Of a stretch of DNA of 64,000 nucleotides, positions 1 to 64,000 are shown one piece after another (positions within the stretch are counted from its first letter, which is position 1; the number at the start of each line of letters is the position of its first letter). The stretch is from Flavobacterium inviolabile (GTDB lineage: Bacteria; Bacteroidota; Bacteroidia; Flavobacteriales; Flavobacteriaceae), in the NCBI RefSeq assembly GCF_013389455.1, contig NZ_CP058278.1, forward strand, positions 930,001 through 994,000. The letters are read 5' to 3'. Both the position numbers and the translations under genes were made by a program. The notes beneath the pieces were generated by a model. The model was not told the origin of the DNA, searched no databases, and saw only the letters and a list, made by a program, of their open reading frames with translations.

Positions 1-1434
1 CACGATGTCGTTATCGGCATAAACCAGTTTTATCGCTTCCTGTGTTTTGCCTTCCACCTGGATTTTCTGCAAACCGCCGAATTTTCCGATGCCGTGGTCA
101 ATATGCGTTACATAATCGCCTACCGATAGTGTGGTAAGCTCTTTTAAAGTGATATTCTGTTTTTTCGAATAACCGTTTTTAAGATTGAATTTATGATAAC
201 GCTCAAAAATCTGATGATCGGTATAACAGGCAATCTGGTTTTCTTCGTCTATAAAACCCTGGTATAACGGAGCAACGATGGTTTTATACTGCTTCCGGAT
301 GTTTTCGTGATTCGCCTCATCAAGGGTCTCGAAAATATCGTGGAAACGTTTTGCCTGGCCTTCATTGGAACAGAAAAGATAATTCTTGTAACCGTTAAAA
401 TGATTGTCGTTCAGGTTGTTTAAAAGCAAATCGAACTGCTTGTTAAACGAAGGCTGTGGCTGGGTGTGGAATTCCACCGTTTTCTGCGTTCTGAAAATGG
501 GTTTTGAAGCAAACTCCACTATGGTAAAATCCAAAGCCTTCTTAACGAAAGAAGTCTGGTTTAAAAACATGGTTTCCGGAGTGGCATGCTGGATCTCTTT
601 CGATAGCTTTTCGAAAGCCTCATTGGCCTTGTCAAACAACTTGTCCAGTTTGCTCAGCAGCAAATCGGTATTCTGGATAAAAATAACGGTTTGCGGATTG
701 ATATAGTCTAAAAAGCTTTCGCGGTTTTCCTTCAGGAATTTGTTTTCCACATTCGGAATGATCGTGATCTTTTTCTGCTTTTCAATAGAAAGCTGTGTTT
801 CTACGTCGAACGTACGGATACTGTCCACTTCGTTTCCAAAGAACTCCATACGATACGGATTGTCGTTGGAAAAAGAGAACACGTCAATAATACCACCCCG
901 AACCGAAAATTCTCCGGGTTCGGCTACAAAATCAACTCTTTTAAAATTGTATTCGAAAAGCACCTCGTTGATAAAATCAATCGAGATATTATCGCCGGTA
1001 GCCACTTTCAGCGTGTTTTTGTCCAGTTCCTTCCGCGTAACCACCTTTTCAAAAATCGCATCCGGATAGGACACAATTATGGAAGGCTTTTTACGGGAAT
1101 TGATGCGGTTCAGCACTTCGGCACGAAGGAGAACATTCGCATTGTCGGTTTCTTCAATCTGGTACGGACGGCGATACGAACCGGGATAGAACAAAACGTC
1201 CTGGTCGTTTATCAGGTTTTCCAGATCATTTAAATAGTAAGCCGCTTCTTCTTTATCCTGAAAAAGAAGCAGAAATGGCAGGTCGCTTTTTGAAAAAAGG
1301 GATTGTACCACAAAAGACAGGGAAGAACCAACCAATCCTTTCAGATGCAGTTTGTTTTCTCTTTTTTGCAGCTGGTCTGCCAAAAGACTCACTTTTGAAG
1401 ACTTTTCGTATATGTTTACTATATCGGGTTTCAA
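1..1434 (-). CDS. mfd: Transcription-repair coupling factor Mfd, N-terminal part (truncated by window edge)
   Basis: Mfd displaces stalled RNA polymerase and recruits UvrA to lesions. About 478 N-terminal residues are present; the helicase part lies off the left edge. The frame is open throughout and contains the UvrB-like region (LKGLVGSSLSF, then YPGSYRRPYQIEE and GEFSVRGGIIDVF) and the start of the RNAP-interaction domain (GDYVTHIDHGIGKFGG). There is no ATG near the beginning: an in-frame TAA lies at 1447-1449, and the first candidate starts are TTG at 1434 and GTG at 1392. I chose TTG because it leaves a leader of about the usual size before the first conserved block. Family assignment is certain; the start is not. 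Confidence 0.93.
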   Translation of the reverse strand, partial: MKPDIVNIYEKSSKVSLLADQLQKRENKLHLKGLVGSSLSFVVQSLFSKSDLPFLLLFQDKEEAAYYLNDLENLINDQDVLFYPGSYRRPYQIEETDNANVLLRAEVLNRINSRKKPSIIVSYPDAIFEKVVTRKELDKNTLKVATGDNISIDFINEVLFEYNFKRVDFVAEPGEFSVRGGIIDVFSFSNDNPYRMEFFGNEVDSIRTFDVETQLSIEKQKKITIIPNVENKFLKENRESFLDYINPQTVIFIQNTDLLLSKLDKLFDKANEAFEKLSKEIQHATPETMFLNQTSFVKKALDFTIVEFASKPIFRTQKTVEFHTQPQPSFNKQFDLLLNNLNDNHFNGYKNYLFCSNEGQAKRFHDIFETLDEANHENIRKQYKTIVAPLYQGFIDEENQIACYTDHQIFERYHKFNLKNGYSKKQNITLKELTTLSVGDYVTHIDHGIGKFGGLQKIQVEGKTQEAIKLVYADNDIV

Positions 1435-1477
1435 AAAATAGATGGTTTAAAGTTGATGGGAAATAAATCCCAGCAGT

Positions 1478-2065
1478 TTATTTTTTAGGCTCTGAAAAAT
1501 TTGCTCTGGCACGGCGCACGGTGTCAAGCGCCTGTAACATTTCCGTTTCTCCAATTTCTTTAGGAATTTCCATTTTATAAAGAATTTCATCCATTTGGGT
1601 TTGTACGGACATTACTTCTTCCGAAACTTCATGAATTAATGAAATTACTTTTTTAGTCGGGATATAATCCAGGGAAATAAAGGTTTCCAGCGATTTAACT
1701 TTGGTGTTCAAAGTCGACAGGCGGCTTTTTACCGCAGGCGTATTGAAAATCACCGGGATATTATTGGTTAGCGAATCCGATTTTTTAACCAGGGTGATCG
1801 TCTTTAACTTAAAGGCATTCAGGGTGCTTTTCGGTTTCTGAGCCAGTTCCTGTTTGAACTGGCGCCATTCTTCCCAATTCTGGATTTTGCTTTGTACTTT
1901 CGGACTTACGGCCGGAATGTCGAATTTCCAGTTGGAATTGATAATGGCAAAAACGGAGTCCCTTTGCTGTAACGATTTTTGATATTCGATCTCACGTTCA
2001 TCCTTGTTGTTGCATGAAAAAAGAAAAAGAGAAAAACCCGCTAAAACCGCTACTATATATTTCAT
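1478..2065 (-). CDS. Small predicted lipoprotein, function unknown
   Basis: 195 residues when started at the ATG at 2065, which gives a clean signal peptide (MKYIVAVLAGFSLFLFSC) with the lipidated cysteine at position 18; an upstream in-frame ATG at 2098 would add 11 residues before it. The mature part is charged and helical, with segments such as LVKKSDSL and EVMSVQTQMDEI suggesting coiled coil. I recognise no family. It follows mfd on the same strand going away from it (it is upstream of mfd, about 40 nt from the mfd start), so the two may be co-transcribed. Confidence 0.75.
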   Translation of the reverse strand: MKYIVAVLAGFSLFLFSCNNKDEREIEYQKSLQQRDSVFAIINSNWKFDIPAVSPKVQSKIQNWEEWRQFKQELAQKPKSTLNAFKLKTITLVKKSDSLTNNIPVIFNTPAVKSRLSTLNTKVKSLETFISLDYIPTKKVISLIHEVSEEVMSVQTQMDEILYKMEIPKEIGETEMLQALDTVRRARANFSEPKK

Positions 2066-2210
2066 TTGTTTACTTAAAACGTTTGTATTAAACAACAAAT
2101 TTACAAATGTTATCCAAAACTTCTTTTTTTATGGGAATTTGTTAACTAAAATTAATTGTCCGGTGAAATAATAGGGTCGGAAAGTAGCCTGTAGATTTCC
2201 TTGAATGCGC

Positions 2211-2218
2211 TATCTTTG
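2211..2218 (+). promoter_or_regulatory. -7 box (TATCTTTG) upstream of threonine dehydrogenase
   Basis: TATCTTTG matches the Bacteroidetes sigma-A -7 consensus TAnnTTTG and lies 26 nt before the ATG at 2245. I do not see a convincing TTTG/TTG -33 element 17-23 nt upstream. Confidence 0.5.
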
Positions 2219-2244
2219 TCAAAAATATAGCTACGCAAATAAAT

Positions 2245-3189
2245 ATGAATACAACAATTTTAATTATTGGTGCTTGTGGTCAGATCGGGTCTGAACTTAC
2301 CGTGAAATTGCGCCAGATATACGGAAATGATAATGTAATTGCTTCCGATATCAGAAAAGGGACACAGGATTTTGTCGCTACAGGACCTTTCGAAGTGGTA
2401 AACGCAATGGACTTTAATCAGATTGAAGAAGTTGTTGAAAAATATAAAGTAGACGAAGTGTATTTAATGGCAGCATTGCTTTCGGCTACAGCCGAAAAAA
2501 ATCCTGCTTTTGCATGGGACCTGAATATGAATTCGTTGTTTCATGTTTTAAATCTGGCGAAAGCTGAAAAAATTAAAAAAGTATTCTGGCCATCCAGTAT
2601 TGCGGTTTTCGGACCGACTACGCCAAGAATCGATACACCGCAGTATACGGTTATGGAACCGTCTACCGTTTATGGAATTTCAAAACAAACGGGAGAAAGA
2701 TGGTGTGAATATTACCACCAGAAATATGGTGTGGATGTGAGAAGCATCCGTTACCCGGGCTTGATTTCGTGGACCACACCACCCGGTGGAGGCACTACAG
2801 ATTATGCGGTGGATATTTACTACAAAGCCCTGGAAAATAAAAGCTATACCTGTTTCCTTTCGGAAGAAACCGCTTTGCCAATGATGTATATGGACGATGC
2901 GATAAAAGCAACGATCAGCATTATGCAGGCTCCGGCAGCAGACGTGAAAGTGCGTTCTTCCTACAACCTTTCGGCGATGAGCTTTACACCAAAAGAAATT
3001 GCCGCTTCGATACAAAAACACATCCCGGAATTTACAATTGATTACAATCCTGATTTCCGTCAGGCAATTGCAGACAGCTGGCCGGCAAGTATTGACGATA
3101 GTTACGCCAGAAAAGACTGGGGTTGGCAACACGACTTTGACCTGGAAAAAATGACAGCCGTAATGCTGGAAAACCTTGCTAAAAAATAA
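2245..3189 (+). CDS. L-threonine 3-dehydrogenase, SDR (GalE-like) type
   Basis: Predicted to oxidise L-threonine to 2-amino-3-ketobutyrate with NAD+. 314 residues. The Rossmann motif GACGQIG is at residues 9-15, and the catalytic Tyr143-x3-Lys147 pair is in TVYGISKQ. The PSSIAVFGP and SIRYPGLISW segments are typical of the short-chain, UDP-galactose-epimerase-like threonine dehydrogenases known from Flavobacterium, not the zinc-dependent Tdh of E. coli. Other extended-SDR epimerases are the alternative, but the YPGLISW and GGGTTDYAVDIYYKAL segments favour threonine dehydrogenase. It is a single-gene unit with its own -7 box and terminator. Confidence 0.88.
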   Translation: MNTTILIIGACGQIGSELTVKLRQIYGNDNVIASDIRKGTQDFVATGPFEVVNAMDFNQIEEVVEKYKVDEVYLMAALLSATAEKNPAFAWDLNMNSLFHVLNLAKAEKIKKVFWPSSIAVFGPTTPRIDTPQYTVMEPSTVYGISKQTGERWCEYYHQKYGVDVRSIRYPGLISWTTPPGGGTTDYAVDIYYKALENKSYTCFLSEETALPMMYMDDAIKATISIMQAPAADVKVRSSYNLSAMSFTPKEIAASIQKHIPEFTIDYNPDFRQAIADSWPASIDDSYARKDWGWQHDFDLEKMTAVMLENLAKK

Positions 3190-3195
3190 TAAAAA

Positions 3196-3224
3196 AACGC
3201 TACCGGAATAAGGTAGCGTTTTTC
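3196..3224 (+). terminator. Rho-independent terminator shared by convergent genes
   Basis: A perfect 9-bp stem AACGCTACC/GGTAGCGTT with a 7-nt loop, an A-run before it and TTT after it. It lies between the threonine dehydrogenase gene and the leftward haemoglobin gene and can serve both. Confidence 0.85.
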
Positions 3225-3237
3225 ATTTAAAACAAAC

Positions 3238-3804
3238 TTACTGTTGCACTACCTGCGGTCGTAGTGACTCTAAAACGACCCCAACCTCACCAATAAGGTC
3301 GTTGGGAACGCTGTTCTTTTGTGCACCAATCACAACATCGCCAATAAATTTGTCCATGTCGGCATTGTTAGCCTTCATTGCCATTCTCGGGTTTGTTGCC
3401 GGATTGTGTGCGTCTGTCATGTTTAAACCGGTATAAGAGAAATTTTTGGCACCTGTGCCCACGCAAAAGAAATCGGTTAGATTTTTACTCAGTATCGCCA
3501 GATTGGTCGTATTTCCGGAACCAACTTCCGAAAGTAATGTGGCAAAATAAGGTTGTAATTGCGGATCGGCAGCAATTACAAAAATAGTACTGTCCACTAC
3601 AGAGCGCAATCCCAAACGGCCCTGTTCGATCATTTGCCCGGAGTTTCTCGGATCGGCAACCATGGTTGTCCCTCCTAATTTTTGATAAAGCGTTGGCGGT
3701 GTAACGGGTGTAGGTGTATCATCATTATCGTTACTACAGGCATAGAAAGCCGATAGGCCAACCAGAAGAAGCCCTGCTAATGTTAGTTTTGAATAGATTT
3801 TCAT
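3238..3804 (-). CDS. Lipoprotein with group 1 truncated haemoglobin-like domain
   Basis: 188 residues. Signal peptide II ends in FYAC with the lipid cysteine at 23, followed by SNDNDD, an acidic stretch like the surface-export signals of Bacteroidetes lipoproteins. The rest aligns by eye to truncated haemoglobin I: LYQKLGG (39-45) at helix A/B, ADPQLQPYF (79-87), and YTGLNMTDAH ending in His133, the likely proximal haem ligand, then a C-terminal VLESLRPQVV. About 15 extra residues (near 51-65) are inserted after LGG compared with classical members. Haemoglobins of this family are normally cytosolic; here it should be membrane-anchored outside the cytoplasm. It lies 17 nt after the membrane-protein gene upstream. 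Confidence 0.82.
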   Translation of the reverse strand: MKIYSKLTLAGLLLVGLSAFYACSNDNDDTPTPVTPPTLYQKLGGTTMVADPRNSGQMIEQGRLGLRSVVDSTIFVIAADPQLQPYFATLLSEVGSGNTTNLAILSKNLTDFFCVGTGAKNFSYTGLNMTDAHNPATNPRMAMKANNADMDKFIGDVVIGAQKNSVPNDLIGEVGVVLESLRPQVVQQ

Positions 3805-3821
3805 AATAATTTATTTTATAG

Positions 3822-4256
3822 TTAATTAAAAAGTTTTTGTATTCCATGTGAAAAACGATAAGAGAAAGAATTGCGGTCCATAACAGGGCAGCCGGAATTT
3901 TTCATTTGATCCGTAACAACAAAGCGTTCTGCTTTATAATTTCCTTTTTCCAGAAGGGCATCAAAAGCTTTCTGAGAATCAACTTTATTCAGGTTGTGGG
4001 TATATACCAGTATGCCGTCCTTAATGTTGAAATAGGTGTTTTCAACACCGTCAATACTTCGCAGCTGGGCATTGATAACTTTGGCTTTTGCCGAATCAAT
4101 GGGTTCTTTAAAATCAATACGGCTTAACTGTAAACTCATATTGTCATAGCTTTTTGGAGTAACCATCAGGATGTGGACTACCAGTGTGATAAAAAGCAGT
4201 GCAATAATCCCGAATAAGCCGCCTGCTATCCATTTAACTTTTTTGTTGATTTTCAT
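3822..4256 (-). CDS. Single-pass membrane protein with C-terminal Cys-Pro, unknown function
   Basis: 144 residues with one N-terminal transmembrane segment (about residues 10-32) and a soluble part outside the cytoplasm. The pattern RIDFKEPIDSAKAKVI...VENTYFNIKDGILVYTHN...AFDALLEKG resembles the beta-alpha-beta fold of heavy-metal-associated domains but lacks the CxxC site. A single cysteine occurs in SGCPVMDRNSF near the C-terminus. It precedes the haemoglobin lipoprotein by 17 nt in an apparent two-gene operon, so the two probably work together. No named family recognised. Confidence 0.75.
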   Translation of the reverse strand: MKINKKVKWIAGGLFGIIALLFITLVVHILMVTPKSYDNMSLQLSRIDFKEPIDSAKAKVINAQLRSIDGVENTYFNIKDGILVYTHNLNKVDSQKAFDALLEKGNYKAERFVVTDQMKNSGCPVMDRNSFSYRFSHGIQKLFN

Positions 4257-4330
4257 AGCGCAGTTCGTTTATAAGTTTGTTAGGTTTATGTACGGGAAAA
4301 AAAGGACTATGGTTTTAAAAAAAATGAAAT

Positions 4331-4363
4331 AAAAAAACCGGACACTTTTATCGGTGTCCGGTT
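4331..4363 (-). terminator. Rho-independent terminator after flavodoxin-RidA gene
   Basis: A 10-bp stem AACCGGACAC/GTGTCCGGTT with an 8-nt loop, followed on the minus strand by a run of seven T. It lies just beyond the stop of the leftward gene ending at 4389. Confidence 0.85.
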
Positions 4364-4388
4364 GGTTGTATCGGGATGTTTTTCTGAG

Positions 4389-5549
4389 CTATTCTATTTC
4401 AAATATTGCCTGGATTTCAACAGCTGAATTTACAGGTAAAGAGGCTGCGCCAATGGTTGCCCGGGCATGTTTGCCTTTTTCTCCGAAAACCGTTGCCGTA
4501 AGATCGGAAGCGGCATTCATGATGGCCGCATGCTGTGTATATTCGGGAGTGGTATTGAAAAAACCGGTTAATTGCACGCATTGTTTTACCCTGTTCAAAT
4601 CACCGCCGCAGGCATCTTTAAGCACAGCAATAACATTCAGCATTGTTTGGTATGTGGCTTCTTTAGCCTGTTCTTCGGTTACTGTCACGCCGATTTTTCC
4701 GGGATTTACGATTTTCCCGTCTTTCAGCGCCACCTGATTAATGTAAACTTTATGATCGGAAATTACATAAGGCACATAATTGCCTACCGGTTTTGGTGCT
4801 TCGGGTATGCTGATTTTGTTTTCTCTCAGGGTTTTGTTCACATCCGGAGCGGTATTGCCGGAAGTGGCAGGCTGTTTTTTAACGGAAGTAAAAACTTTTA
4901 AGGCACTTGCTGTTTTGGCTAAGGCCAGTCCCTGTTCTTTAGCCAAAGCCAGTTCGCTTGCCGAAGGACGGGTTCCGTTTGCACCGCTTAAGGATGATGC
5001 GCCGAAAGGAGTATTTCCCTGCGGAACGGTTTTGTCTGTTTTATAGGAAGCCATTAATCCGGTTGGGATAATTACCATGCCGTGCATCGAGAGGATGTTC
5101 CAGAAAGACTGAATGGCGGCTTCCCTGCCCGATCCGGATCCGGCAGACATGAATACCGTTGCCGGTTTGCCTTCCAGGCTTCTGTCCGTCCATATCGGGA
5201 TGCTTTTGCTGAAAAAGTAGCTCATATCGGCACTTACATTAGCAAAATGCACCGGACTTCCGAATGCGATTCCGTCATAAGCCGGAAGTTCGTCAATGGC
5301 AGCAACCGCTAATCTGGCTACTTCCGGACTTAGTTTCGCTTTTTCATCAATTGAAGGAACTCTTTTTATCGTCACCTTTGTATCCGGAAAGGATTTGGCC
5401 CCTTCGGCTATGGTTTGTGCCAGTTTGTAGGTTCCTCCGTTCTGGGAATGAATTAAAACCAGGATGTTTGTTTCTTTAGTTTGTGCATTCATTTTTATCG
5501 GGTTTAAAACCATTGTGAAAGCCATACAGATAAAAAAGATGTTCTTCAT
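4389..5549 (-). CDS. Exported flavodoxin/WrbA-like domain fused to a RidA (YjgF) domain
   Basis: 386 residues from the ATG at 5549, which opens a signal peptide (MKNIFFICMAFTMVLNPIKMNAQ). Residues about 28-210 form a flavodoxin-like NAD(P)H:quinone oxidoreductase domain: ILVLIHSQNGGTYKLAQ for the FMN phosphate loop, FGSPVHFANVSADM and VFMSAGSGSGREAAIQ for later FMN loops. A Thr/Pro linker follows. Residues about 255-386 are a RidA domain ending in KHARATIGAASLPVNSAVEI, with the family's conserved arginine (ARATIG). RidA proteins deaminate reactive enamines/imines. Each domain is clear; the fusion and its export are unusual. An in-frame ATG at 5579 would spoil the signal peptide. Confidence 0.85.
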   Translation of the reverse strand: MKNIFFICMAFTMVLNPIKMNAQTKETNILVLIHSQNGGTYKLAQTIAEGAKSFPDTKVTIKRVPSIDEKAKLSPEVARLAVAAIDELPAYDGIAFGSPVHFANVSADMSYFFSKSIPIWTDRSLEGKPATVFMSAGSGSGREAAIQSFWNILSMHGMVIIPTGLMASYKTDKTVPQGNTPFGASSLSGANGTRPSASELALAKEQGLALAKTASALKVFTSVKKQPATSGNTAPDVNKTLRENKISIPEAPKPVGNYVPYVISDHKVYINQVALKDGKIVNPGKIGVTVTEEQAKEATYQTMLNVIAVLKDACGGDLNRVKQCVQLTGFFNTTPEYTQHAAIMNAASDLTATVFGEKGKHARATIGAASLPVNSAVEIQAIFEIE

Positions 5550-5587
5550 GATAGATAAATAAAAGAGCACCAAAAACAAGACCGGAT

Positions 5588-5648
5588 GCCGGATACCATT
5601 ATCCGGTGTAACGCTGTTTGCATGCTCTGGTTTGAGGATGCAAAATTA
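5588..5648 (-). promoter_or_regulatory. -7 box and leader hairpin upstream of flavodoxin-RidA gene
   Basis: On the minus strand TAATTTTG (5641-5648) matches TAnnTTTG. The predicted leader of about 85 nt contains a short hairpin, CCGGATA/TATCCGG (about 5590-5607). No clear -33 element. I do not recognise the leader as a known riboswitch. Confidence 0.4.
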
Positions 5649-5670
5649 AATTTTAAAAAAAGGAAAATAG

Positions 5671-6183
5671 TTATTGTTTTCTTAATTGATTGACCAGTTT
5701 GTCCTCAAGAGCACTTTTAGCCTTTACCACTTCGGTAATGTTGTCATTAGGTACGGTCATGGACAGTACATAGTGTTTGATTTTCCATTGCCCTTCGGTT
5801 TTAACCATAACACCGGAGCCTCTGCATATCTTCATTTGCGTGTCCAGCAGCTCATCAAACCAGGCTAACGAAAGGTCTTCGTTAAAATAAATATGGCGTT
5901 CCAATGGTGTAAAATTCCAGGCTTTTCCTCTTTCAAAAAACGGTTTGGCAAATTTCTGAAAAGCGGTTTTGTCCCAGTTCTCGGTAGCATCGGTACCGAT
6001 AAATATGGCATCGTCCGTTAATTCATTGAAATAATCGTCATAATTGGCTTCTGCCGCCGCTTTGTGCCAATCGTCGAGTGTGGTGCCGATTTCCTGTTTT
6101 TCTTCGTTAACGGTTTCCTCGCTGGGTTTCATGCAGGAGGTGAAAAGAGCGGTAGCCGCCAGTATTGTTATTACTTTTTGCAT
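5671..6183 (-). CDS. SnoaL-like (NTF2-fold) lipoprotein
   Basis: 170 residues. Short signal peptide with lipobox FTSC (cysteine 17). The mature part has the NTF2/SnoaL layout: a helical start WHKAAAEANYDDYF, then DDAIFIGTDATENWDKTAFQKFAKPFFERG, a beta-rich centre, and GSGVMVKTEGQWKIKHYVLSMTVP near the end. Such DUF4440/SnoaL-type proteins are small ligand-binding or enzymatic cone folds; the substrate is unknown. The start codon lies 3 nt after the stop of the aldehyde dehydrogenase gene on the same strand, so the two are very likely co-transcribed. Confidence 0.8.
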   Translation of the reverse strand: MQKVITILAATALFTSCMKPSEETVNEEKQEIGTTLDDWHKAAAEANYDDYFNELTDDAIFIGTDATENWDKTAFQKFAKPFFERGKAWNFTPLERHIYFNEDLSLAWFDELLDTQMKICRGSGVMVKTEGQWKIKHYVLSMTVPNDNITEVVKAKSALEDKLVNQLRKQ

Positions 6184-6186
6184 GGT

Positions 6187-7488
6187 TTAATTATTTATAA
6201 GTACTGTTTTGATGTTTACAAATTCCCGTATTCCCTCTTCGGAAAGTTCCCTTCCGTAACCGGATTTTTTGACACCGCCAAACGGTAACCGCGGATCGGA
6301 TTTTATCATCTCGTTAAGGAATACGGCACCTTCTTCAAAAGCGGGTATTTTGGTTTTGATAAAAGGGATGTTCTGTGTGAAAACGGAGACGCCCAGCCCG
6401 AACCGGGAGTTGTTGCTGATTTTTATAGCGTCTTCAATCGTATCGAAAGTGATTATGGCCGCGACAGGTCCGAATACTTCTTCGTTAAAAACCGGCATGT
6501 CTGCTGTGATGTTGGTCACTATGGTCGGTTCAAAATAGGCATCATTGCGATGACCGCCCAAGACTACTTTGGCACCCATGGCAATGGATCGGTTAAGCTG
6601 TTCTTCCACTTCCTGTGCTAAATCGGCTCTGGCCATCGGACCCACCTGTGTTGCGGGATCCATCGGGTCGCCCATTTTTAGCTGGCTCACGGCAAGGATA
6701 TATTTTTCTAAAAAGGATTCGTAGATGTTTTTTTGGATCAGGAAACGTTTTCCGGCAATACAGCTTTGTCCGGCATTTTGCATGCGGGCATTTACCGCAG
6801 TACTAACCGCTTTGTCCAGATCGGCATCTTCACAAACAATAAAAGCGTTGCTTCCGCCTAATTCCAGTAATGATTTTTTCAGGTGTTTTGCAGCTTCCGT
6901 GGCAACGGAAATTCCGGCGTTTTCACTTCCGGTTAAGGAAACCGCTTTAACATGCGGGTTGGCAATAACTGCGGCAACTTCCTTGCTGGAAATAGGCAGG
7001 TTCTGATAGATGCCAACCGGGAAGTTGCTTTTGGTGAAAAGTGTTTCGAGCAGCTGTGCCGTTTCCGGAACGTTGCTGGCGTGTTTTAAAACAATCGTGT
7101 TTCCGGCTATTATGGACGGAACGGCAAACCGGAAAACCTGCCAGAAAGGAAAGTTCCAGGGCATTACGCCAAGTAGCACGCCTAAGGGCTCATAGGTTGC
7201 ATAACTTTCTGCGGCTTCTGTTTTTATAATCCTGTCCTGCAAAAAAGTAGCTGCATTTTCTATATAGTAATCACATAGTACCCCGCATTTTTCTACTTCG
7301 GCAACCGCCTGCGTAATGGGTTTGCCCATTTCTGCCGTGATCATTTCTGCATATTGACGCTTGTTGTCCAAAAGGGTTGTTTTCAGTTGCCGGATACAGG
7401 CTATGCGTTCGGTTATGTTTACCGTTTTCCAGTGTGAGAATGCCTGTGCTGCAGTATTTATTTTTTCAGAAGTGATTTCAGAAGTCAT
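6187..7488 (-). CDS. NAD(P)-dependent aldehyde dehydrogenase, succinate-semialdehyde type
   Basis: 433 residues of the ALDH superfamily. Visible motifs: PLGVLLGVMPWNFPFW, the general-base Glu in LLELGGSNAFIV, the catalytic Cys in NAGQSCIAGKRF, EVFGPVAAI and LPFGGVKKSGYGRELS. Closest in character to the Sad/GabD-like succinate-semialdehyde dehydrogenases, which turn succinate semialdehyde to succinate. It lacks some 15-20 N-terminal residues usual for the family, beginning directly at the KINTAAQAFSHWK helix, but the NAD-binding and catalytic parts are complete. The substrate assignment is an inference from family resemblance. Confidence 0.88.
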   Translation of the reverse strand: MTSEITSEKINTAAQAFSHWKTVNITERIACIRQLKTTLLDNKRQYAEMITAEMGKPITQAVAEVEKCGVLCDYYIENAATFLQDRIIKTEAAESYATYEPLGVLLGVMPWNFPFWQVFRFAVPSIIAGNTIVLKHASNVPETAQLLETLFTKSNFPVGIYQNLPISSKEVAAVIANPHVKAVSLTGSENAGISVATEAAKHLKKSLLELGGSNAFIVCEDADLDKAVSTAVNARMQNAGQSCIAGKRFLIQKNIYESFLEKYILAVSQLKMGDPMDPATQVGPMARADLAQEVEEQLNRSIAMGAKVVLGGHRNDAYFEPTIVTNITADMPVFNEEVFGPVAAIITFDTIEDAIKISNNSRFGLGVSVFTQNIPFIKTKIPAFEEGAVFLNEMIKSDPRLPFGGVKKSGYGRELSEEGIREFVNIKTVLINN

Positions 7489-7613
7489 CTGTATCTTTAA
7501 TTATGGTCTATTAGTAAAGATACTTATTTTGAAAAGAATGTGGTGTTAAAAATAGCAGGTGTGTTTTAACATTTCCTGTTTTAGAAAGCATTTCCAAAAG
7601 ATATTGCTGCGGT

Positions 7614-7820
7614 TTAAGACTTCAGTTTCCGGGTGTTGGTTTTGAAAAAGGAATAAATGGGACAAAAATTAATTACACCCGTAAGCAGTAAAAACAGCCC
7701 GATGGCTAACAGTATATAGCCAAAAGTTCCGGTTACGATTTCTGTGGAAACCAGTAAGGACAGGATAATGGCAACGGTGATACGGATGATTTTGTCGATG
7801 TTACCGATATTTTTTTTCAT
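7614..7820 (-). CDS. DUF2892 (YgaP-like transmembrane domain) protein
   Basis: 68 residues, two hydrophobic segments (IIRITVAIILSLLVSTEIV and FGYILLAIGLFLLLTGVI) and the family signature NIDKIIRI near the start and NFCPIYSFF near the end. This is the stand-alone form of the membrane domain attached to rhodanese in YgaP. It lies 21 nt after the thioredoxin gene, the last gene of a three-gene redox operon. Confidence 0.85.
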   Translation of the reverse strand: MKKNIGNIDKIIRITVAIILSLLVSTEIVTGTFGYILLAIGLFLLLTGVINFCPIYSFFKTNTRKLKS

Positions 7821-7841
7821 GGTTATAAAGGTTTAGGGGGC

Positions 7842-8141
7842 TTAACTTTTATGAGAATTGATAACGGAAATAAGCGCATCTTTTGTGATTATTCCGGAAT
7901 GCCGCCAAAGCTGCCTGCCTTCTTTGAAGAGCAGCATGGTCGGGACGCTTTTTATCTGGTATTTTGCAGCGAGGTCCTGATTTTTGTCAATATCGATCTT
8001 GAGGATATGAGCGGTATCGCCCAATACAGCTTTTGCTTCTTTTAACACCGGGGCTAATGCGGTACAAGGCTGGCACCAGGTTGCAAAAAAGTCAATTAAA
8101 ACAGGTTCTTTCCTATTGGTTATTTCAGAAAAAGTGCTCAT
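7842..8141 (-). CDS. Thioredoxin family protein
   Basis: 99 residues, a minimal thioredoxin without signal peptide. Active site W22-C23-Q-P-C26 (CQPC instead of the classical CGPC), the KIDIDKNQDLAAKYQIKSVPTMLLF segment with the cis-proline, and a C-terminal helix. It probably reduces disulfides in the cytosol. The Gln in the active site should shift the redox potential relative to TrxA. It sits between the two small YgaP-like membrane proteins, which suggests that its partner is a sulfur or thiol carrier of that operon. Confidence 0.9.
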   Translation of the reverse strand: MSTFSEITNRKEPVLIDFFATWCQPCTALAPVLKEAKAVLGDTAHILKIDIDKNQDLAAKYQIKSVPTMLLFKEGRQLWRHSGIITKDALISVINSHKS

Positions 8142-8177
8142 AAATCATCTTTTTTAATTAAGCATTGCGTGTTAATG

Positions 8178-8375
8178 TTATTGTTTTCTCCTTTTGTATG
8201 GAAGGGTGCAATATTGCGACTGGCATCCGAAATTAAATAATGCCTGGAACAGGAAGAAAAGCGCAAACAACCCGAATATCCAATGGTTGCTGTCATAAGC
8301 AGTATAGCCTAAAAACAAGGCAATGGCAAGACGGAAGAACCGCATAAAATGCCAGTTCTGGAATGTGTTTTTCAT
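8178..8375 (-). CDS. Small two-helix membrane protein with paired cysteines (YgaP/DUF2892-like)
   Basis: 65 residues. Two hydrophobic segments (FFRLAIALFLGYTAYD and WIFGLFALFFLFQALFNF) followed by FGCQSQYC, giving Cys51 and Cys56 at the membrane boundary, and a basic tail PYKRRKQ. It resembles the YgaP-type membrane domains but with an extra cysteine. It is the first gene of the redox operon, 36 nt before the thioredoxin, and directly follows the palindrome at 8427-8444. Confidence 0.75.
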   Translation of the reverse strand: MKNTFQNWHFMRFFRLAIALFLGYTAYDSNHWIFGLFALFFLFQALFNFGCQSQYCTLPYKRRKQ

Positions 8376-8397
8376 GATAAATGTTCCTTTTGACTTA

Positions 8398-8444
8398 TAA
8401 ATTTACGAAAAAAAAACGGAGATAAGATGTAACTTTTGTTACAT
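8398..8444 (-). promoter_or_regulatory. Crp/Fnr-type palindromic operator with near-consensus -7 box
   Basis: ATGTAACTTTTGTTACAT (8427-8444) is a perfect 7+4+7 palindrome of the general shape bound by Crp/Fnr-family dimers. On the minus strand TAAATTTA (8398-8405) is one base off TAnnTTTG, and no TTTG stands at the -33 place. The palindrome centre would lie around -43 from the expected transcription start, close to the class II activator position. Operator function is inferred from geometry. Confidence 0.6.
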
Positions 8445-8450
8445 AAATGA

Positions 8451-8490
8451 AGTTAGCCGAAATAAAACAAGGTTATTTCGGCTAACTTTT
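8451..8490. terminator. Long perfect hairpin, probable terminator of the giant T9SS gene
   Basis: A perfect 15-bp stem AGTTAGCCGAAATAA/TTATTTCGGCTAACT with a 7-nt loop, followed by TTTT on the plus side. It lies 24 nt beyond the stop of the leftward giant gene and just upstream of the redox operon promoter, so it also insulates that promoter. Confidence 0.75.
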
Positions 8491-8513
8491 ATGGCTGATC
8501 CGGGCATCCGGAC

Positions 8514-11500
8514 CTATCTTTTCATAGCAAAATGGGAACGGAATTCCTTCTCTTCCCCATTTTCAATGTATTTTACTGAAAACCAATAATCGGTTGAAGG
8601 AAGCGGTGCGCCATTATAAGTCCCGTCCCATCCTTTTCCTCCCGGAAAGAGCTGTTTCAGGAATTTTCCATAGCGGTCAAAGATGTACACTTTAGCGTTT
8701 GGCTGCCCTTTAATTCCGGCGATATGCCAGGTGTCATTATAGCCGTCGCCGTTCGGGGTGAAAAATTTGTCATAATCGAGGACTACCGCTTCTATTCGGG
8801 TAGGATTACAGCCGTTATTGTCATGAACGAGTAGGGTATGTGTTCCGGCAGCTACATTCTCAAAAACTGGTGAAGCCTGTATCGGTTCCTCGTTTAGCTG
8901 ATAGCTGTAATTTCCGGCACCCGTAGCGTGGATGATGATGTTGATAATGTCATTAAAAGAATATTCTACCCGTGCGGTCGCGATAGCCGGTTCCGAATGT
9001 CCGACTACGGCTTCTGCCGGAACCGATTCGCATCCTGTTGCGGTATGTGTGGCCACTACAAAATAATGACCGGGTTGTGTTGCTTCCAGCGCAGTGCCGG
9101 TTTGGCCCGGTATCAGTACGGTTCCGTTGTACCACTCAAAAGTATGGGTTGTAGCACTCAATCCTGAATGGATAATATGGCTGCTCAGAACGGCTCCGGT
9201 AACCGGATTGTAGCACACAAAACCATCGTTTGGCACCGGTTCGGGCAGGCGGTTGACTTTTATATTAAAGCTTGTTTCGGCGGCACATTTCCCGACCGTA
9301 TTTTCATGAACGACCCTTACATATATTATCTGCGGATTGGATTCGTTTTCAAAAGCAGTCGGATTGCTAATCGGGATATTGGCATTGAGGTTTGCCAAAC
9401 CGGAGTAATAATGAATCGAATAATCCGGATTGTTAGCCTGATACGGACCTAAGATCACCGGATCTAATGCGGTTAAATCAAAAATGATGTGACCATTGTT
9501 AGTGCCATAGGTATCGCATACGGTTGTAGCATGAACGGGCGGTTTTGTAGCTGTTGGACTGGTTTCGGCAATCAGCTGTAATGTAGTGGTGCTGATACAG
9601 CCGGTCAGGTTGTTTTGAATGCTTACCCAAAGTAACCGGCTCGTGCTTATAAAAATTGCAGGCAGCGGATTTACTGCCAGTGCCGCATCACTTTCCGCAA
9701 GGTGATAGTTCACGGTAAACGTATTTGGGTTTTGTCCGGCTAAAGCGGCTTCATCTTTTGTATGTAAGGTAAAAGTGGCTTTTCCGTCATTGGTATTGAT
9801 ACAGCTGTAATAATCGCTGATGCTGCCGGCTGCCGGCAAAGGATGTACAATGAGCTTTTGCTCGATAATAACAGCACAATCGGTAAGCGTACTCACCGGA
9901 TTTGTCGTAACCCTGATCCAGATACTTGCGGTGGCCGTTTCATGACTTGTTGGGTTGGCGATGCTGTTGGAACCGTCATTGGCGTCACTTTCGGTGAGGT
10001 GATAGGTGATCAGGTCGGTACTGCCGTTTAAAACATAAGCGGCATTTGTAGTGAGATCAAAGACCTCTTTCAAATCACCGGGGTTATTATCGTCGCAGGA
10101 CTCCAGCGAAACGGGATGAGTGTTCGGATTGGGAAGCGGGATAATGTGTGCCGTTAAGGACGTTACGGAAAAGCAACCGTGGCTGTCTTCAAAGCGGATC
10201 CATATTGTTTGCTGCGGTTGCGTTAGCAGGTATGCTGTTGCAGATAGCTGATCGGCAATTAAGGCGGCATTGGCGCCAGCCTCAGTGGCGTAACAGCTGA
10301 TAGTGTAGCCGGACGGATTGCTGTGCAGCAGGTTGTAATAGTCCGATATGTTGATGACTTCCGTGCTATTCCTGTCGAAATCACAGCGGCTTATTGTTTG
10401 AGGAGTCAGTATAATGGCTGGCGGATTGATAAAATGAAGTTCTTTTACAAGGCTGCATCCGGTTGCAATATTCCTGATTTTTACGAAAAGCGGTGTCGCA
10501 AAATTTGAAAATATATAATGCTGCGGATCGGTTATGCTGTTTGTACCGGCATTGGCATCCGAAGAAGACAGATAGAACTCGAGTGCTAAAGCCGCTGGAT
10601 CATAGGCAGGAAGCAGGTCGTAGATGGTCTGGGTTAAGTCAACCTGTTCTGTTCCGTCGGCATTGTTATCGCAAAGTGTTATCGGATTGGGTAAAGAATA
10701 TTCTTCGTAAAACGGATTTAAGGTTATGGTCGCCCAATTGTCGCAATGGGCGTTTGGCGCAGACAGTCTTACATAGACCGGATTCGAATTGGGTAGCGGA
10801 TTCGGGTAGGCGCCGGGATTGGCAATCGGGTTGGTATTCGACTGCAAATCGGCAATAGTAGAAAAATACTGGAATTGAATTCCCGGCTGGGCAGTGATAA
10901 GCCCTTCAGCTGCTGTTAAATCAAAGGTTTCAATACCGTTGTTATCCGTGTCACATTCTGTAAGGATTACGGTATCTGTTAACAATGGCACTTCCGGTTT
11001 GTGTTCCAGTGTTACCGTTTTTGTTTTACTGCAATTATTGCTGTTGGTACCTTTTACATAAATGATTTCAGGAAAATCATTCGGATCAATAGTATAGTTG
11101 GTAATATTCGTAATGGCATTGCTATTGTTGGCAGCATCGGCCGCATTTAAAAAATACTGGAAGCTGTAAGGCAGCGGATTTTCGACTACAGTAGCGTTAA
11201 GCAGCGTTAAATCAATGGTGTACAAACCATCTAAATTATCATCACAGACATCGTAGGTGCTGTTCACGAATTTTGGCAGGTTGTAAATCTGAAGTTCCAG
11301 CGTTTTAACCGTGTAGCAGCCGGTGGCAAGGTCTTCGAACCGGACATATACAAAAGAGGTCTGGCTGGCAGTTACCGGATATATATCTGGGGTTGCAATA
11401 GGATTTACACTTGTAGCGGCATTGGCAGGAGTGTTGTGAAAGCTAATGGTATAGCCGGAAGGATTGGTGATCATGTCCGGTATGGAAGCGGGTAAATTAA

Positions 11501-14500
11501 AAATACCGCTAAGCTCGTTTGTGACCGAAATATCACAGGCTGACTGAATGGTATCATTGGCAATTATTAGATCCCTTCTTTGAAAAACAATCGTTGTGAT
11601 GGCAAAACAATGGGTAATGGTATTGGTGACTCTCACAAATACAGGAGGGGAAAAATTGTTTGCGTCGAATGAGGAAACGGTAAAGTTTGTTGTACTCAAA
11701 TTTGGAATGGGATTCAGTTCCTGTAAGGCATCGCTATATAAATTGTAAAATGTAAAAGAAGTATTTGCAGGATTACTGATAAGCTGGTCCTGATAGCTGT
11801 TAAGGTTAACGGCCTCGCTTCCGTCTCCGAGGTTATCACAGATAACAGCCGTTACCGGGGTTACCACCGGAGCAGGGATTAATTGAATGGCAACAGGTAC
11901 TATGCGGGCACAGGCAGCGTTTGTGCCATTGGTTATTTTTACATAAATGGTATCGTTATGCTGAATGGTGAAATCAGCCGGAATTTCGGGTGTTCCTGCC
12001 AGGGCATCGGCCATGTTCTCGAAATACTGATAGGTGTAGAGCAGGTAATTGGAAGTAATCTGAGCGTTAAAAACAGCCATGTCGGCAATGGTTTCGGTAT
12101 TGTCGTTTTCGAAATCACAGGTAGTGACCACAGAATTGACCGTTAGCGGGAACGACAGTATGGCAACGTTGATCGGGACGATTCTTTCGCAGCCGGTAAC
12201 CGTGTTCTTTAAATAGAGGTAAATACTACCGGTAACACCTAAAATAGAAGTGTCGTAAACAAAGGTATCCCAGTCGGGTAAAATTTCGTAAACCGGATCG
12301 TTGTTTTGAGCAGCGGTCAGGCTGGTGTATAGTTTTTTGATAATCGGTTCCAAAGGGTTTTCGATAATAACGGAAGCAACAACCTGATTCAGGTTGTCAA
12401 AAAGAACCTGTCCGTCATTGTCCGTATCACAAATTTCAACCACACCAATCGGGTTGGTGGCCACAGAATTAAAGAAACCGAAATTTACCTGCTGTATGGT
12501 CGGGCATTCACTCGGAGCCGTTGCCGGATCTTCTTCAATTCTCACCCATACAACGGTCATTGGGTTTATCGGATAGTTTGCCGGGGAATTGATGAGGTTG
12601 GTCTGGTTGAAAGCACCGGCTGAGGTGGTGTGGAAGCTCACTAACGGGCTGTTAAATCCGGAGGTAAGTCCCGGAATCATCGTTGTCAGGTCGTAAAGTT
12701 CGGTACCGTCTGCCCCGATATCGCAAACCTGCCGGTTAACGGGAGTTCCGATGTTAAAAGGGGTCAGGATAAAATTCAGGTCATAATTAGAGCTGCAATT
12801 ATAGGACTTTACTTTTACGTATACAATCGTATTCGGGGAAGAAACCGTGATACTGGTAATCGGGTTGGTGCCGGCGTTATAGTCGGTTATGCTTGCAAAA
12901 CAGCTAACGGTTTCCCCGGGATTTTCCAGTTGTATCTGGGTGATATAAGGCAGCAGGTTAACCGTTTCGTGTCCGTCGTTTAAGAGGTCACAAATGGTAT
13001 AATCCTGGTTGACATGTTTGATAAACTTAACCGGAATGACGAGTTTTATAATACCGACAACTCCGTTAACGTCGACATAGCGTACCCATACTGCGGAAAG
13101 CGGGACAACCGGGAAAAAGCTGCTGATCTGGGTGCTGGTTAATGCTGTTGCAGGATCTTCGGTCTGGGCACCGTTTAAAGTGGTATAAAAGCCTAACGGA
13201 ACAGGAAGCGGTACGATCGCGCTCATCGTACTGTTGTAAACTACATTCAGGTCGTAGGAAGGAATGGGTTCGCCAGTTTCCAGACAGGCACCAAAGTCGC
13301 CTCCGCCGCCAGTTCCACCACCACCACCACCACCACCGCTTCCACCGCCACCCATGGCTTCACAAAAGCGGATCGTTGCCGGTACTATCGTGCTGCAAAA
13401 ACCGGATGCATTGATCGTCAGATATAGGGTTGTTTCCGTATGCGGTGACGGAATGCTTACCATATAATTGTTCGGATTGGCAATCGGACTGATGCCGTTC
13501 TGTGCATTATACAGCGAGGTGTAATACTGGATTGTCAGCGCATTTGTATTTGCAGGACCGGTTATTATGGTTACCGGAATTGAAGTTAAGTCGAATAATT
13601 CGTGTAAATCAAAATTCGGATCGTTAATGCAGAATGGGGTAATCGGAGCCAATTCCAGTTTCGGCATTATTCTCAAGGTGATTTTACGTACTGTAAAACA
13701 GTTGGAATTATTGGCGTTCACGACTCTGATGTACACGTCATAAAAGCCGGGAGGATTGTTTACGGTTATACTGGTTACAGGATTGATCCCGGCATTGGCA
13801 TTGGGTAGATTATGGTAGTAGGAAACAGTCATGCCGGGCAGATAGCCGGCAATCTGGCTTGTTAAACCAGGTAAAGAAACCGGTTCGGAGCCGTCATTAT
13901 TGGTGTCGCAGATGCGGATTTCCTGATCGGCTATTTGAGGTGTCTGAAATAATTTCACAGTAATCTTGCCGGTGGCATAACAGCTTCCTTTGGTTACCCT
14001 GTAATAAAAGGTGCGGGTGGTGGTGGTCATATGAAAGGTGTCCATGCCGGGCAAAGCATTTGCGTTGGCATCGGCTTCTGCCTGGGTATTGTGTATCGTT
14101 TTGATAATTCCGGCTTCCGCAGGCAGTAAACCGGCAATGTCTACGATTTCATCGGGGAAAGGATTGGTGGTATCGCAAAAAATTGCGGTAATGTCCGGTG
14201 CAACGGGATAATCCAGGTCGTAGTTAATCACGATGGTATTTTCTATAGTAACGGGCGAGCAGGTGTTGTACAGCACTTTTGCATTGTAAAAAGTAGAATA
14301 GTTGGGCGGTATTATTTCTATTGGGTTGGCATTTCCGAGGTAGCTGCCGGCAGCATTGTACCAGGACAAGGTGGTACTGCTGGCACCACTAGGCAGAAAT
14401 TGATAGGATTCATTTTGGGCGGCCCAGGTACCGGTGTTTCTTTGCGGCGGCGCAATTCCTTTTGTGCCATTGGAATTATTAAGCCCTATCAGTGAATTTC

Positions 14501-15233
14501 CGTTTCCGTTGGCGCTGATATTTCCGGTACAGGTCAAAGGTTTGTCTTTTACATTCACCTCAACGATATTGGTTGTTTCGTTCAGGATGATCTGAAATGT
14601 GGATTTCCGGGTATTCGTACCATAACAGTTAAAATGGTTAACGGCATTAAAATTTACGATAAATTTTCTGAAAGGGGCTGTTCCGGTGGTCAGGTAGGTA
14701 ACCGTGCCGCAGTTTTCTCCTGTGGCACAGCCAAATCCTGCCGGAATGTTGAGCATGTCCTGAAACCCGCCAAAAATGGCATTTCTGACCAATGATGGGT
14801 TGGGAGTAGTATTGATTATCGATGAAAAAGCACCTTCGGGAACGCTGCTGTCGTACCCGAAACGGACGATGCCGTTATCGCCTACGGTAACCGAATTATA
14901 GTTGTTGTTGTAGAAACAAAAGGTAAAACCCATTGGGATGGTGCTGCTCCAGGTGTCGTCTCCGCTAAATACGATAGGCGTTCCATCGGCAAAACTGCCG
15001 GTTTGGTTGAACGGAACGCTTTCAACGGTATATTCTGTGGTACTTTTTAAATCGGGAAAGGTTGCTGTCAGCCTGACTTTTTTGGGCGGAATAAAGTTGT
15101 AATCACAATCAATGGTTATCGTGCCGGTGGTATTGTTATGATCGGATATAATCAACTCCGGAACCTGACCGTATAGGCTTTTGGAAATAAAGCTGATAAA
15201 AATAAAAAGGAAGGTAATTGTTCTGATTTTCAT
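8514..15233 (-). CDS. Giant secreted repeat protein with T9SS type B C-terminal sorting domain
   Basis: 2,239 residues. Signal peptide MKIRTITFLFIFISFISKSLYGQ; an N-terminal domain to about residue 300 containing VTVGDNGIVRFGYDSS and several cysteines; then about 16 degenerate repeats of 90-105 residues, each opening with a motif like ICDTNNDGSEPV (CDxxxDGxExxDLT) and containing an aromatic YFxSxxxA..NPI half-motif; a Gly/Ser/Thr-rich linker coded near 13290-13355; a C-terminal Ig-like part; and a CHU_C domain FTPNGDGYNDTWHI...DRYGK...GWDGTYNG. Type B domains route proteins through the gliding-associated T9SS, commonly to the surface or as adhesins. The aspartates suggest calcium binding. Function is inferred as adhesin or matrix protein. 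Monocistronic. Confidence 0.9.
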   Translation of the reverse strand: MKIRTITFLFIFISFISKSLYGQVPELIISDHNNTTGTITIDCDYNFIPPKKVRLTATFPDLKSTTEYTVESVPFNQTGSFADGTPIVFSGDDTWSSTIPMGFTFCFYNNNYNSVTVGDNGIVRFGYDSSVPEGAFSSIINTTPNPSLVRNAIFGGFQDMLNIPAGFGCATGENCGTVTYLTTGTAPFRKFIVNFNAVNHFNCYGTNTRKSTFQIILNETTNIVEVNVKDKPLTCTGNISANGNGNSLIGLNNSNGTKGIAPPQRNTGTWAAQNESYQFLPSGASSTTLSWYNAAGSYLGNANPIEIIPPNYSTFYNAKVLYNTCSPVTIENTIVINYDLDYPVAPDITAIFCDTTNPFPDEIVDIAGLLPAEAGIIKTIHNTQAEADANANALPGMDTFHMTTTTRTFYYRVTKGSCYATGKITVKLFQTPQIADQEIRICDTNNDGSEPVSLPGLTSQIAGYLPGMTVSYYHNLPNANAGINPVTSITVNNPPGFYDVYIRVVNANNSNCFTVRKITLRIMPKLELAPITPFCINDPNFDLHELFDLTSIPVTIITGPANTNALTIQYYTSLYNAQNGISPIANPNNYMVSIPSPHTETTLYLTINASGFCSTIVPATIRFCEAMGGGGSGGGGGGGGTGGGGDFGACLETGEPIPSYDLNVVYNSTMSAIVPLPVPLGFYTTLNGAQTEDPATALTSTQISSFFPVVPLSAVWVRYVDVNGVVGIIKLVIPVKFIKHVNQDYTICDLLNDGHETVNLLPYITQIQLENPGETVSCFASITDYNAGTNPITSITVSSPNTIVYVKVKSYNCSSNYDLNFILTPFNIGTPVNRQVCDIGADGTELYDLTTMIPGLTSGFNSPLVSFHTTSAGAFNQTNLINSPANYPINPMTVVWVRIEEDPATAPSECPTIQQVNFGFFNSVATNPIGVVEICDTDNDGQVLFDNLNQVVASVIIENPLEPIIKKLYTSLTAAQNNDPVYEILPDWDTFVYDTSILGVTGSIYLYLKNTVTGCERIVPINVAILSFPLTVNSVVTTCDFENDNTETIADMAVFNAQITSNYLLYTYQYFENMADALAGTPEIPADFTIQHNDTIYVKITNGTNAACARIVPVAIQLIPAPVVTPVTAVICDNLGDGSEAVNLNSYQDQLISNPANTSFTFYNLYSDALQELNPIPNLSTTNFTVSSFDANNFSPPVFVRVTNTITHCFAITTIVFQRRDLIIANDTIQSACDISVTNELSGIFNLPASIPDMITNPSGYTISFHNTPANAATSVNPIATPDIYPVTASQTSFVYVRFEDLATGCYTVKTLELQIYNLPKFVNSTYDVCDDNLDGLYTIDLTLLNATVVENPLPYSFQYFLNAADAANNSNAITNITNYTIDPNDFPEIIYVKGTNSNNCSKTKTVTLEHKPEVPLLTDTVILTECDTDNNGIETFDLTAAEGLITAQPGIQFQYFSTIADLQSNTNPIANPGAYPNPLPNSNPVYVRLSAPNAHCDNWATITLNPFYEEYSLPNPITLCDNNADGTEQVDLTQTIYDLLPAYDPAALALEFYLSSSDANAGTNSITDPQHYIFSNFATPLFVKIRNIATGCSLVKELHFINPPAIILTPQTISRCDFDRNSTEVINISDYYNLLHSNPSGYTISCYATEAGANAALIADQLSATAYLLTQPQQTIWIRFEDSHGCFSVTSLTAHIIPLPNPNTHPVSLESCDDNNPGDLKEVFDLTTNAAYVLNGSTDLITYHLTESDANDGSNSIANPTSHETATASIWIRVTTNPVSTLTDCAVIIEQKLIVHPLPAAGSISDYYSCINTNDGKATFTLHTKDEAALAGQNPNTFTVNYHLAESDAALAVNPLPAIFISTSRLLWVSIQNNLTGCISTTTLQLIAETSPTATKPPVHATTVCDTYGTNNGHIIFDLTALDPVILGPYQANNPDYSIHYYSGLANLNANIPISNPTAFENESNPQIIYVRVVHENTVGKCAAETSFNIKVNRLPEPVPNDGFVCYNPVTGAVLSSHIIHSGLSATTHTFEWYNGTVLIPGQTGTALEATQPGHYFVVATHTATGCESVPAEAVVGHSEPAIATARVEYSFNDIINIIIHATGAGNYSYQLNEEPIQASPVFENVAAGTHTLLVHDNNGCNPTRIEAVVLDYDKFFTPNGDGYNDTWHIAGIKGQPNAKVYIFDRYGKFLKQLFPGGKGWDGTYNGAPLPSTDYWFSVKYIENGEEKEFRSHFAMKR
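13290..13355 (-). repeat. Poly-glycine coding tract inside the giant T9SS protein
   Basis: On the minus strand the sequence encodes a run of about 20 glycines broken by single Ser and Thr residues, reading as repeated GGT/GGC codons (CCACCACCACC on the plus strand). Trinucleotide repeats like this are prone to slippage in multiples of three, so linker length may vary between strains without loss of frame. Confidence 0.7.
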
Positions 15234-15275
15234 TTTTGGAGTGGCTTAAAATAATGTATAGGGCTAAAGGTGTTG

Positions 15276-15283
15276 CAAATGTA
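15276..15283 (-). promoter_or_regulatory. -7 box (TACATTTG) upstream of giant T9SS gene
   Basis: TACATTTG on the minus strand matches TAnnTTTG and lies 42 nt before the ATG at 15233. No TTTG or TTG at 17-23 nt upstream, so regulation by an activator or weak expression is possible. Confidence 0.4.
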
Positions 15284-15455
15284 AAGAAATGTACTGGGGA
15301 AGTGTTGGATTTTAAACAAGTGTATTAGAAATATAACTTTTTTGAGTGAAGGTGAGGGTAGTAGATGTTGTTTTGTGGGGATAATTGTTGAAAGTGGTCT
15401 GGTTGTGAAATTCAAACCGGATAATTGATTTATTTTTTATAAATTTCCGTTTAAT

Positions 15456-15800
15456 ATGAATGCAATGAGCCAGAAAAATACGATTACCGAAAAGGCAGTG
15501 GATATAGTGGAAATTTGTCCGGCACAGGAACTTTTAAAATTGCTTTCCGGTAAATGGAAGCCTGAAATATTTCAATTGGCAATCGCATCCGATTTGCGGT
15601 TCAATAAGCTGTTACGCCAGATAGAAGGAACGAATAAGCAGTCACTGGCAATTGCCTTAAAAGAATTGGTTGCGGCTGGTTTGCTGGATAAGGTTGTGGT
15701 TCGGCAGAAGCCATTGCATATAGCGTATTCCCTGACGGAAAAAGGAAAATCGTTAATACCGGTCTTCAGGCAATTAGAGCAGATTGCGGTAACGCTGTAG
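15456..15800 (+). CDS. HxlR-family winged-helix transcriptional regulator
   Basis: 114 residues. The HxlR hallmark is clear: CPAQELLKLLSGKWKPEIFQLA, then RFNKLLRQIEGTNKQSLAIALKELVAAGLLDKVV and HIAYSLTEKGKSLIPVFRQL. The Cys at about residue 23 is the conserved N-terminal cysteine that in some members senses aldehydes or oxidants. ATG at 15465 is an equally good start. The expected divergently transcribed target gene of HxlR proteins is not obvious here: the leftward neighbour is the giant secreted protein and the rightward neighbours are tRNAs. Target unknown. Confidence 0.88.
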   Translation: MNAMSQKNTITEKAVDIVEICPAQELLKLLSGKWKPEIFQLAIASDLRFNKLLRQIEGTNKQSLAIALKELVAAGLLDKVVVRQKPLHIAYSLTEKGKSLIPVFRQLEQIAVTL

Positions 15801-15842
15801 TTTGGAATTTTCTTTATAGAAACGGAAATGTTGTAAACGAAA

Positions 15843-15868
15843 AAATCCCGGTATTGCTACCAGGATTT
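15843..15868 (-). terminator. Terminator after the promoter-distal tRNA-Asn
   Basis: An 11-bp stem with one mismatch, AAATCCTGGTA/TACCGGGATTT on the minus strand, with a GCAA loop and a T-run after it, 9 nt beyond the tRNA 3' end. Confidence 0.8.
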
Positions 15869-15877
15869 CTATTTTAG

Positions 15878-15951
15878 CTCCCCCTCTTGGGCTCGAACCA
15901 AGGACCCTCTGATTAACAGTCAGATGCTCTAACCAACTGAGCTAAGGAGGA
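15878..15951 (-). tRNA. tRNA-Asn (anticodon GTT), copy 2
   Basis: A 74-nt cloverleaf on the minus strand: acceptor TCCTCCT pairing with AGGGGGA plus discriminator G, D arm AGCTCAGTTGGTTAGAGC, anticodon arm TCTGACTGTTAATCAGA with GTT, and T arm with GGTTCGAGCC. CCA is not encoded. Identical in sequence to the copy at 16026-16099, with a hairpin between the two. Confidence 0.97.
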
Positions 15952-15993
15952 AACTGTGTTTTTTTGTCAAAAAAAGAACTTATTGTTAGATAT

Positions 15994-16020
15994 AAAAAGC
16001 CAGCGTTGAACTGGCTTTTA
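15994..16020 (-). terminator. Hairpin between the twin tRNA-Asn genes
   Basis: A 9-bp stem AAAAGCCAG/CTGGCTTTT with a 7-nt loop and T-rich tail on the minus strand, 5 nt after the upstream tRNA. It looks like a terminator, so the second tRNA is either read through or has its own promoter, although I see no consensus -7/-33 pair in the 40 nt before it. Confidence 0.65.
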
Positions 16021-16025
16021 TTTTG

Positions 16026-16099
16026 CTCCCCCTCTTGGGCTCGAACCAAGGACCCTCTGATTAACAGTCAGATGCTCTAACCAACTGAGCTAAGGAGGA
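16026..16099 (-). tRNA. tRNA-Asn (anticodon GTT), copy 1
   Basis: A 74-nt cloverleaf on the minus strand, identical base for base to the copy at 15878-15951 and without an encoded CCA. It is the promoter-proximal copy: a full-consensus promoter lies 25 nt upstream. Confidence 0.97.
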
Positions 16100-16123
16100 A
16101 GGTGTGTTACCTTTATTGCGGTG

Positions 16124-16154
16124 CAAATATAAGTCGAAATTTTAATCTCGCAAA
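16124..16154 (-). promoter_or_regulatory. Full-consensus Bacteroidetes promoter for tRNA-Asn
   Basis: On the minus strand TTTG (16151-16154), a 19-nt spacer, then TATATTTG (16124-16131). Both elements and the spacing match the sigma-A consensus TTTG-N19-TAnnTTTG exactly. The start of transcription should fall about 15-20 nt before the tRNA. Confidence 0.85.
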
Positions 16155-16170
16155 TAAAAAATGCAAAAAA

Positions 16171-17496
16171 TTAGAAAAATTTATCGGCAATTAACTGGTA
16201 AATATCTTTGCCGAAAGTTAAAGCCATTAAGCTCAATAAGATAATCATTCCGAAGGTCTGTACATACCCCATCGATTTTTCACTTAATTTTTTACCGGTA
16301 ATCATTTCAGCAATGGTAAACAGGGCATGTCCGCCATCTAATCCCGGGATTGGCAACAAATTCATAAACGCCAAACCGATAGAAAATAGTGCGGTAAAGT
16401 TCCAGATAAACTCCCAGTTCCATTGATCCGGTAAAGCTCTTGCAATTCCAACTGGGCTTTTTACATGCTTGTAGGCTTCCGTTTTCGGACGTAAAATCAA
16501 TTTGAACTGTTTTACATTGTAAACCAAAAGCTCGTAGGACTCTTTTACGGCTTCCGGGATTGCCTGAAACAACGTTAGTTTATTGATAACCTCATAGTCC
16601 AGTTTGTCTTTAAAAGCCGGGATAAAGCCTATTTTGCCGTCTTTGTCAACCAAGGTCTTTAATGTAACCTTTTCGTTGTTGCGGATAACGGTAATGCTAA
16701 CCGAATCGTTTTTATGAGCACTCAGGCTTTCTTTTAATTCATCAAAGAATCGGAAATCTTTATTGTCAATGGCAACCAGGTGGTCCCCTTTTTTGAATCC
16801 TGCTTTAAAAGCTTCCGATTTTGGCGCAATAGAATCGACTACAACGCTGGAAAGACGCGGCTGGATAAAATCACGACCTTCTTTACCGATGATCTCTGCT
16901 TTTTGCGGATCGGTCAGGACGATGGTTTTCTTTTCTCCGTTTCTTTCCACTTCGATTTTATCACCCAATAAGATGTCTAAAGTCATACGGTTAAAACGAT
17001 CCTGGTATTTTCCGTCAACAGCAAGGATTTTGTCGCCGTTTTTAAAACCTACATTGATTCCGGTCTCGCCAAAAGCCAGTCCGTTTTTCTGAATAACTTC
17101 TGTAGCAATATATTTCTGCCCGTAAGTAACATACACCATTGTGTAGATAAACCAGGCCAGAAGAATGTTTACAATAATACCACCCAGCATAATGATTAAA
17201 CGCTGCCAGGCCGGTTTAGAACGGAATTCCCAGGGCTGAGGTTCCTGTTTCATCTGATCCAGATCCATACTTTCGTCTACCATTCCGGAAAGTTTTACAT
17301 ATCCGCCAATAGGCAGCCATCCGATTCCCCATTCTGTTTCTCCGATTTTCTTTTTTAATAAAGAGAATCCGGCATCCATGAAAAGGTAGAATTTCTCTAC
17401 TCTCACTTTGAACATCTTAGCAGTAATATAATGACCGAATTCATGAAGAATAACCAATACGGATAATATGAAAAGGATTTGCCCTAATTGTATCAT
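16171..17496 (-). CDS. rseP: RIP zinc metalloprotease RseP (site-2 protease)
   Basis: 441 residues, integral membrane M50 protease that cuts anti-sigma factors or signal peptide remnants within the membrane. Zinc motif HEFGH at residues 18-22 in the first transmembrane helix, a second helix with GGIIVNILLAWFIYT, PDZ-like regions (NVGFKNGDKILAVDG and AFKAGFKKGDHLVAIDN), and the third zinc ligand in NLLPIPGLDGGH. The C-terminal helix follows. Length and layout are normal. Single-gene unit between the tRNAs and an M1 peptidase gene. Confidence 0.95.
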   Translation of the reverse strand: MIQLGQILFILSVLVILHEFGHYITAKMFKVRVEKFYLFMDAGFSLLKKKIGETEWGIGWLPIGGYVKLSGMVDESMDLDQMKQEPQPWEFRSKPAWQRLIIMLGGIIVNILLAWFIYTMVYVTYGQKYIATEVIQKNGLAFGETGINVGFKNGDKILAVDGKYQDRFNRMTLDILLGDKIEVERNGEKKTIVLTDPQKAEIIGKEGRDFIQPRLSSVVVDSIAPKSEAFKAGFKKGDHLVAIDNKDFRFFDELKESLSAHKNDSVSITVIRNNEKVTLKTLVDKDGKIGFIPAFKDKLDYEVINKLTLFQAIPEAVKESYELLVYNVKQFKLILRPKTEAYKHVKSPVGIARALPDQWNWEFIWNFTALFSIGLAFMNLLPIPGLDGGHALFTIAEMITGKKLSEKSMGYVQTFGMIILLSLMALTFGKDIYQLIADKFF

Positions 17497-17526
17497 TTTT
17501 GAAAAACTTTTTTTATTATAAACGAC

Positions 17527-17552
17527 AAAAGTAAGGTTTTCACCTTACTTTT
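17527..17552 (-). terminator. Terminator of the M1 peptidase gene
   Basis: An 11-bp perfect stem AAAAGTAAGGT/ACCTTACTTTT with a 4-nt loop, 21 nt after the stop of the leftward M1 peptidase gene. The T-run is part of the stem end. Confidence 0.75.
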
Positions 17553-17573
17553 TATCATGTTATTACAGATTGC

Positions 17574-19487
17574 CTATTTTTTTATAAAATTTTTATGAAA
17601 GACACCTTCGGAAGTACTGATTTTTAGGATATGGATGCCTTTAGCCAGTTGGCTAACGTTAATATCGCTGCTTTTTTCGGTGCTGATCAACTGTCCTAAA
17701 GTATTGTAAATCGCTACGTTTTCCAGCTGAATATCGGTTGGCAACTGTATCGTGATCCGATCGCTGGACGGATTCGGGTACACCGCGATTGTCTGGGCTA
17801 TATCGAATGAGGCGTTTCCTAAAGTAGCCGTGTTATTCTTGGAGATGATGTTTTTCTCAGGATCAAATTCAAGAGCGGTAACACTAAACGGAACCGGAAC
17901 AATGAACTCCTGCCCGTTAGTAGTATTGTTTACGACTACATCGTGTGTTTGTGTTCCGTTTTTCAGGCGGATCGGAAGTGGCATTTCAAAAAAGCTCACG
18001 GAAGCATGCGATTGTGTTTGTGTCACTTTGATCTTTACCTGGCCGGCACCCCAGTTCTGAGCCGTAATAGTATAGGAAGGATAACCCTGGTTGTAAACCC
18101 AGTCGTTAAAGAACTCGGTAAGATTCATTCCGGAAGCTGTTTCAAGATGTGCCTGTAACTGAGAAGTTACCGCATAACCATAAGCCAGTGCCGGGTCATT
18201 TAAATAATTGCGTAACGCCTGGAAAAAGACGGTATCGCCTAATTTGAAGCGCAGCATGTTGGTTACCATGGAGCCTTTATTGTACGTAAGCCGGCTGCTG
18301 AAAATACGGTTTACGTTGCTTAACTGATCGTCTGTCAGGTATAAATTACCGTCAGGCTGAGCCGTGATACTGCTGATCTTATTGTCTTTCCAGGTGATGA
18401 AATCTGCGGTACTGTCCAGATTTTCCACAACCAGTCCGGCCATATATTCGGTTAAACCTTCATTCAGCCAGACGTCTTTCCAGGTGCCACAGGTGATTTT
18501 GTCGCCAAACCATTGGTGTGCCATTTCGTGTGCAATCAGGCTGCGGCTGAAACCGCCCATAAAAGAAACGGTCGTGTGTTCCATTCCGCCGCCCCATCCG
18601 AACTGTGCGTGTCCGTACTTTTCATTTCGGAAAGGATAAGGCCCGATAAGGGTTTCGTATAGGTTGATGATCGTTGGCGTTGGTGCTAAATTAGCCTGAA
18701 CAGCAGTAGCGCTTTCCGGATAAATATAATTTACAATCGGGAAAGTGTTTGGTGCAATACCGCCAAGCTGATTGTATATCTGGTAATTGGTTACCGCAAT
18801 AGCAATCAAGTAGGCCGGAATAGGGTAGCTGTGATGAAAATGCGTTGTTTTGGTTCCGCCGGTATTGGTTGTGCTGGAAACCTGTAGTCCGTTTGATACG
18901 CTCACATATTGGGAAGGAGCGGTGATATACACGTCAATACTGTTGGCTTTGTCGTTAAGATCCTGCTTGCAGGGCCACCAGTCTTTGGCGCCGTAAGGTT
19001 CGGATAAGGTCCATAAAATAGGTGTGCCGGAATGGGAACTGGTTGTAAAAGCCGCATTCTCACCGGATGGTGCGCCGGAATAGGTTATTTTTACGGAACT
19101 TGCAGCACCGGTAGCCAGTGTGGACGGTAACGTGATTACCAGTTCGTCGTTTGCATTTTGTGTAAAGGCTAAGGTTGTATTTCCTTGTTTAACGCTGCTC
19201 ACGGTTAATTCATTGGTTAAATCAAAAGTGATGGTATTCATGTTTTGCTTGGCAATAAAATCGGTAGTGACTACTCCCGAAATAAAATAATTGGCAGGAT
19301 TAACGGTGAATTCCAGCTTATGATAGGTAATGTCATAGTTTTGAGTATTGGCATTGGCAGCAAAGCTCATCGTGTTGGAAGCGGCTTTCATTTCGGCTTC
19401 CACCATGCTGGAGAACACTTCTTCTTCGGTTTGGGCAAAAGAAAATGTGGTTGCTAATAATGCAAAAATTAAGAGGTGTTTTTTCAT
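17574..19487 (-). CDS. Secreted M1-family aminopeptidase with T9SS type A sorting domain
   Basis: 637 residues. Signal peptide MKKHLLIFALLATTFSFAQ; beta-rich N-terminal domain; catalytic core with the exopeptidase motif GGGMEHTTVSF and zinc site HEMAHQWFGDKITCGTWKDVWLNEGLTEY (HExxH, 18 residues, E); a shortened C-terminal helical part with the ERAP1-like domain absent; and an 80-residue T9SS type A domain with VYPNPSSDRITIQL, YNTLGQLI and KGIHILKIS. It should be released or held on the cell surface, where it degrades peptides. A TAACTTTG -7 box is at 19507-19514 on the minus strand. Confidence 0.94.
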   Translation of the reverse strand: MKKHLLIFALLATTFSFAQTEEEVFSSMVEAEMKAASNTMSFAANANTQNYDITYHKLEFTVNPANYFISGVVTTDFIAKQNMNTITFDLTNELTVSSVKQGNTTLAFTQNANDELVITLPSTLATGAASSVKITYSGAPSGENAAFTTSSHSGTPILWTLSEPYGAKDWWPCKQDLNDKANSIDVYITAPSQYVSVSNGLQVSSTTNTGGTKTTHFHHSYPIPAYLIAIAVTNYQIYNQLGGIAPNTFPIVNYIYPESATAVQANLAPTPTIINLYETLIGPYPFRNEKYGHAQFGWGGGMEHTTVSFMGGFSRSLIAHEMAHQWFGDKITCGTWKDVWLNEGLTEYMAGLVVENLDSTADFITWKDNKISSITAQPDGNLYLTDDQLSNVNRIFSSRLTYNKGSMVTNMLRFKLGDTVFFQALRNYLNDPALAYGYAVTSQLQAHLETASGMNLTEFFNDWVYNQGYPSYTITAQNWGAGQVKIKVTQTQSHASVSFFEMPLPIRLKNGTQTHDVVVNNTTNGQEFIVPVPFSVTALEFDPEKNIISKNNTATLGNASFDIAQTIAVYPNPSSDRITIQLPTDIQLENVAIYNTLGQLISTEKSSDINVSQLAKGIHILKISTSEGVFHKNFIKK

Positions 19488-19506
19488 ATACTTTAGTAAA
19501 ATTTGC

Positions 19507-19514
19507 CAAAGTTA
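19507..19514 (-). promoter_or_regulatory. -7 box (TAACTTTG) upstream of M1 peptidase
   Basis: TAACTTTG on the minus strand matches TAnnTTTG 19 nt before the ATG at 19487. The -33 element is not evident. Confidence 0.45.
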
Positions 19515-19631
19515 AGGAATAATCTAAAATAGGGGCTCGTTTTTTTCGAATAATGCGCTGATAATTAACAGGGACGGGGAAAGAAGAAAGGCTTTGTTAA
19601 ATTGCATTCTTTTTTATAAAAAACAATTCCT

Positions 19632-19639
19632 TAAATTTG
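19632..19639 (+). promoter_or_regulatory. -7 box (TAAATTTG) upstream of serS
   Basis: TAAATTTG matches TAnnTTTG 22 nt before the serS ATG. The nearest TTG (19602-19604) is 27 nt upstream, longer than the usual 17-23 nt spacer. Confidence 0.45.
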
Positions 19640-19661
19640 CTGACCTTAAAATCATTATAGT

Positions 19662-20933
19662 ATGTTACAGATAGCATTTATTAGAGAAAACCAAGAAAAA
19701 GTAATCCAGTCTTTGGCGAAACGTAATTTAGACGCAAAAGCAATGGTTGAAGAAGTGGTGGCTTTAGATGAAAAGCGCCGCGCAACTCAGGTGGAATTAG
19801 ACAACACTTTGGCAGAATCGAACAAGCTATCCAAAGACATCGGAGAGTTAATGAAGAGCGGTGAGAAAGCCAAAGCGGAAATCTTAAAAGAAAAAACAAC
19901 CATCTTAAAAGAGAAAAGCAAGGAATTAACAGATGTGTTAAATGCGGTTTCTGACGAATTAACGCAGGAACTGTATAAATTGCCAAACCTTCCTGCCGAT
20001 GTTGTTCCGGAAGGAAAAACACCGGAAGATAACGAAACCGTTTTTGAAGAAGGAACCATTCCGGTATTGCATGAAGGTGCTATGCCACACTGGGAATTGG
20101 TGAAAAAATATGACATTATCGACTTCGAATTGGGAACCAAAATTTCAGGCGCCGGATTCCCGGTTTATAAAGGAAAAGGAGCGCGTTTGCAACGTGCATT
20201 GATCGCTTACTTTTTAGATAAAAATACCGAAGCCGGTTATAAAGAATACCAGGTTCCGCATTTAATCAACGAAGCATCAGGATACGGAACAGGACAGCTG
20301 CCGGATAAAGAAGGGCAGATGTACCACGTGGGAATTGACGATTTATACTTAATCCCTACGGCAGAAGTTCCGGTTACCAATTTATTCCGTGATGTGATCT
20401 TGCAGGAAAATGAACTGCCGGTTTTATGTACGGGTTACACACCGTGTTTCCGTCGTGAAGCAGGTTCATACGGAGCGCACGTTCGCGGATTAAACCGTTT
20501 GCACCAGTTTGATAAAGTGGAGATCGTTAGAATCGAGCATCCTGAAAAATCATACGAAGCCCTGGAAGGAATGGTAGAGCATGTGAAAACATTGCTTCAG
20601 GAATTAAAACTGCCATACCGAATCCTGCGTTTGTGCGGAGGCGATATGGGATTCACTTCGGCATTAACCTATGACTTTGAAGTGTTCTCAACAGCACAGG
20701 ACCGTTGGCTGGAAATCAGCTCGGTATCTAACTTTGAGACTTTTCAGGCAAACCGTCTGAAACTGCGTTTCAGAGATAAAGACGGTAAAAACCACCTGGC
20801 ACACACGTTAAACGGAAGTTCATTGGCGTTGCCGCGTGTATTGGCAGGAATCCTGGAAAATTATCAAACACCGGAAGGAATCGTAATTCCTGAAGTATTA
20901 CGTCCTTACACCGGATTTGATATCATAAATTAA
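19662..20933 (+). CDS. serS: Seryl-tRNA synthetase
   Basis: 423 residues, the class II enzyme that charges tRNA-Ser. An N-terminal antiparallel coiled coil (about residues 25-105) binds the long variable arm of tRNA-Ser. Class II motif 2 is seen in CFRREAGSYG, followed by GLNRLHQFDKVEI; ISSVSNFETFQANRLKLRF and motif 3 HTLNGSSLALPRVLAGILEN complete the active site. Normal length, no anomalies. It has its own terminator. Confidence 0.97.
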   Translation: MLQIAFIRENQEKVIQSLAKRNLDAKAMVEEVVALDEKRRATQVELDNTLAESNKLSKDIGELMKSGEKAKAEILKEKTTILKEKSKELTDVLNAVSDELTQELYKLPNLPADVVPEGKTPEDNETVFEEGTIPVLHEGAMPHWELVKKYDIIDFELGTKISGAGFPVYKGKGARLQRALIAYFLDKNTEAGYKEYQVPHLINEASGYGTGQLPDKEGQMYHVGIDDLYLIPTAEVPVTNLFRDVILQENELPVLCTGYTPCFRREAGSYGAHVRGLNRLHQFDKVEIVRIEHPEKSYEALEGMVEHVKTLLQELKLPYRILRLCGGDMGFTSALTYDFEVFSTAQDRWLEISSVSNFETFQANRLKLRFRDKDGKNHLAHTLNGSSLALPRVLAGILENYQTPEGIVIPEVLRPYTGFDIIN

Positions 20934-20952
20934 TAAAATCTTATACTTTAAT

Positions 20953-20999
20953 AATGTACTAATTAGCTAAAAAAAGCTACATTAGTACATTGTTTTTTT
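20953..20999 (+). terminator. Terminator of serS
   Basis: A 16-bp stem with a one-base bulge (AATGTACTAATTAGCT against its complement ending in AGTACATT), an A-rich loop and a TGTTTTTTTA tail. It lies 20 nt after the serS stop and just before the TPR gene. Confidence 0.85.
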
Positions 21000-21013
21000 A
21001 TGACAGTTGTGGA

Positions 21014-22792
21014 ATGAAAAACCTTCTTCTTTATATCGTTTTGCTTAGCTCGATGTTTGTTTTCTCGCAAAATGAACAGCTGGCGCAAAACTATTTTGAC
21101 AGAGGAGAGTTCGATAAAGCAATTGTGATCTATGAAGGCCTGTTAAAAACACAGCCCAATAACTACCTCTACTTTCAGAAACAGATTGCCTGCTACCAGC
21201 AGCTGAAAGACTATCCCAAAGCAGAAGAACTGATTAAATTCCGTATCGATAAATTCAGACAAACCAGTCTTTATGTCGAATTGGGGTATAATTACCAGTT
21301 GCAGAAGGATACGGATAAAGCCAATAAAAACTATCAGAAAGCATTGGACGTTATCAAAGAGAACCCGAATAATGTTTACGGTATTGCAAGTGCTTTTGAA
21401 CAAAAAGTATTATTGGAACAAGCCTTAAAAGCCTACGAACTAGGCGTAGCGGGAAATCCGAACCTGAACTTTGATTACCAGATTGCCTTATTGCAGGGAC
21501 AACTGGGAAATCTGGAACTGATGATTGAAAAATTACTGGACTATTCCTACCGGAACCAGCCCAATCAGGCTTTGGTGCAAAACCAGCTGGCGCGCTTTAT
21601 GATGGAAGATACTCAGGAAACCTTTAATGGCAACCTGCGAAAAGCCCTGTTGATCAGAACCCAGAAAACACAGGACATTTTCTGGAACCAGTTTTTAAGC
21701 TGGTTTTTTGTACAGCAAAAAGAATACGGAAAAGCCTTTATTCAGGAAAAAGCTATCTTTAAACGCAACCCGGAAAACCTGTTCAATATTATCAGCCTGG
21801 CAAGACTGGCCGTTCAGGAAGGCGAAAACGATACGGCAAAAGAAATCCTGGATTTTATACTGCTAAACACCCAGGATATGGAATTGCAGATGGAAGCACA
21901 TTATCAGCTTGTTTCGATGGATATCGATAAAGCAACGGTAAAAGACTATCCGGTAATTCAGGAAAAACTGTCCGGATTACTCAAACAATACGGGGTATCC
22001 CCATATTCGCTGCACCTGCAGATCTTAAAAGCACATTTTGATGCCTTTAACCTGAAACAGTTTGAAGCGGCAAAAACAACACTCACCCAATCGCTGGACT
22101 TGCCGTTAAACAATTACCAGAAAGCGGAAGTAAAAATGGAACTGGCAGACGTTTTGCTGCTGGATGAAAAATTCAATCAGGCGATTATTTATTATGCACA
22201 AATAGAAGACGACCTGAAAAATGATGAAATAGGACACGAAGCCAGCTTTAAAATGGCAAAAGCCAGTTACTTTAAAGGCGACTTCGACTGGGCACAGCAG
22301 CAATTTAAAGTCCTTAAAGCATCGTCGTCACAACTCATTGCAAACGATGCGCTGGAGCTATTCCTGTTAATCAGCGATCATACCGTTCAGGACAGTACAC
22401 AGGTTGCCTTAAAGAAATTTGCAAAAGCGGATTTCCTGTTGTACCAGAACAAAACCAATGAAGCCTTAAGCGGATTCCAGTCCCTTTTGAGCGAACAGAA
22501 AGGGAAAAGTATCGAAGACGAAACCCTGCTGAAAATCGGGCAGATCCTGGAGCAGAAAAAAGACTATACCGGGGCCTTAAAAACCTATCAGGAAATTATA
22601 GAAAAACATGCAGAAGGTGTCTATGTCGATGAAGCCTTGTTTTTCTCGGCAGAGATATACCGGAAATATTTGCTGGATGTTGAAAAAGCCAAAGCACTTT
22701 ATGAAAAAGTGATTTTCAGCCATCAGGACAGTATCTATTATGTGGATGCCCGAAACAACTACAGAAAATTAAGAGGAGATAATAATTTATAA
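21014..22792 (+). CDS. Exported tetratricopeptide-repeat protein
   Basis: 592 residues from the ATG at 21014, which opens the signal peptide MKNLLLYIVLLSSMFVFSQ; an upstream in-frame ATG at 20990 overlaps the serS terminator. The rest is TPR helices throughout (for example AQNYFDRGEFDKAIVIYEGLL, ELGYNYQLQKDTDKANKNYQKAL, and near the end LLKIGQILEQKKDYTGALKTYQEI), similar to periplasmic or outer-membrane scaffold proteins of Flavobacteria. No catalytic domain. It is followed closely by DUF4286 and rsmA genes. Confidence 0.85.
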   Translation: MKNLLLYIVLLSSMFVFSQNEQLAQNYFDRGEFDKAIVIYEGLLKTQPNNYLYFQKQIACYQQLKDYPKAEELIKFRIDKFRQTSLYVELGYNYQLQKDTDKANKNYQKALDVIKENPNNVYGIASAFEQKVLLEQALKAYELGVAGNPNLNFDYQIALLQGQLGNLELMIEKLLDYSYRNQPNQALVQNQLARFMMEDTQETFNGNLRKALLIRTQKTQDIFWNQFLSWFFVQQKEYGKAFIQEKAIFKRNPENLFNIISLARLAVQEGENDTAKEILDFILLNTQDMELQMEAHYQLVSMDIDKATVKDYPVIQEKLSGLLKQYGVSPYSLHLQILKAHFDAFNLKQFEAAKTTLTQSLDLPLNNYQKAEVKMELADVLLLDEKFNQAIIYYAQIEDDLKNDEIGHEASFKMAKASYFKGDFDWAQQQFKVLKASSSQLIANDALELFLLISDHTVQDSTQVALKKFAKADFLLYQNKTNEALSGFQSLLSEQKGKSIEDETLLKIGQILEQKKDYTGALKTYQEIIEKHAEGVYVDEALFFSAEIYRKYLLDVEKAKALYEKVIFSHQDSIYYVDARNNYRKLRGDNNL

Positions 22793-22845
22793 ACGCAAAG
22801 CGTTCCGGTTACTCCCAATACAATAATAATTAAGATTCCTAAAAA

Positions 22846-23157
22846 ATGATAATTTACAACGTAACGATTAATATACACGAAAGTGTACATGATGCCTGGA
22901 TGAAATGGATGCAGGAAAAGCACATTGCCGATGTTCTGGCAACGGGGAAATTTACTTCGGCCCGTATGGTAAGAGTGCTGATTGAAGAAGAAATGGGCGG
23001 TGTTACCTATTCCATTCAGTACACGACAGACAGCAAAGAAACCCTGCAAAAATACTATGATGAAGATGCGCCTCGTTTAAGAGCGGAAGGATTTGCTTTG
23101 TTTGGGGATAAAATGCTGGCTTTCAGAACCGAATTACAGCTCATCAGTGATCATTAA
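22846..23157 (+). CDS. DUF4286 family protein
   Basis: 103 residues, soluble. [23 protein letters not shown]...[20 protein letters not shown]...[10 protein letters not shown] is the typical pattern of the DUF4286 family, a small alpha/beta dimer-like fold found in Bacteroidetes, of unknown function. It lies 41 nt before rsmA, a linkage that suggests a translation- or ribosome-related context but does not prove it. Confidence 0.85.
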
Positions 23158-23198
23158 TAACAAACAGCACAGCGGTAGAATCTTTAAAAGACCAAAAA

Positions 23199-23978
23199 AT
23201 GGATAAGGTAAGAGCAAAAAAACATTTGGGACAGCACTTTCTGAATGATGAGAATATTGCAAAAAAAATTGCAGATTCGCTGGTATTGGAAGGCTATAAA
23301 AAAGTATTGGAAATTGGTCCCGGAATGGGCGTGCTCACGAAGTATCTTTTGGAGAAACCCATAGAAACCTATGTGATCGAGATCGATACCGAGTCGGTGG
23401 AATACCTGCAAACGCATTACCTGCAGCTGAGCAACCGTATTATTTCCAAAGACTTTTTAAAATACAATATTAAAGAAGTCTTTGGCGACGAACCTTTTGC
23501 CATTATTGGTAATTTCCCGTACAATATTTCTTCGCAAATCGTATTCCGCGCACTGGAACTGAGAGATCAGATTCCGGAATTTTCCGGGATGTTTCAAAAA
23601 GAAGTAGCCGAGCGTATCTGTGAAAAAAAAGGTACTAAAGCCTATGGGATACTTTCCGTACTGGTACAGGCTTTTTATGATACAGAATACCTGTTTACGG
23701 TATCGGAAAACGTTTTTACACCGCCGCCAAAAGTGAAGTCGGGAGTGATGCGCATGCGTAGAAAAGAAAACTACAAACTGCCGTGTGATGAGAAAATGTT
23801 TTTTAATGTGGTGAAAACCGCATTTAACCAACGCAGAAAAACACTGCGAAATAGCTTAAAAGTTTTTCAGCTATCGGATAATTTAAGAGAAGATAGTATC
23901 TTTGACCTCCGCCCGGAGCAAATCTCGGTAGAACAATTTATAGAACTCACTCAAAAAATAGCCGCCGATGGAGTTTAA
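23199..23978 (+). CDS. rsmA: 16S rRNA (adenine1518/1519-N6) dimethyltransferase
   Basis: 259 residues. Methylates two adjacent adenines in helix 45 of 16S rRNA late in small-subunit assembly. Visible: [11 protein letters not shown] at the start, SAM-binding [10 protein letters not shown], acidic VIEID, and the catalytic NFPYNIS (N-[FL]-P-Y) motif; [13 protein letters not shown] and [14 protein letters not shown] near the end. Normal length. The last 11 nt overlap the mgtE start, indicating translational coupling. Confidence 0.97.
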
Positions 23979-25320
23979 AATCAGCAGAGACTTTATTGCT
24001 CAGATTGAGCAACTAATCAGTGAAAACAAAGGACAGGAACTCGAAATTCTGCTCCAGGACGTTCACTATGCTGATATTGCCGAAATCATGGAGGAACTCG
24101 ATGATGCAGAGGCAAGCTATCTTTTTAAAATCCTTGACAGTGAAAAAACGGCCGAAATTCTTCTTGAACTAGACGAAGAAGTCCGTGAAAAAATCCTTCG
24201 AAACCTTTCTGCAAAAGAAATTGCGGAAGAGCTGGATGAGTTAAATACCGATGATGCTGCCGACATTATCGCCGAATTGCCACAGTCTAAAAAAGAAGAG
24301 GTAATCTCCGAGCTGGAAGACGTGGAACACGCAAAAGACATTGTAGACTTATTGCGTTATGACGAAGATACTGCCGGTGGACTAATGGGGAAAGAGCTGG
24401 TAAAAGTGAATGAAAACTGGAATGTGCTCACCTGTGTTAAAGAAATGCGGCAACAGGCAGAGAATGTTTCCCGCGTGCATTCTATTTATGTAGTGGACGA
24501 TGAAGAACGCCTGAAAGGCCGTTTGTCCCTGAAAGACTTGCTGACTACTTCTACCAAAACGCCAATCAGCGAGGTATACATCAAAAAAGTAGACTATGTA
24601 AAAGTAGATACCAAAGATGTTGAAGTGGCGCGTATCATGCAGAAATATGACCTGGAAGCCATTCCGGTTGTAGACGAAATGGGACGCCTGGTAGGACGTA
24701 TTACCATTGACGATATCGTTGACGTTATTAAAGAAGAAGCCGATAAGGATTACCAGTTGGCTGCCGGTATCTCGCAGGATGTTGAGGCAGATGACAGTAT
24801 CCTTGAATTAACCCGTGCGCGTTTGCCATGGCTGGTTCTGGCACTATTGGGCGGATTCATCAGCGTTAAGGTATTAGGCCTTTTTGACGGCGCGATGGAA
24901 AACCATCCGGAATTGTTTTTCTTTACACCGTTGATCGCTGCTATGGCAGGAAACGTTGGAGTACAATCCTCAGCAATTATTGTTCAGGGTTTGGCAAACA
25001 ACACCTTAAGCGGTTCTTTGTGGAACCGGTTACTGAAAGAAGTCAGCCTTAGCCTGCTAAACGGATTTATATTAGCCATTATTTTATTAATCGGAAGCCA
25101 TTTCCTTTTAGGTGTAAGCCCTATGCTGGGTATCACCGTAACTGTAGCCTTACTTTCGGTAATTGTTACCGCTTCCGTTTTGGGTACTTTTATCCCCATG
25201 ACCTTAAACCGTTATGGTATTGACCCCGCTTTGGCCACCGGGCCATTTATTACCACCAGTAATGACATTTGCGGGATCCTGATTTACTTTTCCATAGCCA
25301 AACTGATATTGGGCTTTTAA
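23968..25320 (+). CDS. mgtE: Magnesium transporter MgtE
   Basis: 450 residues. The order is an N-terminal helical superhelix domain rich in Glu/Asp ([26 protein letters not shown], coded at about 24160-24260), a tandem CBS pair (about residues 135-255, with [27 protein letters not shown]) that senses Mg2+, and five transmembrane helices carrying the pore sequence [20 protein letters not shown]. It imports Mg2+ along its gradient, gated by cytosolic magnesium. Overlaps rsmA by 11 nt and is followed after 18 nt by proC. Confidence 0.96.
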
Positions 25321-25338
25321 TCATAAAAAACTGTTCTT

Positions 25339-26118
25339 ATGAAAATTGTAGTGATTGGTGGTGGTAATTTAGGTACCTCCATCGCTTTGGGCATTGCTAA
25401 ATTTACCGAAGGTAACACCTTAGTGGTTACCAGGAGAAATTTGGAAACAATTCGTTTTTTGGAAGATAGCGGCATACAGTTGTCTTCTGATAACAATGAT
25501 GCGGTTACTAACGCCGATGTGGTCATTTTAGCCGTAAAACCCTTTCAGGTAACCAATATCATTACAGCCTTACGACCCCATTTAAAACAGAAGATTGTTG
25601 CCTCAGCGGTTAGCGGACTTTCAATGGAAAGCCTGCAGGAGCAATTGGATGCGACTTCGGTTGCCATCCGTATTATGCCGAATATTGCCATCCGGTTTGG
25701 TGCTTCGGCAACCTGTGTGACCCTGCGGGAAGACGATTGCAATACCGTACAGCCCTTTTTAAACATTTTGGCCCAGTTGGGTTCCGTAGAGGTCATTGAA
25801 GAAAAAATGATGGATGCGGCAACGGTTCTGGGAGCCTGCGGAACAGCGTATGCACTGCGCTATATCCGGGCAGCTATGCAGGCCGGAATTGAGATCGGTT
25901 TTGATGCCCAGACGGCATTGGCAATCGCCTCGCAAACGGTGAAAGGCGCTGCCGAAATGGCATTGCAGGAAAAAGTGCATCCGGAACAGCTTATAGACCG
26001 GGTTACAACGCCAAAAGGTTGTACCATCGCCGGACTCAATGAAATGGAACATCAGGGATTCAGTTCGTCACTGATTAAAGGAATAAAAACATCATTAGAC
26101 AATATAAAAGGGACATGA
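25339..26118 (+). CDS. proC: Pyrroline-5-carboxylate reductase family protein
   Basis: 259 residues. NADPH-binding start KIVVIGGGNLGTSIALGIAK, then ADVVILAVKPFQV, SAVSGLSMESLQEQL, RIMPNIAIRFGASAT and the C-terminal dimerisation signature TTPKGCTIAGLNEMEHQGF. These are the features of P5C reductase, the last step of proline synthesis. The serine-rich VTSPGGTT of classical ProC is here VTTPKGCT, so a related imine reductase role cannot be excluded. Overlaps the next gene by 4 nt (ATGA). Confidence 0.88.
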   Translation: MKIVVIGGGNLGTSIALGIAKFTEGNTLVVTRRNLETIRFLEDSGIQLSSDNNDAVTNADVVILAVKPFQVTNIITALRPHLKQKIVASAVSGLSMESLQEQLDATSVAIRIMPNIAIRFGASATCVTLREDDCNTVQPFLNILAQLGSVEVIEEKMMDAATVLGACGTAYALRYIRAAMQAGIEIGFDAQTALAIASQTVKGAAEMALQEKVHPEQLIDRVTTPKGCTIAGLNEMEHQGFSSSLIKGIKTSLDNIKGT

Positions 26119-27071
26119 ATCAGGACGTAAAAATACTTCATATCGATAGTAACCACCCTATATTATGGGCACAGCTGGAAGCAGCAGGATTTGTTAATCA
26201 TGAAGATTTTAAATCCTCCAAAGAAGCGGTGGAAGCTAAAATTCAGGATTATAACGGTATAGTAATCCGAAGCCGTTTTAAAATAGACAAAGCCTTTCTG
26301 GATAAGGCTGTAAACCTGCAGTTTATTGCAAGAGTAGGTGCAGGACTGGAAAGCATCGACTGTGACTATGCAACAGCAAAAGGGGTGCATTTAATAGCGG
26401 CACCGGAAGGAAATCGCAATGCGGTTGGGGAACATGCTTTGGGCATGCTGCTGTCCTTGTTTAACAAGCTTAACAAAGCCGACAGGGAAGTGCGGAGCGG
26501 ACACTGGAACCGGGAACCGAATCGCGGCCATGAGCTGGACGGTAAAACGGTTGGGATCATCGGTTACGGAAATATGGGGAAATCCTTTGCTAAAAAGCTG
26601 CGGGGATTTGATGTGGAGGTGCTGTGTTATGATATCCTGGATAATGTAGGCGACGGAAATGCACGCCAGGTTTCATTGCTCGAATTGCAGAAAAGAGCCG
26701 ATGTGCTGAGTTTGCATACGCCCTGGACGCCGGAAACCGATAAGATGATCAATACTGATTTTATCGATGCCTTTTCAAAACCGTTCTGGTTTATCAATAC
26801 CGCAAGAGGAAACAGTGTGGTTACCGCTGATTTGGTTACCGCCATGAAAACGGGTAAAATTCTGGGAGCCGGATTAGACGTGCTGGAATATGAAAAATTA
26901 TCTTTCGAAAACCTGTTTACCGATGGGCAAACGCCGGATGCTTTTCAGTATTTACTGGAATCGGAAAATGTATTGTTAACACCGCATATTGCCGGATGGA
27001 CGGTGGAAAGTAAAGAAAAACTGGCACAGGTGATCGTTGATAAGATTGTTAAGCACTATAAACATGAATAA
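26115..27071 (+). CDS. D-isomer-specific 2-hydroxyacid dehydrogenase (SerA-like)
   Basis: 318 residues. Formate/glycerate dehydrogenase fold with NAD motif VGIIGYGNMGKSFAKKL, catalytic Arg in INTARGN, Glu in GLDVLEYE and His in LLTPHIAGW. Bears the features of 3-phosphoglycerate dehydrogenase-like enzymes but lacks the ACT regulatory domain and is about 90 residues shorter than E. coli SerA. Substrate unproven. Tightly packed: start overlaps proC by 4 nt, end overlaps the next gene by 8 nt. Confidence 0.88.
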   Translation: MNQDVKILHIDSNHPILWAQLEAAGFVNHEDFKSSKEAVEAKIQDYNGIVIRSRFKIDKAFLDKAVNLQFIARVGAGLESIDCDYATAKGVHLIAAPEGNRNAVGEHALGMLLSLFNKLNKADREVRSGHWNREPNRGHELDGKTVGIIGYGNMGKSFAKKLRGFDVEVLCYDILDNVGDGNARQVSLLELQKRADVLSLHTPWTPETDKMINTDFIDAFSKPFWFINTARGNSVVTADLVTAMKTGKILGAGLDVLEYEKLSFENLFTDGQTPDAFQYLLESENVLLTPHIAGWTVESKEKLAQVIVDKIVKHYKHE

Positions 27072-27462
27072 GATAGCCTATTATTTAGTGATTCTCGTTG
27101 GAGTCATTACCTGTCTGAGCTTCTTTCCGCATGCGTTTTTAGGAATGAAAGCGGTGATGGAGCATATTGCCAAAGGAGAAATACAGGAGCCGGCTGCGAA
27201 CGGAATGCGGATGATCTGGTTTTATTCGTCCGTAATGATGCTGCTAAGCGGGATGTGGATGCTTTTTTTGGCAAAACCCATAAAAGAAGGGCAGTTCCGG
27301 GCCAGAGTACAAATGTTGCTGCTGGGTTTGGGATTGAGTATCTTTGGATTGGGATGTACGTATATTTCGGGAGAAATAGATCATATGTTTTTATTTACTA
27401 TTGAAGGAATATTGCTGTTGCTGGCAGTGACCTTGTTTTTTAAAAATCAGAACCATGGATAA
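27064..27462 (+). CDS. Four-helix membrane protein, unknown function
   Basis: 132 residues from the ATG at 27064, which overlaps the dehydrogenase stop by 8 nt; a TTG at 27037 is in frame but less likely. Four hydrophobic segments are seen: IAYYLVILVGVITCLSFF, MIWFYSSVMMLLSGMWMLFLA, MLLLGLGLSIFGLGCTYIS and MFLFTIEGILLLLAVTLFF. No named family recognised with confidence. The stop overlaps the start of the VOC gene by 8 nt, so it is an operon member. Confidence 0.75.
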   Translation: MNKIAYYLVILVGVITCLSFFPHAFLGMKAVMEHIAKGEIQEPAANGMRMIWFYSSVMMLLSGMWMLFLAKPIKEGQFRARVQMLLLGLGLSIFGLGCTYISGEIDHMFLFTIEGILLLLAVTLFFKNQNHG

Positions 27463-27853
27463 AAAAGAAATTAAAAGAGTTACCGGATTAGGAGGTTTTT
27501 TCTTTAAGAGCGAAAACCCGGATGCAATTAAGGAATGGTATAAAGATCGTTTGGGACTTCCTGTCGATGCTTATGGCTGTTCGTTTCAGTGGAAAGACAA
27601 AGATGGCAATGACGGTTCTACGCAATGGTCGCCGTTTTCAAAAGATACTAATTATTTCAAACCCAGTGAAAAACAGTTTATGATGAATTTCAGGGTGGAT
27701 AATCTGGTGGCTTTGCTGGAGGTGTTGCGGGAAGAAGGAGTTACGATTGTTGGTGAGATGGAGGAGTACGAATACGGGAAATTTGGCTGGATTATGGATC
27801 CGGAAGGAAACAAAATTGAACTTTGGGAGCCGAATGATGATGCTTTTCTATAA
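27455..27853 (+). CDS. VOC (glyoxalase/bleomycin-resistance) family protein
   Basis: 132 residues, one two-module VOC fold. GLGGFFFKSENPDAIKEWYKDRLGLPVDAYG at the start, QFMMNFRVDNLVALLEVLREEGVTIVGEMEEYEYGKFGWIMDPEGNKIELWEP at the end, with the metal-ligand Glu in IELWEP. The N-terminal ligand position is not a clear His, so metal binding and enzymatic role are open. Likely dioxygenase/glyoxalase-like or ligand-binding. Confidence 0.88.
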   Translation: MDKKEIKRVTGLGGFFFKSENPDAIKEWYKDRLGLPVDAYGCSFQWKDKDGNDGSTQWSPFSKDTNYFKPSEKQFMMNFRVDNLVALLEVLREEGVTIVGEMEEYEYGKFGWIMDPEGNKIELWEPNDDAFL

Positions 27854-27897
27854 AAAGTACTATATTCGCTACATAATCAATCTAATCAAAACAAAAA

Positions 27898-28281
27898 ATG
27901 GAAGTAAAAAGTTCAATGTCAGAGGATTGGAATAATCCTCAAATCCCGGAATTTAAGGTCGATCCGATCATGGTTTTAGTCTTCGGATTTCTAACGTGCG
28001 GGTTATACCTTATCTACTGGAATATTAAAGTTGCAGAAGTTTTAAATGCTGTAGCCGGGAAACAAATCATTTCACAGCCGGTTGCTATTTTTTCCGGATG
28101 TTGTATGCCTGTTAACTTGTATTATTACTACATAGCAGGTAAAGAAGGTCTACCAAAAGTATATGAGAAAATTGGTGAGCCAAACAAAGACCAATCGGTT
28201 CTTTTATTAGTGTTAGGTTTTATTTTTCCAATGGTGGCAGCAATGATTGTACAAGGTGATATCAATAAGCTTTACAAATAA
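27898..28281 (+). CDS. Small membrane protein, DUF4234-like
   Basis: 127 residues. Hydrophobic segments around PIMVLVFGFLTCGLYLIYWN, QPVAIFSGCCMPVNLYYYYIAG and SVLLLVLGFIFPMVAAMIV. The turn GFLTCGLYLIYWNIK (a helix ending with YWxxK) resembles DUF4234 and related small integral proteins. Function unknown. The following DUF2752 gene overlaps its 3' end, and both belong to a small membrane protein pair. Confidence 0.7.
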   Translation: MEVKSSMSEDWNNPQIPEFKVDPIMVLVFGFLTCGLYLIYWNIKVAEVLNAVAGKQIISQPVAIFSGCCMPVNLYYYYIAGKEGLPKVYEKIGEPNKDQSVLLLVLGFIFPMVAAMIVQGDINKLYK

Positions 28282-28720
28282 TAAAAAGAAACAACTCAAA
28301 GTATATGGAATTATCGGGGCATTAATTACCCTGATAATTCCTTTTTTGCTTACGTTTCAAAACGAGCACAATCATCTGGATACGGCACAATCGCTTTGTC
28401 CTTTTAAAATGCTCACAGGCTTCCCGTGTCCCGGATGCGGGATTACGAAGTCCTTGGTATATATTTATGAAGGAGATTTGTACAGAAGTCTTTATTTTCA
28501 TTTATTCGGGCCGTTAGTGTTTGTATTCTGTATCCTGACGGTAATTGTTTTAACAATAGAACTGATAACCGATAAAAGCTATTTCAGGGACATTTTTTAC
28601 AGCCGTAAAATAGCCTATGTTTTAGGAGTTATACTGGTTGTGTATCATTTAATCCGACTGTATTATTTTATTTCCGATAATACTTTCGACGATATACTCC
28701 GGCAGTCTGTATGGAGATAA
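28256..28720 (+). CDS. DUF2752 membrane protein
   Basis: About 154 residues, three hydrophobic segments. The family hallmark is clear: CPFKMLTGFPCPGCGITKS, followed by a helix and a second pair of membrane segments. The start is uncertain: no ATG exists near the beginning; GTG at 28256 (chosen) or TTG at 28247 are in frame and both lie within the preceding gene, overlapping it by 26-35 nt. Function unknown; the CPGCG motif could bind a metal. Confidence 0.8.
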   Translation: MISISFTNNKKKQLKVYGIIGALITLIIPFLLTFQNEHNHLDTAQSLCPFKMLTGFPCPGCGITKSLVYIYEGDLYRSLYFHLFGPLVFVFCILTVIVLTIELITDKSYFRDIFYSRKIAYVLGVILVVYHLIRLYYFISDNTFDDILRQSVWR

Positions 28721-28756
28721 AAAAAGCGCCCTGATCATCTCAGGGCGCTTTTTTTA
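28719..28756. terminator. Bidirectional terminator
   Basis: A strong stem AAAAAAGCGCCCTGA/TCAGGGCGCTTTTTT with a short loop, A-run on one side and T-run on the other, between the converging DUF2752 and olsF-like genes. Confidence 0.9.
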
Positions 28757-28771
28757 TCATTCTTATATTTC

Positions 28772-30583
28772 TTATTCTCCTTTTTCATTGAGTTTTCTTT
28801 CCAGTTCAGCCTGAAACTCTTCCATAACCGGTTTAACGGTGCTTTCCGGTAAATCGGCAATTCGGATGTACATTAAGCCGTCTACTGCGTTGTTAAACAG
28901 CGGATCTACATTAAAGGCCACTACGCGTGCATTCTGTTTGATGTATTTTTTGATCAGTACCGGTAAACGAAGGCTTCCCGGTTCTACCTCATCAATGATC
29001 TTGTCAAATTTGTTCAAATCGGCTTCCGTTTCGTTAAAAACAAAATCTTTGTCGGCGTCTTTTAATTTAACCTTGTATTCTTTCTTAGGGTGGATGTACT
29101 GGGCAATATACGGGTCGTAATAATGCGACTTCATAAACTCAATCATCAGCGATTTGGAAAAATCGGAAAACTGGTTGCTGATACTCACGCCGCCAATCAG
29201 GAATTTGTGTTCCGGGTGGCGTAAAGTGGTGTGTACAATTCCTTTCCACAACAGGAATAAAGGCATTGGTTTTTGCTGGTATTCCTTAATGATAAAAGCA
29301 CGTCCCATTTCGATAGATTTAGACATCATATCGTATAATTCCGGTTCGAAGCGGAACAGTTCGTGCAGGTAAAACCCGTTAATACCGAATTTTTTGTAAA
29401 TCTCGGAGCCCAATCCCATACGGTAAGCTCCGGCGATACGTTTTGCATCATCATCCCATAAAAACATGTGGTGATAATATTTGTCGTATTGGTCTAAGTC
29501 TAAAGATTCGTTGGTGCCTTCTCCTACTTCTCTAAAAGTAATTTCTCTCAAACGGCCCACTTCGTGCAGGATATTCGGGATTTTATCGGCAGTCACTAAG
29601 AAAACTTCGTAGTTCTTGCTTTGTAAAAGACGGTAATCGCCTTTTCGCAATTCGGTTACTTCCTGTAAGATCTTTTCGTTATTGGCAGGATTGGCAATTT
29701 GCTTCGGACTGCTTTTAGGAAGTTGTAATTTTAAACTTGGAGGGGACAGTAATTTGCTTTCCGCTTCAAAAGAATTGGCAAGCATGTATGTTTTACGACG
29801 TAAGAATTCGGAATAAGCCTCAATGCTTTCATATTCGCACTGCTCGTTAACAGAGATCGGTTTCCCGATACGGACTTTTATTACCCTTTTTTTCTGTGTC
29901 AGTAATTCCGATGGTAATTTAGCCGTACGCAGTGTAGGGCTGATTTTGGATAACAAATAAAATAAACGGCTGTTTTTTGCGTGGAAATAAATAGGTACTA
30001 CCGGAACATTCGCTTTTTTGATAAGCTTTAAAGCGCCTTCTTCCCAGGGTTTGTCCACAACAAGCTCATCGTCTTTATAGGTAGAAACTTCACCGGCCGG
30101 GAAAATACCCAATGGTTTTCCGTCACTTAAATGTCTGAGTGTTTCTTTAATGCCTACTACGCTGGATTTGGCATCCTTGTGATTTTCAAAAGGATTAACC
30201 GGCATAACATAAGGCTTTAACGGTTCGATGCGGTGTAATAAAAAGTTGGCAATAATTTTGAAATTCGGTTCTTTTTCAAGCATTAATTTCAATAGCAATA
30301 TACCATCGATCCCACCTAAAGGATGATTGGAAATCGTAATATAAGCACCTTCTTTTGGTAATCTTTTAAGATCTTCTTCGGGAATTTCAAATTTTATCTG
30401 GAATTCGTCCAGAATTGCATTGAGAAATTCTACATCACTAAGATGTTTGTTTCTGTTATAAATCTTGTTAAGAGTAGAAATTTTCAATACCTTCATCAGT
30501 AACCAGCCTGAAAAAGTTCCTAAAAACCCGTATTTATCAGTGTTTATTGCCTTGGCAACTTCTTTAGCGGTAACTAAACCCAT
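28772..30583 (-). CDS. olsF: Bifunctional acyltransferase OlsF-like (amino-acid lipid synthesis)
   Basis: 603 residues in two parts. Residues about 1-290 are a PlsC-type O-acyltransferase with the HxxxxD catalytic motif in ISNHPLGGIDG, FPAGEVS and PVVPIYFHA. Residues about 310-590 are a GNAT-like N-acyltransferase related to OlsB (LREITFREVGEGTN, YRMGLGSEI, SIEMGRAFI, GGVSISNQFSDFS). OlsF of Serratia and a Flavobacterium homologue make ornithine lipids by both acylations in one protein; in Bacteroidetes related enzymes make glycine lipids. Which amino acid is used here cannot be told from the sequence. Single-gene unit with a strong promoter. Confidence 0.88.
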   Translation of the reverse strand: MGLVTAKEVAKAINTDKYGFLGTFSGWLLMKVLKISTLNKIYNRNKHLSDVEFLNAILDEFQIKFEIPEEDLKRLPKEGAYITISNHPLGGIDGILLLKLMLEKEPNFKIIANFLLHRIEPLKPYVMPVNPFENHKDAKSSVVGIKETLRHLSDGKPLGIFPAGEVSTYKDDELVVDKPWEEGALKLIKKANVPVVPIYFHAKNSRLFYLLSKISPTLRTAKLPSELLTQKKRVIKVRIGKPISVNEQCEYESIEAYSEFLRRKTYMLANSFEAESKLLSPPSLKLQLPKSSPKQIANPANNEKILQEVTELRKGDYRLLQSKNYEVFLVTADKIPNILHEVGRLREITFREVGEGTNESLDLDQYDKYYHHMFLWDDDAKRIAGAYRMGLGSEIYKKFGINGFYLHELFRFEPELYDMMSKSIEMGRAFIIKEYQQKPMPLFLLWKGIVHTTLRHPEHKFLIGGVSISNQFSDFSKSLMIEFMKSHYYDPYIAQYIHPKKEYKVKLKDADKDFVFNETEADLNKFDKIIDEVEPGSLRLPVLIKKYIKQNARVVAFNVDPLFNNAVDGLMYIRIADLPESTVKPVMEEFQAELERKLNEKGE

Positions 30584-30606
30584 TTAATTTCGTTTTGAGC
30601 GAAAAA

Positions 30607-30635
30607 CAAAGATAATAAATCTCATCTAACGCAAA
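30607..30635 (-). promoter_or_regulatory. Consensus promoter for the olsF-like gene
   Basis: On the minus strand TTTG (30632-30635), 17-nt spacer, TATCTTTG (30607-30614), 23 nt before the ATG at 30583. Full match to the Bacteroidetes sigma-A consensus. Confidence 0.8.
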
Positions 30636-30722
30636 AAGGCTTTGGTCTATTATTACGTTTTTTTTAATGAAGAATATAATTAGGTATTTGATTGTGAATG
30701 ATTTGTTCTATTTCCATAATTC

Positions 30723-30756
30723 TTGTTTTAATTCTATTGGTTTTTACCTATTTTTG
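30723..30756 (+). promoter_or_regulatory. Promoter for exodeoxyribonuclease III gene
   Basis: TTG (30723-30725), 23-nt spacer, TATTTTTG (30749-30756), 20 nt before the ATG at 30777. Confidence 0.65.
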
Positions 30757-30776
30757 GAGAAAATGAAACAGTAACG

Positions 30777-31538
30777 ATGAAAATTATCTCTTATAATGTC
30801 AACGGAATCCGTGCGGCAATCACTAAAGGGTTTTTAGATTGGCTGAAAAGTGCTGATCCTGATGTAATTTGCCTTCAGGAAATTAAAGCCACACAGGAAC
30901 AGATTCCGTTATTGGATATAGAATTAGCCGGGTATCCGTATCATTATTGGTTCCCAGCGGAGAAAAAAGGCTATAGCGGTGTCGCGGTCTTATCGAAGAT
31001 AAAACCGAATAATGTTGTTTTCGGAACCGGAATTCCGCACATGGATAAAGAAGGCAGAAACCTTAGGGTAGACTTTGATGATGTTTCGGTCATGAGTCTG
31101 TACCTGCCATCGGGAACAAACATCGACCGTCTGGATCATAAATTTATGTATATGGCCGATTTTCAGAACTATATCAACGAACTGAAAAAAGAGGTTCCGA
31201 ATTTGATTATCTGTGGCGATTATAATATTTGTCACGAGGCAATTGATATCCATGATCCTATCCGAAATGCAAAAGTTTCCGGATTCCTGCCGGCAGAACG
31301 GGCATGGCTGGATGCTTTTATGAAAAGCGGCTTTGTGGACAGTTTCCGTCATTTTAACAAAGAACCGCATCATTACAGCTGGTGGAGCTACAGGGCAAAT
31401 GCAAGAGCGAATAACAAAGGCTGGAGAATTGACTATAACCTGGTGAGCGAACCTTTAAAAGAAAGAATGAAGCGTGCGGTTATTTTACCGGAAGCCAAAC
31501 ATTCTGACCACTGCCCGGTTTTATTAGAAATAGAATAA
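30777..31538 (+). CDS. xth: Exodeoxyribonuclease III / AP endonuclease
   Basis: 253 residues, exonuclease-endonuclease-phosphatase fold; base-excision repair enzyme that cuts abasic sites and chews 3' ends. Motifs: NVNGIRAA at the start, CLQEIKA with the metal-ligand Glu, GDYNICHEAIDIHDP with Asp/Asn, WSYRANARANNKGWRIDYN, and SDHCPVLLEIE with the catalytic His at the end. Normal length. Downstream by 17 nt is the OmpA-like lipoprotein gene. Confidence 0.96.
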   Translation: MKIISYNVNGIRAAITKGFLDWLKSADPDVICLQEIKATQEQIPLLDIELAGYPYHYWFPAEKKGYSGVAVLSKIKPNNVVFGTGIPHMDKEGRNLRVDFDDVSVMSLYLPSGTNIDRLDHKFMYMADFQNYINELKKEVPNLIICGDYNICHEAIDIHDPIRNAKVSGFLPAERAWLDAFMKSGFVDSFRHFNKEPHHYSWWSYRANARANNKGWRIDYNLVSEPLKERMKRAVILPEAKHSDHCPVLLEIE

Positions 31539-31555
31539 TCAAAATACCACTAAAG

Positions 31556-32521
31556 ATGATTAAAAAAATGTCTATTGGAGTTTTGGCTTTAGCCTTATCA
31601 ACTTCATGTGTTTCTAAAAAAATATACACGGATTTAGAAACGAAATTTGCCGATTTAAAGAAAGAAAACCGTCAGTTATCCGATGAAAATACGGCTTTAA
31701 GTAAAGATAAAAATCAATTGGACCTGTTGTCAAAAGATTTACAGGGGCAATTGGACAAGCTGAAAGCAGAGCGTGACAAACTGGCTTCCGACTATGCGGC
31801 ATCCAAAAACAGCCTGAACACATTACAGTCTTCTTATAAGGCATTGGAAAAAAACAGTGATGATGCTTTACAGAGCAATATGAACAAAAACCGTGAACTT
31901 TTAGCACAGCTGGAAGCCAAAGAAAAAGCTTTGGCAGCAGAAAGAGACCGTCTGGAAAAACTGAAGAACGATTTAAAAGACCGTTCGGACAGGGTTAACG
32001 AGCTGGAAAGCATGATTGCAGAAAAAGAGGCGAGTATGAAAAAACTGAAAGAAACCCTTTCCAAAGCCTTAAATGCATTTGAAGGAAAAGGATTGACAGT
32101 GGAGCATAAAAACGGAAAAGTTTACGTTTCGATGGAGAATAAATTGTTATTCGGAACCGGAAGCTGGGCTGTAGGTACAGAAGGAAGAAAAGCAGTTGTA
32201 GCTGTTGGTAAGGTATTGGGTGACAACCCGGAAATTACTGTGCTGATTGAAGGCCACACGGATAATGATAAATTTGCAGGAGCTGTTGGACAAATCGAAA
32301 ACAACTGGGATCTGTCTACAAAAAGAGCTACGGCAATTGTGAACATCCTGGCGGAGAACAAAGCGATCGACAAGAAAAACCTGACCGCGGCCGGTAGAGG
32401 AGAATATGCTCCGATAGCGACGAATGATACCGCAGAAGGAAAATCGAAAAACCGTAGAATTGAAATTATTCTGACGCCAAAACTGGATGAAATTTCTAAA
32501 ATGCTGAATGATATTAACTAA
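31556..32521 (+). CDS. OmpA-family lipoprotein with coiled coil
   Basis: 321 residues. Signal peptide with lipobox STSC (cysteine about 18), a long coiled coil (roughly residues 25-170, heptads such as LETKFADLKKENRQLSDENT), then an OmpA C-terminal peptidoglycan-binding domain with LIEGHTDNDKF, NWDLSTKRATAIVNIL and GRGEYAPIATNDTAEGKSKNRRIEI. It should tether outer membrane or periplasmic complexes to peptidoglycan. Similar coiled-coil OmpA lipoproteins are common in Flavobacteria. Confidence 0.9.
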   Translation: MIKKMSIGVLALALSTSCVSKKIYTDLETKFADLKKENRQLSDENTALSKDKNQLDLLSKDLQGQLDKLKAERDKLASDYAASKNSLNTLQSSYKALEKNSDDALQSNMNKNRELLAQLEAKEKALAAERDRLEKLKNDLKDRSDRVNELESMIAEKEASMKKLKETLSKALNAFEGKGLTVEHKNGKVYVSMENKLLFGTGSWAVGTEGRKAVVAVGKVLGDNPEITVLIEGHTDNDKFAGAVGQIENNWDLSTKRATAIVNILAENKAIDKKNLTAAGRGEYAPIATNDTAEGKSKNRRIEIILTPKLDEISKMLNDIN

Positions 32522-32544
32522 GCATTGTTAAACATAAAAAAGAG

Positions 32545-32578
32545 AGGTTCAGTATGTAAATGCTGAACCTTTATTTTT
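32545..32578 (+). terminator. Terminator of xth-ompA-like unit
   Basis: An 8-bp stem AGGTTCAG/CTGAACCT with a 10-nt loop and TTTATTTTTG tail. The tail doubles as the TATTTTTG box of the next gene. Confidence 0.75.
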
Positions 32579-32579
32579 G
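32572..32579 (+). promoter_or_regulatory. -7 box (TATTTTTG) upstream of aldo/keto reductase
   Basis: TATTTTTG matches TAnnTTTG, 40 nt before the ATG at 32620. At the -33 place is TTC (32548-32550, 21-nt spacer), one base off TTG. The box lies within the tail of the preceding terminator. Confidence 0.4.
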
Positions 32580-32619
32580 CGTACTTTTGAAACCCATAAT
32601 TTTCGATACATTTTACAAA

Positions 32620-33654
32620 ATGAAATATACGACATTACCCCATACCGATGTGAAAGTCAGTAGTATCTGTCTGGGAACCATGACTTTTGGCGAACAGAAT
32701 ACCGAAGCGGAAGCTCATGAACAACTGGATTTTGCCCTGGATAAGGGAATCAATTTTCTGGATACTGCCGAAATGTATCCGGTAGCCGCACGCCAGGAAA
32801 CAACCGGAAGAACGGAACGTTATATCGGAAGCTGGCTGCAAAAAAACGGAAACCGCGATAAAGTAGTGATTGCAACCAAAATTGCCGGTCCAAACCGCGG
32901 CATGGAATACCTGAGAGATGATCTGAGTTTTACTCCTGCAAATATCCGGCAGGCTTTGGAGAAAAGCCTGACCCAGCTGCGAACGGATTATATCGATTTG
33001 TACCAGCTGCATTGGCCGGAACGGAAATCGAATATGTTCGGACAACGGGGTTTTACCATTCAGGACGATGCCTGGGAAGATAATTTTAAGGCTGTTCTGG
33101 AAACATTTGATGCTTTGATCAAAGAAGGGAAGATCCGCCATATCGGAGTGTCTAACGAAACACCGTGGGGCGTAATGCGTTTTCTGGAAGAAAGCAAGCA
33201 GCATGGCTTACCGCGTATTAAAACGATACAAAATCCGTATTCCTTACTGAACCGGACGTTCGAAGTAGGCTTGTCGGAAACCTGTTATCGCGAAAAAGTA
33301 GGTTTGTTGGCCTATTCTCCTTTGGGATTCGGAACGCTGACCGGGAAGTTTTTAACCGGGGAACATCCGAATGCACGAATTAAGTTATTCCCGCGATTCT
33401 CGCGTTATTCCAGTGCACAATCCACAAATGCGGTACGAAAATACCAGGAAGTTGCGCATTCCTTTGGGCTGACGTTAACCGAAATGGCTCTGGCTTTTGT
33501 GCAGCAGCAGCAATTTGTGACAGCGACCATTATAGGAGCGACGAATTTGGAACAACTGGATGAAAATATTAAAACGCATAGCATTACCCTTACGGATGAA
33601 ATGATCAAAGCGATTAACTATATTCAGGAGCTAATTCCAAATCCGGCGCCGTAA
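32620..33654 (+). CDS. Aldo/keto reductase, Tas-like
   Basis: 344 residues from the ATG at 32620; upstream ATG at 32560 lies in the terminator and is rejected. NADPH-dependent carbonyl reductase with a TIM barrel. Catalytic tetrad visible: Asp and Tyr in DTAEMYP, Lys in IATKIAGP, His in YQLHWPE. It has the MEYLRDDLSFTPANIRQALEKSL and PYSLLNRTFEVGL segments of the Tas branch of AKR. Substrate unknown. Converges on the next gene with only 3 nt between stops and no terminator. Confidence 0.93.
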   Translation: MKYTTLPHTDVKVSSICLGTMTFGEQNTEAEAHEQLDFALDKGINFLDTAEMYPVAARQETTGRTERYIGSWLQKNGNRDKVVIATKIAGPNRGMEYLRDDLSFTPANIRQALEKSLTQLRTDYIDLYQLHWPERKSNMFGQRGFTIQDDAWEDNFKAVLETFDALIKEGKIRHIGVSNETPWGVMRFLEESKQHGLPRIKTIQNPYSLLNRTFEVGLSETCYREKVGLLAYSPLGFGTLTGKFLTGEHPNARIKLFPRFSRYSSAQSTNAVRKYQEVAHSFGLTLTEMALAFVQQQQFVTATIIGATNLEQLDENIKTHSITLTDEMIKAINYIQELIPNPAP

Positions 33655-33657
33655 AAA

Positions 33658-35025
33658 TTACTCTATAGCCAATTTATGGGTGGCGGTGTTGCCGTTATTA
33701 TCCATAATGTGTAAAAGATACAAACCTGTAGCCAGATGCGATGTTTTAATCGTGTTTAGCTCCGGGTTTTGTGTTTTCTGGAAAGCAACCTGTTTTCCGT
33801 TCATGTCAAAAACCGTTACTTCCGTAGGGAAATTGCTTCCGGATGATTTGATGTTTATTTCGGCTCTGGCCGGATTAGGATAAACGGTAAAAGCCGTTTT
33901 GCTGAAATCGGATGTGCCTAAAGAACTGTCCTTGATTTTATAGATGGTTCCGTTGTTAATGGAGCCCACATACAATTCGCCGTTATTATCCTCACCAAAA
34001 GTCACAAAGCTGTTTCCGCTGAAATTGGCCGAATATGTGATGTTTCCGGAGTTGTCAACCATTCCTATTTTGGACGCGCAGTAATCCGTGAAAAAATACT
34101 TGTTCTGGAAGTTCGGATACGTGGTTCCGGTATAGACATAACCACCCGTTATCGAGCAGTTTCCGGCAGAGTGTGTGGTTACTGCTAACGGGAAAGTCAT
34201 CGTGGATTGTGCCGCACAACCGGTGGCATTATAAGCGGCGTTGCCTTCATAACAGCGCCAGCCGTAATTTAATCCGGCCTGAGTGGAACTTACTTTGTTG
34301 ATCTCTTCAAAATTATTCTGACCTACATCGGCAATCCACAAATCGCCATTGCTTCGGTTAAACGAAAATTTCCAGGGATTTCGGACACCGATTGCCCAGA
34401 TCTCGTCGGCACCGGCAATACCCACATAAGGATTGTTCGCCGGGATGCCATAAGGCGTGCCGTTGTTAACGTCAATGCGAAGCATTTTTCCCAATAATTC
34501 ATTGATGTTCTGTGCGCGGTTTTCCGGATCACCGCCGCTTCCGCCATCGCCCATACCGATATAGAGGTATCCGTCCGGACCAAATTTAACAGAACCGCCA
34601 TTGTGGTTGGAATACGGCTGTGTAATCGTCAGCAGTATGCTGGCACTCGAAGCATTGGCAACATCGGGATTGCCGCTGTTCACGCTATAACGGGAAATAA
34701 CCGTATTGCCAGCCGTGTTCGTATAATTCACATAGAAAAACCCGTTCGTGCTGTAATTTGGGTGAAAGGCAAGTCCTAATAGTCCGCGTTCGCCACCGGA
34801 ACTAATAATGCCGGAAAGATTAAGGAAAGGCGTTGGGTTAACGGTTCCGTTAGCATTTAATATTTTAATGGCACCGCCTCTTTCTACGACAAAGAGACGG
34901 GTGTCACCGGCATGGGTGATTTCTACAGGGCTTGAAAATCCGGTTCCGAAACTTTCCAGAGCGACTGTTTGGGAAAAACAGATGCCCGTGACAAGTAACA
35001 TAAGGGGAAGTAATGCTTTTTTCAT
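33658..35025 (-). CDS. Secreted PQQ-dependent sugar dehydrogenase-like protein with T9SS type A domain
   Basis: 455 residues. Signal peptide (MKKALLPLMLLVTGICFSQ), a beta-propeller of the GSDH/L-sorbosone dehydrogenase family (VVERGGAIKILN, GERGLLGLAFHPNY, NHNGGSVKFGPDGYLYIGMGDG, EIWAIGVRNPWKFSF, DVGQNNFEEIN) and a C-terminal type A sorting domain (VYPNPARAEINIK, TEVTVFDMNGKQV, ATGLYLLHIMDNNGN). Such enzymes oxidise sugars with PQQ; whether this organism makes PQQ is not shown here. It lies at the cell surface or outside. Confidence 0.9.
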   Translation of the reverse strand: MKKALLPLMLLVTGICFSQTVALESFGTGFSSPVEITHAGDTRLFVVERGGAIKILNANGTVNPTPFLNLSGIISSGGERGLLGLAFHPNYSTNGFFYVNYTNTAGNTVISRYSVNSGNPDVANASSASILLTITQPYSNHNGGSVKFGPDGYLYIGMGDGGSGGDPENRAQNINELLGKMLRIDVNNGTPYGIPANNPYVGIAGADEIWAIGVRNPWKFSFNRSNGDLWIADVGQNNFEEINKVSSTQAGLNYGWRCYEGNAAYNATGCAAQSTMTFPLAVTTHSAGNCSITGGYVYTGTTYPNFQNKYFFTDYCASKIGMVDNSGNITYSANFSGNSFVTFGEDNNGELYVGSINNGTIYKIKDSSLGTSDFSKTAFTVYPNPARAEINIKSSGSNFPTEVTVFDMNGKQVAFQKTQNPELNTIKTSHLATGLYLLHIMDNNGNTATHKLAIE

Positions 35026-35402
35026 AGGTTATGTTGTTAAGTTGGTTGTAGTAAATTTAGTAAAAAATAATTAGGAAGCTGTGCAACTGTTTAATTTTGA
35101 GTGTTGTAATTAGAATGCTATGGTCGGTAATTGTTGGCTGTTCATCGGATTTCAGGAGCTTTATCGGTATATCAACGGGGTTACTTTTTTAGGTTATTGC
35201 AAAAAAAATAAACAAATGGTTATGGGGTAAAGCTAAAGTGTTTTTTAAAACAAAAAGTTGTATAGTGTTGTTTTTTAATGTTTTATGCTTGTTTTTTAAA
35301 AGTGTTTTATTTATGTTTACAGAATAGATGCCCTCCAAGTAATAATTTTAAAGCAGGTTTGTAGCATTACAATTTGCTTTATTGAACTTTAGAATATACG
35401 CC
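35026..35402. other. Intergenic region before the toxin gene
   Basis: 377 nt without a gene. Strongly AT-rich. It holds three copies of GTTTTTTAA (35240, 35270, 35291; spacings 30 and 21 nt) and oligo-T tracts, but no clear TTTG/TAnnTTTG pair for the rightward toxin gene and no terminator for either side. Phased T tracts can bend DNA; a binding site for a nucleoid protein is a guess. I see no remnant of a mobile element. Confidence 0.5.
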
Positions 35403-37082
35403 ATGCTACAGAAAATGAAAGAATTAGGAGTACTCTTCTCCTTGTGTTTTGTATGTGTCTTTTCCGGATGTGAAAAAGATACTTTTGAGGAAACCTTTGA
35501 AAAGAAAGGAAATCCGCTTACGATTAAAAAGCTACCTTTTGAATCGTTGAAAAACAATCCCGCCCTATTACATAAACTGGAGCAGCTCAATGCAAAAAAA
35601 GCAGCTTTTTTGGGAAAAACGGTAACCGACCCGGTCCATAATTTTTCCTTTGACACCGAAGACGTAACGTATATTGAAAATGGAAGCCAGCATTCGTATA
35701 CTTTCCCGATTGTAAGAACGGTACCCGGTTTATATGTGGAAAATCTGGTGTTAAACAGGGAAGAAGACGGTGTTTACCATGCTTATATTACAACATATAA
35801 ACTAAGCCGGGAGCAGGTATTGCGGCTGGAGACTGTTGGCAGCCTGAATGATAAAATGACAATCCGGGCCTTACCGGATTTTGATATGGCTGTTTTAGGG
35901 AAAGGTAAATTAAAACCCTGCCATACATTGATAACGGTTCCGGCGGCCTGGAACGAACAAGGGCAGGTTACCCATAGCGAGCTTATTGAATTAATCGATA
36001 AGGATTGTATCGACCAGCTCAATAGCGGCGGACAAACAAGTACCGGTGATGGGAATTCCGGTAATGGAGGCGCTTCAGATGGCGGTTGGGGCGGCTGGAT
36101 GGGAACCGGCTATGACACTGGTGTTTATGATCCGCCGGGAACTGATACCGGTAATGATACCGGAGCTGAAGGAAATGTTGGCCATGTAGGGGGAGGTGGT
36201 GCTGTTTATGGAGACGGTTCACCCGTTATTACCACTCCGGTAGTACCGATGACATTTACATCATTTATAAAAAATTTTAAACAGGGAGTGAGCCAGCTGG
36301 TTCCGGATCATCAATGGTGGAATACAACAAACGGGAAAAAGATAGTTCAATATTTACAGCATAATTTTAATAGCCAAACAGGATCCGTTGATTTTCAGGT
36401 GTCGGAGTTTGTGACTTGGGCTGTTGGGTATTTTAACCTGCATCCTGATGTAACTTGGGCACAGTTTGAGAATTGGTTTTTAATACCAAATGAAGGAAAG
36501 GATGGGGATTATGATAGTGAGTTTTGGGAAGATCCTAATCTTACTTTTCAACAGCAACAGTTGCCCTCATGGAATGACTTTAATTCTGCTTATTTAAGAA
36601 ATCAAGATGGTACATGTATGACGGGCGCTGATAATGTATATGGATATATTGGAGGTGAAGTATGGGAAACTAGATTACAATATCCAAATGATACGGAGAA
36701 TACTTGTGCCTTGAAAGTATCTAGAGCACTTAATTATTCAGGCATTATGATACCTCAACTTCTTAAACCAAATGGATTAAAACTAACTGTTAAAGGAGCT
36801 GACGGTAAATATTATTTTTTGAATGCTAAGGCATTATATTCTTGGATGAAGAAAACTTTTGGGACACCCAATTTACATTTAAATACGGTACAAGGAGGAG
36901 CCTATGGTCAGAATTTTTCACAACATTTGACTCCAAATAAAGGTATTTATATAATGTTGCCTATAAATCCAAGTTTATTTGGAGCATCGGGACATTGTGA
37001 TATATTTGATGGAATTAATTGTGGAAATAGTTGCTATTTTGGAAACAATGTACAAGAAATCAATTTATGGATATTAAACTAA
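35403..37082 (+). CDS. Predicted polymorphic toxin: lipoprotein with Tae4-like amidase C-terminus
   Basis: 559 residues. Signal peptide II with lipobox VFSGC (cysteine 23), followed by EKDTFEE, an acidic stretch like surface-export signals. Residues about 30-200 are an unnamed domain (VTYIENGSQHSYTFPIV, VYHAYITTYKLSREQVLRLE). Residues about 205-280 are a Gly/Asp/Thr-rich linker. Then a 110-residue module (FIKNFKQGVSQLV, FVTWAVGYFNLHPDVTWAQFENWFLIP, FWEDPNLTFQQQQLPSW) and a C-terminal amidase domain of Tae4 type: NTCALKVSRALNYSG with the nucleophile Cys435, and ASGHCDIFDG with His531 and nearby Asp533/536. Tae4 enzymes cut the gamma-D-Glu-mDAP peptide bond of peptidoglycan. GC drops at about 36240, inside the gene. 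ATG at 35415 is an alternative start. Confidence 0.85.
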   Translation: MLQKMKELGVLFSLCFVCVFSGCEKDTFEETFEKKGNPLTIKKLPFESLKNNPALLHKLEQLNAKKAAFLGKTVTDPVHNFSFDTEDVTYIENGSQHSYTFPIVRTVPGLYVENLVLNREEDGVYHAYITTYKLSREQVLRLETVGSLNDKMTIRALPDFDMAVLGKGKLKPCHTLITVPAAWNEQGQVTHSELIELIDKDCIDQLNSGGQTSTGDGNSGNGGASDGGWGGWMGTGYDTGVYDPPGTDTGNDTGAEGNVGHVGGGGAVYGDGSPVITTPVVPMTFTSFIKNFKQGVSQLVPDHQWWNTTNGKKIVQYLQHNFNSQTGSVDFQVSEFVTWAVGYFNLHPDVTWAQFENWFLIPNEGKDGDYDSEFWEDPNLTFQQQQLPSWNDFNSAYLRNQDGTCMTGADNVYGYIGGEVWETRLQYPNDTENTCALKVSRALNYSGIMIPQLLKPNGLKLTVKGADGKYYFLNAKALYSWMKKTFGTPNLHLNTVQGGAYGQNFSQHLTPNKGIYIMLPINPSLFGASGHCDIFDGINCGNSCYFGNNVQEINLWILN

Positions 37083-37099
37083 GAATAAGATGAAAAAAA
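37072..37099. repeat. 28-bp direct repeat, copy 1 (toxin stop / immunity start)
   Basis: Exact 28-bp sequence spanning the toxin stop codon and the immunity gene start, beginning TATTAAACTAAGAATAAG and ending ATGAAAAAAA. Its twin is at 37651-37678, spanning the start of the next gene. The distance between copies is 579 nt. Confidence 0.9.
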
Positions 37100-37497
37100 C
37101 CGGAATATTTTTCCTGATTATATTAATGTTTTATGGGTGTTCTACTTTAAAACAGCATGAAAAGAAAGAGTATAAGGAACGTTTTAAAACGGAATTTCTT
37201 TGCCAATGTTTAAAATATGGTTTTAATGAATCAAAAGAAATAAAGAAATTATTAAAAGAGGATAAAAGTCTGGTTTTTGACGAACCATTTGATAAAAAAC
37301 ACGGGGCTATTGAAGAATTGGCAAAGTTAACATATCAAAAGATTCGTAAGGATTCTATAAATACAATAGGAAAAGTTGCGGAAGGAGCAGAAGGGAAAAA
37401 AGTTTTTCAACAATGTTTGAAGGTTTACAATAGTAAAAAAATAGATTCATTGGCGATTCTTTATTATAAAAAAAGGAATGATCAGCGTGATGAATAA
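37090..37497 (+). CDS. Tai4-like immunity lipoprotein (candidate)
   Basis: 135 residues, AT-rich (visibly under 30% GC). Signal peptide with lipobox MFYGC (cysteine 17), so held in the membrane facing the periplasm. The mature part is all-helical: FKTEFLCQCLKYGFNES ... ELAKLTYQKIRKDS ... KKVFQQCLKVYNSKKIDSLAILYYKK. The spaced cysteines, the CL...YNSKKLDSL-type ending and size fit the Tai4 family, which blocks Tae4 amidases. It lies 7 nt after the toxin stop codon. Family assignment is by eye; the linkage strengthens it. Confidence 0.72.
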   Translation: MKKTGIFFLIILMFYGCSTLKQHEKKEYKERFKTEFLCQCLKYGFNESKEIKKLLKEDKSLVFDEPFDKKHGAIEELAKLTYQKIRKDSINTIGKVAEGAEGKKVFQQCLKVYNSKKIDSLAILYYKKRNDQRDE

Positions 37498-37668
37498 CGG
37501 CTTTGTAATTGTTAAACACATTGAGTTAGTTACAGTATTAGTTTTTAATAATATTGAAACCAAAGCAATACCATGAGAAAAAAGTCTTTCTTTTGATTTG
37601 AAACGACAATTGCTGATAAGGAATATTGACTTTGGTTATAAAGGAAAGAGTATTAAACTAAGAATAAG
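37498..37668 (+). pseudogene. AT-rich spacer with a possible remnant of a displaced toxin C-terminus
   Basis: 171 nt between the immunity gene and the orphan gene. In the frame ending at the TAA within the second 28-bp repeat, the last 14 codons read GILTLVIKERVLN before the stop, as the toxin ends ...INLWILN. Because the repeat itself supplies the last residues, only part of this is independent evidence. No start codon, no other conserved coding, no obvious promoter. Low confidence. Confidence 0.3.
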
Positions 37669-37678
37669 ATGAAAAAAA
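37651..37678. repeat. 28-bp direct repeat, copy 2 (start of orphan gene)
   Basis: Exact copy of the 28-bp sequence at 37072-37099, here covering the start codon of the orphan secreted-protein gene at 37669 and the first codons MKK. Confidence 0.9.
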
Positions 37679-38277
37679 TATTGTGTTTTATATTTCTGCT
37701 AACGAGCTTGAGTACTTTTAAGATGACAGCCCAGATTATTGACAAGGATACCATTTTTTTACTAAATGAAAAATCACAAAAAGTATATATTGAACCCAAT
37801 AAGAATTCAGAACACTATACTTTTTTTAAAACCTTTGAATCTGAAATAAAGACAAATAAAAAGAGTAGTAAAAACGAAAAATGGATTCCGATTTATAGTT
37901 ATAATGGAGCATACTATCTCTATGTTCCCTGTGATTCCGGTTATAATAGAAAAATAGAATTGACAGAAAAAAAACTTACGGTTGAAGATTTTGAAAGTTC
38001 CGTTTATGAAATTAGAAAAATTAATAGTGCTTCAAAAGAGGTCTTCACCTTTTTATATGAAGACTATGGAGGGAACAAGGCATCTTTAGAATATACTATT
38101 TTTGACAAGCAAAAAGGGATAGCAATATTTAAGTTTGAAAACAGGTATAGTCTTATGATAAATGAAAAAAATCTTAAGGATTTTCCAATTATTGTTAACG
38201 AATGTAAGTTTGAAAAAGTGAAAGAATTTACGTTCGACGAACCGGATTATAAACAGCTTCTTAAACAAATAAAATAG
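37669..38277 (+). CDS. Orphan AT-rich secreted protein, possible former immunity protein
   Basis: 202 residues. Signal peptide MKKILCFIFLLTSLSTFKMTAQ without lipobox. The mature part is Lys/Glu/aromatic-rich and beta-strand-like (WIPIYSYNGAYYLYVPCDSGYNRKIEL, VFTFLYEDYGGNKASLEYTIFD). No family recognised. AT content is very high, as in the immunity gene before it. Its start is a duplicate of the immunity gene start, suggesting that it occupies the same position as a Tai-like gene once did; that is an inference. Confidence 0.65.
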   Translation: MKKILCFIFLLTSLSTFKMTAQIIDKDTIFLLNEKSQKVYIEPNKNSEHYTFFKTFESEIKTNKKSSKNEKWIPIYSYNGAYYLYVPCDSGYNRKIELTEKKLTVEDFESSVYEIRKINSASKEVFTFLYEDYGGNKASLEYTIFDKQKGIAIFKFENRYSLMINEKNLKDFPIIVNECKFEKVKEFTFDEPDYKQLLKQIK

Positions 38278-38288
38278 CTTAAAAAAAC

Positions 38289-38312
38289 AAAGCCCCTCAA
38301 TTGAGGGGCTTT
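38289..38312. terminator. Bidirectional terminator
   Basis: A palindrome AAAGCCCCTCAA/TTGAGGGGCTTT, with A-run before and TTTTG after, between the orphan gene and the leftward DUF4139 gene. Confidence 0.85.
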
Positions 38313-38315
38313 TGA

Positions 38316-39932
38316 TTAAAGATTGCTCATTACTTTATCTTTCGGATATTTTACCACATAACTGATGCGGATTTTTTTGGTCTCATTCGGTTTTAAATTG
38401 AGCTCCCATGTTAGCAAACCACTTTCGGTATTAACTTTAGCACCGTCTTTTTGTTTGAGTTCAATCTCAATTTCCTTATCGGTACTTAACGGATACTGGT
38501 CTTCCAGTTTCATGACAATCGCTTCTTTTTTATTGTTGCGGATCGTAATGTCGTACGTAAATGTCTGCTCTTTTTTAGAAGACAGGAATTTGGTGCCGGA
38601 TTTATCGGTTATTTTTTCTCTGGTAATAGACACTTTTTTATCACGTCCCATACTCAGGTTTAACGTGTCGGCCGTTTGTCCCGGGTTGATAATGGTTTTG
38701 CCCACATACATGCCTTCAAAAATAATATTTGCTTCTCCTTTTAACAGGTTGTATTTGCCATAATCGGTAATCTCTGCCAGCAGGAATGATTCTTTGTCAA
38801 ATTTCGGTGCTGCATAATATTTGTAAGTAGCCGGCAATTGGATCTCTTTTAAAGCCACGCTGTGTACTTTGCCGTTCGATAAAATATCATACGGAATATC
38901 AATATCAAAAGAAATATTCAGCTGGTTCTCGTTGATCAAGGTGTAATCGGAAACAGAGCTGGCTACTGCAATCCCGGAAACTTTACCTCTTAGACTGGGA
39001 GCACTGGTTACCACAACTTCCTGTAATTCCTTACGGGCATAGTCAGCATTGTTGTATAGCGGTTGCTGGTACGCTAAAAACCACGGTCTGATTGTTGGCG
39101 CCTGATTGTTCTGGTTTGGCATACCGCTGGAAAGCGTTAATTTTACTTTTTTCCAGTCTACTCCTGTATTTTGAACAATCTGTGCCTTGTACATCATGTT
39201 TATAGGCGAGGTTACATTATCGGCTCTCAGGTCATAAAAAGGAACCCAGCGTGCATTATTGGTAAGATAGGAAATTTCAAGCGGAATGTTTCCTGCTGTC
39301 TGATTCATGACCTGTAAAACCAGTTTCCCGCTTGCATTTTTCTCTTCCTTATTGGTGTTAATTTCCAGCTTACTGTTGAGTTTCGTTAGCAGCGCATTGA
39401 GGTTTTTCTCTTTTTCGGTAATCGCATTTACAGAATTGCTGATCTCTGTTCGCTTTGATTTGTAATACTCTACCATTTTCATTAATTCAGACACGTTTAA
39501 CCCGGAATTCTGTCCGTAAATCTGCTGGTTTTTATCCAGCATCTCAATGGTCTTGATTTCTGAAATTTTAATGTTGGCAAGCCTCTCCAGATCTTTCTGA
39601 ACCAGTTTGATACTGTCTCTTACTTTTTTGATAGCTGGTGAACTTTCGTCCAGATCGTATTCGGAGATATAATCATTGGTAAATTGCGTAGACAAAACGG
39701 TTACGGTTGAAGGAGCGCCTATCTGTACGGAATTTTCATTCAGGTAATTGGCGATGTTTTTAATGACAATCTCATGGGTTCCGGCAGGAATATTCACGGT
39801 CGCCGATTGTGCAATTTCGGCTGCGTTAAAATATACTGTTACGTCTTTTACTTTGGCGGTGGTAAATACCGGTTTTTGCGCCAGCGCAATACCGGGAATG
39901 GCAAATAATAAGGTGATGATGAACTTTTTCAT
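38316..39932 (-). CDS. Exported DUF4139 (MuiA-like) protein with TonB-box-like insert
   Basis: 538 residues from ATG at 39932 (ATG at 39938 is two codons upstream and also possible). Signal peptide MKKFIITLLFAIPGIALAQ; N-terminal DUF4140 part (VKDVTVYFNAAEIAQSATVNIPAGTHEIVI), a coiled coil (about 75-190), then the DUF4139 beta domain (NQTAGNIPLEISYLTNNARWVPFYDLRA). At about residues 298-322 is an insert with ELQEVVVTSAPSLRGKVSGI, like the TonB box/plug of SusC-type proteins. Family function is unknown (mucoidy inhibitor A-like). Last gene of the three-gene transcript with VWA and toroid-like genes, ending at the terminator. Confidence 0.85.
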   Translation of the reverse strand: MKKFIITLLFAIPGIALAQKPVFTTAKVKDVTVYFNAAEIAQSATVNIPAGTHEIVIKNIANYLNENSVQIGAPSTVTVLSTQFTNDYISEYDLDESSPAIKKVRDSIKLVQKDLERLANIKISEIKTIEMLDKNQQIYGQNSGLNVSELMKMVEYYKSKRTEISNSVNAITEKEKNLNALLTKLNSKLEINTNKEEKNASGKLVLQVMNQTAGNIPLEISYLTNNARWVPFYDLRADNVTSPINMMYKAQIVQNTGVDWKKVKLTLSSGMPNQNNQAPTIRPWFLAYQQPLYNNADYARKELQEVVVTSAPSLRGKVSGIAVASSVSDYTLINENQLNISFDIDIPYDILSNGKVHSVALKEIQLPATYKYYAAPKFDKESFLLAEITDYGKYNLLKGEANIIFEGMYVGKTIINPGQTADTLNLSMGRDKKVSITREKITDKSGTKFLSSKKEQTFTYDITIRNNKKEAIVMKLEDQYPLSTDKEIEIELKQKDGAKVNTESGLLTWELNLKPNETKKIRISYVVKYPKDKVMSNL

Positions 39933-39971
39933 TGTCAATGTTTTTATGATGATAAATATAGGATTTTACTT

Positions 39972-41117
39972 TTATTTCTCGACAGTATATCCTTTTGCTT
40001 TGGCATAGGCCGTAATGGAACTATTAATGGCATTTCCCAGATCGTCCTGCGATTTTGTTTTTTTATTTTCGGTATCAATATACTCCTGGCGTTTTTTAGC
40101 AAGCTGTGCGATTTCCTGCTGAATGCTCTCGCGTTCCTTTGTTTTTGCCTCAATAAGGGTTTTTAGCTCTGCCTTGCTTTTGTTTTGCAATTCTTTGGGC
40201 AGTTCTTCTTTCCTGATTTTGGCGATGGCATCTTTGTCTTCTTTTACCTTGTCAACCAGATCCCAGCTTTCGTTTTTATAAATGGCTTTCGATTTGCTAA
40301 CGGCACGTTCGGCATAGTTGGCAGCCGATACGCTTTCGGCATTTTTATCCTGTACTTCCTGATTCATCTTTTTTGCCCGTCCGCTGGCACCATAACCAAT
40401 ATAAGTAGCATTGATACGACTGCTGCAATCGGCTATTTTGGCATCATAAGGAGTCAGAATGTACTGCACTGCCAGGTTGGAGTTGATATTGAAATATTTC
40501 CCTTTTCCTGTTTCGGCACCGTTTTTCCATAAGGAGCTGATACCTTCGTCATAATCACCACAGAAAATAGTGTTCACATAAATGTCCTTTTTCAACGCAT
40601 CACTAATGGCTTCCTTATAAGAAATACTGCCCTGATCAAAAGCCTCATTTCCGGCAATATAAATAAGCTTCATGCTGTTGGTGTCGGTCTTCCATTGCAA
40701 TTGTCTGGTCGCGTCCTGAATAACGGCGCCGCAATATTCAGCACCGCCGTTTGTACGTAAGGAAAACAGCTTTTCCGAAATCAGGTCCAGATCTGTCGAG
40801 AGCGGTGTCACCTGGCGGATATAATTAGCGGTCTGGGACAACCCGTTGTTGCCGTATTCGTACAGCGCAATTTCAATATCGGGTGTTTTGCCATTGTATT
40901 TTAAAGTAGTCAGTGTGTTAACGATATTCCAGAGGCGGGATTTAGCTTGGTCGATCAAGCCATCCATGCTATTGGAAGTATCCAGCAAAAGTGCTACCTG
41001 AATTTTGGTGTTTTCTGCTTTATGAATTGCCGCCGTTTGCGGATTAACGGTCGTTGCGGTATGGGCAAACGAAAAAACGGTTGCCAGAAGTGCTGCGGTT
41101 AGGAATGTTGCTTTCAT
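39972..41117 (-). CDS. Exported von Willebrand factor A-domain protein
   Basis: 381 residues. Signal peptide MKATFLTAALLATVFSFAHT. VWA domain at about 37-230 with a complete MIDAS: Asp46-x-Ser48-x-Ser50 in LLLDTSNSMDG, Thr in SLRTNGGAEYCG, and IYIAGNEAFDQG with an Asp. A C-terminal Lys/Glu-rich coiled coil (about 235-360) follows. MIDAS domains bind divalent metals and partner proteins; this one is secreted or periplasmic. It starts 4 nt after the toroid-like gene ends and is followed after 33-39 nt by the DUF4139 gene. Confidence 0.9.
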   Translation of the reverse strand: MKATFLTAALLATVFSFAHTATTVNPQTAAIHKAENTKIQVALLLDTSNSMDGLIDQAKSRLWNIVNTLTTLKYNGKTPDIEIALYEYGNNGLSQTANYIRQVTPLSTDLDLISEKLFSLRTNGGAEYCGAVIQDATRQLQWKTDTNSMKLIYIAGNEAFDQGSISYKEAISDALKKDIYVNTIFCGDYDEGISSLWKNGAETGKGKYFNINSNLAVQYILTPYDAKIADCSSRINATYIGYGASGRAKKMNQEVQDKNAESVSAANYAERAVSKSKAIYKNESWDLVDKVKEDKDAIAKIRKEELPKELQNKSKAELKTLIEAKTKERESIQQEIAQLAKKRQEYIDTENKKTKSQDDLGNAINSSITAYAKAKGYTVEK

Positions 41118-41121
41118 GATA

Positions 41122-42426
41122 TTATTGCTGTAATAATTTAATATCGTTTTCTATTGTCAGGATCAAAAGACAGGTTGCAGTACAGAAAACCGGACTGGTA
41201 ATGCAGTGGTGCCCGTTCCAGCTTCCGTTTTGGTTTTGGATTTTTAGAATTTTCCCGCCCACATTATCATACCAGTTTTTCCAGTCGCTGTCTTTTTTAA
41301 CCAGCATGGATTCCCCGGTTTGTAAAAAGCTCATGAATTCTTCGCCGCCATTGTTGCCAAAACCGTTCATTACCTGGTTGTCCATTGCCTGTACTTTTGC
41401 AGCTTTATAAACCTTAGCTGCTGCGGCATAAGAAAGTGCTTTATCCTTATTAACCCCTATTTTTTCAAGATTCTGGGTGTTCAGTTCCGCCTTTTTGCTG
41501 ATTTTACCTTCGGCTTTGGCCTTTTCAAATAATTCTTCGGCTTCTTTGGCTTCCGAAGCACTGCCTCTCACCGAACTACTCACGGCATATAGCACGATTC
41601 CGGCACCGTCTTCTGTTTTAGCGGTATTGTTTTCGGCATCATAATTACCTTTCTGGTAATTCCGGGCAGCAGTCATTTTATCCGGGTCTACTTTTATATT
41701 CTTGTTTTTGGAAGCCTGCTCCAAAGCAGCATTGGCAAAAGAAGACTGTAAAACACCTGCCCAGCCGGCACCGGAAACTTTTCCGTTTGCATCATATGAT
41801 TTCTCTATTTTGCCAACACAAATCTGGATGGCATTTTCTACCCGTTTGGTCAGCGCTTTATCGGATACTGTAGGAACCAGCTGGTTCAGGAACTGTAAGG
41901 TTAAAACGGCATCAATGTTTGCTCCTAATTTTTGCTGGATCTGAGTGCCGCGAACCGGAGTTATGAATTCTTTATTTTTATTTTCTTCAACCTGATGCAG
42001 TAAATAATTCAAAGCCGCCGTTAGCTGTTGTTTGTACCTTCCTTTCTCAATACTAAAACCCATCCGGTACAGACTCATCGCAGCCATAGCTGTTGTTGCC
42101 GGGTCGGAACTAACGGCATGCGGATTCATTTCGCCCTGGTTGCTGTGGGAACCGGCGCCCCAGCCGCCGTCTTTGTTTTGTGCTTCCGCTAGCCATTTTT
42201 CCCCTTTGTCAAGACTGGCTTTTAGTCCGGAAGCATTTTTGTAAACCGAATACCGGTCTACCGGCTGTTCTCCCATAACCGACATGAAAACGCAGGGTTT
42301 TTCCGGTGTTGCGGTTTTGATGATCGGTGTAATCAATCCCGTATCGGGAGTGTTTTCAACTTTTAAGGCAACTCCCGTTAGCAGAACAGAAGCGGTCAAT
42401 GCTATTACAATGTTTTCAGCTTTCAT
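41122..42426 (-). CDS. Exported alpha/alpha-toroid (squalene cyclase/TED-like) repeat protein
   Basis: 434 residues. An N-terminal hydrophobic segment (MKAENIVIALTASVLLTGVAL) serves as signal or anchor. Repeats of the prenyltransferase/squalene-oxidase type are seen: LDKGEKWLAEAQNKDGGWGAGSH, DPATTAMAAMSLYRMGF and, at the end, KILKIQNQNGSWNGHHCITSPVFCTATCLLILTIE (with ITSPVFCTATC like the substrate-cavity helix). Thus a toroid, not necessarily an enzyme: the DxDD motif of cyclases is not visible. First gene of a three-gene transcript with VWA and DUF4139, headed by the repeat operator at 42491-42518. Confidence 0.8.
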   Translation of the reverse strand: MKAENIVIALTASVLLTGVALKVENTPDTGLITPIIKTATPEKPCVFMSVMGEQPVDRYSVYKNASGLKASLDKGEKWLAEAQNKDGGWGAGSHSNQGEMNPHAVSSDPATTAMAAMSLYRMGFSIEKGRYKQQLTAALNYLLHQVEENKNKEFITPVRGTQIQQKLGANIDAVLTLQFLNQLVPTVSDKALTKRVENAIQICVGKIEKSYDANGKVSGAGWAGVLQSSFANAALEQASKNKNIKVDPDKMTAARNYQKGNYDAENNTAKTEDGAGIVLYAVSSSVRGSASEAKEAEELFEKAKAEGKISKKAELNTQNLEKIGVNKDKALSYAAAAKVYKAAKVQAMDNQVMNGFGNNGGEEFMSFLQTGESMLVKKDSDWKNWYDNVGGKILKIQNQNGSWNGHHCITSPVFCTATCLLILTIENDIKLLQQ

Positions 42427-42451
42427 GTTTTTTGATTTTAAGATTACAGTT

Positions 42452-42459
42452 CAAAAGTA
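42452..42459 (-). promoter_or_regulatory. -7 box (TACTTTTG) of the toroid-VWA-DUF4139 transcript
   Basis: TACTTTTG on the minus strand matches TAnnTTTG and lies 25 nt before the ATG at 42426. No TTTG/TTG at the -33 place. 31 nt upstream begins the direct-repeat operator, the same distance as at the SIMPL promoter. Confidence 0.7.
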
Positions 42460-42490
42460 TCAAGAGTAATCATGCGTTTTTTTCAGAATG

Positions 42491-42518
42491 GGTGAAACGG
42501 TATTTTAACTTGGTGAAA
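42491..42518 (-). promoter_or_regulatory. LytTR-type direct repeat operator A
   Basis: On the minus strand TTTCACC-N14-TTTCACC, i.e. two direct repeats with a 21-bp period (two helical turns). It is matched in sequence and position by operator B at 43561-43588. Position is about -46 to -73 relative to the inferred start, as for activator sites. The binding protein is inferred to be the LytTR regulator coded at 45465-46220. Confidence 0.72.
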
Positions 42519-42531
42519 GGCCCGTTTGGGA

Positions 42532-43497
42532 TTAATGGGTTTGTTTTGAGGTATTCAGATTCAGGGTTTTCAAATCACCGTTAGGCGTAATCAGTATAAA
42601 CTCTTTGTCTGTTTTTGAAGCCGGTTTCTTTTCCCGGTTAATGGCCATTTTGATTTCATATTGCACCTGAATTACCGGTTCGAGTACTGTAGCATTAATG
42701 ACAAAATCAAATTCCTTGTTGAAAACCGGCTGGTAGAATAGCGTAGTGGATTTACCGGCCTGGTTGATATTGGCGGCTCTCTTTAAGTTAAGGGAAGAAC
42801 TGTTATAGGCTTCATAGGATTTATACATTTCCACGGGTAATGTCACACTGTATCCGTCGGCAATCTTTTTCTCCACATTGCCGAAAGTCTCTCCCAGCAG
42901 CAGCTCATAGTTTTTAACCTTTTCCTGAACCAGCAGCTTTGCCCTGTTCATCATTTCTTTTTTAATGGTTTCCAGAGTGCTGGAAAAATAATCCACTCTA
43001 ACCAGGTCATAAACCTCATGGTTGGACAATATGCTGATAAAATCATTCAGCTGATTCGGATCGGAAAATTTGATATGAATGTTCTTTTTCAGTTCAAAAC
43101 CTGCCGGTATTTCATTGTAGGTTTTCCGGCTAAAGATTTTTTTCTCGACTTCATATTCATAAACGGGAACAAAAGAAATCATGTCTACAAAGGTTTCGAC
43201 ACCTTTTTTAAGCCTGATCTCCGCGAGGGACTGTGCAATCCGTTTGTCGATTAACTCGTTTACCTCCTGAGTGGTTTTGCCCGTTTGGGTGGTGCTGAAA
43301 ATAGCCACATAGGCATCCGCTTTTACATTGGCAAGGCCTTTAACACTCACCATAACATCGGCATTGGAAGGAAAGCTGATGTTGATCGCATTGTCGGTAA
43401 AACGCACCTGGTTCTGATAATTGATATTCCCGGAAACCTGTCCGGCAGCTAATTGGCATAGGATTAGCATGACAAAAAGAGTAAAAGATTTTTTCAT
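42532..43497 (-). CDS. Exported SIMPL/DUF541-like protein
   Basis: 321 residues from the ATG at 43497, giving the signal peptide MKKSFTLFVMLILCQLAAGQ; an upstream ATG at 43524 is less likely. The pattern VMVSVKGLANVKADAYVAIFSTTQTGKTTQEVNELIDKRIAQSL at the start and TLETIKKEMMNRAKLLVQEKVKNYELLLGETFGNV later is that of the SIMPL (DUF541) fold, beta-rich and found in periplasmic and surface proteins, function unknown. It has its own promoter and operator B, and lies head-to-head with the kinase gene. Confidence 0.78.
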   Translation of the reverse strand: MKKSFTLFVMLILCQLAAGQVSGNINYQNQVRFTDNAINISFPSNADVMVSVKGLANVKADAYVAIFSTTQTGKTTQEVNELIDKRIAQSLAEIRLKKGVETFVDMISFVPVYEYEVEKKIFSRKTYNEIPAGFELKKNIHIKFSDPNQLNDFISILSNHEVYDLVRVDYFSSTLETIKKEMMNRAKLLVQEKVKNYELLLGETFGNVEKKIADGYSVTLPVEMYKSYEAYNSSSLNLKRAANINQAGKSTTLFYQPVFNKEFDFVINATVLEPVIQVQYEIKMAINREKKPASKTDKEFILITPNGDLKTLNLNTSKQTH

Positions 43498-43521
43498 GAT
43501 TGCGGTTTTAATTGTACGGGA

Positions 43522-43529
43522 CAAATCTA
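43522..43529 (-). promoter_or_regulatory. -7 box (TAGATTTG) of the SIMPL gene
   Basis: TAGATTTG on the minus strand matches TAnnTTTG and lies 24 nt before the ATG at 43497. No -33 element is seen; the operator begins 31 nt upstream, exactly as at the toroid promoter. Confidence 0.7.
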
Positions 43530-43544
43530 TTGATCGAAAAAACG

Positions 43545-43552
43545 TACTTTTG
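43545..43552 (+). promoter_or_regulatory. Possible -7 box (TACTTTTG) for the kinase gene
   Basis: TACTTTTG on the plus strand between the SIMPL -7 box and operator B, 95 nt before the kinase ATG. No -33 element at the right distance. It could be incidental. Confidence 0.3.
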
Positions 43553-43560
43553 GTAGAAAG

Positions 43561-43588
43561 GGTGAACCGGTCTTTTGACTTGGTGAAA
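43561..43588 (-). promoter_or_regulatory. LytTR-type direct repeat operator B
   Basis: On the minus strand TTTCACC-N14-GTTCACC, again with a 21-bp period. Most bases agree with operator A, including the AAG..AA.A.ACCG spacer bases. It sits between the SIMPL and kinase genes, so it may also govern the kinase-regulator pair. Confidence 0.72.
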
Positions 43589-43647
43589 AGTATAGGAAAG
43601 CAATTTGAAATGAAGTTACTTTACACTCTGAAAATAACTTATTTGTA

Positions 43648-45468
43648 ATGCGTATTTTATCAATTGGTTTCGGACTTCTTTTTTTAGTGTTGCTGTTTCC
43701 GCAAGGAATAACGGCGCAGCAGATTTCTACTGTAAATGCTAAAAAAAGTGCCAATGCCAAAATCAGCAAAGCAGCCGAAGAACTATCCAATTCACTGAAT
43801 GAAAACGATGAGGTAAAAATTGCCGGCAGTTATGAAAAACTGGCGCAGGAATTTATTGATATAGCCGATTATACCAAAGGGGAGGAATACCTCAAAAAAG
43901 CATTGGAAAGCTATACCAGACTTAACCGGAAACCGGATCTGGCAAGAGTGACCCGAAGCCTGGCGCGGGTTCAGGAAAATCAGAGTAAATATAAGGATGC
44001 GATCCAGAACTACCAGATTGCCGGTGAAATCGCCACGGAAAAAAATCAGGAACTGGTTAATCAGAGTGATGCCAAACGACTAAAAAGTGCTGCGAATCCT
44101 GCGGCACAATACAATTATGTTAATGCCAAGATCCAGTTGCTTGAAAAAGAAAGCCGCAAAGAAGAAGTCGCGGATGCGTATGTGCAGAAGGCGGAAATGA
44201 ATTTGCAGCAAAAAGATAAGGCGGAAGCGATTGAAAGTTACAACCAGGCAATTTCCTTTGCGAAAGACAAACCGGAAACGGTAATCAAGTTAAAAAATGA
44301 AATAGCCAAAGTGTACACGGCCGACAACCAGTTTGACGCAGCACTCGGAATCTCGGAAAAACTGCTGAAAGAAGCCCGGTCTAAAAAAGATTTTGATACC
44401 GAAATAGCCCAATTGCAATCGATAGCAACGATCTATTTTAAAAAGAAAGAACCGGAAAAAGCAGTAGCGCAGCTAAAAGCAGCTTATGAACTGGCCACAC
44501 GGCAAGGTAAAACGGATGAGGTTAAAAAAAGCCTTTCCCAACTGCTGGATTACTATAAAAAAACAGGAAAAGACAAAGAAAGCATTCTGCTGTACGAACA
44601 GTTCTTCCGGAATTTTGAAAAACTTATTCATGCCGACAGTTCACTGGCGGATACCAAAAACTTCCAGGTGACAGAAGAAAAAATCCGGCAGCTTGAAAAG
44701 GAAAAAGTTTTAAAGGATGAACTGATCGCAAAGAAAAACACCTTTAACTATTTCCTGATCGGTTCGATTGTACTGCTGTTAGTGCTTTTCGGATTGATCA
44801 TAAAAGCGCTGTATGCTATTAAAACCAAGAATAAGGAAATTGCGCTGCAGTCGCTGCGCCGGGAAATGAACCCGCATTTTATTTTTAACAGCCTGAACAG
44901 TGTGAACCAGTTTATTTCGCAAAACAGGGAGCTGGAAGCTAATAAATACCTGACGTCCTATTCGAACCTGATGCGGAACATGATGGAAAATTCCAATAAG
45001 GACTTTATTGCTTTGGGCAGTGAAGTCGAACAGCTTCGGAAATACCTGGATCTGGAACACATGCGTTTTGAAGATCAGTTTGACTACCAGATCACGGTGG
45101 ATGACAATCTGGATGCCGAAACGATTTTGATCCCGAACATGATCATCCAGCCGCATCTTGAAAATGCAATCTGGCACGGACTGCGCTATAAAGAAGGAAA
45201 GGGATTGCTACAGCTGGGGTTTTACCTGAAAAACGGTACTGTAAGCGTGGTAATTGACGACAACGGTATCGGGTTAACCAAAAGTCAGGAACTCAAAACC
45301 AAAAACCAGAAAGTACACCAGTCCAGAGGGCTGACAAATACCAAAGAGCGGATCAGTTTGCTGAACGAACTGTATAAAAAAGAGATCACGCTATCGCTGC
45401 AGGAAAAACCGGAACCGGAAACCGGAACGATAGTAGTAATTAATTTTCCATTGATTGAAAGAATATGA
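43648..45468 (+). CDS. TPR-containing LytS-type sensor histidine kinase
   Basis: 606 residues. Signal peptide MRILSIGFGLLFLVLLFPQG, about 320 residues of TPR helices on the outer side (EYLKKALESYTRLNRKPDLARVTRSLARVQE, KAEAIESYNQAIS), a coiled-coil neck, a transmembrane helix (about 369-390, FLIGSIVLLLVLFGLIIKALY) and a cytosolic His_kinase (LytS-type) domain with the phospho-acceptor His410 in REMNPHFIFNSLN, and HATPase motifs IQPHLENAIWHGL and VVIDDNGIGL. The sensor thus recognises something in the periplasm. Overlaps the regulator gene by 4 nt. Confidence 0.93.
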   Translation: MRILSIGFGLLFLVLLFPQGITAQQISTVNAKKSANAKISKAAEELSNSLNENDEVKIAGSYEKLAQEFIDIADYTKGEEYLKKALESYTRLNRKPDLARVTRSLARVQENQSKYKDAIQNYQIAGEIATEKNQELVNQSDAKRLKSAANPAAQYNYVNAKIQLLEKESRKEEVADAYVQKAEMNLQQKDKAEAIESYNQAISFAKDKPETVIKLKNEIAKVYTADNQFDAALGISEKLLKEARSKKDFDTEIAQLQSIATIYFKKKEPEKAVAQLKAAYELATRQGKTDEVKKSLSQLLDYYKKTGKDKESILLYEQFFRNFEKLIHADSSLADTKNFQVTEEKIRQLEKEKVLKDELIAKKNTFNYFLIGSIVLLLVLFGLIIKALYAIKTKNKEIALQSLRREMNPHFIFNSLNSVNQFISQNRELEANKYLTSYSNLMRNMMENSNKDFIALGSEVEQLRKYLDLEHMRFEDQFDYQITVDDNLDAETILIPNMIIQPHLENAIWHGLRYKEGKGLLQLGFYLKNGTVSVVIDDNGIGLTKSQELKTKNQKVHQSRGLTNTKERISLLNELYKKEITLSLQEKPEPETGTIVVINFPLIERI

Positions 45469-46220
45469 TGACTTTGCAAAAAATAAAAAGTGTTATCGTT
45501 GAAGACGAGTCGGCGGCAAGGGAAGTGCTTAAAAATTACCTGAGCAAATACTGTCCGCAGATTGAAGTTGTCGGGGAAGCCCAGAATATCAGAGAAGCCG
45601 TTCCGCTGCTTCATGAAATACGGCCGCAATTGGTTTTCCTGGATGTGGAAATGCCCTTCGGAAATGCTTTTGATGTATTGGAAGCCTGTAAAGAACTGCA
45701 GTTTGAAACCATTTTTGTCACTGCTTTCTCCGAGTATTCGTTAAAAGCACTCAATCAGAGTGCGGCGTATTATTTGCTGAAACCCATCAGTATTGAAGAA
45801 CTGATCGTAGCGGTTAACAAAGTACAGCTGCAATTGCTCAATCAGGAGATCTTTAACCGCAACAAGATCATTGTGGAAAACTTCAGGGAACCCAATCCGG
45901 AACGGCAACAGGTTATTCTGCCCACGCTGGAAGGCTTTGAAGTGGCTAAAATGGAAGACATTGTCCGGCTGCGCGGGAACGGTAATTTTACCGATCTGTA
46001 TTTACAGGATGGCAGTAAAAAAATGGTGTGCCGTTTTTTAAAACACTTTTCAGAGATTCTTCCTTTTCCGTTTTTACGGGTACATAAATCCCATATTATC
46101 AATGTGAACTTTGTGAAATCATACCACAAAGGAACAGGCGGCTATGTTACCTTGTTTGACGGTTCGGAAGTGGAAATCTCGCCTACTTACAAAGAGGAAT
46201 TCCTTAAAAACTTCAAATAG
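45465..46220 (+). CDS. LytTR-family response regulator
   Basis: 251 residues. Receiver domain with acidic VEDES, phospho-acceptor Asp60 in LVFLDVEMP, Thr in FVTAF and Lys in YYLLKPIS; then a LytTR DNA-binding domain (VILPTLEGFEVAKMEDIVRLRGNGNFTDLYL, KHFSEILPFPFLRVHKSHIINVNFVKSYHKG). LytTR domains bind two direct repeats about two helical turns apart. The two sites at 42491 and 43561 fit that rule and are its likely targets. It overlaps the kinase gene by 4 nt and ends 3 nt from the convergent next gene. Confidence 0.95.
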   Translation: MMTLQKIKSVIVEDESAAREVLKNYLSKYCPQIEVVGEAQNIREAVPLLHEIRPQLVFLDVEMPFGNAFDVLEACKELQFETIFVTAFSEYSLKALNQSAAYYLLKPISIEELIVAVNKVQLQLLNQEIFNRNKIIVENFREPNPERQQVILPTLEGFEVAKMEDIVRLRGNGNFTDLYLQDGSKKMVCRFLKHFSEILPFPFLRVHKSHIINVNFVKSYHKGTGGYVTLFDGSEVEISPTYKEEFLKNFK

Positions 46221-46222
46221 AT

Positions 46223-48181
46223 CTAGTAAACGATTTCCTTTATAAAAAGAGAATCGACAGGAATGCTGTCCTGTACTTTCAATTTCAGGAAAGAACGGGA
46301 ACGTCCGGTTATCGTAAAAGGCATTTTGTAGCCAATGGTGTCTTCAGATTGCAAAACACCTCTGCGCAGCATCAGGTTCGTCAGGAAATTCTGGTGCTGG
46401 TTTGCAAAACCTTTCAAATGACCTTCGTTGTCAAACTGCCACATAAACTTTTTCGGTTTGGGAACAATACTCGCCAGGAACAAACATTCTTTAAGAGTCA
46501 GATCGGCCGGTCTTTTCTGGAAGTAAAATTGTGCGGCTTCTCCAATTCCGTATACATTCGGTCCCCATTCGATCACATTGAAATAGACTTCGAGCATACG
46601 CTGTTTGCTGGCAATGCGGTTGTTCTCCAGGATATAAACCAAAAGGATTTCCTCCAGTTTTCGCGACAATGTTTTTTCACGGGTCAGGAATACATTTTTA
46701 ACCAGCTGCATACTGATGGTGCTGGCACCGCGGGCAAATTTTTTCGTACGGATATTTTTAACGATGGACTGTTTGAAGGCTTCGTTTATAAAGCCGCGAT
46801 GGGACATAAACGAAGGATCTTCCGATGTCAGAACACTTTTTTGCAGGTAAGGGGATATCTGGTCTAAAGGCGTAAAATTCGGATTGGACGGGCCAACAAC
46901 TATCGGGCGCTGCGGTACGCCGTTTTCCATAGCCCGATAGGTGAAAACACCATTTAGTTTGGCTAAATCGGCTTCTCCGTATTTGGTTATTTTCAGGTTC
47001 TCTTTGTTCAGCCTGCTGTCGAAAACAAGGGCATTCGGATTGTTTTTGTTGAACTGAAAATTCAGGTTATAATCAAAACTGCCTTCGGCTTCCATTCCTT
47101 CAAAATGGGTAAACAGCCCTTTTGGTAGTGAGGTGATAAAATCCTGGGCTTTCATTTTTGGAATAGCGACGCGCAAAGTATATACCGTGTCTTTTTCGGT
47201 GTTATATTCCATAAACGGCTGCACTTTTATAGCGTTTAGCTGCGCCCGGGAACTACTGTCGATAGCTACGAAATCACTTCCGAAAAGAAAGCGGTAATCC
47301 AGCCTCGCTTTTTCGATGACGACATCTTTTTTAGCAATTCGCGGATGATTGATCGTGAAATTGGTAATGGAAGTAAAACCGTCTACGTGCAGCTCGTTTC
47401 CTTCCATTTTTATTTTCTGTACATTCACGTGGATGCTGTCGAAACTTGACAGCAAATGGAAGCGCTCGTCTATATAGGGAACTTTTATTTTGGACGTGTC
47501 GCTGTTAAAGAAACGCAGGTCGGCCGTTTTGTTTCTCGGATCGGCAAGACCTTTTATCTTCCAGTTCTGTGAGAAAGTATTGGTCTGTACGGCTATGGAA
47601 GTTTGCAGCTGTTTTTCTTTCAGATCCAATTCGTTCATGTGCATGGTTACCTTTCTGCCCATATCGTCCATGCGTAACGAAAGATTTTGCAAGCGCATAT
47701 TTGTGGGAACCAGATTGAGGGCTTTTGTGAGCAATCGGTAGGCGAGTTTCGCGTAATTTCTTTTTTCGTTATCGTTTTTGTCCTCTTTTTCTTTTTTGAG
47801 GAAGGCATCAAAATTGCGGCCGTTTTTGTTTTTAACCAGTTGGATAAAACCGTTATTCATTTCCAGTTGCTGCAATTGAATATCACCGGTTAATAATTGG
47901 AAAAGGCTGACTTTGGTTTTTATTTTTTCAACAGCGAGCAGGGTGTCCGCTTTTTTGGGAACTAAAACAATGTTTTGAAGGGACACACCGGTAAGGCCGT
48001 CAAAAGAAGCTCCTTTTATCGTCAGGACGCAATTGTATTCCGTGTCCAGTTTGGCTTCTGCTTTGGTAATTGCTTTCTGTAAAAGGGTATTACGAAAGAT
48101 AAAAAGACCGGTAAATACGAGGGCAAAAAATAAAATAAAGCCTATAGAAAAGCGTATGATTTTTTGTCTTCTTGTGCTCAT
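46223..48181 (-). CDS. AsmA-like domain fused to a peptidoglycan glycosyltransferase (GT51) domain
   Basis: 652 residues. One N-terminal membrane helix (about 10-31), then an AsmA-like periplasmic beta domain (FDGLTGVSLQNIVLVPKK, LSLRMDDMGRKVTMHMNELDLKEKQL) to about residue 400, then a GT51 transglycosylase domain: the catalytic Glu in VLTSEDPSFMSHRGFI, RGASTISMQLVKNVFL, RKLEEILLVYILENNRIASKQRMLEVYFN and GIGEAAQFYF. There is no transpeptidase domain, so it would polymerise glycan strands only. A membrane glycan polymerase with an AsmA-like part is unusual. Monocistronic. Confidence 0.87.
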   Translation of the reverse strand: MSTRRQKIIRFSIGFILFFALVFTGLFIFRNTLLQKAITKAEAKLDTEYNCVLTIKGASFDGLTGVSLQNIVLVPKKADTLLAVEKIKTKVSLFQLLTGDIQLQQLEMNNGFIQLVKNKNGRNFDAFLKKEKEDKNDNEKRNYAKLAYRLLTKALNLVPTNMRLQNLSLRMDDMGRKVTMHMNELDLKEKQLQTSIAVQTNTFSQNWKIKGLADPRNKTADLRFFNSDTSKIKVPYIDERFHLLSSFDSIHVNVQKIKMEGNELHVDGFTSITNFTINHPRIAKKDVVIEKARLDYRFLFGSDFVAIDSSSRAQLNAIKVQPFMEYNTEKDTVYTLRVAIPKMKAQDFITSLPKGLFTHFEGMEAEGSFDYNLNFQFNKNNPNALVFDSRLNKENLKITKYGEADLAKLNGVFTYRAMENGVPQRPIVVGPSNPNFTPLDQISPYLQKSVLTSEDPSFMSHRGFINEAFKQSIVKNIRTKKFARGASTISMQLVKNVFLTREKTLSRKLEEILLVYILENNRIASKQRMLEVYFNVIEWGPNVYGIGEAAQFYFQKRPADLTLKECLFLASIVPKPKKFMWQFDNEGHLKGFANQHQNFLTNLMLRRGVLQSEDTIGYKMPFTITGRSRSFLKLKVQDSIPVDSLFIKEIVY

Positions 48182-48267
48182 GCTTCTTCTTGTTTGTACA
48201 AAAATAGACTTTTTTAGAAAACCCGTTTTATAATACTATAGAAGAAAATGTTAATATCGTATAGTTT

Positions 48268-48291
48268 AGCAGAGGAAGTTACTCCTCTGCT
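48268..48291 (-). terminator. Hairpin after the PEBP-like gene
   Basis: A perfect 9-bp stem AGCAGAGGA/TCCTCTGCT with a 6-nt loop, 10 nt after the leftward stop at 48301. The tail is only weakly T-rich, so termination may be partial. Confidence 0.6.
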
Positions 48292-48300
48292 GTTTATTTG

Positions 48301-48843
48301 CTAACGGTTGTAATAAGCGGTTATCGTTGTTTTGGCAAGGGTGTTGCTGTTGATGTAAAAACCTGCAATTGACGGATTGGTGTTTTTGTCCAGACCCAAT
48401 GAAGCTGTTTTAAGGGCAAAAACAGTGATCTCATATTTATGCGGTTTGTCACCAACCGGCGGACACGGGCCTCCGTAGCCATAACTTCCGTAATCGTTGG
48501 TGCTTTGTATGGCTTCTTTGGGAAGCAGCAGCTTAGTAATATCGCCTGCTCCGGTTTTGATTTCTTTTGTAGTAGCGGGAAGATCAAACAGCACCCAGTG
48601 CGTCCAGCCTCTGCCGGTGGGAGCATCCGGATCATACATGATTACGGCAAAACTTTTGGTTCCTTCCGGGGCATTTTCCCAATGAAGTTCGGGGGAGCGA
48701 TTTTCTCCGGTACAGCCAAAACCGTTAAAAACCTGTTTTTGGGTTGCCTGTCCCTGTAAATCGGTACTTTTTAAAGTAAAGGTTTGTGCGCTTGCCGAAA
48801 GCGATAGCAAAAGGCTTGCTGCGATGACATAAAGTGTTTTCAT
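48301..48843 (-). CDS. YbhB/YbcL family Raf-kinase-inhibitor-like protein (PEBP), exported
   Basis: 180 residues. Signal peptide MKTLYVIAASLLLSLSASAQ. PEBP fold with NRSPELHWENAPEGTKSFAVIMYDPDAPTGRGWTHWVLFDLP and YGGPCPPVGDKPHKYEITVFAL, the hallmark DPDAP and GPCPP..H motifs of the ligand pocket. Bacterial members are periplasmic proteins of uncertain role, often near transcription regulators. It follows the AraC gene by 72 nt and may be the last gene of the long leftward run. Confidence 0.93.
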   Translation of the reverse strand: MKTLYVIAASLLLSLSASAQTFTLKSTDLQGQATQKQVFNGFGCTGENRSPELHWENAPEGTKSFAVIMYDPDAPTGRGWTHWVLFDLPATTKEIKTGAGDITKLLLPKEAIQSTNDYGSYGYGGPCPPVGDKPHKYEITVFALKTASLGLDKNTNPSIAGFYINSNTLAKTTITAYYNR

Positions 48844-48915
48844 AAGAATTATTTTAGGTCAAAAGTAGTACGGACAGCTCTGTTAGCGCTATTTCCAAAA
48901 GACGTAAAAGTGTTG

Positions 48916-49761
48916 CTAAACGTCCAATTTATTATGCTGATACTGTTTCGGGGTCTGTCCGAATTTTTGTTTGAAGGCCTGGATAAAGCTGGATAAGCTC
49001 TGGTAACCGGTTTCAAGATATAGGTCATTTGCCCTGTATTCTGCCTGTAGGAGCTTTTGGGCGGCTGTTTCCAGTCGTTTTTCCTGCATCCACTTGATCG
49101 GGGAATTGTGGTAGATGGTTTTGAAATGGCGTTTGAAAGTTGAAACACTCATGTTGCACAAAAAAGCAAGCTCACTGATTTCAAGGTTGTTGTCTAAGTT
49201 ATTGTGGATGATTTCCTGAATTTTTAGCTGCTGGCTTTTGTTTTGATTTTCCAGTAAATCAGCAACAGACAATCCTTTATTCTGAATAAAATAGAGCAGG
49301 ATCTCTTCCATTTTTACTTTTTTTGCCAACACATCTGTCGGATCTATGTATGAAATGGATTTGAGAAAGTGCAGTATATATTCGTCGATGTCGCCTTTTA
49401 GTACAGCCGGTTGCTGCTGCGTTTTTGGAGCGGCTAATTGCGGGTATTTGAAGATAAATTCTGCCAGGAAATTATTGTCGAAAAATAAAAGCTGACTGCT
49501 GTATTCGTTTTCTAAAGTTGTCTTTTCGGACATCAAATAGTTTCCGGACTTCATAAACACATACTGCATGGATTCAATATGCTCTTTATAGTTTTCGTTA
49601 TACAGCTGTTTTTGCCCCTTAAATAAAAAGCTGAACGTATTGTCTTTTAAAATAATCCTGCTTTTTTCGCATTCACTTGTGGTGTGGTAATGGTGCAGGA
49701 AAATACCGTCATTTGCGACAGGGTTTTTAAAAAAATCATCGGGTAGCAGGTATTGTTCCAT
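48916..49761 (-). CDS. AraC-family transcriptional regulator
   Basis: 281 residues. An N-terminal ligand-binding part (VANDGIFLHHYHTTSECEKSRIILKDNTFSFLFKG) is followed by a linker and a C-terminal pair of helix-turn-helix motifs: ISELAFLCNMSVSTFKRHFKTIYHNSPIKWMQEKRL and ANDLYLETGYQSLSSFIQAFKQKFGQTPKQY. The ligand is unknown. The start is 5 nt after the stop of the HExxH gene, so it is translated within the same run; the PEBP gene after it may be its target. Confidence 0.92.
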   Translation of the reverse strand: MEQYLLPDDFFKNPVANDGIFLHHYHTTSECEKSRIILKDNTFSFLFKGQKQLYNENYKEHIESMQYVFMKSGNYLMSEKTTLENEYSSQLLFFDNNFLAEFIFKYPQLAAPKTQQQPAVLKGDIDEYILHFLKSISYIDPTDVLAKKVKMEEILLYFIQNKGLSVADLLENQNKSQQLKIQEIIHNNLDNNLEISELAFLCNMSVSTFKRHFKTIYHNSPIKWMQEKRLETAAQKLLQAEYRANDLYLETGYQSLSSFIQAFKQKFGQTPKQYQHNKLDV

Positions 49762-49766
49762 GTTTT

Positions 49767-50279
49767 TCAGGTTAACGCAGCTAATAGCTGTTCGACTTCA
49801 TTTTTCTGTTCGCTGTACTTTAGTTGTAATGCGGAGTTTTCGCCCATTCTGTTATAATATTCCAGGGCTTTACGGGCAAAGAATTTTTTGTGAAACGGCG
49901 ATAATTCCGGAATCTGAGGGAAAAGGATGTGGAACAGCATTTCATAATAGGCCTGCCATTCGCGCTCGTTTTTATCGGTAACCGTGTTTTCTTTGGTCTT
50001 TTGCTGTACGTGAACCATTTCGTGTGCCAGTAAATTGAGCATCAGGACTAATGGAAATTCAAAAGTGTTTTCGGGAATCCGTATGAGCTGCGGTTCGCCA
50101 AACGAACCTTCGGTTGTCATCAGTATAAAATCGGGTCTGGCTTTTTCACGCAGTTCAAAGCCTTTGAAATTTGGGTTTTCCAGACCATATTCACGCAAAA
50201 GAAAATGAGCAGCGGCAATTGTGGCTCCTTCTTTATGAAGTGCATCAATGCGGAGTTGTATGGCTGCTAAAGATTTCAT
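49767..50279 (-). CDS. Hypothetical protein with HExxH-type zinc-protease motif
   Basis: 170 residues, no signal peptide. The centre reads FPLVLMLNLLAHEMVHVQQKTKEN, an HEMVH zinc-binding pentad followed by a Glu/Asp-rich segment and EREWQAYYEM, where a Glu could be the third ligand. The ends are helical. It resembles small predicted metallopeptidases or SprT-like proteins, but lacks the SprT zinc ribbon. Lies between radA (10 nt) and the AraC gene (5 nt). Function not assigned. Confidence 0.75.
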   Translation of the reverse strand: MKSLAAIQLRIDALHKEGATIAAAHFLLREYGLENPNFKGFELREKARPDFILMTTEGSFGEPQLIRIPENTFEFPLVLMLNLLAHEMVHVQQKTKENTVTDKNEREWQAYYEMLFHILFPQIPELSPFHKKFFARKALEYYNRMGENSALQLKYSEQKNEVEQLLAALT

Positions 50280-50289
50280 TCGTTAATCC

Positions 50290-51654
50290 TTAACCAAATA
50301 ACTCGCTGACAACATCTTCAATTTTAGACACCAATTTGACGTTGATAATGGTATTCTTAAGCGTTACCTTGTTGTATTTGGAAACAAAAATGGTCGCAAA
50401 TCCTAATTTTTCAGCTTCCTGAATACGCTGGTCGACACGGTTCACCGGACGTATTTCGCCGGATAGCCCTACCTCGCCGGCAAAACAAAAGTCTTTGCCC
50501 ACCGGAATGTCTTCGTTAGACGATAAGATTGCTGCCACAACAGCAAGGTCAATAGCCGGATCGTCCACAGAAATTCCGCCGGTAACGTTCAGGAAGACGT
50601 CTTTGGCGCCCAAACGGAATCCGGCGCGTTTTTCCAGTACCGCCAGGATCATGTTTAAACGTTTGGCATTATAGCCGGTGGTGCTTCGCTGCGGCGTTCC
50701 GTAAACAGCTGTGCTAACCAAAGCCTGTATTTCGATCATCAGCGGTCGCATGCCTTCCAGAGTGGTGGCAATTGCCGTTCCGGAAAGTTCTTCTTCCTTG
50801 TGGGAGATCAGAATTTCAGACGGATTGGCGACTTCCCGTAGTCCGCTTCCCTGCATTTCATAAATTCCCAGTTCGGCTGTGGAACCGAAACGGTTTTTAA
50901 GCGAACGCAGGATACGGTAAATATGGTTTCTGTCGCCTTCAAATTGTAAAACGGTATCCACCATGTGCTCCAGTATCTTTGGCCCGGCAATGTTTCCGTC
51001 TTTGGTAATATGCCCGATAAGGATAACCGGGACATTGGTTTCTTTGGCATATTTGATCAGTTCGGCGGTGCATTCCCTGATCTGTGAGATACTTCCCGCC
51101 GATGATTCTATATAATCGGTGTGCAGCGTTTGAATGGAATCGATAATTACGATTTCCGGTTCAATGGCTTCAATTTGTTTAAAGATATTCTGCGTTTTGG
51201 TTTCGGTAAGGATATAGCAGTTGTCGCTGTTCGTGGTGATACGTTCTGCGCGCATTTTGATCTGCTTCTGACTTTCCTCGCCGGAAACGTATAATGTTTT
51301 ATACGGTAATTTTAAAGAGATTTGCAGTAGTAATGTACTTTTTCCGATTCCGGGTTCTCCGCCCAAAAGGGTCAGGGAGCCGGGAACCAGACCGCCGCCT
51401 AAAACGCGGTTCAGCTCGCCGTCTGTGGTATCCATCCGTACTTCTTCGGCCGAATCGATCTCTTTTATTTTTAGCGGTTTGGAGGCTCTTTTTACTTCCG
51501 TGGAACTGGCTTTCCAGGCTGTTTTTTCTTCCTTTTGTATGATTTCCTCCACTATGGTGTTCCACTCTTTACAGGCATTGCACTGGCCTTGCCATTTGGA
51601 GTATTGGGTGCCGCAACTTTGGCAGAAGAAAGACGTTTTTAATTTGATAGCCAT
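50290..51654 (-). CDS. radA: DNA repair protein RadA (Sms)
   Basis: 454 residues. N-terminal zinc finger CQSCGTQYSKWQGQCNAC (four cysteines), RecA-like ATPase with Walker A GGEPGIGKSTLLLQ and Walker B VIIDSIQTL, the RadA-specific LKNRFGSTAELG (KNRFG) motif, and a Lon-protease-like C-terminal domain (LNVTGGISVDDPAIDLAVVAAI and CFAGEVGLSGEIRPV). RadA drives branch migration in recombination repair. Normal length. The gene lies in the long leftward run, 25 nt after the pseudo-esterase gene. Confidence 0.97.
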   Translation of the reverse strand: MAIKLKTSFFCQSCGTQYSKWQGQCNACKEWNTIVEEIIQKEEKTAWKASSTEVKRASKPLKIKEIDSAEEVRMDTTDGELNRVLGGGLVPGSLTLLGGEPGIGKSTLLLQISLKLPYKTLYVSGEESQKQIKMRAERITTNSDNCYILTETKTQNIFKQIEAIEPEIVIIDSIQTLHTDYIESSAGSISQIRECTAELIKYAKETNVPVILIGHITKDGNIAGPKILEHMVDTVLQFEGDRNHIYRILRSLKNRFGSTAELGIYEMQGSGLREVANPSEILISHKEEELSGTAIATTLEGMRPLMIEIQALVSTAVYGTPQRSTTGYNAKRLNMILAVLEKRAGFRLGAKDVFLNVTGGISVDDPAIDLAVVAAILSSNEDIPVGKDFCFAGEVGLSGEIRPVNRVDQRIQEAEKLGFATIFVSKYNKVTLKNTIINVKLVSKIEDVVSELFG

Positions 51655-51679
51655 TCCGGTATTCTCTTGTTTTAGTAGT

Positions 51680-52822
51680 TTATCTTGTTTTTACAGCATC
51701 GGCTCTTTCCAGCATGCCGTCTTTGGTTAAATCACCAATCGGTTCCATGTTAAAGGCACTCATATAAGCTTTGTGCGCTTTTTTCATATCGCCCGTGTTT
51801 TCGTAGTATAAGCCTTTTTCATAGTCGCTGATCATGCTTTTCGGGTAGTTCTTTTTAGACAATTCGGCCAGCGTTAGCAGCTCTTCGTAGTTTTTGTTTT
51901 TTAAGATAGCGGCCTCAATGGCTTTAAAGTCATTTAAACGAACAGTAGGTTTGTAGCCCAGTTTCTTTTCAAGATTGGTGTATTTGTCAATTAAATACTG
52001 CGTGTGGCCTGTTGGCATTTTTGCAATTTTTTCCTGAAATTCCGTGGTGGAAATGGGCTGGTAACCGTCGAAAATATGGTAGGCAGCATTCGGAATAGCA
52101 AAGGTTACCAGTGAATAGTGGGAAAGTCCTTTGAATTCGTCAAAACGGTATTTTAAATTCGGATTGTTCAGGGCTTTTGCTTTTTCATCCAGCGCTTTCA
52201 TGTTGGTCTGGATCTTCTTTAAATCCGCATCGGAAGTGGCCTGGTAATAGAAAATCGGTTTTTGAATAACGCCTAACCGCTCCGGTATTCTGGTTTCCAT
52301 TTCGGGAGCAAGTTCCGGGCTCAGCGAGATATAGGCATTAAACAACGGATTGTCTTTGTACAGGTAAAAGTTTAAAAACCCGGCAGTCGTGTCTAATCCG
52401 GCAATCATGCGGAAAGGGGCTACACGGTATTTTTTTTCGATATAGGGCACTAATTCGGCACCGATAAATTCGAAGAATTTGGCTCCTTTTTCATTGGGAA
52501 GTCCGCCGTCGTCATAAGAAGTGTCGTATTCCCGTTCGTTGTTTTTATTCTGGTTGATGGCAACGATAATTACTTCCGGTAAATCATCCCAGTAAGCTCC
52601 ATAGGAAAAAACACCGTAGAAAGGGTTTAATAAAAATTCACCGTCCAGGACAACCAATAGCGGGTATTTTTTATCCTTATTGCCCTCGTAAGAATCGGGC
52701 GTGATTATGGTTATTTCTCTTGTTTCGTTAAGTTTTTCCGATGGAAAAGCTTCGACCGTTTTTTGTGAGAATAGAGAATTTGTTAGTAAAAAAGTTACTA
52801 AGATTGCAAGTTTTTGTTTCAT
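51680..52822 (-). CDS. Exported esterase-like alpha/beta-hydrolase, active-site motif degenerate
   Basis: 380 residues from ATG at 52822 (signal peptide MKQKLAILVTFLLTNSLFSQ). Esterase D/PF00756 layout: ITPDSYEGNKDKKYPLLVVLDGEFLLNPF, AGLDTTAGFLNFYLY, PLFNAYISLSPELAPEM, then a TPR-like C-terminus (KSMISDYEKGLYYENTGDMKKAHKAYMSAF). Where active members have the nucleophile elbow GHSxGG, this one has GLDTTA, so the Ser is absent. It may be non-catalytic, for example a binding protein. It follows the flippase-like gene by about 50 nt. Confidence 0.8.
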   Translation of the reverse strand: MKQKLAILVTFLLTNSLFSQKTVEAFPSEKLNETREITIITPDSYEGNKDKKYPLLVVLDGEFLLNPFYGVFSYGAYWDDLPEVIIVAINQNKNNEREYDTSYDDGGLPNEKGAKFFEFIGAELVPYIEKKYRVAPFRMIAGLDTTAGFLNFYLYKDNPLFNAYISLSPELAPEMETRIPERLGVIQKPIFYYQATSDADLKKIQTNMKALDEKAKALNNPNLKYRFDEFKGLSHYSLVTFAIPNAAYHIFDGYQPISTTEFQEKIAKMPTGHTQYLIDKYTNLEKKLGYKPTVRLNDFKAIEAAILKNKNYEELLTLAELSKKNYPKSMISDYEKGLYYENTGDMKKAHKAYMSAFNMEPIGDLTKDGMLERADAVKTR

Positions 52823-52873
52823 GTTTGTTAGTAGTTTCTCGTAGTTTGGAATAGAGAAGCAAGATAACAAAAA

Positions 52874-53836
52874 TTATTTATTTCGGTGTAAAAGGGGTAA
52901 TAACAAAAAGGCAAGTAATCCCATGATAATGATCAGGCCGGTTTGTGATGCCCACAGGATCCATCCGAATGTGGTTCCGGCTGTTTCGGGCACGGAATAC
53001 AATAATAATATTTCGGAAATCAACAGCGGAAATGCGCCGAAACCACCATTTGTAAAGCTAATAGCAAGGCTTCCCACTACAAAAGCGGTTACCACCACAC
53101 CAAAGCTGATGGCGCTGGTTTCCTTAATGGCAAAAATGGCAAAATAGAAGGTAAGTACATAACCAATCCAGATAACAGCTGTGTAAAACAGAAAAGCCCA
53201 TTTGTTTGGCATTTGAAAAACACTCAGCACACCTTCAATCAGTCCGGATACTTTTTCTTTAATGATCAGGATAGGCTTCCATTTCGAATACAGGAATAAT
53301 AACGTGATTACAATAAGAATGGTAACACCGCTTATCCCGATAACGGTTAGTTTCTGAATGGGGATTTTTTGGATTAAAAAGGTTTTCAGGTTGTCAAACT
53401 GTAACAGTAATGCGGTTAGCATCAACGATAGTAAGATGACCAGATCGATCACCCTTTCGGCTATGATGGAACCAAATGCCTTATCGAACGGAACGGTATT
53501 GTATTTTTTGACAATCAGTGCACGGGAAACTTCACCGGAACGGGGTATGGTTAAATTCATCAGGTAACCGATACAAACGGCAGACAGGTTGGTTTTGAAT
53601 GCCGAAAAATAGCCCATGTGTTCCAGGCTGTATCGCCAGCGGTATCCTCTTGCGATCAAACTCACCAGTGAGAAAAAAGTGGAAATCAGGATGTAGTTAT
53701 AATTGGCATTTTTAAAATAGCCTTTCATTTCTTCCAGCTGTTCCGGGGTGAATTTGTTGTATGCGTAATACACTAAAAAAACTCCCAACAAAAGTGGGAG
53801 CACAATACTGATTATCTTTTTAAATTTTTCTTTCAA
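52874..53836 (-). CDS. Lysylphosphatidylglycerol synthase TM-region / UPF0104 family membrane protein
   Basis: 320 residues, 8-9 transmembrane segments. Family motifs in the first half are seen: RGYRWRYSLEHMGYFSAFKTNLSAVCIGYLMNLTIPRSGEVSRALIVKKY, and PFDKAFGSIIAERVIDLVILLSL; the end contains ISFTNGGFGAFPLLISEILLLYSVPETAGTTFGWILWASQT. Related proteins flip or export lipids; there is no LPG synthase domain. Five nt after panD. Confidence 0.9.
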   Translation of the reverse strand: MKEKFKKIISIVLPLLLGVFLVYYAYNKFTPEQLEEMKGYFKNANYNYILISTFFSLVSLIARGYRWRYSLEHMGYFSAFKTNLSAVCIGYLMNLTIPRSGEVSRALIVKKYNTVPFDKAFGSIIAERVIDLVILLSLMLTALLLQFDNLKTFLIQKIPIQKLTVIGISGVTILIVITLLFLYSKWKPILIIKEKVSGLIEGVLSVFQMPNKWAFLFYTAVIWIGYVLTFYFAIFAIKETSAISFGVVVTAFVVGSLAISFTNGGFGAFPLLISEILLLYSVPETAGTTFGWILWASQTGLIIIMGLLAFLLLPLLHRNK

Positions 53837-53841
53837 AAGAA

Positions 53842-54192
53842 TTACGTTAGGGAGTTATCATTCTCGTTAGGGAAAATAATGGAAGGTTTAAAGGTTTTAG
53901 CCTCGTCTGTACTTATAATTCCGTAAGAGATAATAATGATAATGTCGCCTTTGTGAACTTTTCTGGCAGCCGGTCCGTTCAGCGTGATTTCACCGCTGTT
54001 TCTCGGGCCCGGAATAGCATACGTTTCCAAACGTTCACCGTTATTGATGTTCACAATAGAGACTTTCTCTCCTTCAAAAATATTTGAAGCTTCCATTAAA
54101 GCTTCGTCAATCGTAATACTTCCGATGTAATTTAAATCGGCTCCAGTCACCTTAACACGGTGAATCTTGGATTTAACAACTTGAATTTGCAT
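53842..54192 (-). CDS. panD: Aspartate 1-decarboxylase proenzyme
   Basis: 116 residues. Makes beta-alanine for pantothenate and CoA. Self-cleaves between Gly24 and Ser25 (NYIGSITID) to give the pyruvoyl cofactor. Conserved [42 protein letters not shown] follows. Start lies 13 nt after the panC stop, so panC-panD are co-transcribed. Confidence 0.97.
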
Positions 54193-54205
54193 GGGGCAAA
54201 GTTAA

Positions 54206-55054
54206 TTAATTTAGTGCAATATTATCAATCAATCTGATATTGTTTATGAAAACCGCAATAAAGCCGCGGTATTTCTTGCCAACGCTTTTTCTTTTACAGG
54301 TCAACAGGGTTGTTTCGTCGGCTATTTCAAAGTATTCCAGTGTGAAAGCCGGGTGTTTTGCAAAGGTTTGTGTGACAAAATCAGTTACCTCTTTTGCCGA
54401 TTTGGTGCTGAATTTTTGCTTTGCGTCTAACAGTACTTTGTAAATTAGGGAAGCATCTTCTTTTGCTTCTTCACTAAGGCGTTCGTTTCGGGAACTCATC
54501 GCCAGGCCGCTTGCTTCACGGTGAATCGGACAGCCGATTATGTTTACCGGTATTTTGTGTTTTTTGACCAGTTTTCGGACAATCTGTAATTGCTGAAAGT
54601 CTTTTTCTCCAAAATAGGCATTGGTTGGTTTTACAATTTCAAACAGTTTTTTTACAATTGTTCCCACTCCGTCAAAATGCCCGGGACGATGTGCCCCTTC
54701 CATCTGAAATTCCAGACCGTCATAATTAAAAGCAACAGATTGTGTATTGCCTTCATAAATGTCTTCTACAGTTGGGGAGAAAATCAGGATGTTTTCTGAA
54801 ACAGAGCGTACTTTTTCGATGTCCCGTTCGATGGTTCTCGGATATTTTTCCAGATCTTCCTGATTGTTGAACTGTGTTGGGTTGACAAAAATACTGATGA
54901 CGGTTATATCGTTTTCGGAACAGGATTTACTTAACAGGGAAAGGTGACCTTGATGTAATGCACCCATAGTAGGAACTAGTCCTACTGTTTTTTTAGTGTT
55001 GCCGATTTGTGCTAAATGATGCGCTAAATCAGCTTTTTTGGCAAAAACAAACAT
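54206..55054 (-). CDS. panC: Pantothenate synthetase
   Basis: 282 residues. Joins pantoate and beta-alanine with ATP. VGLVPTMGALHQGHLSLL carries the HxGH signature, followed by FVNPTQFN, TNAYFGEKDFQQLQ, and MSSRNERLS near the second half as the KMSKS-like loop. Normal length. First gene of a leftward run of up to eight genes, with panD next. Confidence 0.97.
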   Translation of the reverse strand: MFVFAKKADLAHHLAQIGNTKKTVGLVPTMGALHQGHLSLLSKSCSENDITVISIFVNPTQFNNQEDLEKYPRTIERDIEKVRSVSENILIFSPTVEDIYEGNTQSVAFNYDGLEFQMEGAHRPGHFDGVGTIVKKLFEIVKPTNAYFGEKDFQQLQIVRKLVKKHKIPVNIIGCPIHREASGLAMSSRNERLSEEAKEDASLIYKVLLDAKQKFSTKSAKEVTDFVTQTFAKHPAFTLEYFEIADETTLLTCKRKSVGKKYRGFIAVFINNIRLIDNIALN

Positions 55055-55077
55055 TTGCTTCAGATTTAAATTGGGTG

Positions 55078-55085
55078 CAAAATTA
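55078..55085 (-). promoter_or_regulatory. -7 box (TAATTTTG) of the panC run
   Basis: TAATTTTG on the minus strand, matching TAnnTTTG, 23 nt before the panC ATG. TTG/TTTG elements upstream lie only 9-13 nt away, so the -33 is uncertain. Back to back with the rightward promoter at 55090-55124. Confidence 0.55.
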
Positions 55086-55089
55086 CTAT

Positions 55090-55124
55090 TTTGTCAAACA
55101 ACTGCATAAAATTTTGTAATTTTG
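55090..55124 (+). promoter_or_regulatory. Promoter of the GT5-like gene
   Basis: TTTG (55090-55093), 23-nt spacer, TAATTTTG (55117-55124), 36 nt before the ATG at 55161. Back to back with the panC -7 box. Confidence 0.7.
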
Positions 55125-55160
55125 CATGTTTTTTATATCCAATAAATAAAATTTAATGCA

Positions 55161-55967
55161 ATGAATGATAAGAGGATATTGTATGTATCATCTGAGGTGG
55201 TGCCATATTTGGCTGAAAATGAGGTTTCTTTAATGTCGTATGACGTGCCGAAAATGATTAATGATCAGGGCGGGCAGATTAGAATTTTTATGCCTCGTTA
55301 CGGAAATATTAATGAACGTAGGCACCAATTGCATGAAGTTATCCGCTTGTCGGGGATGAATTTAGTCGTGAATGACATGGACATGCCGTTGATTATCAAA
55401 GTGGCGTCTATTCCAAAAGAGCGTATCCAGGTTTATTTCATTGACAATGACGAGTATTTTAAACGCAAAGCTACCTTTTCGGATGAAGACGGTGTTTTGT
55501 ATCCTGATAATGACGAACGTTCGATCTTTTTTGCAAAAGGGGTTGTGGAAACAGTGAAGAAATTAAACTGGGTTCCGGATATCATCCATGTTCACGGTTG
55601 GTTGGCAGGAATGCTGCCGGTTTATATGAAACACTATTATAAAGACGAGGCACTTTTTGCAGATACTAAGATTGTAACATCTGTTTACTCGCAGTCATTT
55701 GACGGAACGCTGGATCCGGAAATGATGAGTAAAGTGGCTTTTGACCAGGTTCCGAATGATGCTATTGCAACATTGGAAACGCCGGATTATGAGAATATTA
55801 TGAAGGTTAGTATAATGCATTCGGATGCGGTAATTGTTGCGTCGGAAGACCTGTCTCCAAGTTTAACAAAATTTATAGAAACATCGGGTAAACCTTTTTT
55901 ACCTTTCGTGCCGAAAGATGGATTTGCAGAGGCATATACTAATTTCTATAAGAATCAAGTTATATAA
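55161..55967 (+). CDS. Half-length glycogen/starch synthase-like (GT5 N-domain) protein
   Basis: 268 residues: the N-terminal Rossmann half of glycogen synthases only (ILYVSSEVVPYLAENE, GGQIRIFMPRYGNINERRHQL, VPDIIHVHGWLAGMLPVYMK, DTKIVTSVYSQSFDG). The KTGGL loop that binds ADP-glucose in active enzymes is AENEV here, and the whole C-terminal GT1 half is missing. It is therefore probably not a glycogen synthase. The link with DUF4270 (17 nt) and glmS suggests a cell-envelope or amino-sugar role. Confidence 0.85.
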   Translation: MNDKRILYVSSEVVPYLAENEVSLMSYDVPKMINDQGGQIRIFMPRYGNINERRHQLHEVIRLSGMNLVVNDMDMPLIIKVASIPKERIQVYFIDNDEYFKRKATFSDEDGVLYPDNDERSIFFAKGVVETVKKLNWVPDIIHVHGWLAGMLPVYMKHYYKDEALFADTKIVTSVYSQSFDGTLDPEMMSKVAFDQVPNDAIATLETPDYENIMKVSIMHSDAVIVASEDLSPSLTKFIETSGKPFLPFVPKDGFAEAYTNFYKNQVI

Positions 55968-55984
55968 TCATTGATTGATAAAAT

Positions 55985-57598
55985 ATGAATAGAATTTCAT
56001 TGTTAAAAAAGTTGCTTTTATCGTTAACGGCAGTTTTGTTGTTTTCCTGCGATAAAGATTTTAATACTATAGGATCTGATCTGGTAGGGGAAGAGAATTT
56101 TGCAATAGACAAATATATCGGGCAGACGTTAACAGCTTACAATAAAGCAACCGGTCCGGTTCAGACCAATAATTTACCTGTAAATCTTTTAGGTGTCATG
56201 AATAGTGATGCTTTTGGGGAAACAAAAGCCCACTTTGTGTCGCAGGTTCAGTTAGTTGCCGGAGCACCTACAATTGGAGATAATCCGGTTATTGATTCTG
56301 TTTGGGTTTATGTGCCTTATTTCAGCAAACAAACGGGAACCGATGGAAACGGCGTACGTCTTTATGAATTGGATTCGGTTTATGGTGAGGATTCTAAGTT
56401 TAAATTGAAGGTTTACGAATCGAAATATATGTTGCGAACGTTCGATCCGTACGGTGGGGGCGATGATGTTCAGAAGTATTATTCGGATGAGAAAAATTTA
56501 GTAGAAAGTAACAGAGGGACGCAGGTTTTGAATAATGGTCCTGCGAATCAGAATGATGCGTTCTATTTTAGTAAAGAGGAAACAATTCTTTATAAACTGA
56601 ATGCGGCTGGTGAATATCTGAATTCAGCCGGTCAGGTAATAGCGAATGACGATATTGCAAACAGGGTTATTTTAGAGCGATTTGCTCCGGGTATGTGGCT
56701 GGATCTGGATAAAAACTTTTTCCAGACAAAAATCTTAAATGCACCGGCAGATAAGTTGTTGAATAACAATGTTTTTAAAGAGTATTTCAGAGGATTGTAT
56801 TTCCAGGCTGAAGGAATTCCGGGTGAAGCTGCTATGGCAATGCTTGATTTTTCGAAAGCCAAAATTAATATTCGTTATAAAGTAGATCCTTCTGCGACTA
56901 CTTCTTCGGCCAGAACAAGAAAAACGCTGGTTCTGAATTTAACCGGAACTACGGTTAACTTTATGGATAATACGTATAGTCTTCCAACAGAGTCGGGTAG
57001 CAATCGTCTTTATCTGAAAGGCGGACAGGGTTCGGTTTCCTATATCGATTTGTTTAATGATACGGAGTTGAATGATTTGAGAAGCAAAAAAATATTGCTT
57101 AACGAAGCAAATCTGACTTTCTATGTGGATAAAACAGCGATGCATAATGTGAAAAACGAACCGGAGCGTATTTATCTGTATGATATGAAAAACAATAAAG
57201 TACTGTTGGATTATAATTATGACGGTACTACCAATACAACACTTCCGAAAAGAAGTAAAGTTGTTTTTGGTGGATTGGTTGAAAGAGAAACGACCGGTGA
57301 TAAGAAAGCCATCCGTTATAAAATACGATTAACACAGTATGTGAACAATCTTATTAATAAGGATTCTACGAATGTTAGGGTAGGATTGGTTGTTATGGAA
57401 GATATTAATAATGTTAAGAGTGCCTATTTCAGAAATCCTTTTGTGATGACTGATCCGTTGCATTCCAACAGTTATAATGTGAAATTCCTTCCGGTTTCAT
57501 CAGTGGTAAATCCGTTGGGAACAGTGTTGCACGGTACAAGCAGTACTGATGCTGATAAAAGATTAAAATTAGAAATTTATTATACTAAACCAGAATAG
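55985..57598 (+). CDS. DUF4270 lipoprotein
   Basis: 537 residues. Lipobox LLFSC (cysteine 22) followed by DKDFNTIGSDLVGEENF, the DUF4270 N-terminal signature. The rest is beta-rich (VDSVWVYVPYFSKQTG, NIRYKVDPSATTSSARTRKTLVLNL) and ends in KLEIYYTKPE. Function unknown; known as a family of Bacteroidetes surface or periplasmic lipoproteins. It lies 17 nt after the GT5-like gene and 3 nt before glmS. Confidence 0.88.
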   Translation: MNRISLLKKLLLSLTAVLLFSCDKDFNTIGSDLVGEENFAIDKYIGQTLTAYNKATGPVQTNNLPVNLLGVMNSDAFGETKAHFVSQVQLVAGAPTIGDNPVIDSVWVYVPYFSKQTGTDGNGVRLYELDSVYGEDSKFKLKVYESKYMLRTFDPYGGGDDVQKYYSDEKNLVESNRGTQVLNNGPANQNDAFYFSKEETILYKLNAAGEYLNSAGQVIANDDIANRVILERFAPGMWLDLDKNFFQTKILNAPADKLLNNNVFKEYFRGLYFQAEGIPGEAAMAMLDFSKAKINIRYKVDPSATTSSARTRKTLVLNLTGTTVNFMDNTYSLPTESGSNRLYLKGGQGSVSYIDLFNDTELNDLRSKKILLNEANLTFYVDKTAMHNVKNEPERIYLYDMKNNKVLLDYNYDGTTNTTLPKRSKVVFGGLVERETTGDKKAIRYKIRLTQYVNNLINKDSTNVRVGLVVMEDINNVKSAYFRNPFVMTDPLHSNSYNVKFLPVSSVVNPLGTVLHGTSSTDADKRLKLEIYYTKPE

Positions 57599-57601
57599 AC
57601 T

Positions 57602-59449
57602 ATGTGTGGTATTGTAGGTTATATAGGTCACAGAGAAGCTTATCCTGTGATCGTTAAAGGTCTTAAAAGACTTGAATACAGAGGTTATGATAGTGCCGGT
57701 GTTGTTTTGTGGGATGGAGAAGATTTGAAGCTTTCTAAAACAAAAGGAAAAGTTTCCGATTTAGAAGCGAGAGTGGCTACAGAAATAACAACTAACGGAA
57801 CTGTTGGTATGGGGCACACCCGTTGGGCTACCCATGGTGTTCCAAACGATGTGAATTCGCATCCTCACCTTTCAAATTCAGGTGATTTGGTGATTATTCA
57901 CAACGGTATTATAGAGAACTATGAGCCTCTTAAAAAAGAATTGATCAAGAGAGGTTATGTTTTTAAATCGGATACGGATACGGAGGTTTTAATTAACCTT
58001 ATTGAAGATGTTCAGAAACAGGAAAATCTGAAACTGGGTAAAGCCGTACAAAAAGCTTTGAATCAGGTAGTAGGGGCGTATGCCATTGCAGTTTTTGATA
58101 AGAAAAAGCCAAATGAGATTGTAGTAGCCCGTTTGGGTAGCCCGTTGGCAATTGGTATTGGTGAAGACGAATACTTTATTGCTTCCGATGCTTCTCCGTT
58201 TATTGAGTATACTACGAATGCGATTTATTTGGAAGATGAAGAAATGGCTATTGTTCGTTTGAACAAGCCGATGAAAGTGCGTAAAATTAAAGATGACTCT
58301 TTAGTGGATCCTTATATTCAGGAACTTCAAATGAATTTGGAGCAGATTGAAAAAGGCGGTTACGATCACTTTATGTTAAAAGAAATTTATGAGCAGCCAA
58401 GTGTTATAAAAGATACTTACAGAGGTCGTTTACTGGCTAATAAAGGTATTATTCAAATGGCAGGTGTTGAGGATAATCTGGAGAAATTCCTGAACGCTAA
58501 TAGAATTTTGATTATTGCGTGTGGTACTTCCTGGCATGCCGGTTTAGTGGCCGAGTATGTTTTGGAAGAATTTGCACGAATTCCTGTTGAAGTGGAATAT
58601 GCTTCAGAATTCCGATACAGAAACCCGATTATCTATCCGAATGATGTCGTGATTGCTATTTCGCAATCCGGAGAAACAGCAGATACTTTGGCAGCTATTA
58701 AATTAGCAAAAGAAAAAGGAGCTTTTGTTTTCGGAGTGTGTAATGTTGTCGGGTCTTCTATTTCCCGTGAAACACATGCCGGAGCATATACGCATGCCGG
58801 ACCGGAAATCGGGGTGGCTTCTACGAAAGCATTTACCACGCAAATCACGATTTTAACCTTAATCGCATTGCGTCTGGCTAAAGCAAAAGGAACAATGAAT
58901 AATTCCGATTATCAGCGTTATTTGCTGGAATTGGAATTGATTCCGGAAAAAGTTGAAGAGGCATTAGGAAGTAATGAAATCGCAAAAACAATTGCGGGAA
59001 TTTATAAAGATGCACCAAATTGTCTTTATTTGGGTAGAGGGTATAATTTCCCTGTAGCCCTGGAAGGTGCATTGAAATTAAAAGAAATTTCTTATATTCA
59101 TGCTGAGGGTTATCCGGCGGCAGAAATGAAACACGGACCGATTGCGCTTATTGATGAGCAAATGCCGGTTGTGGTTATTGCGCCGAAACAAAATCACTAT
59201 GATAAAGTAGTGAGTAATATCCAGGAGATTAAAGCAAGAAGCGGAAAAATTATAGCAGTAGTGACCAAGGGTGACGTTCAGGTTAAGGAACTGGCTGATC
59301 ATATTATTGAGATTCCGGATACTGCCGAAGCGTTAACGCCTATATTGGCGACAATCCCTTTACAGTTATTGTCTTACCATATTGCAGTAATGCGTAATTG
59401 TAACGTGGATCAGCCGAGGAATCTGGCGAAATCGGTTACTGTAGAGTAA
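57602..59449 (+). CDS. glmS: Glutamine-fructose-6-phosphate aminotransferase (isomerising)
   Basis: 615 residues. Makes glucosamine-6-phosphate, the start of UDP-GlcNAc, peptidoglycan and LPS synthesis. N-terminal Ntn glutaminase with Cys2 after start-Met removal (MCGIVGYIGHRE), HTRWATHG and NSHPH; two SIS domains with ACGTSWHAG, SQSGETADTLAA, and the C-terminal tail NVDQPRNLAKSVTVE. Normal length. Distal gene of the three-gene unit; the terminator follows. Confidence 0.98.
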   Translation: MCGIVGYIGHREAYPVIVKGLKRLEYRGYDSAGVVLWDGEDLKLSKTKGKVSDLEARVATEITTNGTVGMGHTRWATHGVPNDVNSHPHLSNSGDLVIIHNGIIENYEPLKKELIKRGYVFKSDTDTEVLINLIEDVQKQENLKLGKAVQKALNQVVGAYAIAVFDKKKPNEIVVARLGSPLAIGIGEDEYFIASDASPFIEYTTNAIYLEDEEMAIVRLNKPMKVRKIKDDSLVDPYIQELQMNLEQIEKGGYDHFMLKEIYEQPSVIKDTYRGRLLANKGIIQMAGVEDNLEKFLNANRILIIACGTSWHAGLVAEYVLEEFARIPVEVEYASEFRYRNPIIYPNDVVIAISQSGETADTLAAIKLAKEKGAFVFGVCNVVGSSISRETHAGAYTHAGPEIGVASTKAFTTQITILTLIALRLAKAKGTMNNSDYQRYLLELELIPEKVEEALGSNEIAKTIAGIYKDAPNCLYLGRGYNFPVALEGALKLKEISYIHAEGYPAAEMKHGPIALIDEQMPVVVIAPKQNHYDKVVSNIQEIKARSGKIIAVVTKGDVQVKELADHIIEIPDTAEALTPILATIPLQLLSYHIAVMRNCNVDQPRNLAKSVTVE

Positions 59450-59458
59450 ATAAATAAG

Positions 59459-59486
59459 GCGGGTTTTTTTGAAATCCGCTTTTTTA
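59459..59486 (+). terminator. Terminator after glmS
   Basis: An 8-bp stem GCGGGTTT/AAATCCGC (one G-T pair) with a short loop and TTTTTTATT tail, 10 nt after the glmS stop. Confidence 0.8.
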
Positions 59487-59508
59487 TTATAAAAATTCAA
59501 AAATTATA

Positions 59509-59540
59509 TTGCAAAATTACCATATAAAAAACTATCTTTG
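59509..59540 (+). promoter_or_regulatory. Promoter of atpD-atpC
   Basis: TTG (59509-59511), 21-nt spacer, TATCTTTG (59533-59540), then a 60-nt leader to the ATG at 59602. Good match to the Bacteroidetes consensus. Confidence 0.8.
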
Positions 59541-59598
59541 CGCTCTGAAAAAAGAGGTTTTTTCAAGAAACGTAAATAGCTGTTTAATAAATACATAA

Positions 59599-61113
<1,515 letters not shown>

Positions 61114-61127
61114 TCATTCAATTGAAG

Positions 61128-61151
61128 ATTATCAATTGAGAATTATCAATT
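61128..61151. repeat. Short direct repeat between atpD and atpC
   Basis: ATTATCAATT twice, 61128-61137 and 61142-61151, with CAATTG palindromes near. No known element; it may affect the RNA structure in the intergenic region. Confidence 0.6.
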
Positions 61152-61167
61152 ACCAATTAAAAAGATT

Positions 61168-61449
61168 ATGATTGTAGAAATAGTTTCACCCGAAGCCACT
61201 TTATTTAAAGGAGAAGTTACTTCTGTAGCTGTTCCGGGAGTAAATGGTGAGTTCCAAATGTTAAATAACCACGCGCCAATTGTGTCGTTATTGGGAAAAG
61301 GTAATATCAAAATCGTTGGCTCTGGTTTGAAAATTGCAAAAGAATTTGCAGGTAAATTCAACAAGATTAATGAGCAGACCTATTGGTTACCGATTAATTC
61401 AGGAACAGTAGAAATGAATGATAATAAAGTTATTGTTTTAGCTGACTAA
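61168..61449 (+). CDS. atpC: F1 ATP synthase epsilon subunit, N-terminal domain only
   Basis: 93 residues, against about 135-140 in E. coli. The N-terminal beta sandwich is complete (MIVEIVSPEATLFKGEVTSVAVPGVNGEFQMLNNHAPIVSLLGKGNIKI, ending GTVEMNDNKVIVLAD). The C-terminal helical hairpin that inhibits ATP hydrolysis in other bacteria is absent, as I recall for many Bacteroidetes. The stop is followed by a terminator. Confidence 0.95.
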   Translation: MIVEIVSPEATLFKGEVTSVAVPGVNGEFQMLNNHAPIVSLLGKGNIKIVGSGLKIAKEFAGKFNKINEQTYWLPINSGTVEMNDNKVIVLAD

Positions 61450-61470
61450 TACAATGATATACTGAATAGA

Positions 61471-61497
61471 AAAGCCCGGCAATTGCCGGGCTTTTTT
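61471..61497 (+). terminator. Terminator after atpC
   Basis: A 12-bp palindromic stem AAAGCCCGGCAA/TTGCCGGGCTTT followed by TTTT. Confidence 0.88.
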
Positions 61498-61518
61498 GTT
61501 GCTATGTGTAATAAAAAA

Positions 61519-61548
61519 CAAAAGGCTTTCGTAACAGAAAGCCTTTTG
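61519..61548 (-). terminator. Terminator of the metalloprotease gene
   Basis: A 12-bp stem CAAAAGGCTTTC/GAAAGCCTTTTG with a 6-nt loop and a TTTTTTAT tail on the minus strand, 8 nt after the leftward stop. Confidence 0.85.
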
Positions 61549-61556
61549 CAGTTGTA

Positions 61557-64000
61557 TTATCTGATTATTATTTTTTGCGTTTCCTGGCGATCACCATTTT
61601 TAACCGTTACCAGATAAATACCCGATTGTGTATTTTGTAAATTGATAGACTCGTTAAAAAGATTCGTTCCCTGGAAGTCTTTTTTGAAAATCTGGCGGCC
61701 GCTGATATCAAAAACATGTACTTCAATAGTATTGGATGCATCCGGATTAAACTGAACCTGGAAAGAACCGTTGTTCGGGTTCGGATAGATCACAAAGTTG
61801 TTTAATTTGCTTTCTGTAGTGCCAAGAGGGCTGATCGTACAAATGTTTAAACTCCAGTTGTTCAATACACCTCCGTCTTCATTAAAGGCATCGGAAATCC
61901 GCAAGGTCCATGTGCCGGTTGAATTCTGACCATTAAAGGAAGATAGTGTCTGCGTTGGCATAACCGTTCCGGAAATTCCCGGATTTGTGCCGCAAACAAC
62001 CGTAGTGCCGGCATCGTCAAAAGTAGCAACGATGTTTTGAATATCGGCATTGCTGCACGGACGGCTGTATAACTGTACCTGTGTTCCGGTCGGACTGATC
62101 AGAGTTGCCGTTAAATCATTAATCCAGGTATGGGTCACATTCATCGTAATGTTTACGTCCGAAATAACGCCCCCGGAAGGGATATTTAAGGTGGAGTTGA
62201 TAGTTGGTGCGCCGGTAGTAGAGATCGTTAAAGGAACGTTTGCTGATGCGTTTGTAGTACAGGTTATCTGTCCGGTTGTAAACCTGAACGGACTGCTGTA
62301 AGTACCAATGCAGGCATCGTTTTTAGGCTGTACTCTCCAGAAATAATTAGTCGCTTCTGCTAATCCCGATACGGTATAGCTGGCAGTAGTTGTGTTTCCG
62401 GTGCTAACAATGTTCGTGAACGCATTATCGGTAGCTACCTGTACATCATAGGATGTGGCATTGCTATTTGCTGTCCAGGTTAAATTCAGGGTCGTGTTTT
62501 GTCCGACAGCTAAATTAGCCGGTGCGGTCAGAGTCATCGTACCAAAATTAGAATTTAAAAGATTCAGATAGTAGTTAACATTCTTAGTAGTAGCTCCGGA
62601 AGTAGCCGTTACAGCTAAGGTATAGAAGCCCGGAGTGGCTGCTGTAGTATTGCTCACGGTCATTGTAACGGTTCCGTTGGCATTTATTGAAGCCGGTGAA
62701 AAGGTAACCGTTGTTCCCGGTGGATTTCCGGCTACGCTAAACGTTGTACTTCCGCTGAAACCTCCCAAAGCAGTATATGCAATGCTGTAGGCAATATTAG
62801 AGCCGGTACAGATTGTTTTGTTCTGCTCTCCTGATACCCCGTTGAAAGCAGCTGTATGTGTGCTGCCAGGTGCGGTAATCGTGAAATTGGTGTTGGATAG
62901 ATCGTAGAAAATATTGTCATATCCTTTAACCATTATTCTGTTTTGTGTTCCCGGAGTATTCGGAACGGTTATTATTTCCGAACCGTCATTAGGAACTTTG
63001 CTGGCTAATAATGTAGGAAAAGAAGTTCCGCCATTTGTAGATAAATAAATGTCAACATAAGCCGCATTTACCCCGTTGGCAGTGGTACCGGCTACATCCC
63101 AGGTTACTGTCTGGTTCGTTCCGGCCTGCCAGGATACATTTGTGTTTGGGACGCTAACCAGGAATGGTCCGGCAGTTCCGTTTACGGTAACTTTCATCAG
63201 GTCGGAAGCCGTTTGTCCGCCGCCCGCTTTATTGTCTCTTACTGTTAAAGAGAAATTTAAGGTTCTGCCTATAGAAGGGCATACTTCCCATGTATTTGCC
63301 GTATTACCGGCTAAAACAGTATTTAAGCTCGGCATGTAACGCACCGGTGAGCCGGTTCCTTTAACCGAACGGAACATTGGTCCGTTAGCTCTTGTAGGTG
63401 TCGGGGCAGCCGTAGTATTTGGATTCTGAGGATCGTTTTGCTCCCAGGTATAGGTCAGGGCATCGCCATCGGCATCTGTTCCGGAACCCGTAAGCATAAA
63501 AGCGGTAGATTTTGGAATTACATAATCCCTTCCGGCATCTGCTGTTGGTGGATTGTTGGTGATATTCGTTATTTGGGCACAGCTGGAGCTCACACCGGAT
63601 TTTACATTGTTTAAGATATCACGGATGTTCACATAAGCAAAATAATCATCACTGTTCGCCTGTACATTGGCAGCGCAAATCCCGGCATAACCCATGATCG
63701 AAGAACCGGATCCCGGCTCTACTTCCGTTAAACCGCTTCCGGAACGGCAGCCTGAACTACTTTGCACGTGGTAGCCTCCAAACTGGTGTCCCATTTCATG
63801 GGCAACATAATCAATATCAAAAGCATCGCCTGTTGGATTTGATCTTCCGGTCATTCCGGTTCCTTTGTGGTTTCCGCTGTTTGGATTGGAGTTGGTGCTG
63901 CATACACACCCGATACAACCCGCATTTCCACCACCGGAAGTGTTGAAGTTGTGGCCAATATCATAGCTTCCGAAGCCAACATTAGCATCAATGGTTACCC
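61557..64000 (-). CDS. Secreted reprolysin-like metalloprotease with T9SS type A domain (5' end outside the window)
   Basis: Open to the right edge, 814 residues seen; the in-frame ATG at 63854 is internal, since VGFGSYDIGHNFNTSGGGNAGCIGC continues upstream. Zinc motif HEMGHQFGGYH (HExxHxxGxxH) with GRSNPTGDAFDIDYVA before it. Following are a possible Ig-like part (TADAGRDYVIPKSTAFMLTG), a fibronectin III-like segment (LTWTANSNATSYDVQVATD), a proprotein-convertase P domain (ISTTGAPTINSTLNIPSGGVISDVNI...NNWSLNIC) and a C-terminal sorting domain (VIYPNPNNGSFQVQF, VFDISGRQIFKKD, SGIYLVTVKNGDRQ). Such M12B-like enzymes degrade proteins outside the cell. Confidence 0.92.
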   Translation of the reverse strand, partial: VTIDANVGFGSYDIGHNFNTSGGGNAGCIGCVCSTNSNPNSGNHKGTGMTGRSNPTGDAFDIDYVAHEMGHQFGGYHVQSSSGCRSGSGLTEVEPGSGSSIMGYAGICAANVQANSDDYFAYVNIRDILNNVKSGVSSSCAQITNITNNPPTADAGRDYVIPKSTAFMLTGSGTDADGDALTYTWEQNDPQNPNTTAAPTPTRANGPMFRSVKGTGSPVRYMPSLNTVLAGNTANTWEVCPSIGRTLNFSLTVRDNKAGGGQTASDLMKVTVNGTAGPFLVSVPNTNVSWQAGTNQTVTWDVAGTTANGVNAAYVDIYLSTNGGTSFPTLLASKVPNDGSEIITVPNTPGTQNRIMVKGYDNIFYDLSNTNFTITAPGSTHTAAFNGVSGEQNKTICTGSNIAYSIAYTALGGFSGSTTFSVAGNPPGTTVTFSPASINANGTVTMTVSNTTAATPGFYTLAVTATSGATTKNVNYYLNLLNSNFGTMTLTAPANLAVGQNTTLNLTWTANSNATSYDVQVATDNAFTNIVSTGNTTTASYTVSGLAEATNYFWRVQPKNDACIGTYSSPFRFTTGQITCTTNASANVPLTISTTGAPTINSTLNIPSGGVISDVNITMNVTHTWINDLTATLISPTGTQVQLYSRPCSNADIQNIVATFDDAGTTVVCGTNPGISGTVMPTQTLSSFNGQNSTGTWTLRISDAFNEDGGVLNNWSLNICTISPLGTTESKLNNFVIYPNPNNGSFQVQFNPDASNTIEVHVFDISGRQIFKKDFQGTNLFNESINLQNTQSGIYLVTVKNGDRQETQKIIIR

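Follow-up and report, generated by a model that had tools for sequence, protein, structure and literature searches.

The window is a stretch of 64,000 nt of the Flavobacterium inviolabile genome. A sensor kinase gene (43648..45468) and a REC-LytTR response regulator gene (45465..46220) lie on its plus strand, and four genes lie on the minus strand opposite them. These encode a SIMPL (PF04402) protein of 321 aa (42532..43497); a toroid-like protein of 434 aa (41122..42426), which had a weak match to the squalene-hopene cyclase C-terminal domain; a VWA-domain protein of 381 aa (39972..41117); and a DUF4140-DUF4139 protein of the MuiA family (TIGR02231; 38316..39938). The N-termini of the SIMPL, VWA and DUF4139 proteins were signal-peptide-like by eye.

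Both domains of the regulator, PF00072 (61.3 bits) and PF04397 (40.7 bits), scored above the Pfam gathering cut-offs, in agreement with the neighbouring LytTR regulator of the preliminary description. The kinase had been described as LytS-type. This held for the catalytic family, His_kinase (PF06580; score 71 bits, cut-off 25.2), but not for the sensor: no LytS-type multi-span membrane sensor was found among the Pfam matches of the kinase at E ≤ 0.001, and its N-terminal half consisted of TPR repeats. From the signal-like start, the TPR repeats and one membrane stretch, all judged by eye, the TPR half probably faces the periplasm. It would then be in the same compartment as the regulated exported proteins.

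Two putative operators were found on the minus strand. Operator A (42491..42518, TTTCACCAAGTTAAAATACCGTTTCACC) is TTTCACC-N14-TTTCACC and lies upstream of the toroid, VWA and DUF4139 genes. Operator B (43561..43588, TTTCACCAAGTCAAAAGACCGGTTCACC) is TTTCACC-N14-GTTCACC and lies upstream of the SIMPL gene, inside the divergent region common to this gene and the kinase gene. They had been reported as identical repeats; the minus-strand positions were correct, but the two elements had the same base at 25 of 28 positions. The 14-nt spacer, treated at first as a free N14, was itself conserved between them. The distance from the 3' end of the operator to a TAnnTTTG box was exactly 31 nt in both cases, as had been claimed. 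The -7 box of operator A is at 42452..42459 (TACTTTTG) and that of operator B at 43522..43529 (TAGATTTG), both on the minus strand. The ATG followed the box after 25 nt for operator A and 24 nt for operator B, which matched the 24–25 nt given before. TTTG was absent at 17–23 nt upstream of either box.

TTTCACC-N14-TTTCACC with at most one mismatch was matched twice in the window, with 0.03 matches expected from 100 shuffles. In the whole 3.91-Mb genome, the pattern of the preliminary description matched at two places only, operators A and B, and the longer 28-bp pattern with at most three mismatches again found only these two. Chance repeats were thus ruled out, and the motif was not frequent at random places. 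A looser pattern gave one additional site in the genome, 320 kb off.

The anatomy of the site was investigated across related loci. A regulator-based scan of genome contigs gave a longer list, from which the best 80 named loci were taken; these were mostly from Flavobacterium, and eight were labelled Dysgonomonas, Bacteroides, Prevotella or Dysgonomonadaceae. With G028, G166, G133, G302 and the window added, and L116–L118 removed as duplicates, the set comprised 85 loci. A total of 115 sites was obtained, with one site in 55 loci and two in 30. Selection was on the operator alone for 109 sites (at most two mismatches to the consensus from such loci). The other six, with three or four mismatches, were retained only for their box, and L100 and L122 rest solely on these.

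All 109 operator-only sites had a box TAnnTT[T/A][G/A], at 31 nt in 100 sites and at 32 nt in nine, so the fixed place of LytTR-type operators just upstream of a core promoter was found throughout. The other 73 offsets tested gave a mean of 0.11 box matches. The box was exactly TAnnTTTG in 98 of the 109 sites and TAnnTTTA in the rest. Within this set, the 32-nt spacing was confined to the eight Dysgonomonas-type loci and one G028 site; a feature of Flavobacterium only was ruled out by these Dysgonomonas-type sites. There were 102 distinct operator-to-box stretches among the 109 sites, showing that the site is not one copied sequence.

Weighted column information was drawn from the 106 sites of 31-nt spacing, which correspond to an effective number of about 22. 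The repeat unit had been given as a 7-bp direct repeat. The direct repeats were confirmed, but the constrained unit was longer: TTTCACCnnnT occurred twice, 21 bp apart, with the conserved middle block AAGTCAAA in between. Both the repeat length of about 9–11 nt and the period near 21 bp agreed with a LytTR-type operator. The box was set at -12 to -5, after the numbering for F. psychrophilum in the accessible part of PMC9723704, which placed the two units at about -71 to -61 and -50 to -40. The base at position 4 after repeat 2 was T in 115 of 115 sites. Conservation of the middle block was nearly that of the repeats (columns -64 to -57), and a model of two repeats with a free spacer was ruled out.

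The sigma-A promoter of Bacteroidota usually has a -33 TTTG. No TTTG was found at N17–23 upstream of the box in any of the 115 sites, window included, and an A-run occupied the region instead; the missing -33 element noticed at first in the window was therefore common to all of them. TTTG at N15, N16, N24 or N25 occurred 10 times among the 115 sites. The -7 box was of the TAnnTTTG type given for Bacteroidota sigma-A promoters in the accessible part of PMC9723704, but the -33 TTTG was absent and the operator occupied the region upstream. The rigid spacing to the -7 box, together with the absence of a -33 element, fits an activator.

The target of each site was taken as the first open frame of at least 80 residues after the box with an ATG within 400 nt. 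The first frame after the 115 sites encoded VWA in 63 cases, SIMPL in 26, toroid in 12 and DUF4139 in two; the class of other or none held 12, three of which (L072, L079 and L119) resembled SIMPL relatives by eye. In two loci of different gene order, L110 and L113, an operator copy stood before DUF4139 itself. An altered gene order with own operator copies for new transcription units indicates a regulon pattern. The site L042 8104 kept operator and -7 box, yet no frame of at least 80 residues with an ATG within 400 nt followed; the SIMPL gene seems to have been lost there. In F. supellecticarium (L036), the closest named relative, toroid, SIMPL and DUF4139 were matched, and VWA was unmatched at the locus.

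All of the best 80 loci from the longer list had the kinase next to the regulator, and 75 of the 80 had a VWA ortholog inside the fetched DNA. VWA, SIMPL, toroid and DUF4139 were all unmatched in the fetched DNA of L106, L108 and L111, and kinase, regulator and operator were kept. In these loci (L106 8108, L108 8109, L111 8111 and 7698) the operator stood before genes for 67–68-residue proteins, lipoprotein-like by eye. L111 had two such small genes in tandem and two operators. The opposite case was one genome, G499: VWA and DUF4139 orthologs were present, the regulator was not found at E ≤ 1e-75, and there was no operator before VWA. Judged from these comparisons of sequence, the operator is one that follows the regulator rather than any particular target.

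Co-occurrence with the regulator was investigated in two genome samples. At E ≤ 1e-75, a regulator ortholog was found in 45 of 219 Flavobacterium genomes, about a fifth of the sample. The strict pattern was present in 36 of these 45, each time on the same contig and 1.9–2.1 kb from the regulator. The nine strict misses all had a relaxed site (one to four mismatches, with one site exceeding two) and a box at 31 nt, which brought the total to 45 of 45. Among the 174 regulator-less genomes of the genus, the strict pattern matched in 11, compared with about 50 for the reversed control in a hand count, so these matches look like background. Loci from six of the 11 genomes were inspected, and none had the box at either spacing, 31 nt or 32 nt.

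In a phylum sample of 395 genomes, the operator-plus-promoter pattern marked 20 genomes and its control none. A regulator ortholog was found in 17 of the 395; 16 of these 17 were marked, compared with four of the 378 without a regulator match. The 17th, G643, had an N32 site before SIMPL and a weak N31 site before VWA. Of the four, G871 had a kinase that runs off the contig end, and the matches in G359, G809 and G676 look like chance. Fisher tests of site against regulator, which ignore kinship, gave P = 7e-24 and 4e-23. Nearly all sites adjoin the regulator, and common descent of the whole locus therefore explains part of the co-occurrence. The claim that the repeats are the operator of the neighbouring LytTR regulator gains comparative support from the site in 45 of 45 ortholog genomes and its absence in regulator-less G499.

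The regulator of eight loci labelled Dysgonomonas, Bacteroides or Prevotella (L087, L095, L105, L107 and L112–L115) was 79–82% identical to that of the window, whereas the kinase was far less conserved, at 46–52% identity. For Bacteroides sp. 51 (L107), the values were 79% for the regulator and 48% for the kinase. These regulators were nearer to that of the window than the regulator of L119 (G028), of the same order, at 68%. This hints that the module was transferred between Flavobacterium and bacteria of the Dysgonomonas type.

According to the accessible parts of PMC4847170 and PMC6193735, nearly all LytTR regulators bind pairs of 9–11-nt repeats 11–13 nt apart. The streptococcal regulators HdrR and BrsR activate from 9-bp direct repeats with a 12-bp spacer and a 21-bp period, just upstream of the -35 element (PMC6193735, in part). 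The period of 21 bp and the position just upstream of the promoter are the same here. For BrsR, the elements printed in that part of PMC6193735 give a total of 31 bp between repeat 2 and the -10 box, a rough match, as the repeat ends were drawn otherwise. The HdrR and BrsR sites described there precede a -35/-10 promoter on the regulator operon and bacteriocin genes, whereas the present operator has the TTTCACCnnnT unit, lacks a -33 element and marks exported-protein genes opposite the regulator.

In E. coli, YpdA/YpdB activates PyhjX, where GGCATTTCAT is repeated with a 21-bp period and the sites A and then B are bound (PMC4847170, accessible part). The LytS/LytTR-type pair and the 21-bp period are alike; the repeat sequence, the kinase sensor and the single E. 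coli target reported in that part of the paper are different. The motifs of BtsR, of the E. coli pair BtsS/BtsR, are conserved across genera (PMC5552118, accessible part). The BtsR model was the best NCBIfam relative of the present regulator, but its score of 97.3 bits was far under the cut-off of 246, and the kinase here differs from BtsS in its TPR sensor. The accessible parts of PMC11237479, PMC6801697, PMC5395568 and PMC5431176 held nothing bearing on the operator. Judged by titles, abstract openings and selected passages, no description of the operator, its regulon or the fixed geometry on Bacteroidota promoters was found in the open literature searched, with subscription journals mostly outside this scope. 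The kind of element is known, a LytTR operator, and the particular operator and its regulon appear to be new.

The repeat pair is very probably a switch that turns on exported-protein genes via the conserved two-component regulator. The TPR kinase (43648) would phosphorylate the LytTR regulator (45465), the proposed binder of operators A and B. A regulator dimer would then bind the two TTTCACCnnnT half-sites, which lie on the same face of the DNA at a distance of two helical turns; with the box taken as -12 to -5, the bound stretch would span about -71 to -40 relative to the start site. The promoter would be poor alone because of the lacking -33 element, and the bound regulator would recruit RNA polymerase to the -7 box without it. 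SIMPL would be switched on in this way, and the toroid-VWA-DUF4139 transcript would be switched on separately. We infer the identity of the binding protein, the phosphorylation, the dimer and activation rather than repression. As a whole, this activation model is held with considerable confidence.

The kinase side of the divergent region was also compared. In the window, about 60 nt separate operator B from the kinase ATG, and the gap in 84 loci was 33–286 nt, mostly near 60. A CTTTACA element was conserved on this side in 76 of 83 loci (window side 43589-43648, plus strand); it is not a TAnnTTTG box and may be the kinase promoter. A TAnnTTTG kinase promoter beside operator B was considered and rejected: the box was present between operator and kinase in only seven of 84 loci, and kinase autoregulation is for this reason unsupported.

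The short distance from operator B to the kinase ATG and the separate CTTTACA element would suit a LytTR protein that represses, or that activates the minus-strand genes while restraining the divergent kinase gene. This is unlikely, since the site lies upstream of the promoter and not over it, keeps one fixed helical phase and serves a promoter without a -33 element; in addition, second operators such as A precede genes that have no divergent kinase.

Somewhat less probable is binding of the repeats by a different DNA-binding protein whose gene lies elsewhere, with the linked LytTR gene as a bystander. Response regulators besides this one are numerous in the genome (28 matches at E ≤ 0.001), and one of them could be the binder; the middle block AAGTCAAA, nearly as conserved as the repeats, is not needed by a plain two-repeat model. 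Against this, the site was present in every ortholog genome of the genus, and elsewhere it was below the reversed control and lacked the box in the six loci inspected. It was also gone together with the regulator in G499 and stayed with the regulator after loss of VWA. Finally, a similarity due to inheritance of local sequence, for example by promoter duplication, with no dedicated regulator, is highly improbable: the agreement at 25 of 28 bases and the synteny of nearly all sites would suit it, but the same columns are conserved across the 102 distinct stretches, with variation in the flanks and in much of the N31, and the site stands before differing genes.

The activation model would provide a precise operator for the two-component system of 45 of 219 Flavobacterium genomes and of Dysgonomonas-type genomes. 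It would also offer a handle on exported families of little-known function, namely DUF4139/MuiA, SIMPL and the VWA protein. In addition, it would supply a clear example of a Bacteroidota promoter that probably depends on an activator, with an operator of 21-bp phase in place of the -33 element. A broader reading is put forward tentatively, at somewhat below even chances. Kinase, regulator and an operator-promoter cassette of about 67 bp would form a self-contained envelope module of Flavobacterium and Dysgonomonas-type bacteria. The cassette, with its rigid phase of 31 or 32 nt and no -33 element, could be set in front of further exported genes (VWA, SIMPL, MuiA, toroid, small lipoproteins and a second VWA), and the TPR domain would sense the envelope state on which those proteins act. 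If this is true, the TPR domain, which probably lies outside the inner membrane, and the regulated exported proteins would together form a closed feedback loop.

Three strict matches far from the regulator were counted over the 45 genomes that have it, compared with 12 over the 174 that lack it. These rates are similar, so most unlinked matches are chance, and the box decides. The three were the third site of this genome, G166 and G471, with boxes examined in the first two; the G166 match had no box. The third site (1296086-1296113, G000:C1; L153 1587; TTTTACCAAGTGAAAACAATCGTTTACCAAGT) is about 320 kb off. Its 28-bp element is 31 nt from TATCTTAG, which is one base off TAnnTTTG, and 28 nt past TATCTTAG begins a protein of 602 residues with a signal-peptide-like N-terminus and weak BNR-repeat matches. 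A search of the other 149 genomes of the genus set gave no ortholog of this protein. The F. supellecticarium ortholog (60% identical) had a degenerate site 31 nt from TAATTTAG, and the ortholog of a second relative (51%) had no site. The third site can be regarded as a candidate target site.

Among 19 genomes reached via named loci, with L107 left out, 17 had a match. Three of these matches were unlinked: those of L252 and L256 had no box, and that of Dysgonomonas hofstadii had one. In D. hofstadii, this site and the regulator are on different contigs; the exact box TATATTTG follows the site after 32 nt, and downstream begins a second exported VWA protein, with 31% identity to that of the window. 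The site is a convincing one and offers the strongest hint that the regulator acts in trans.
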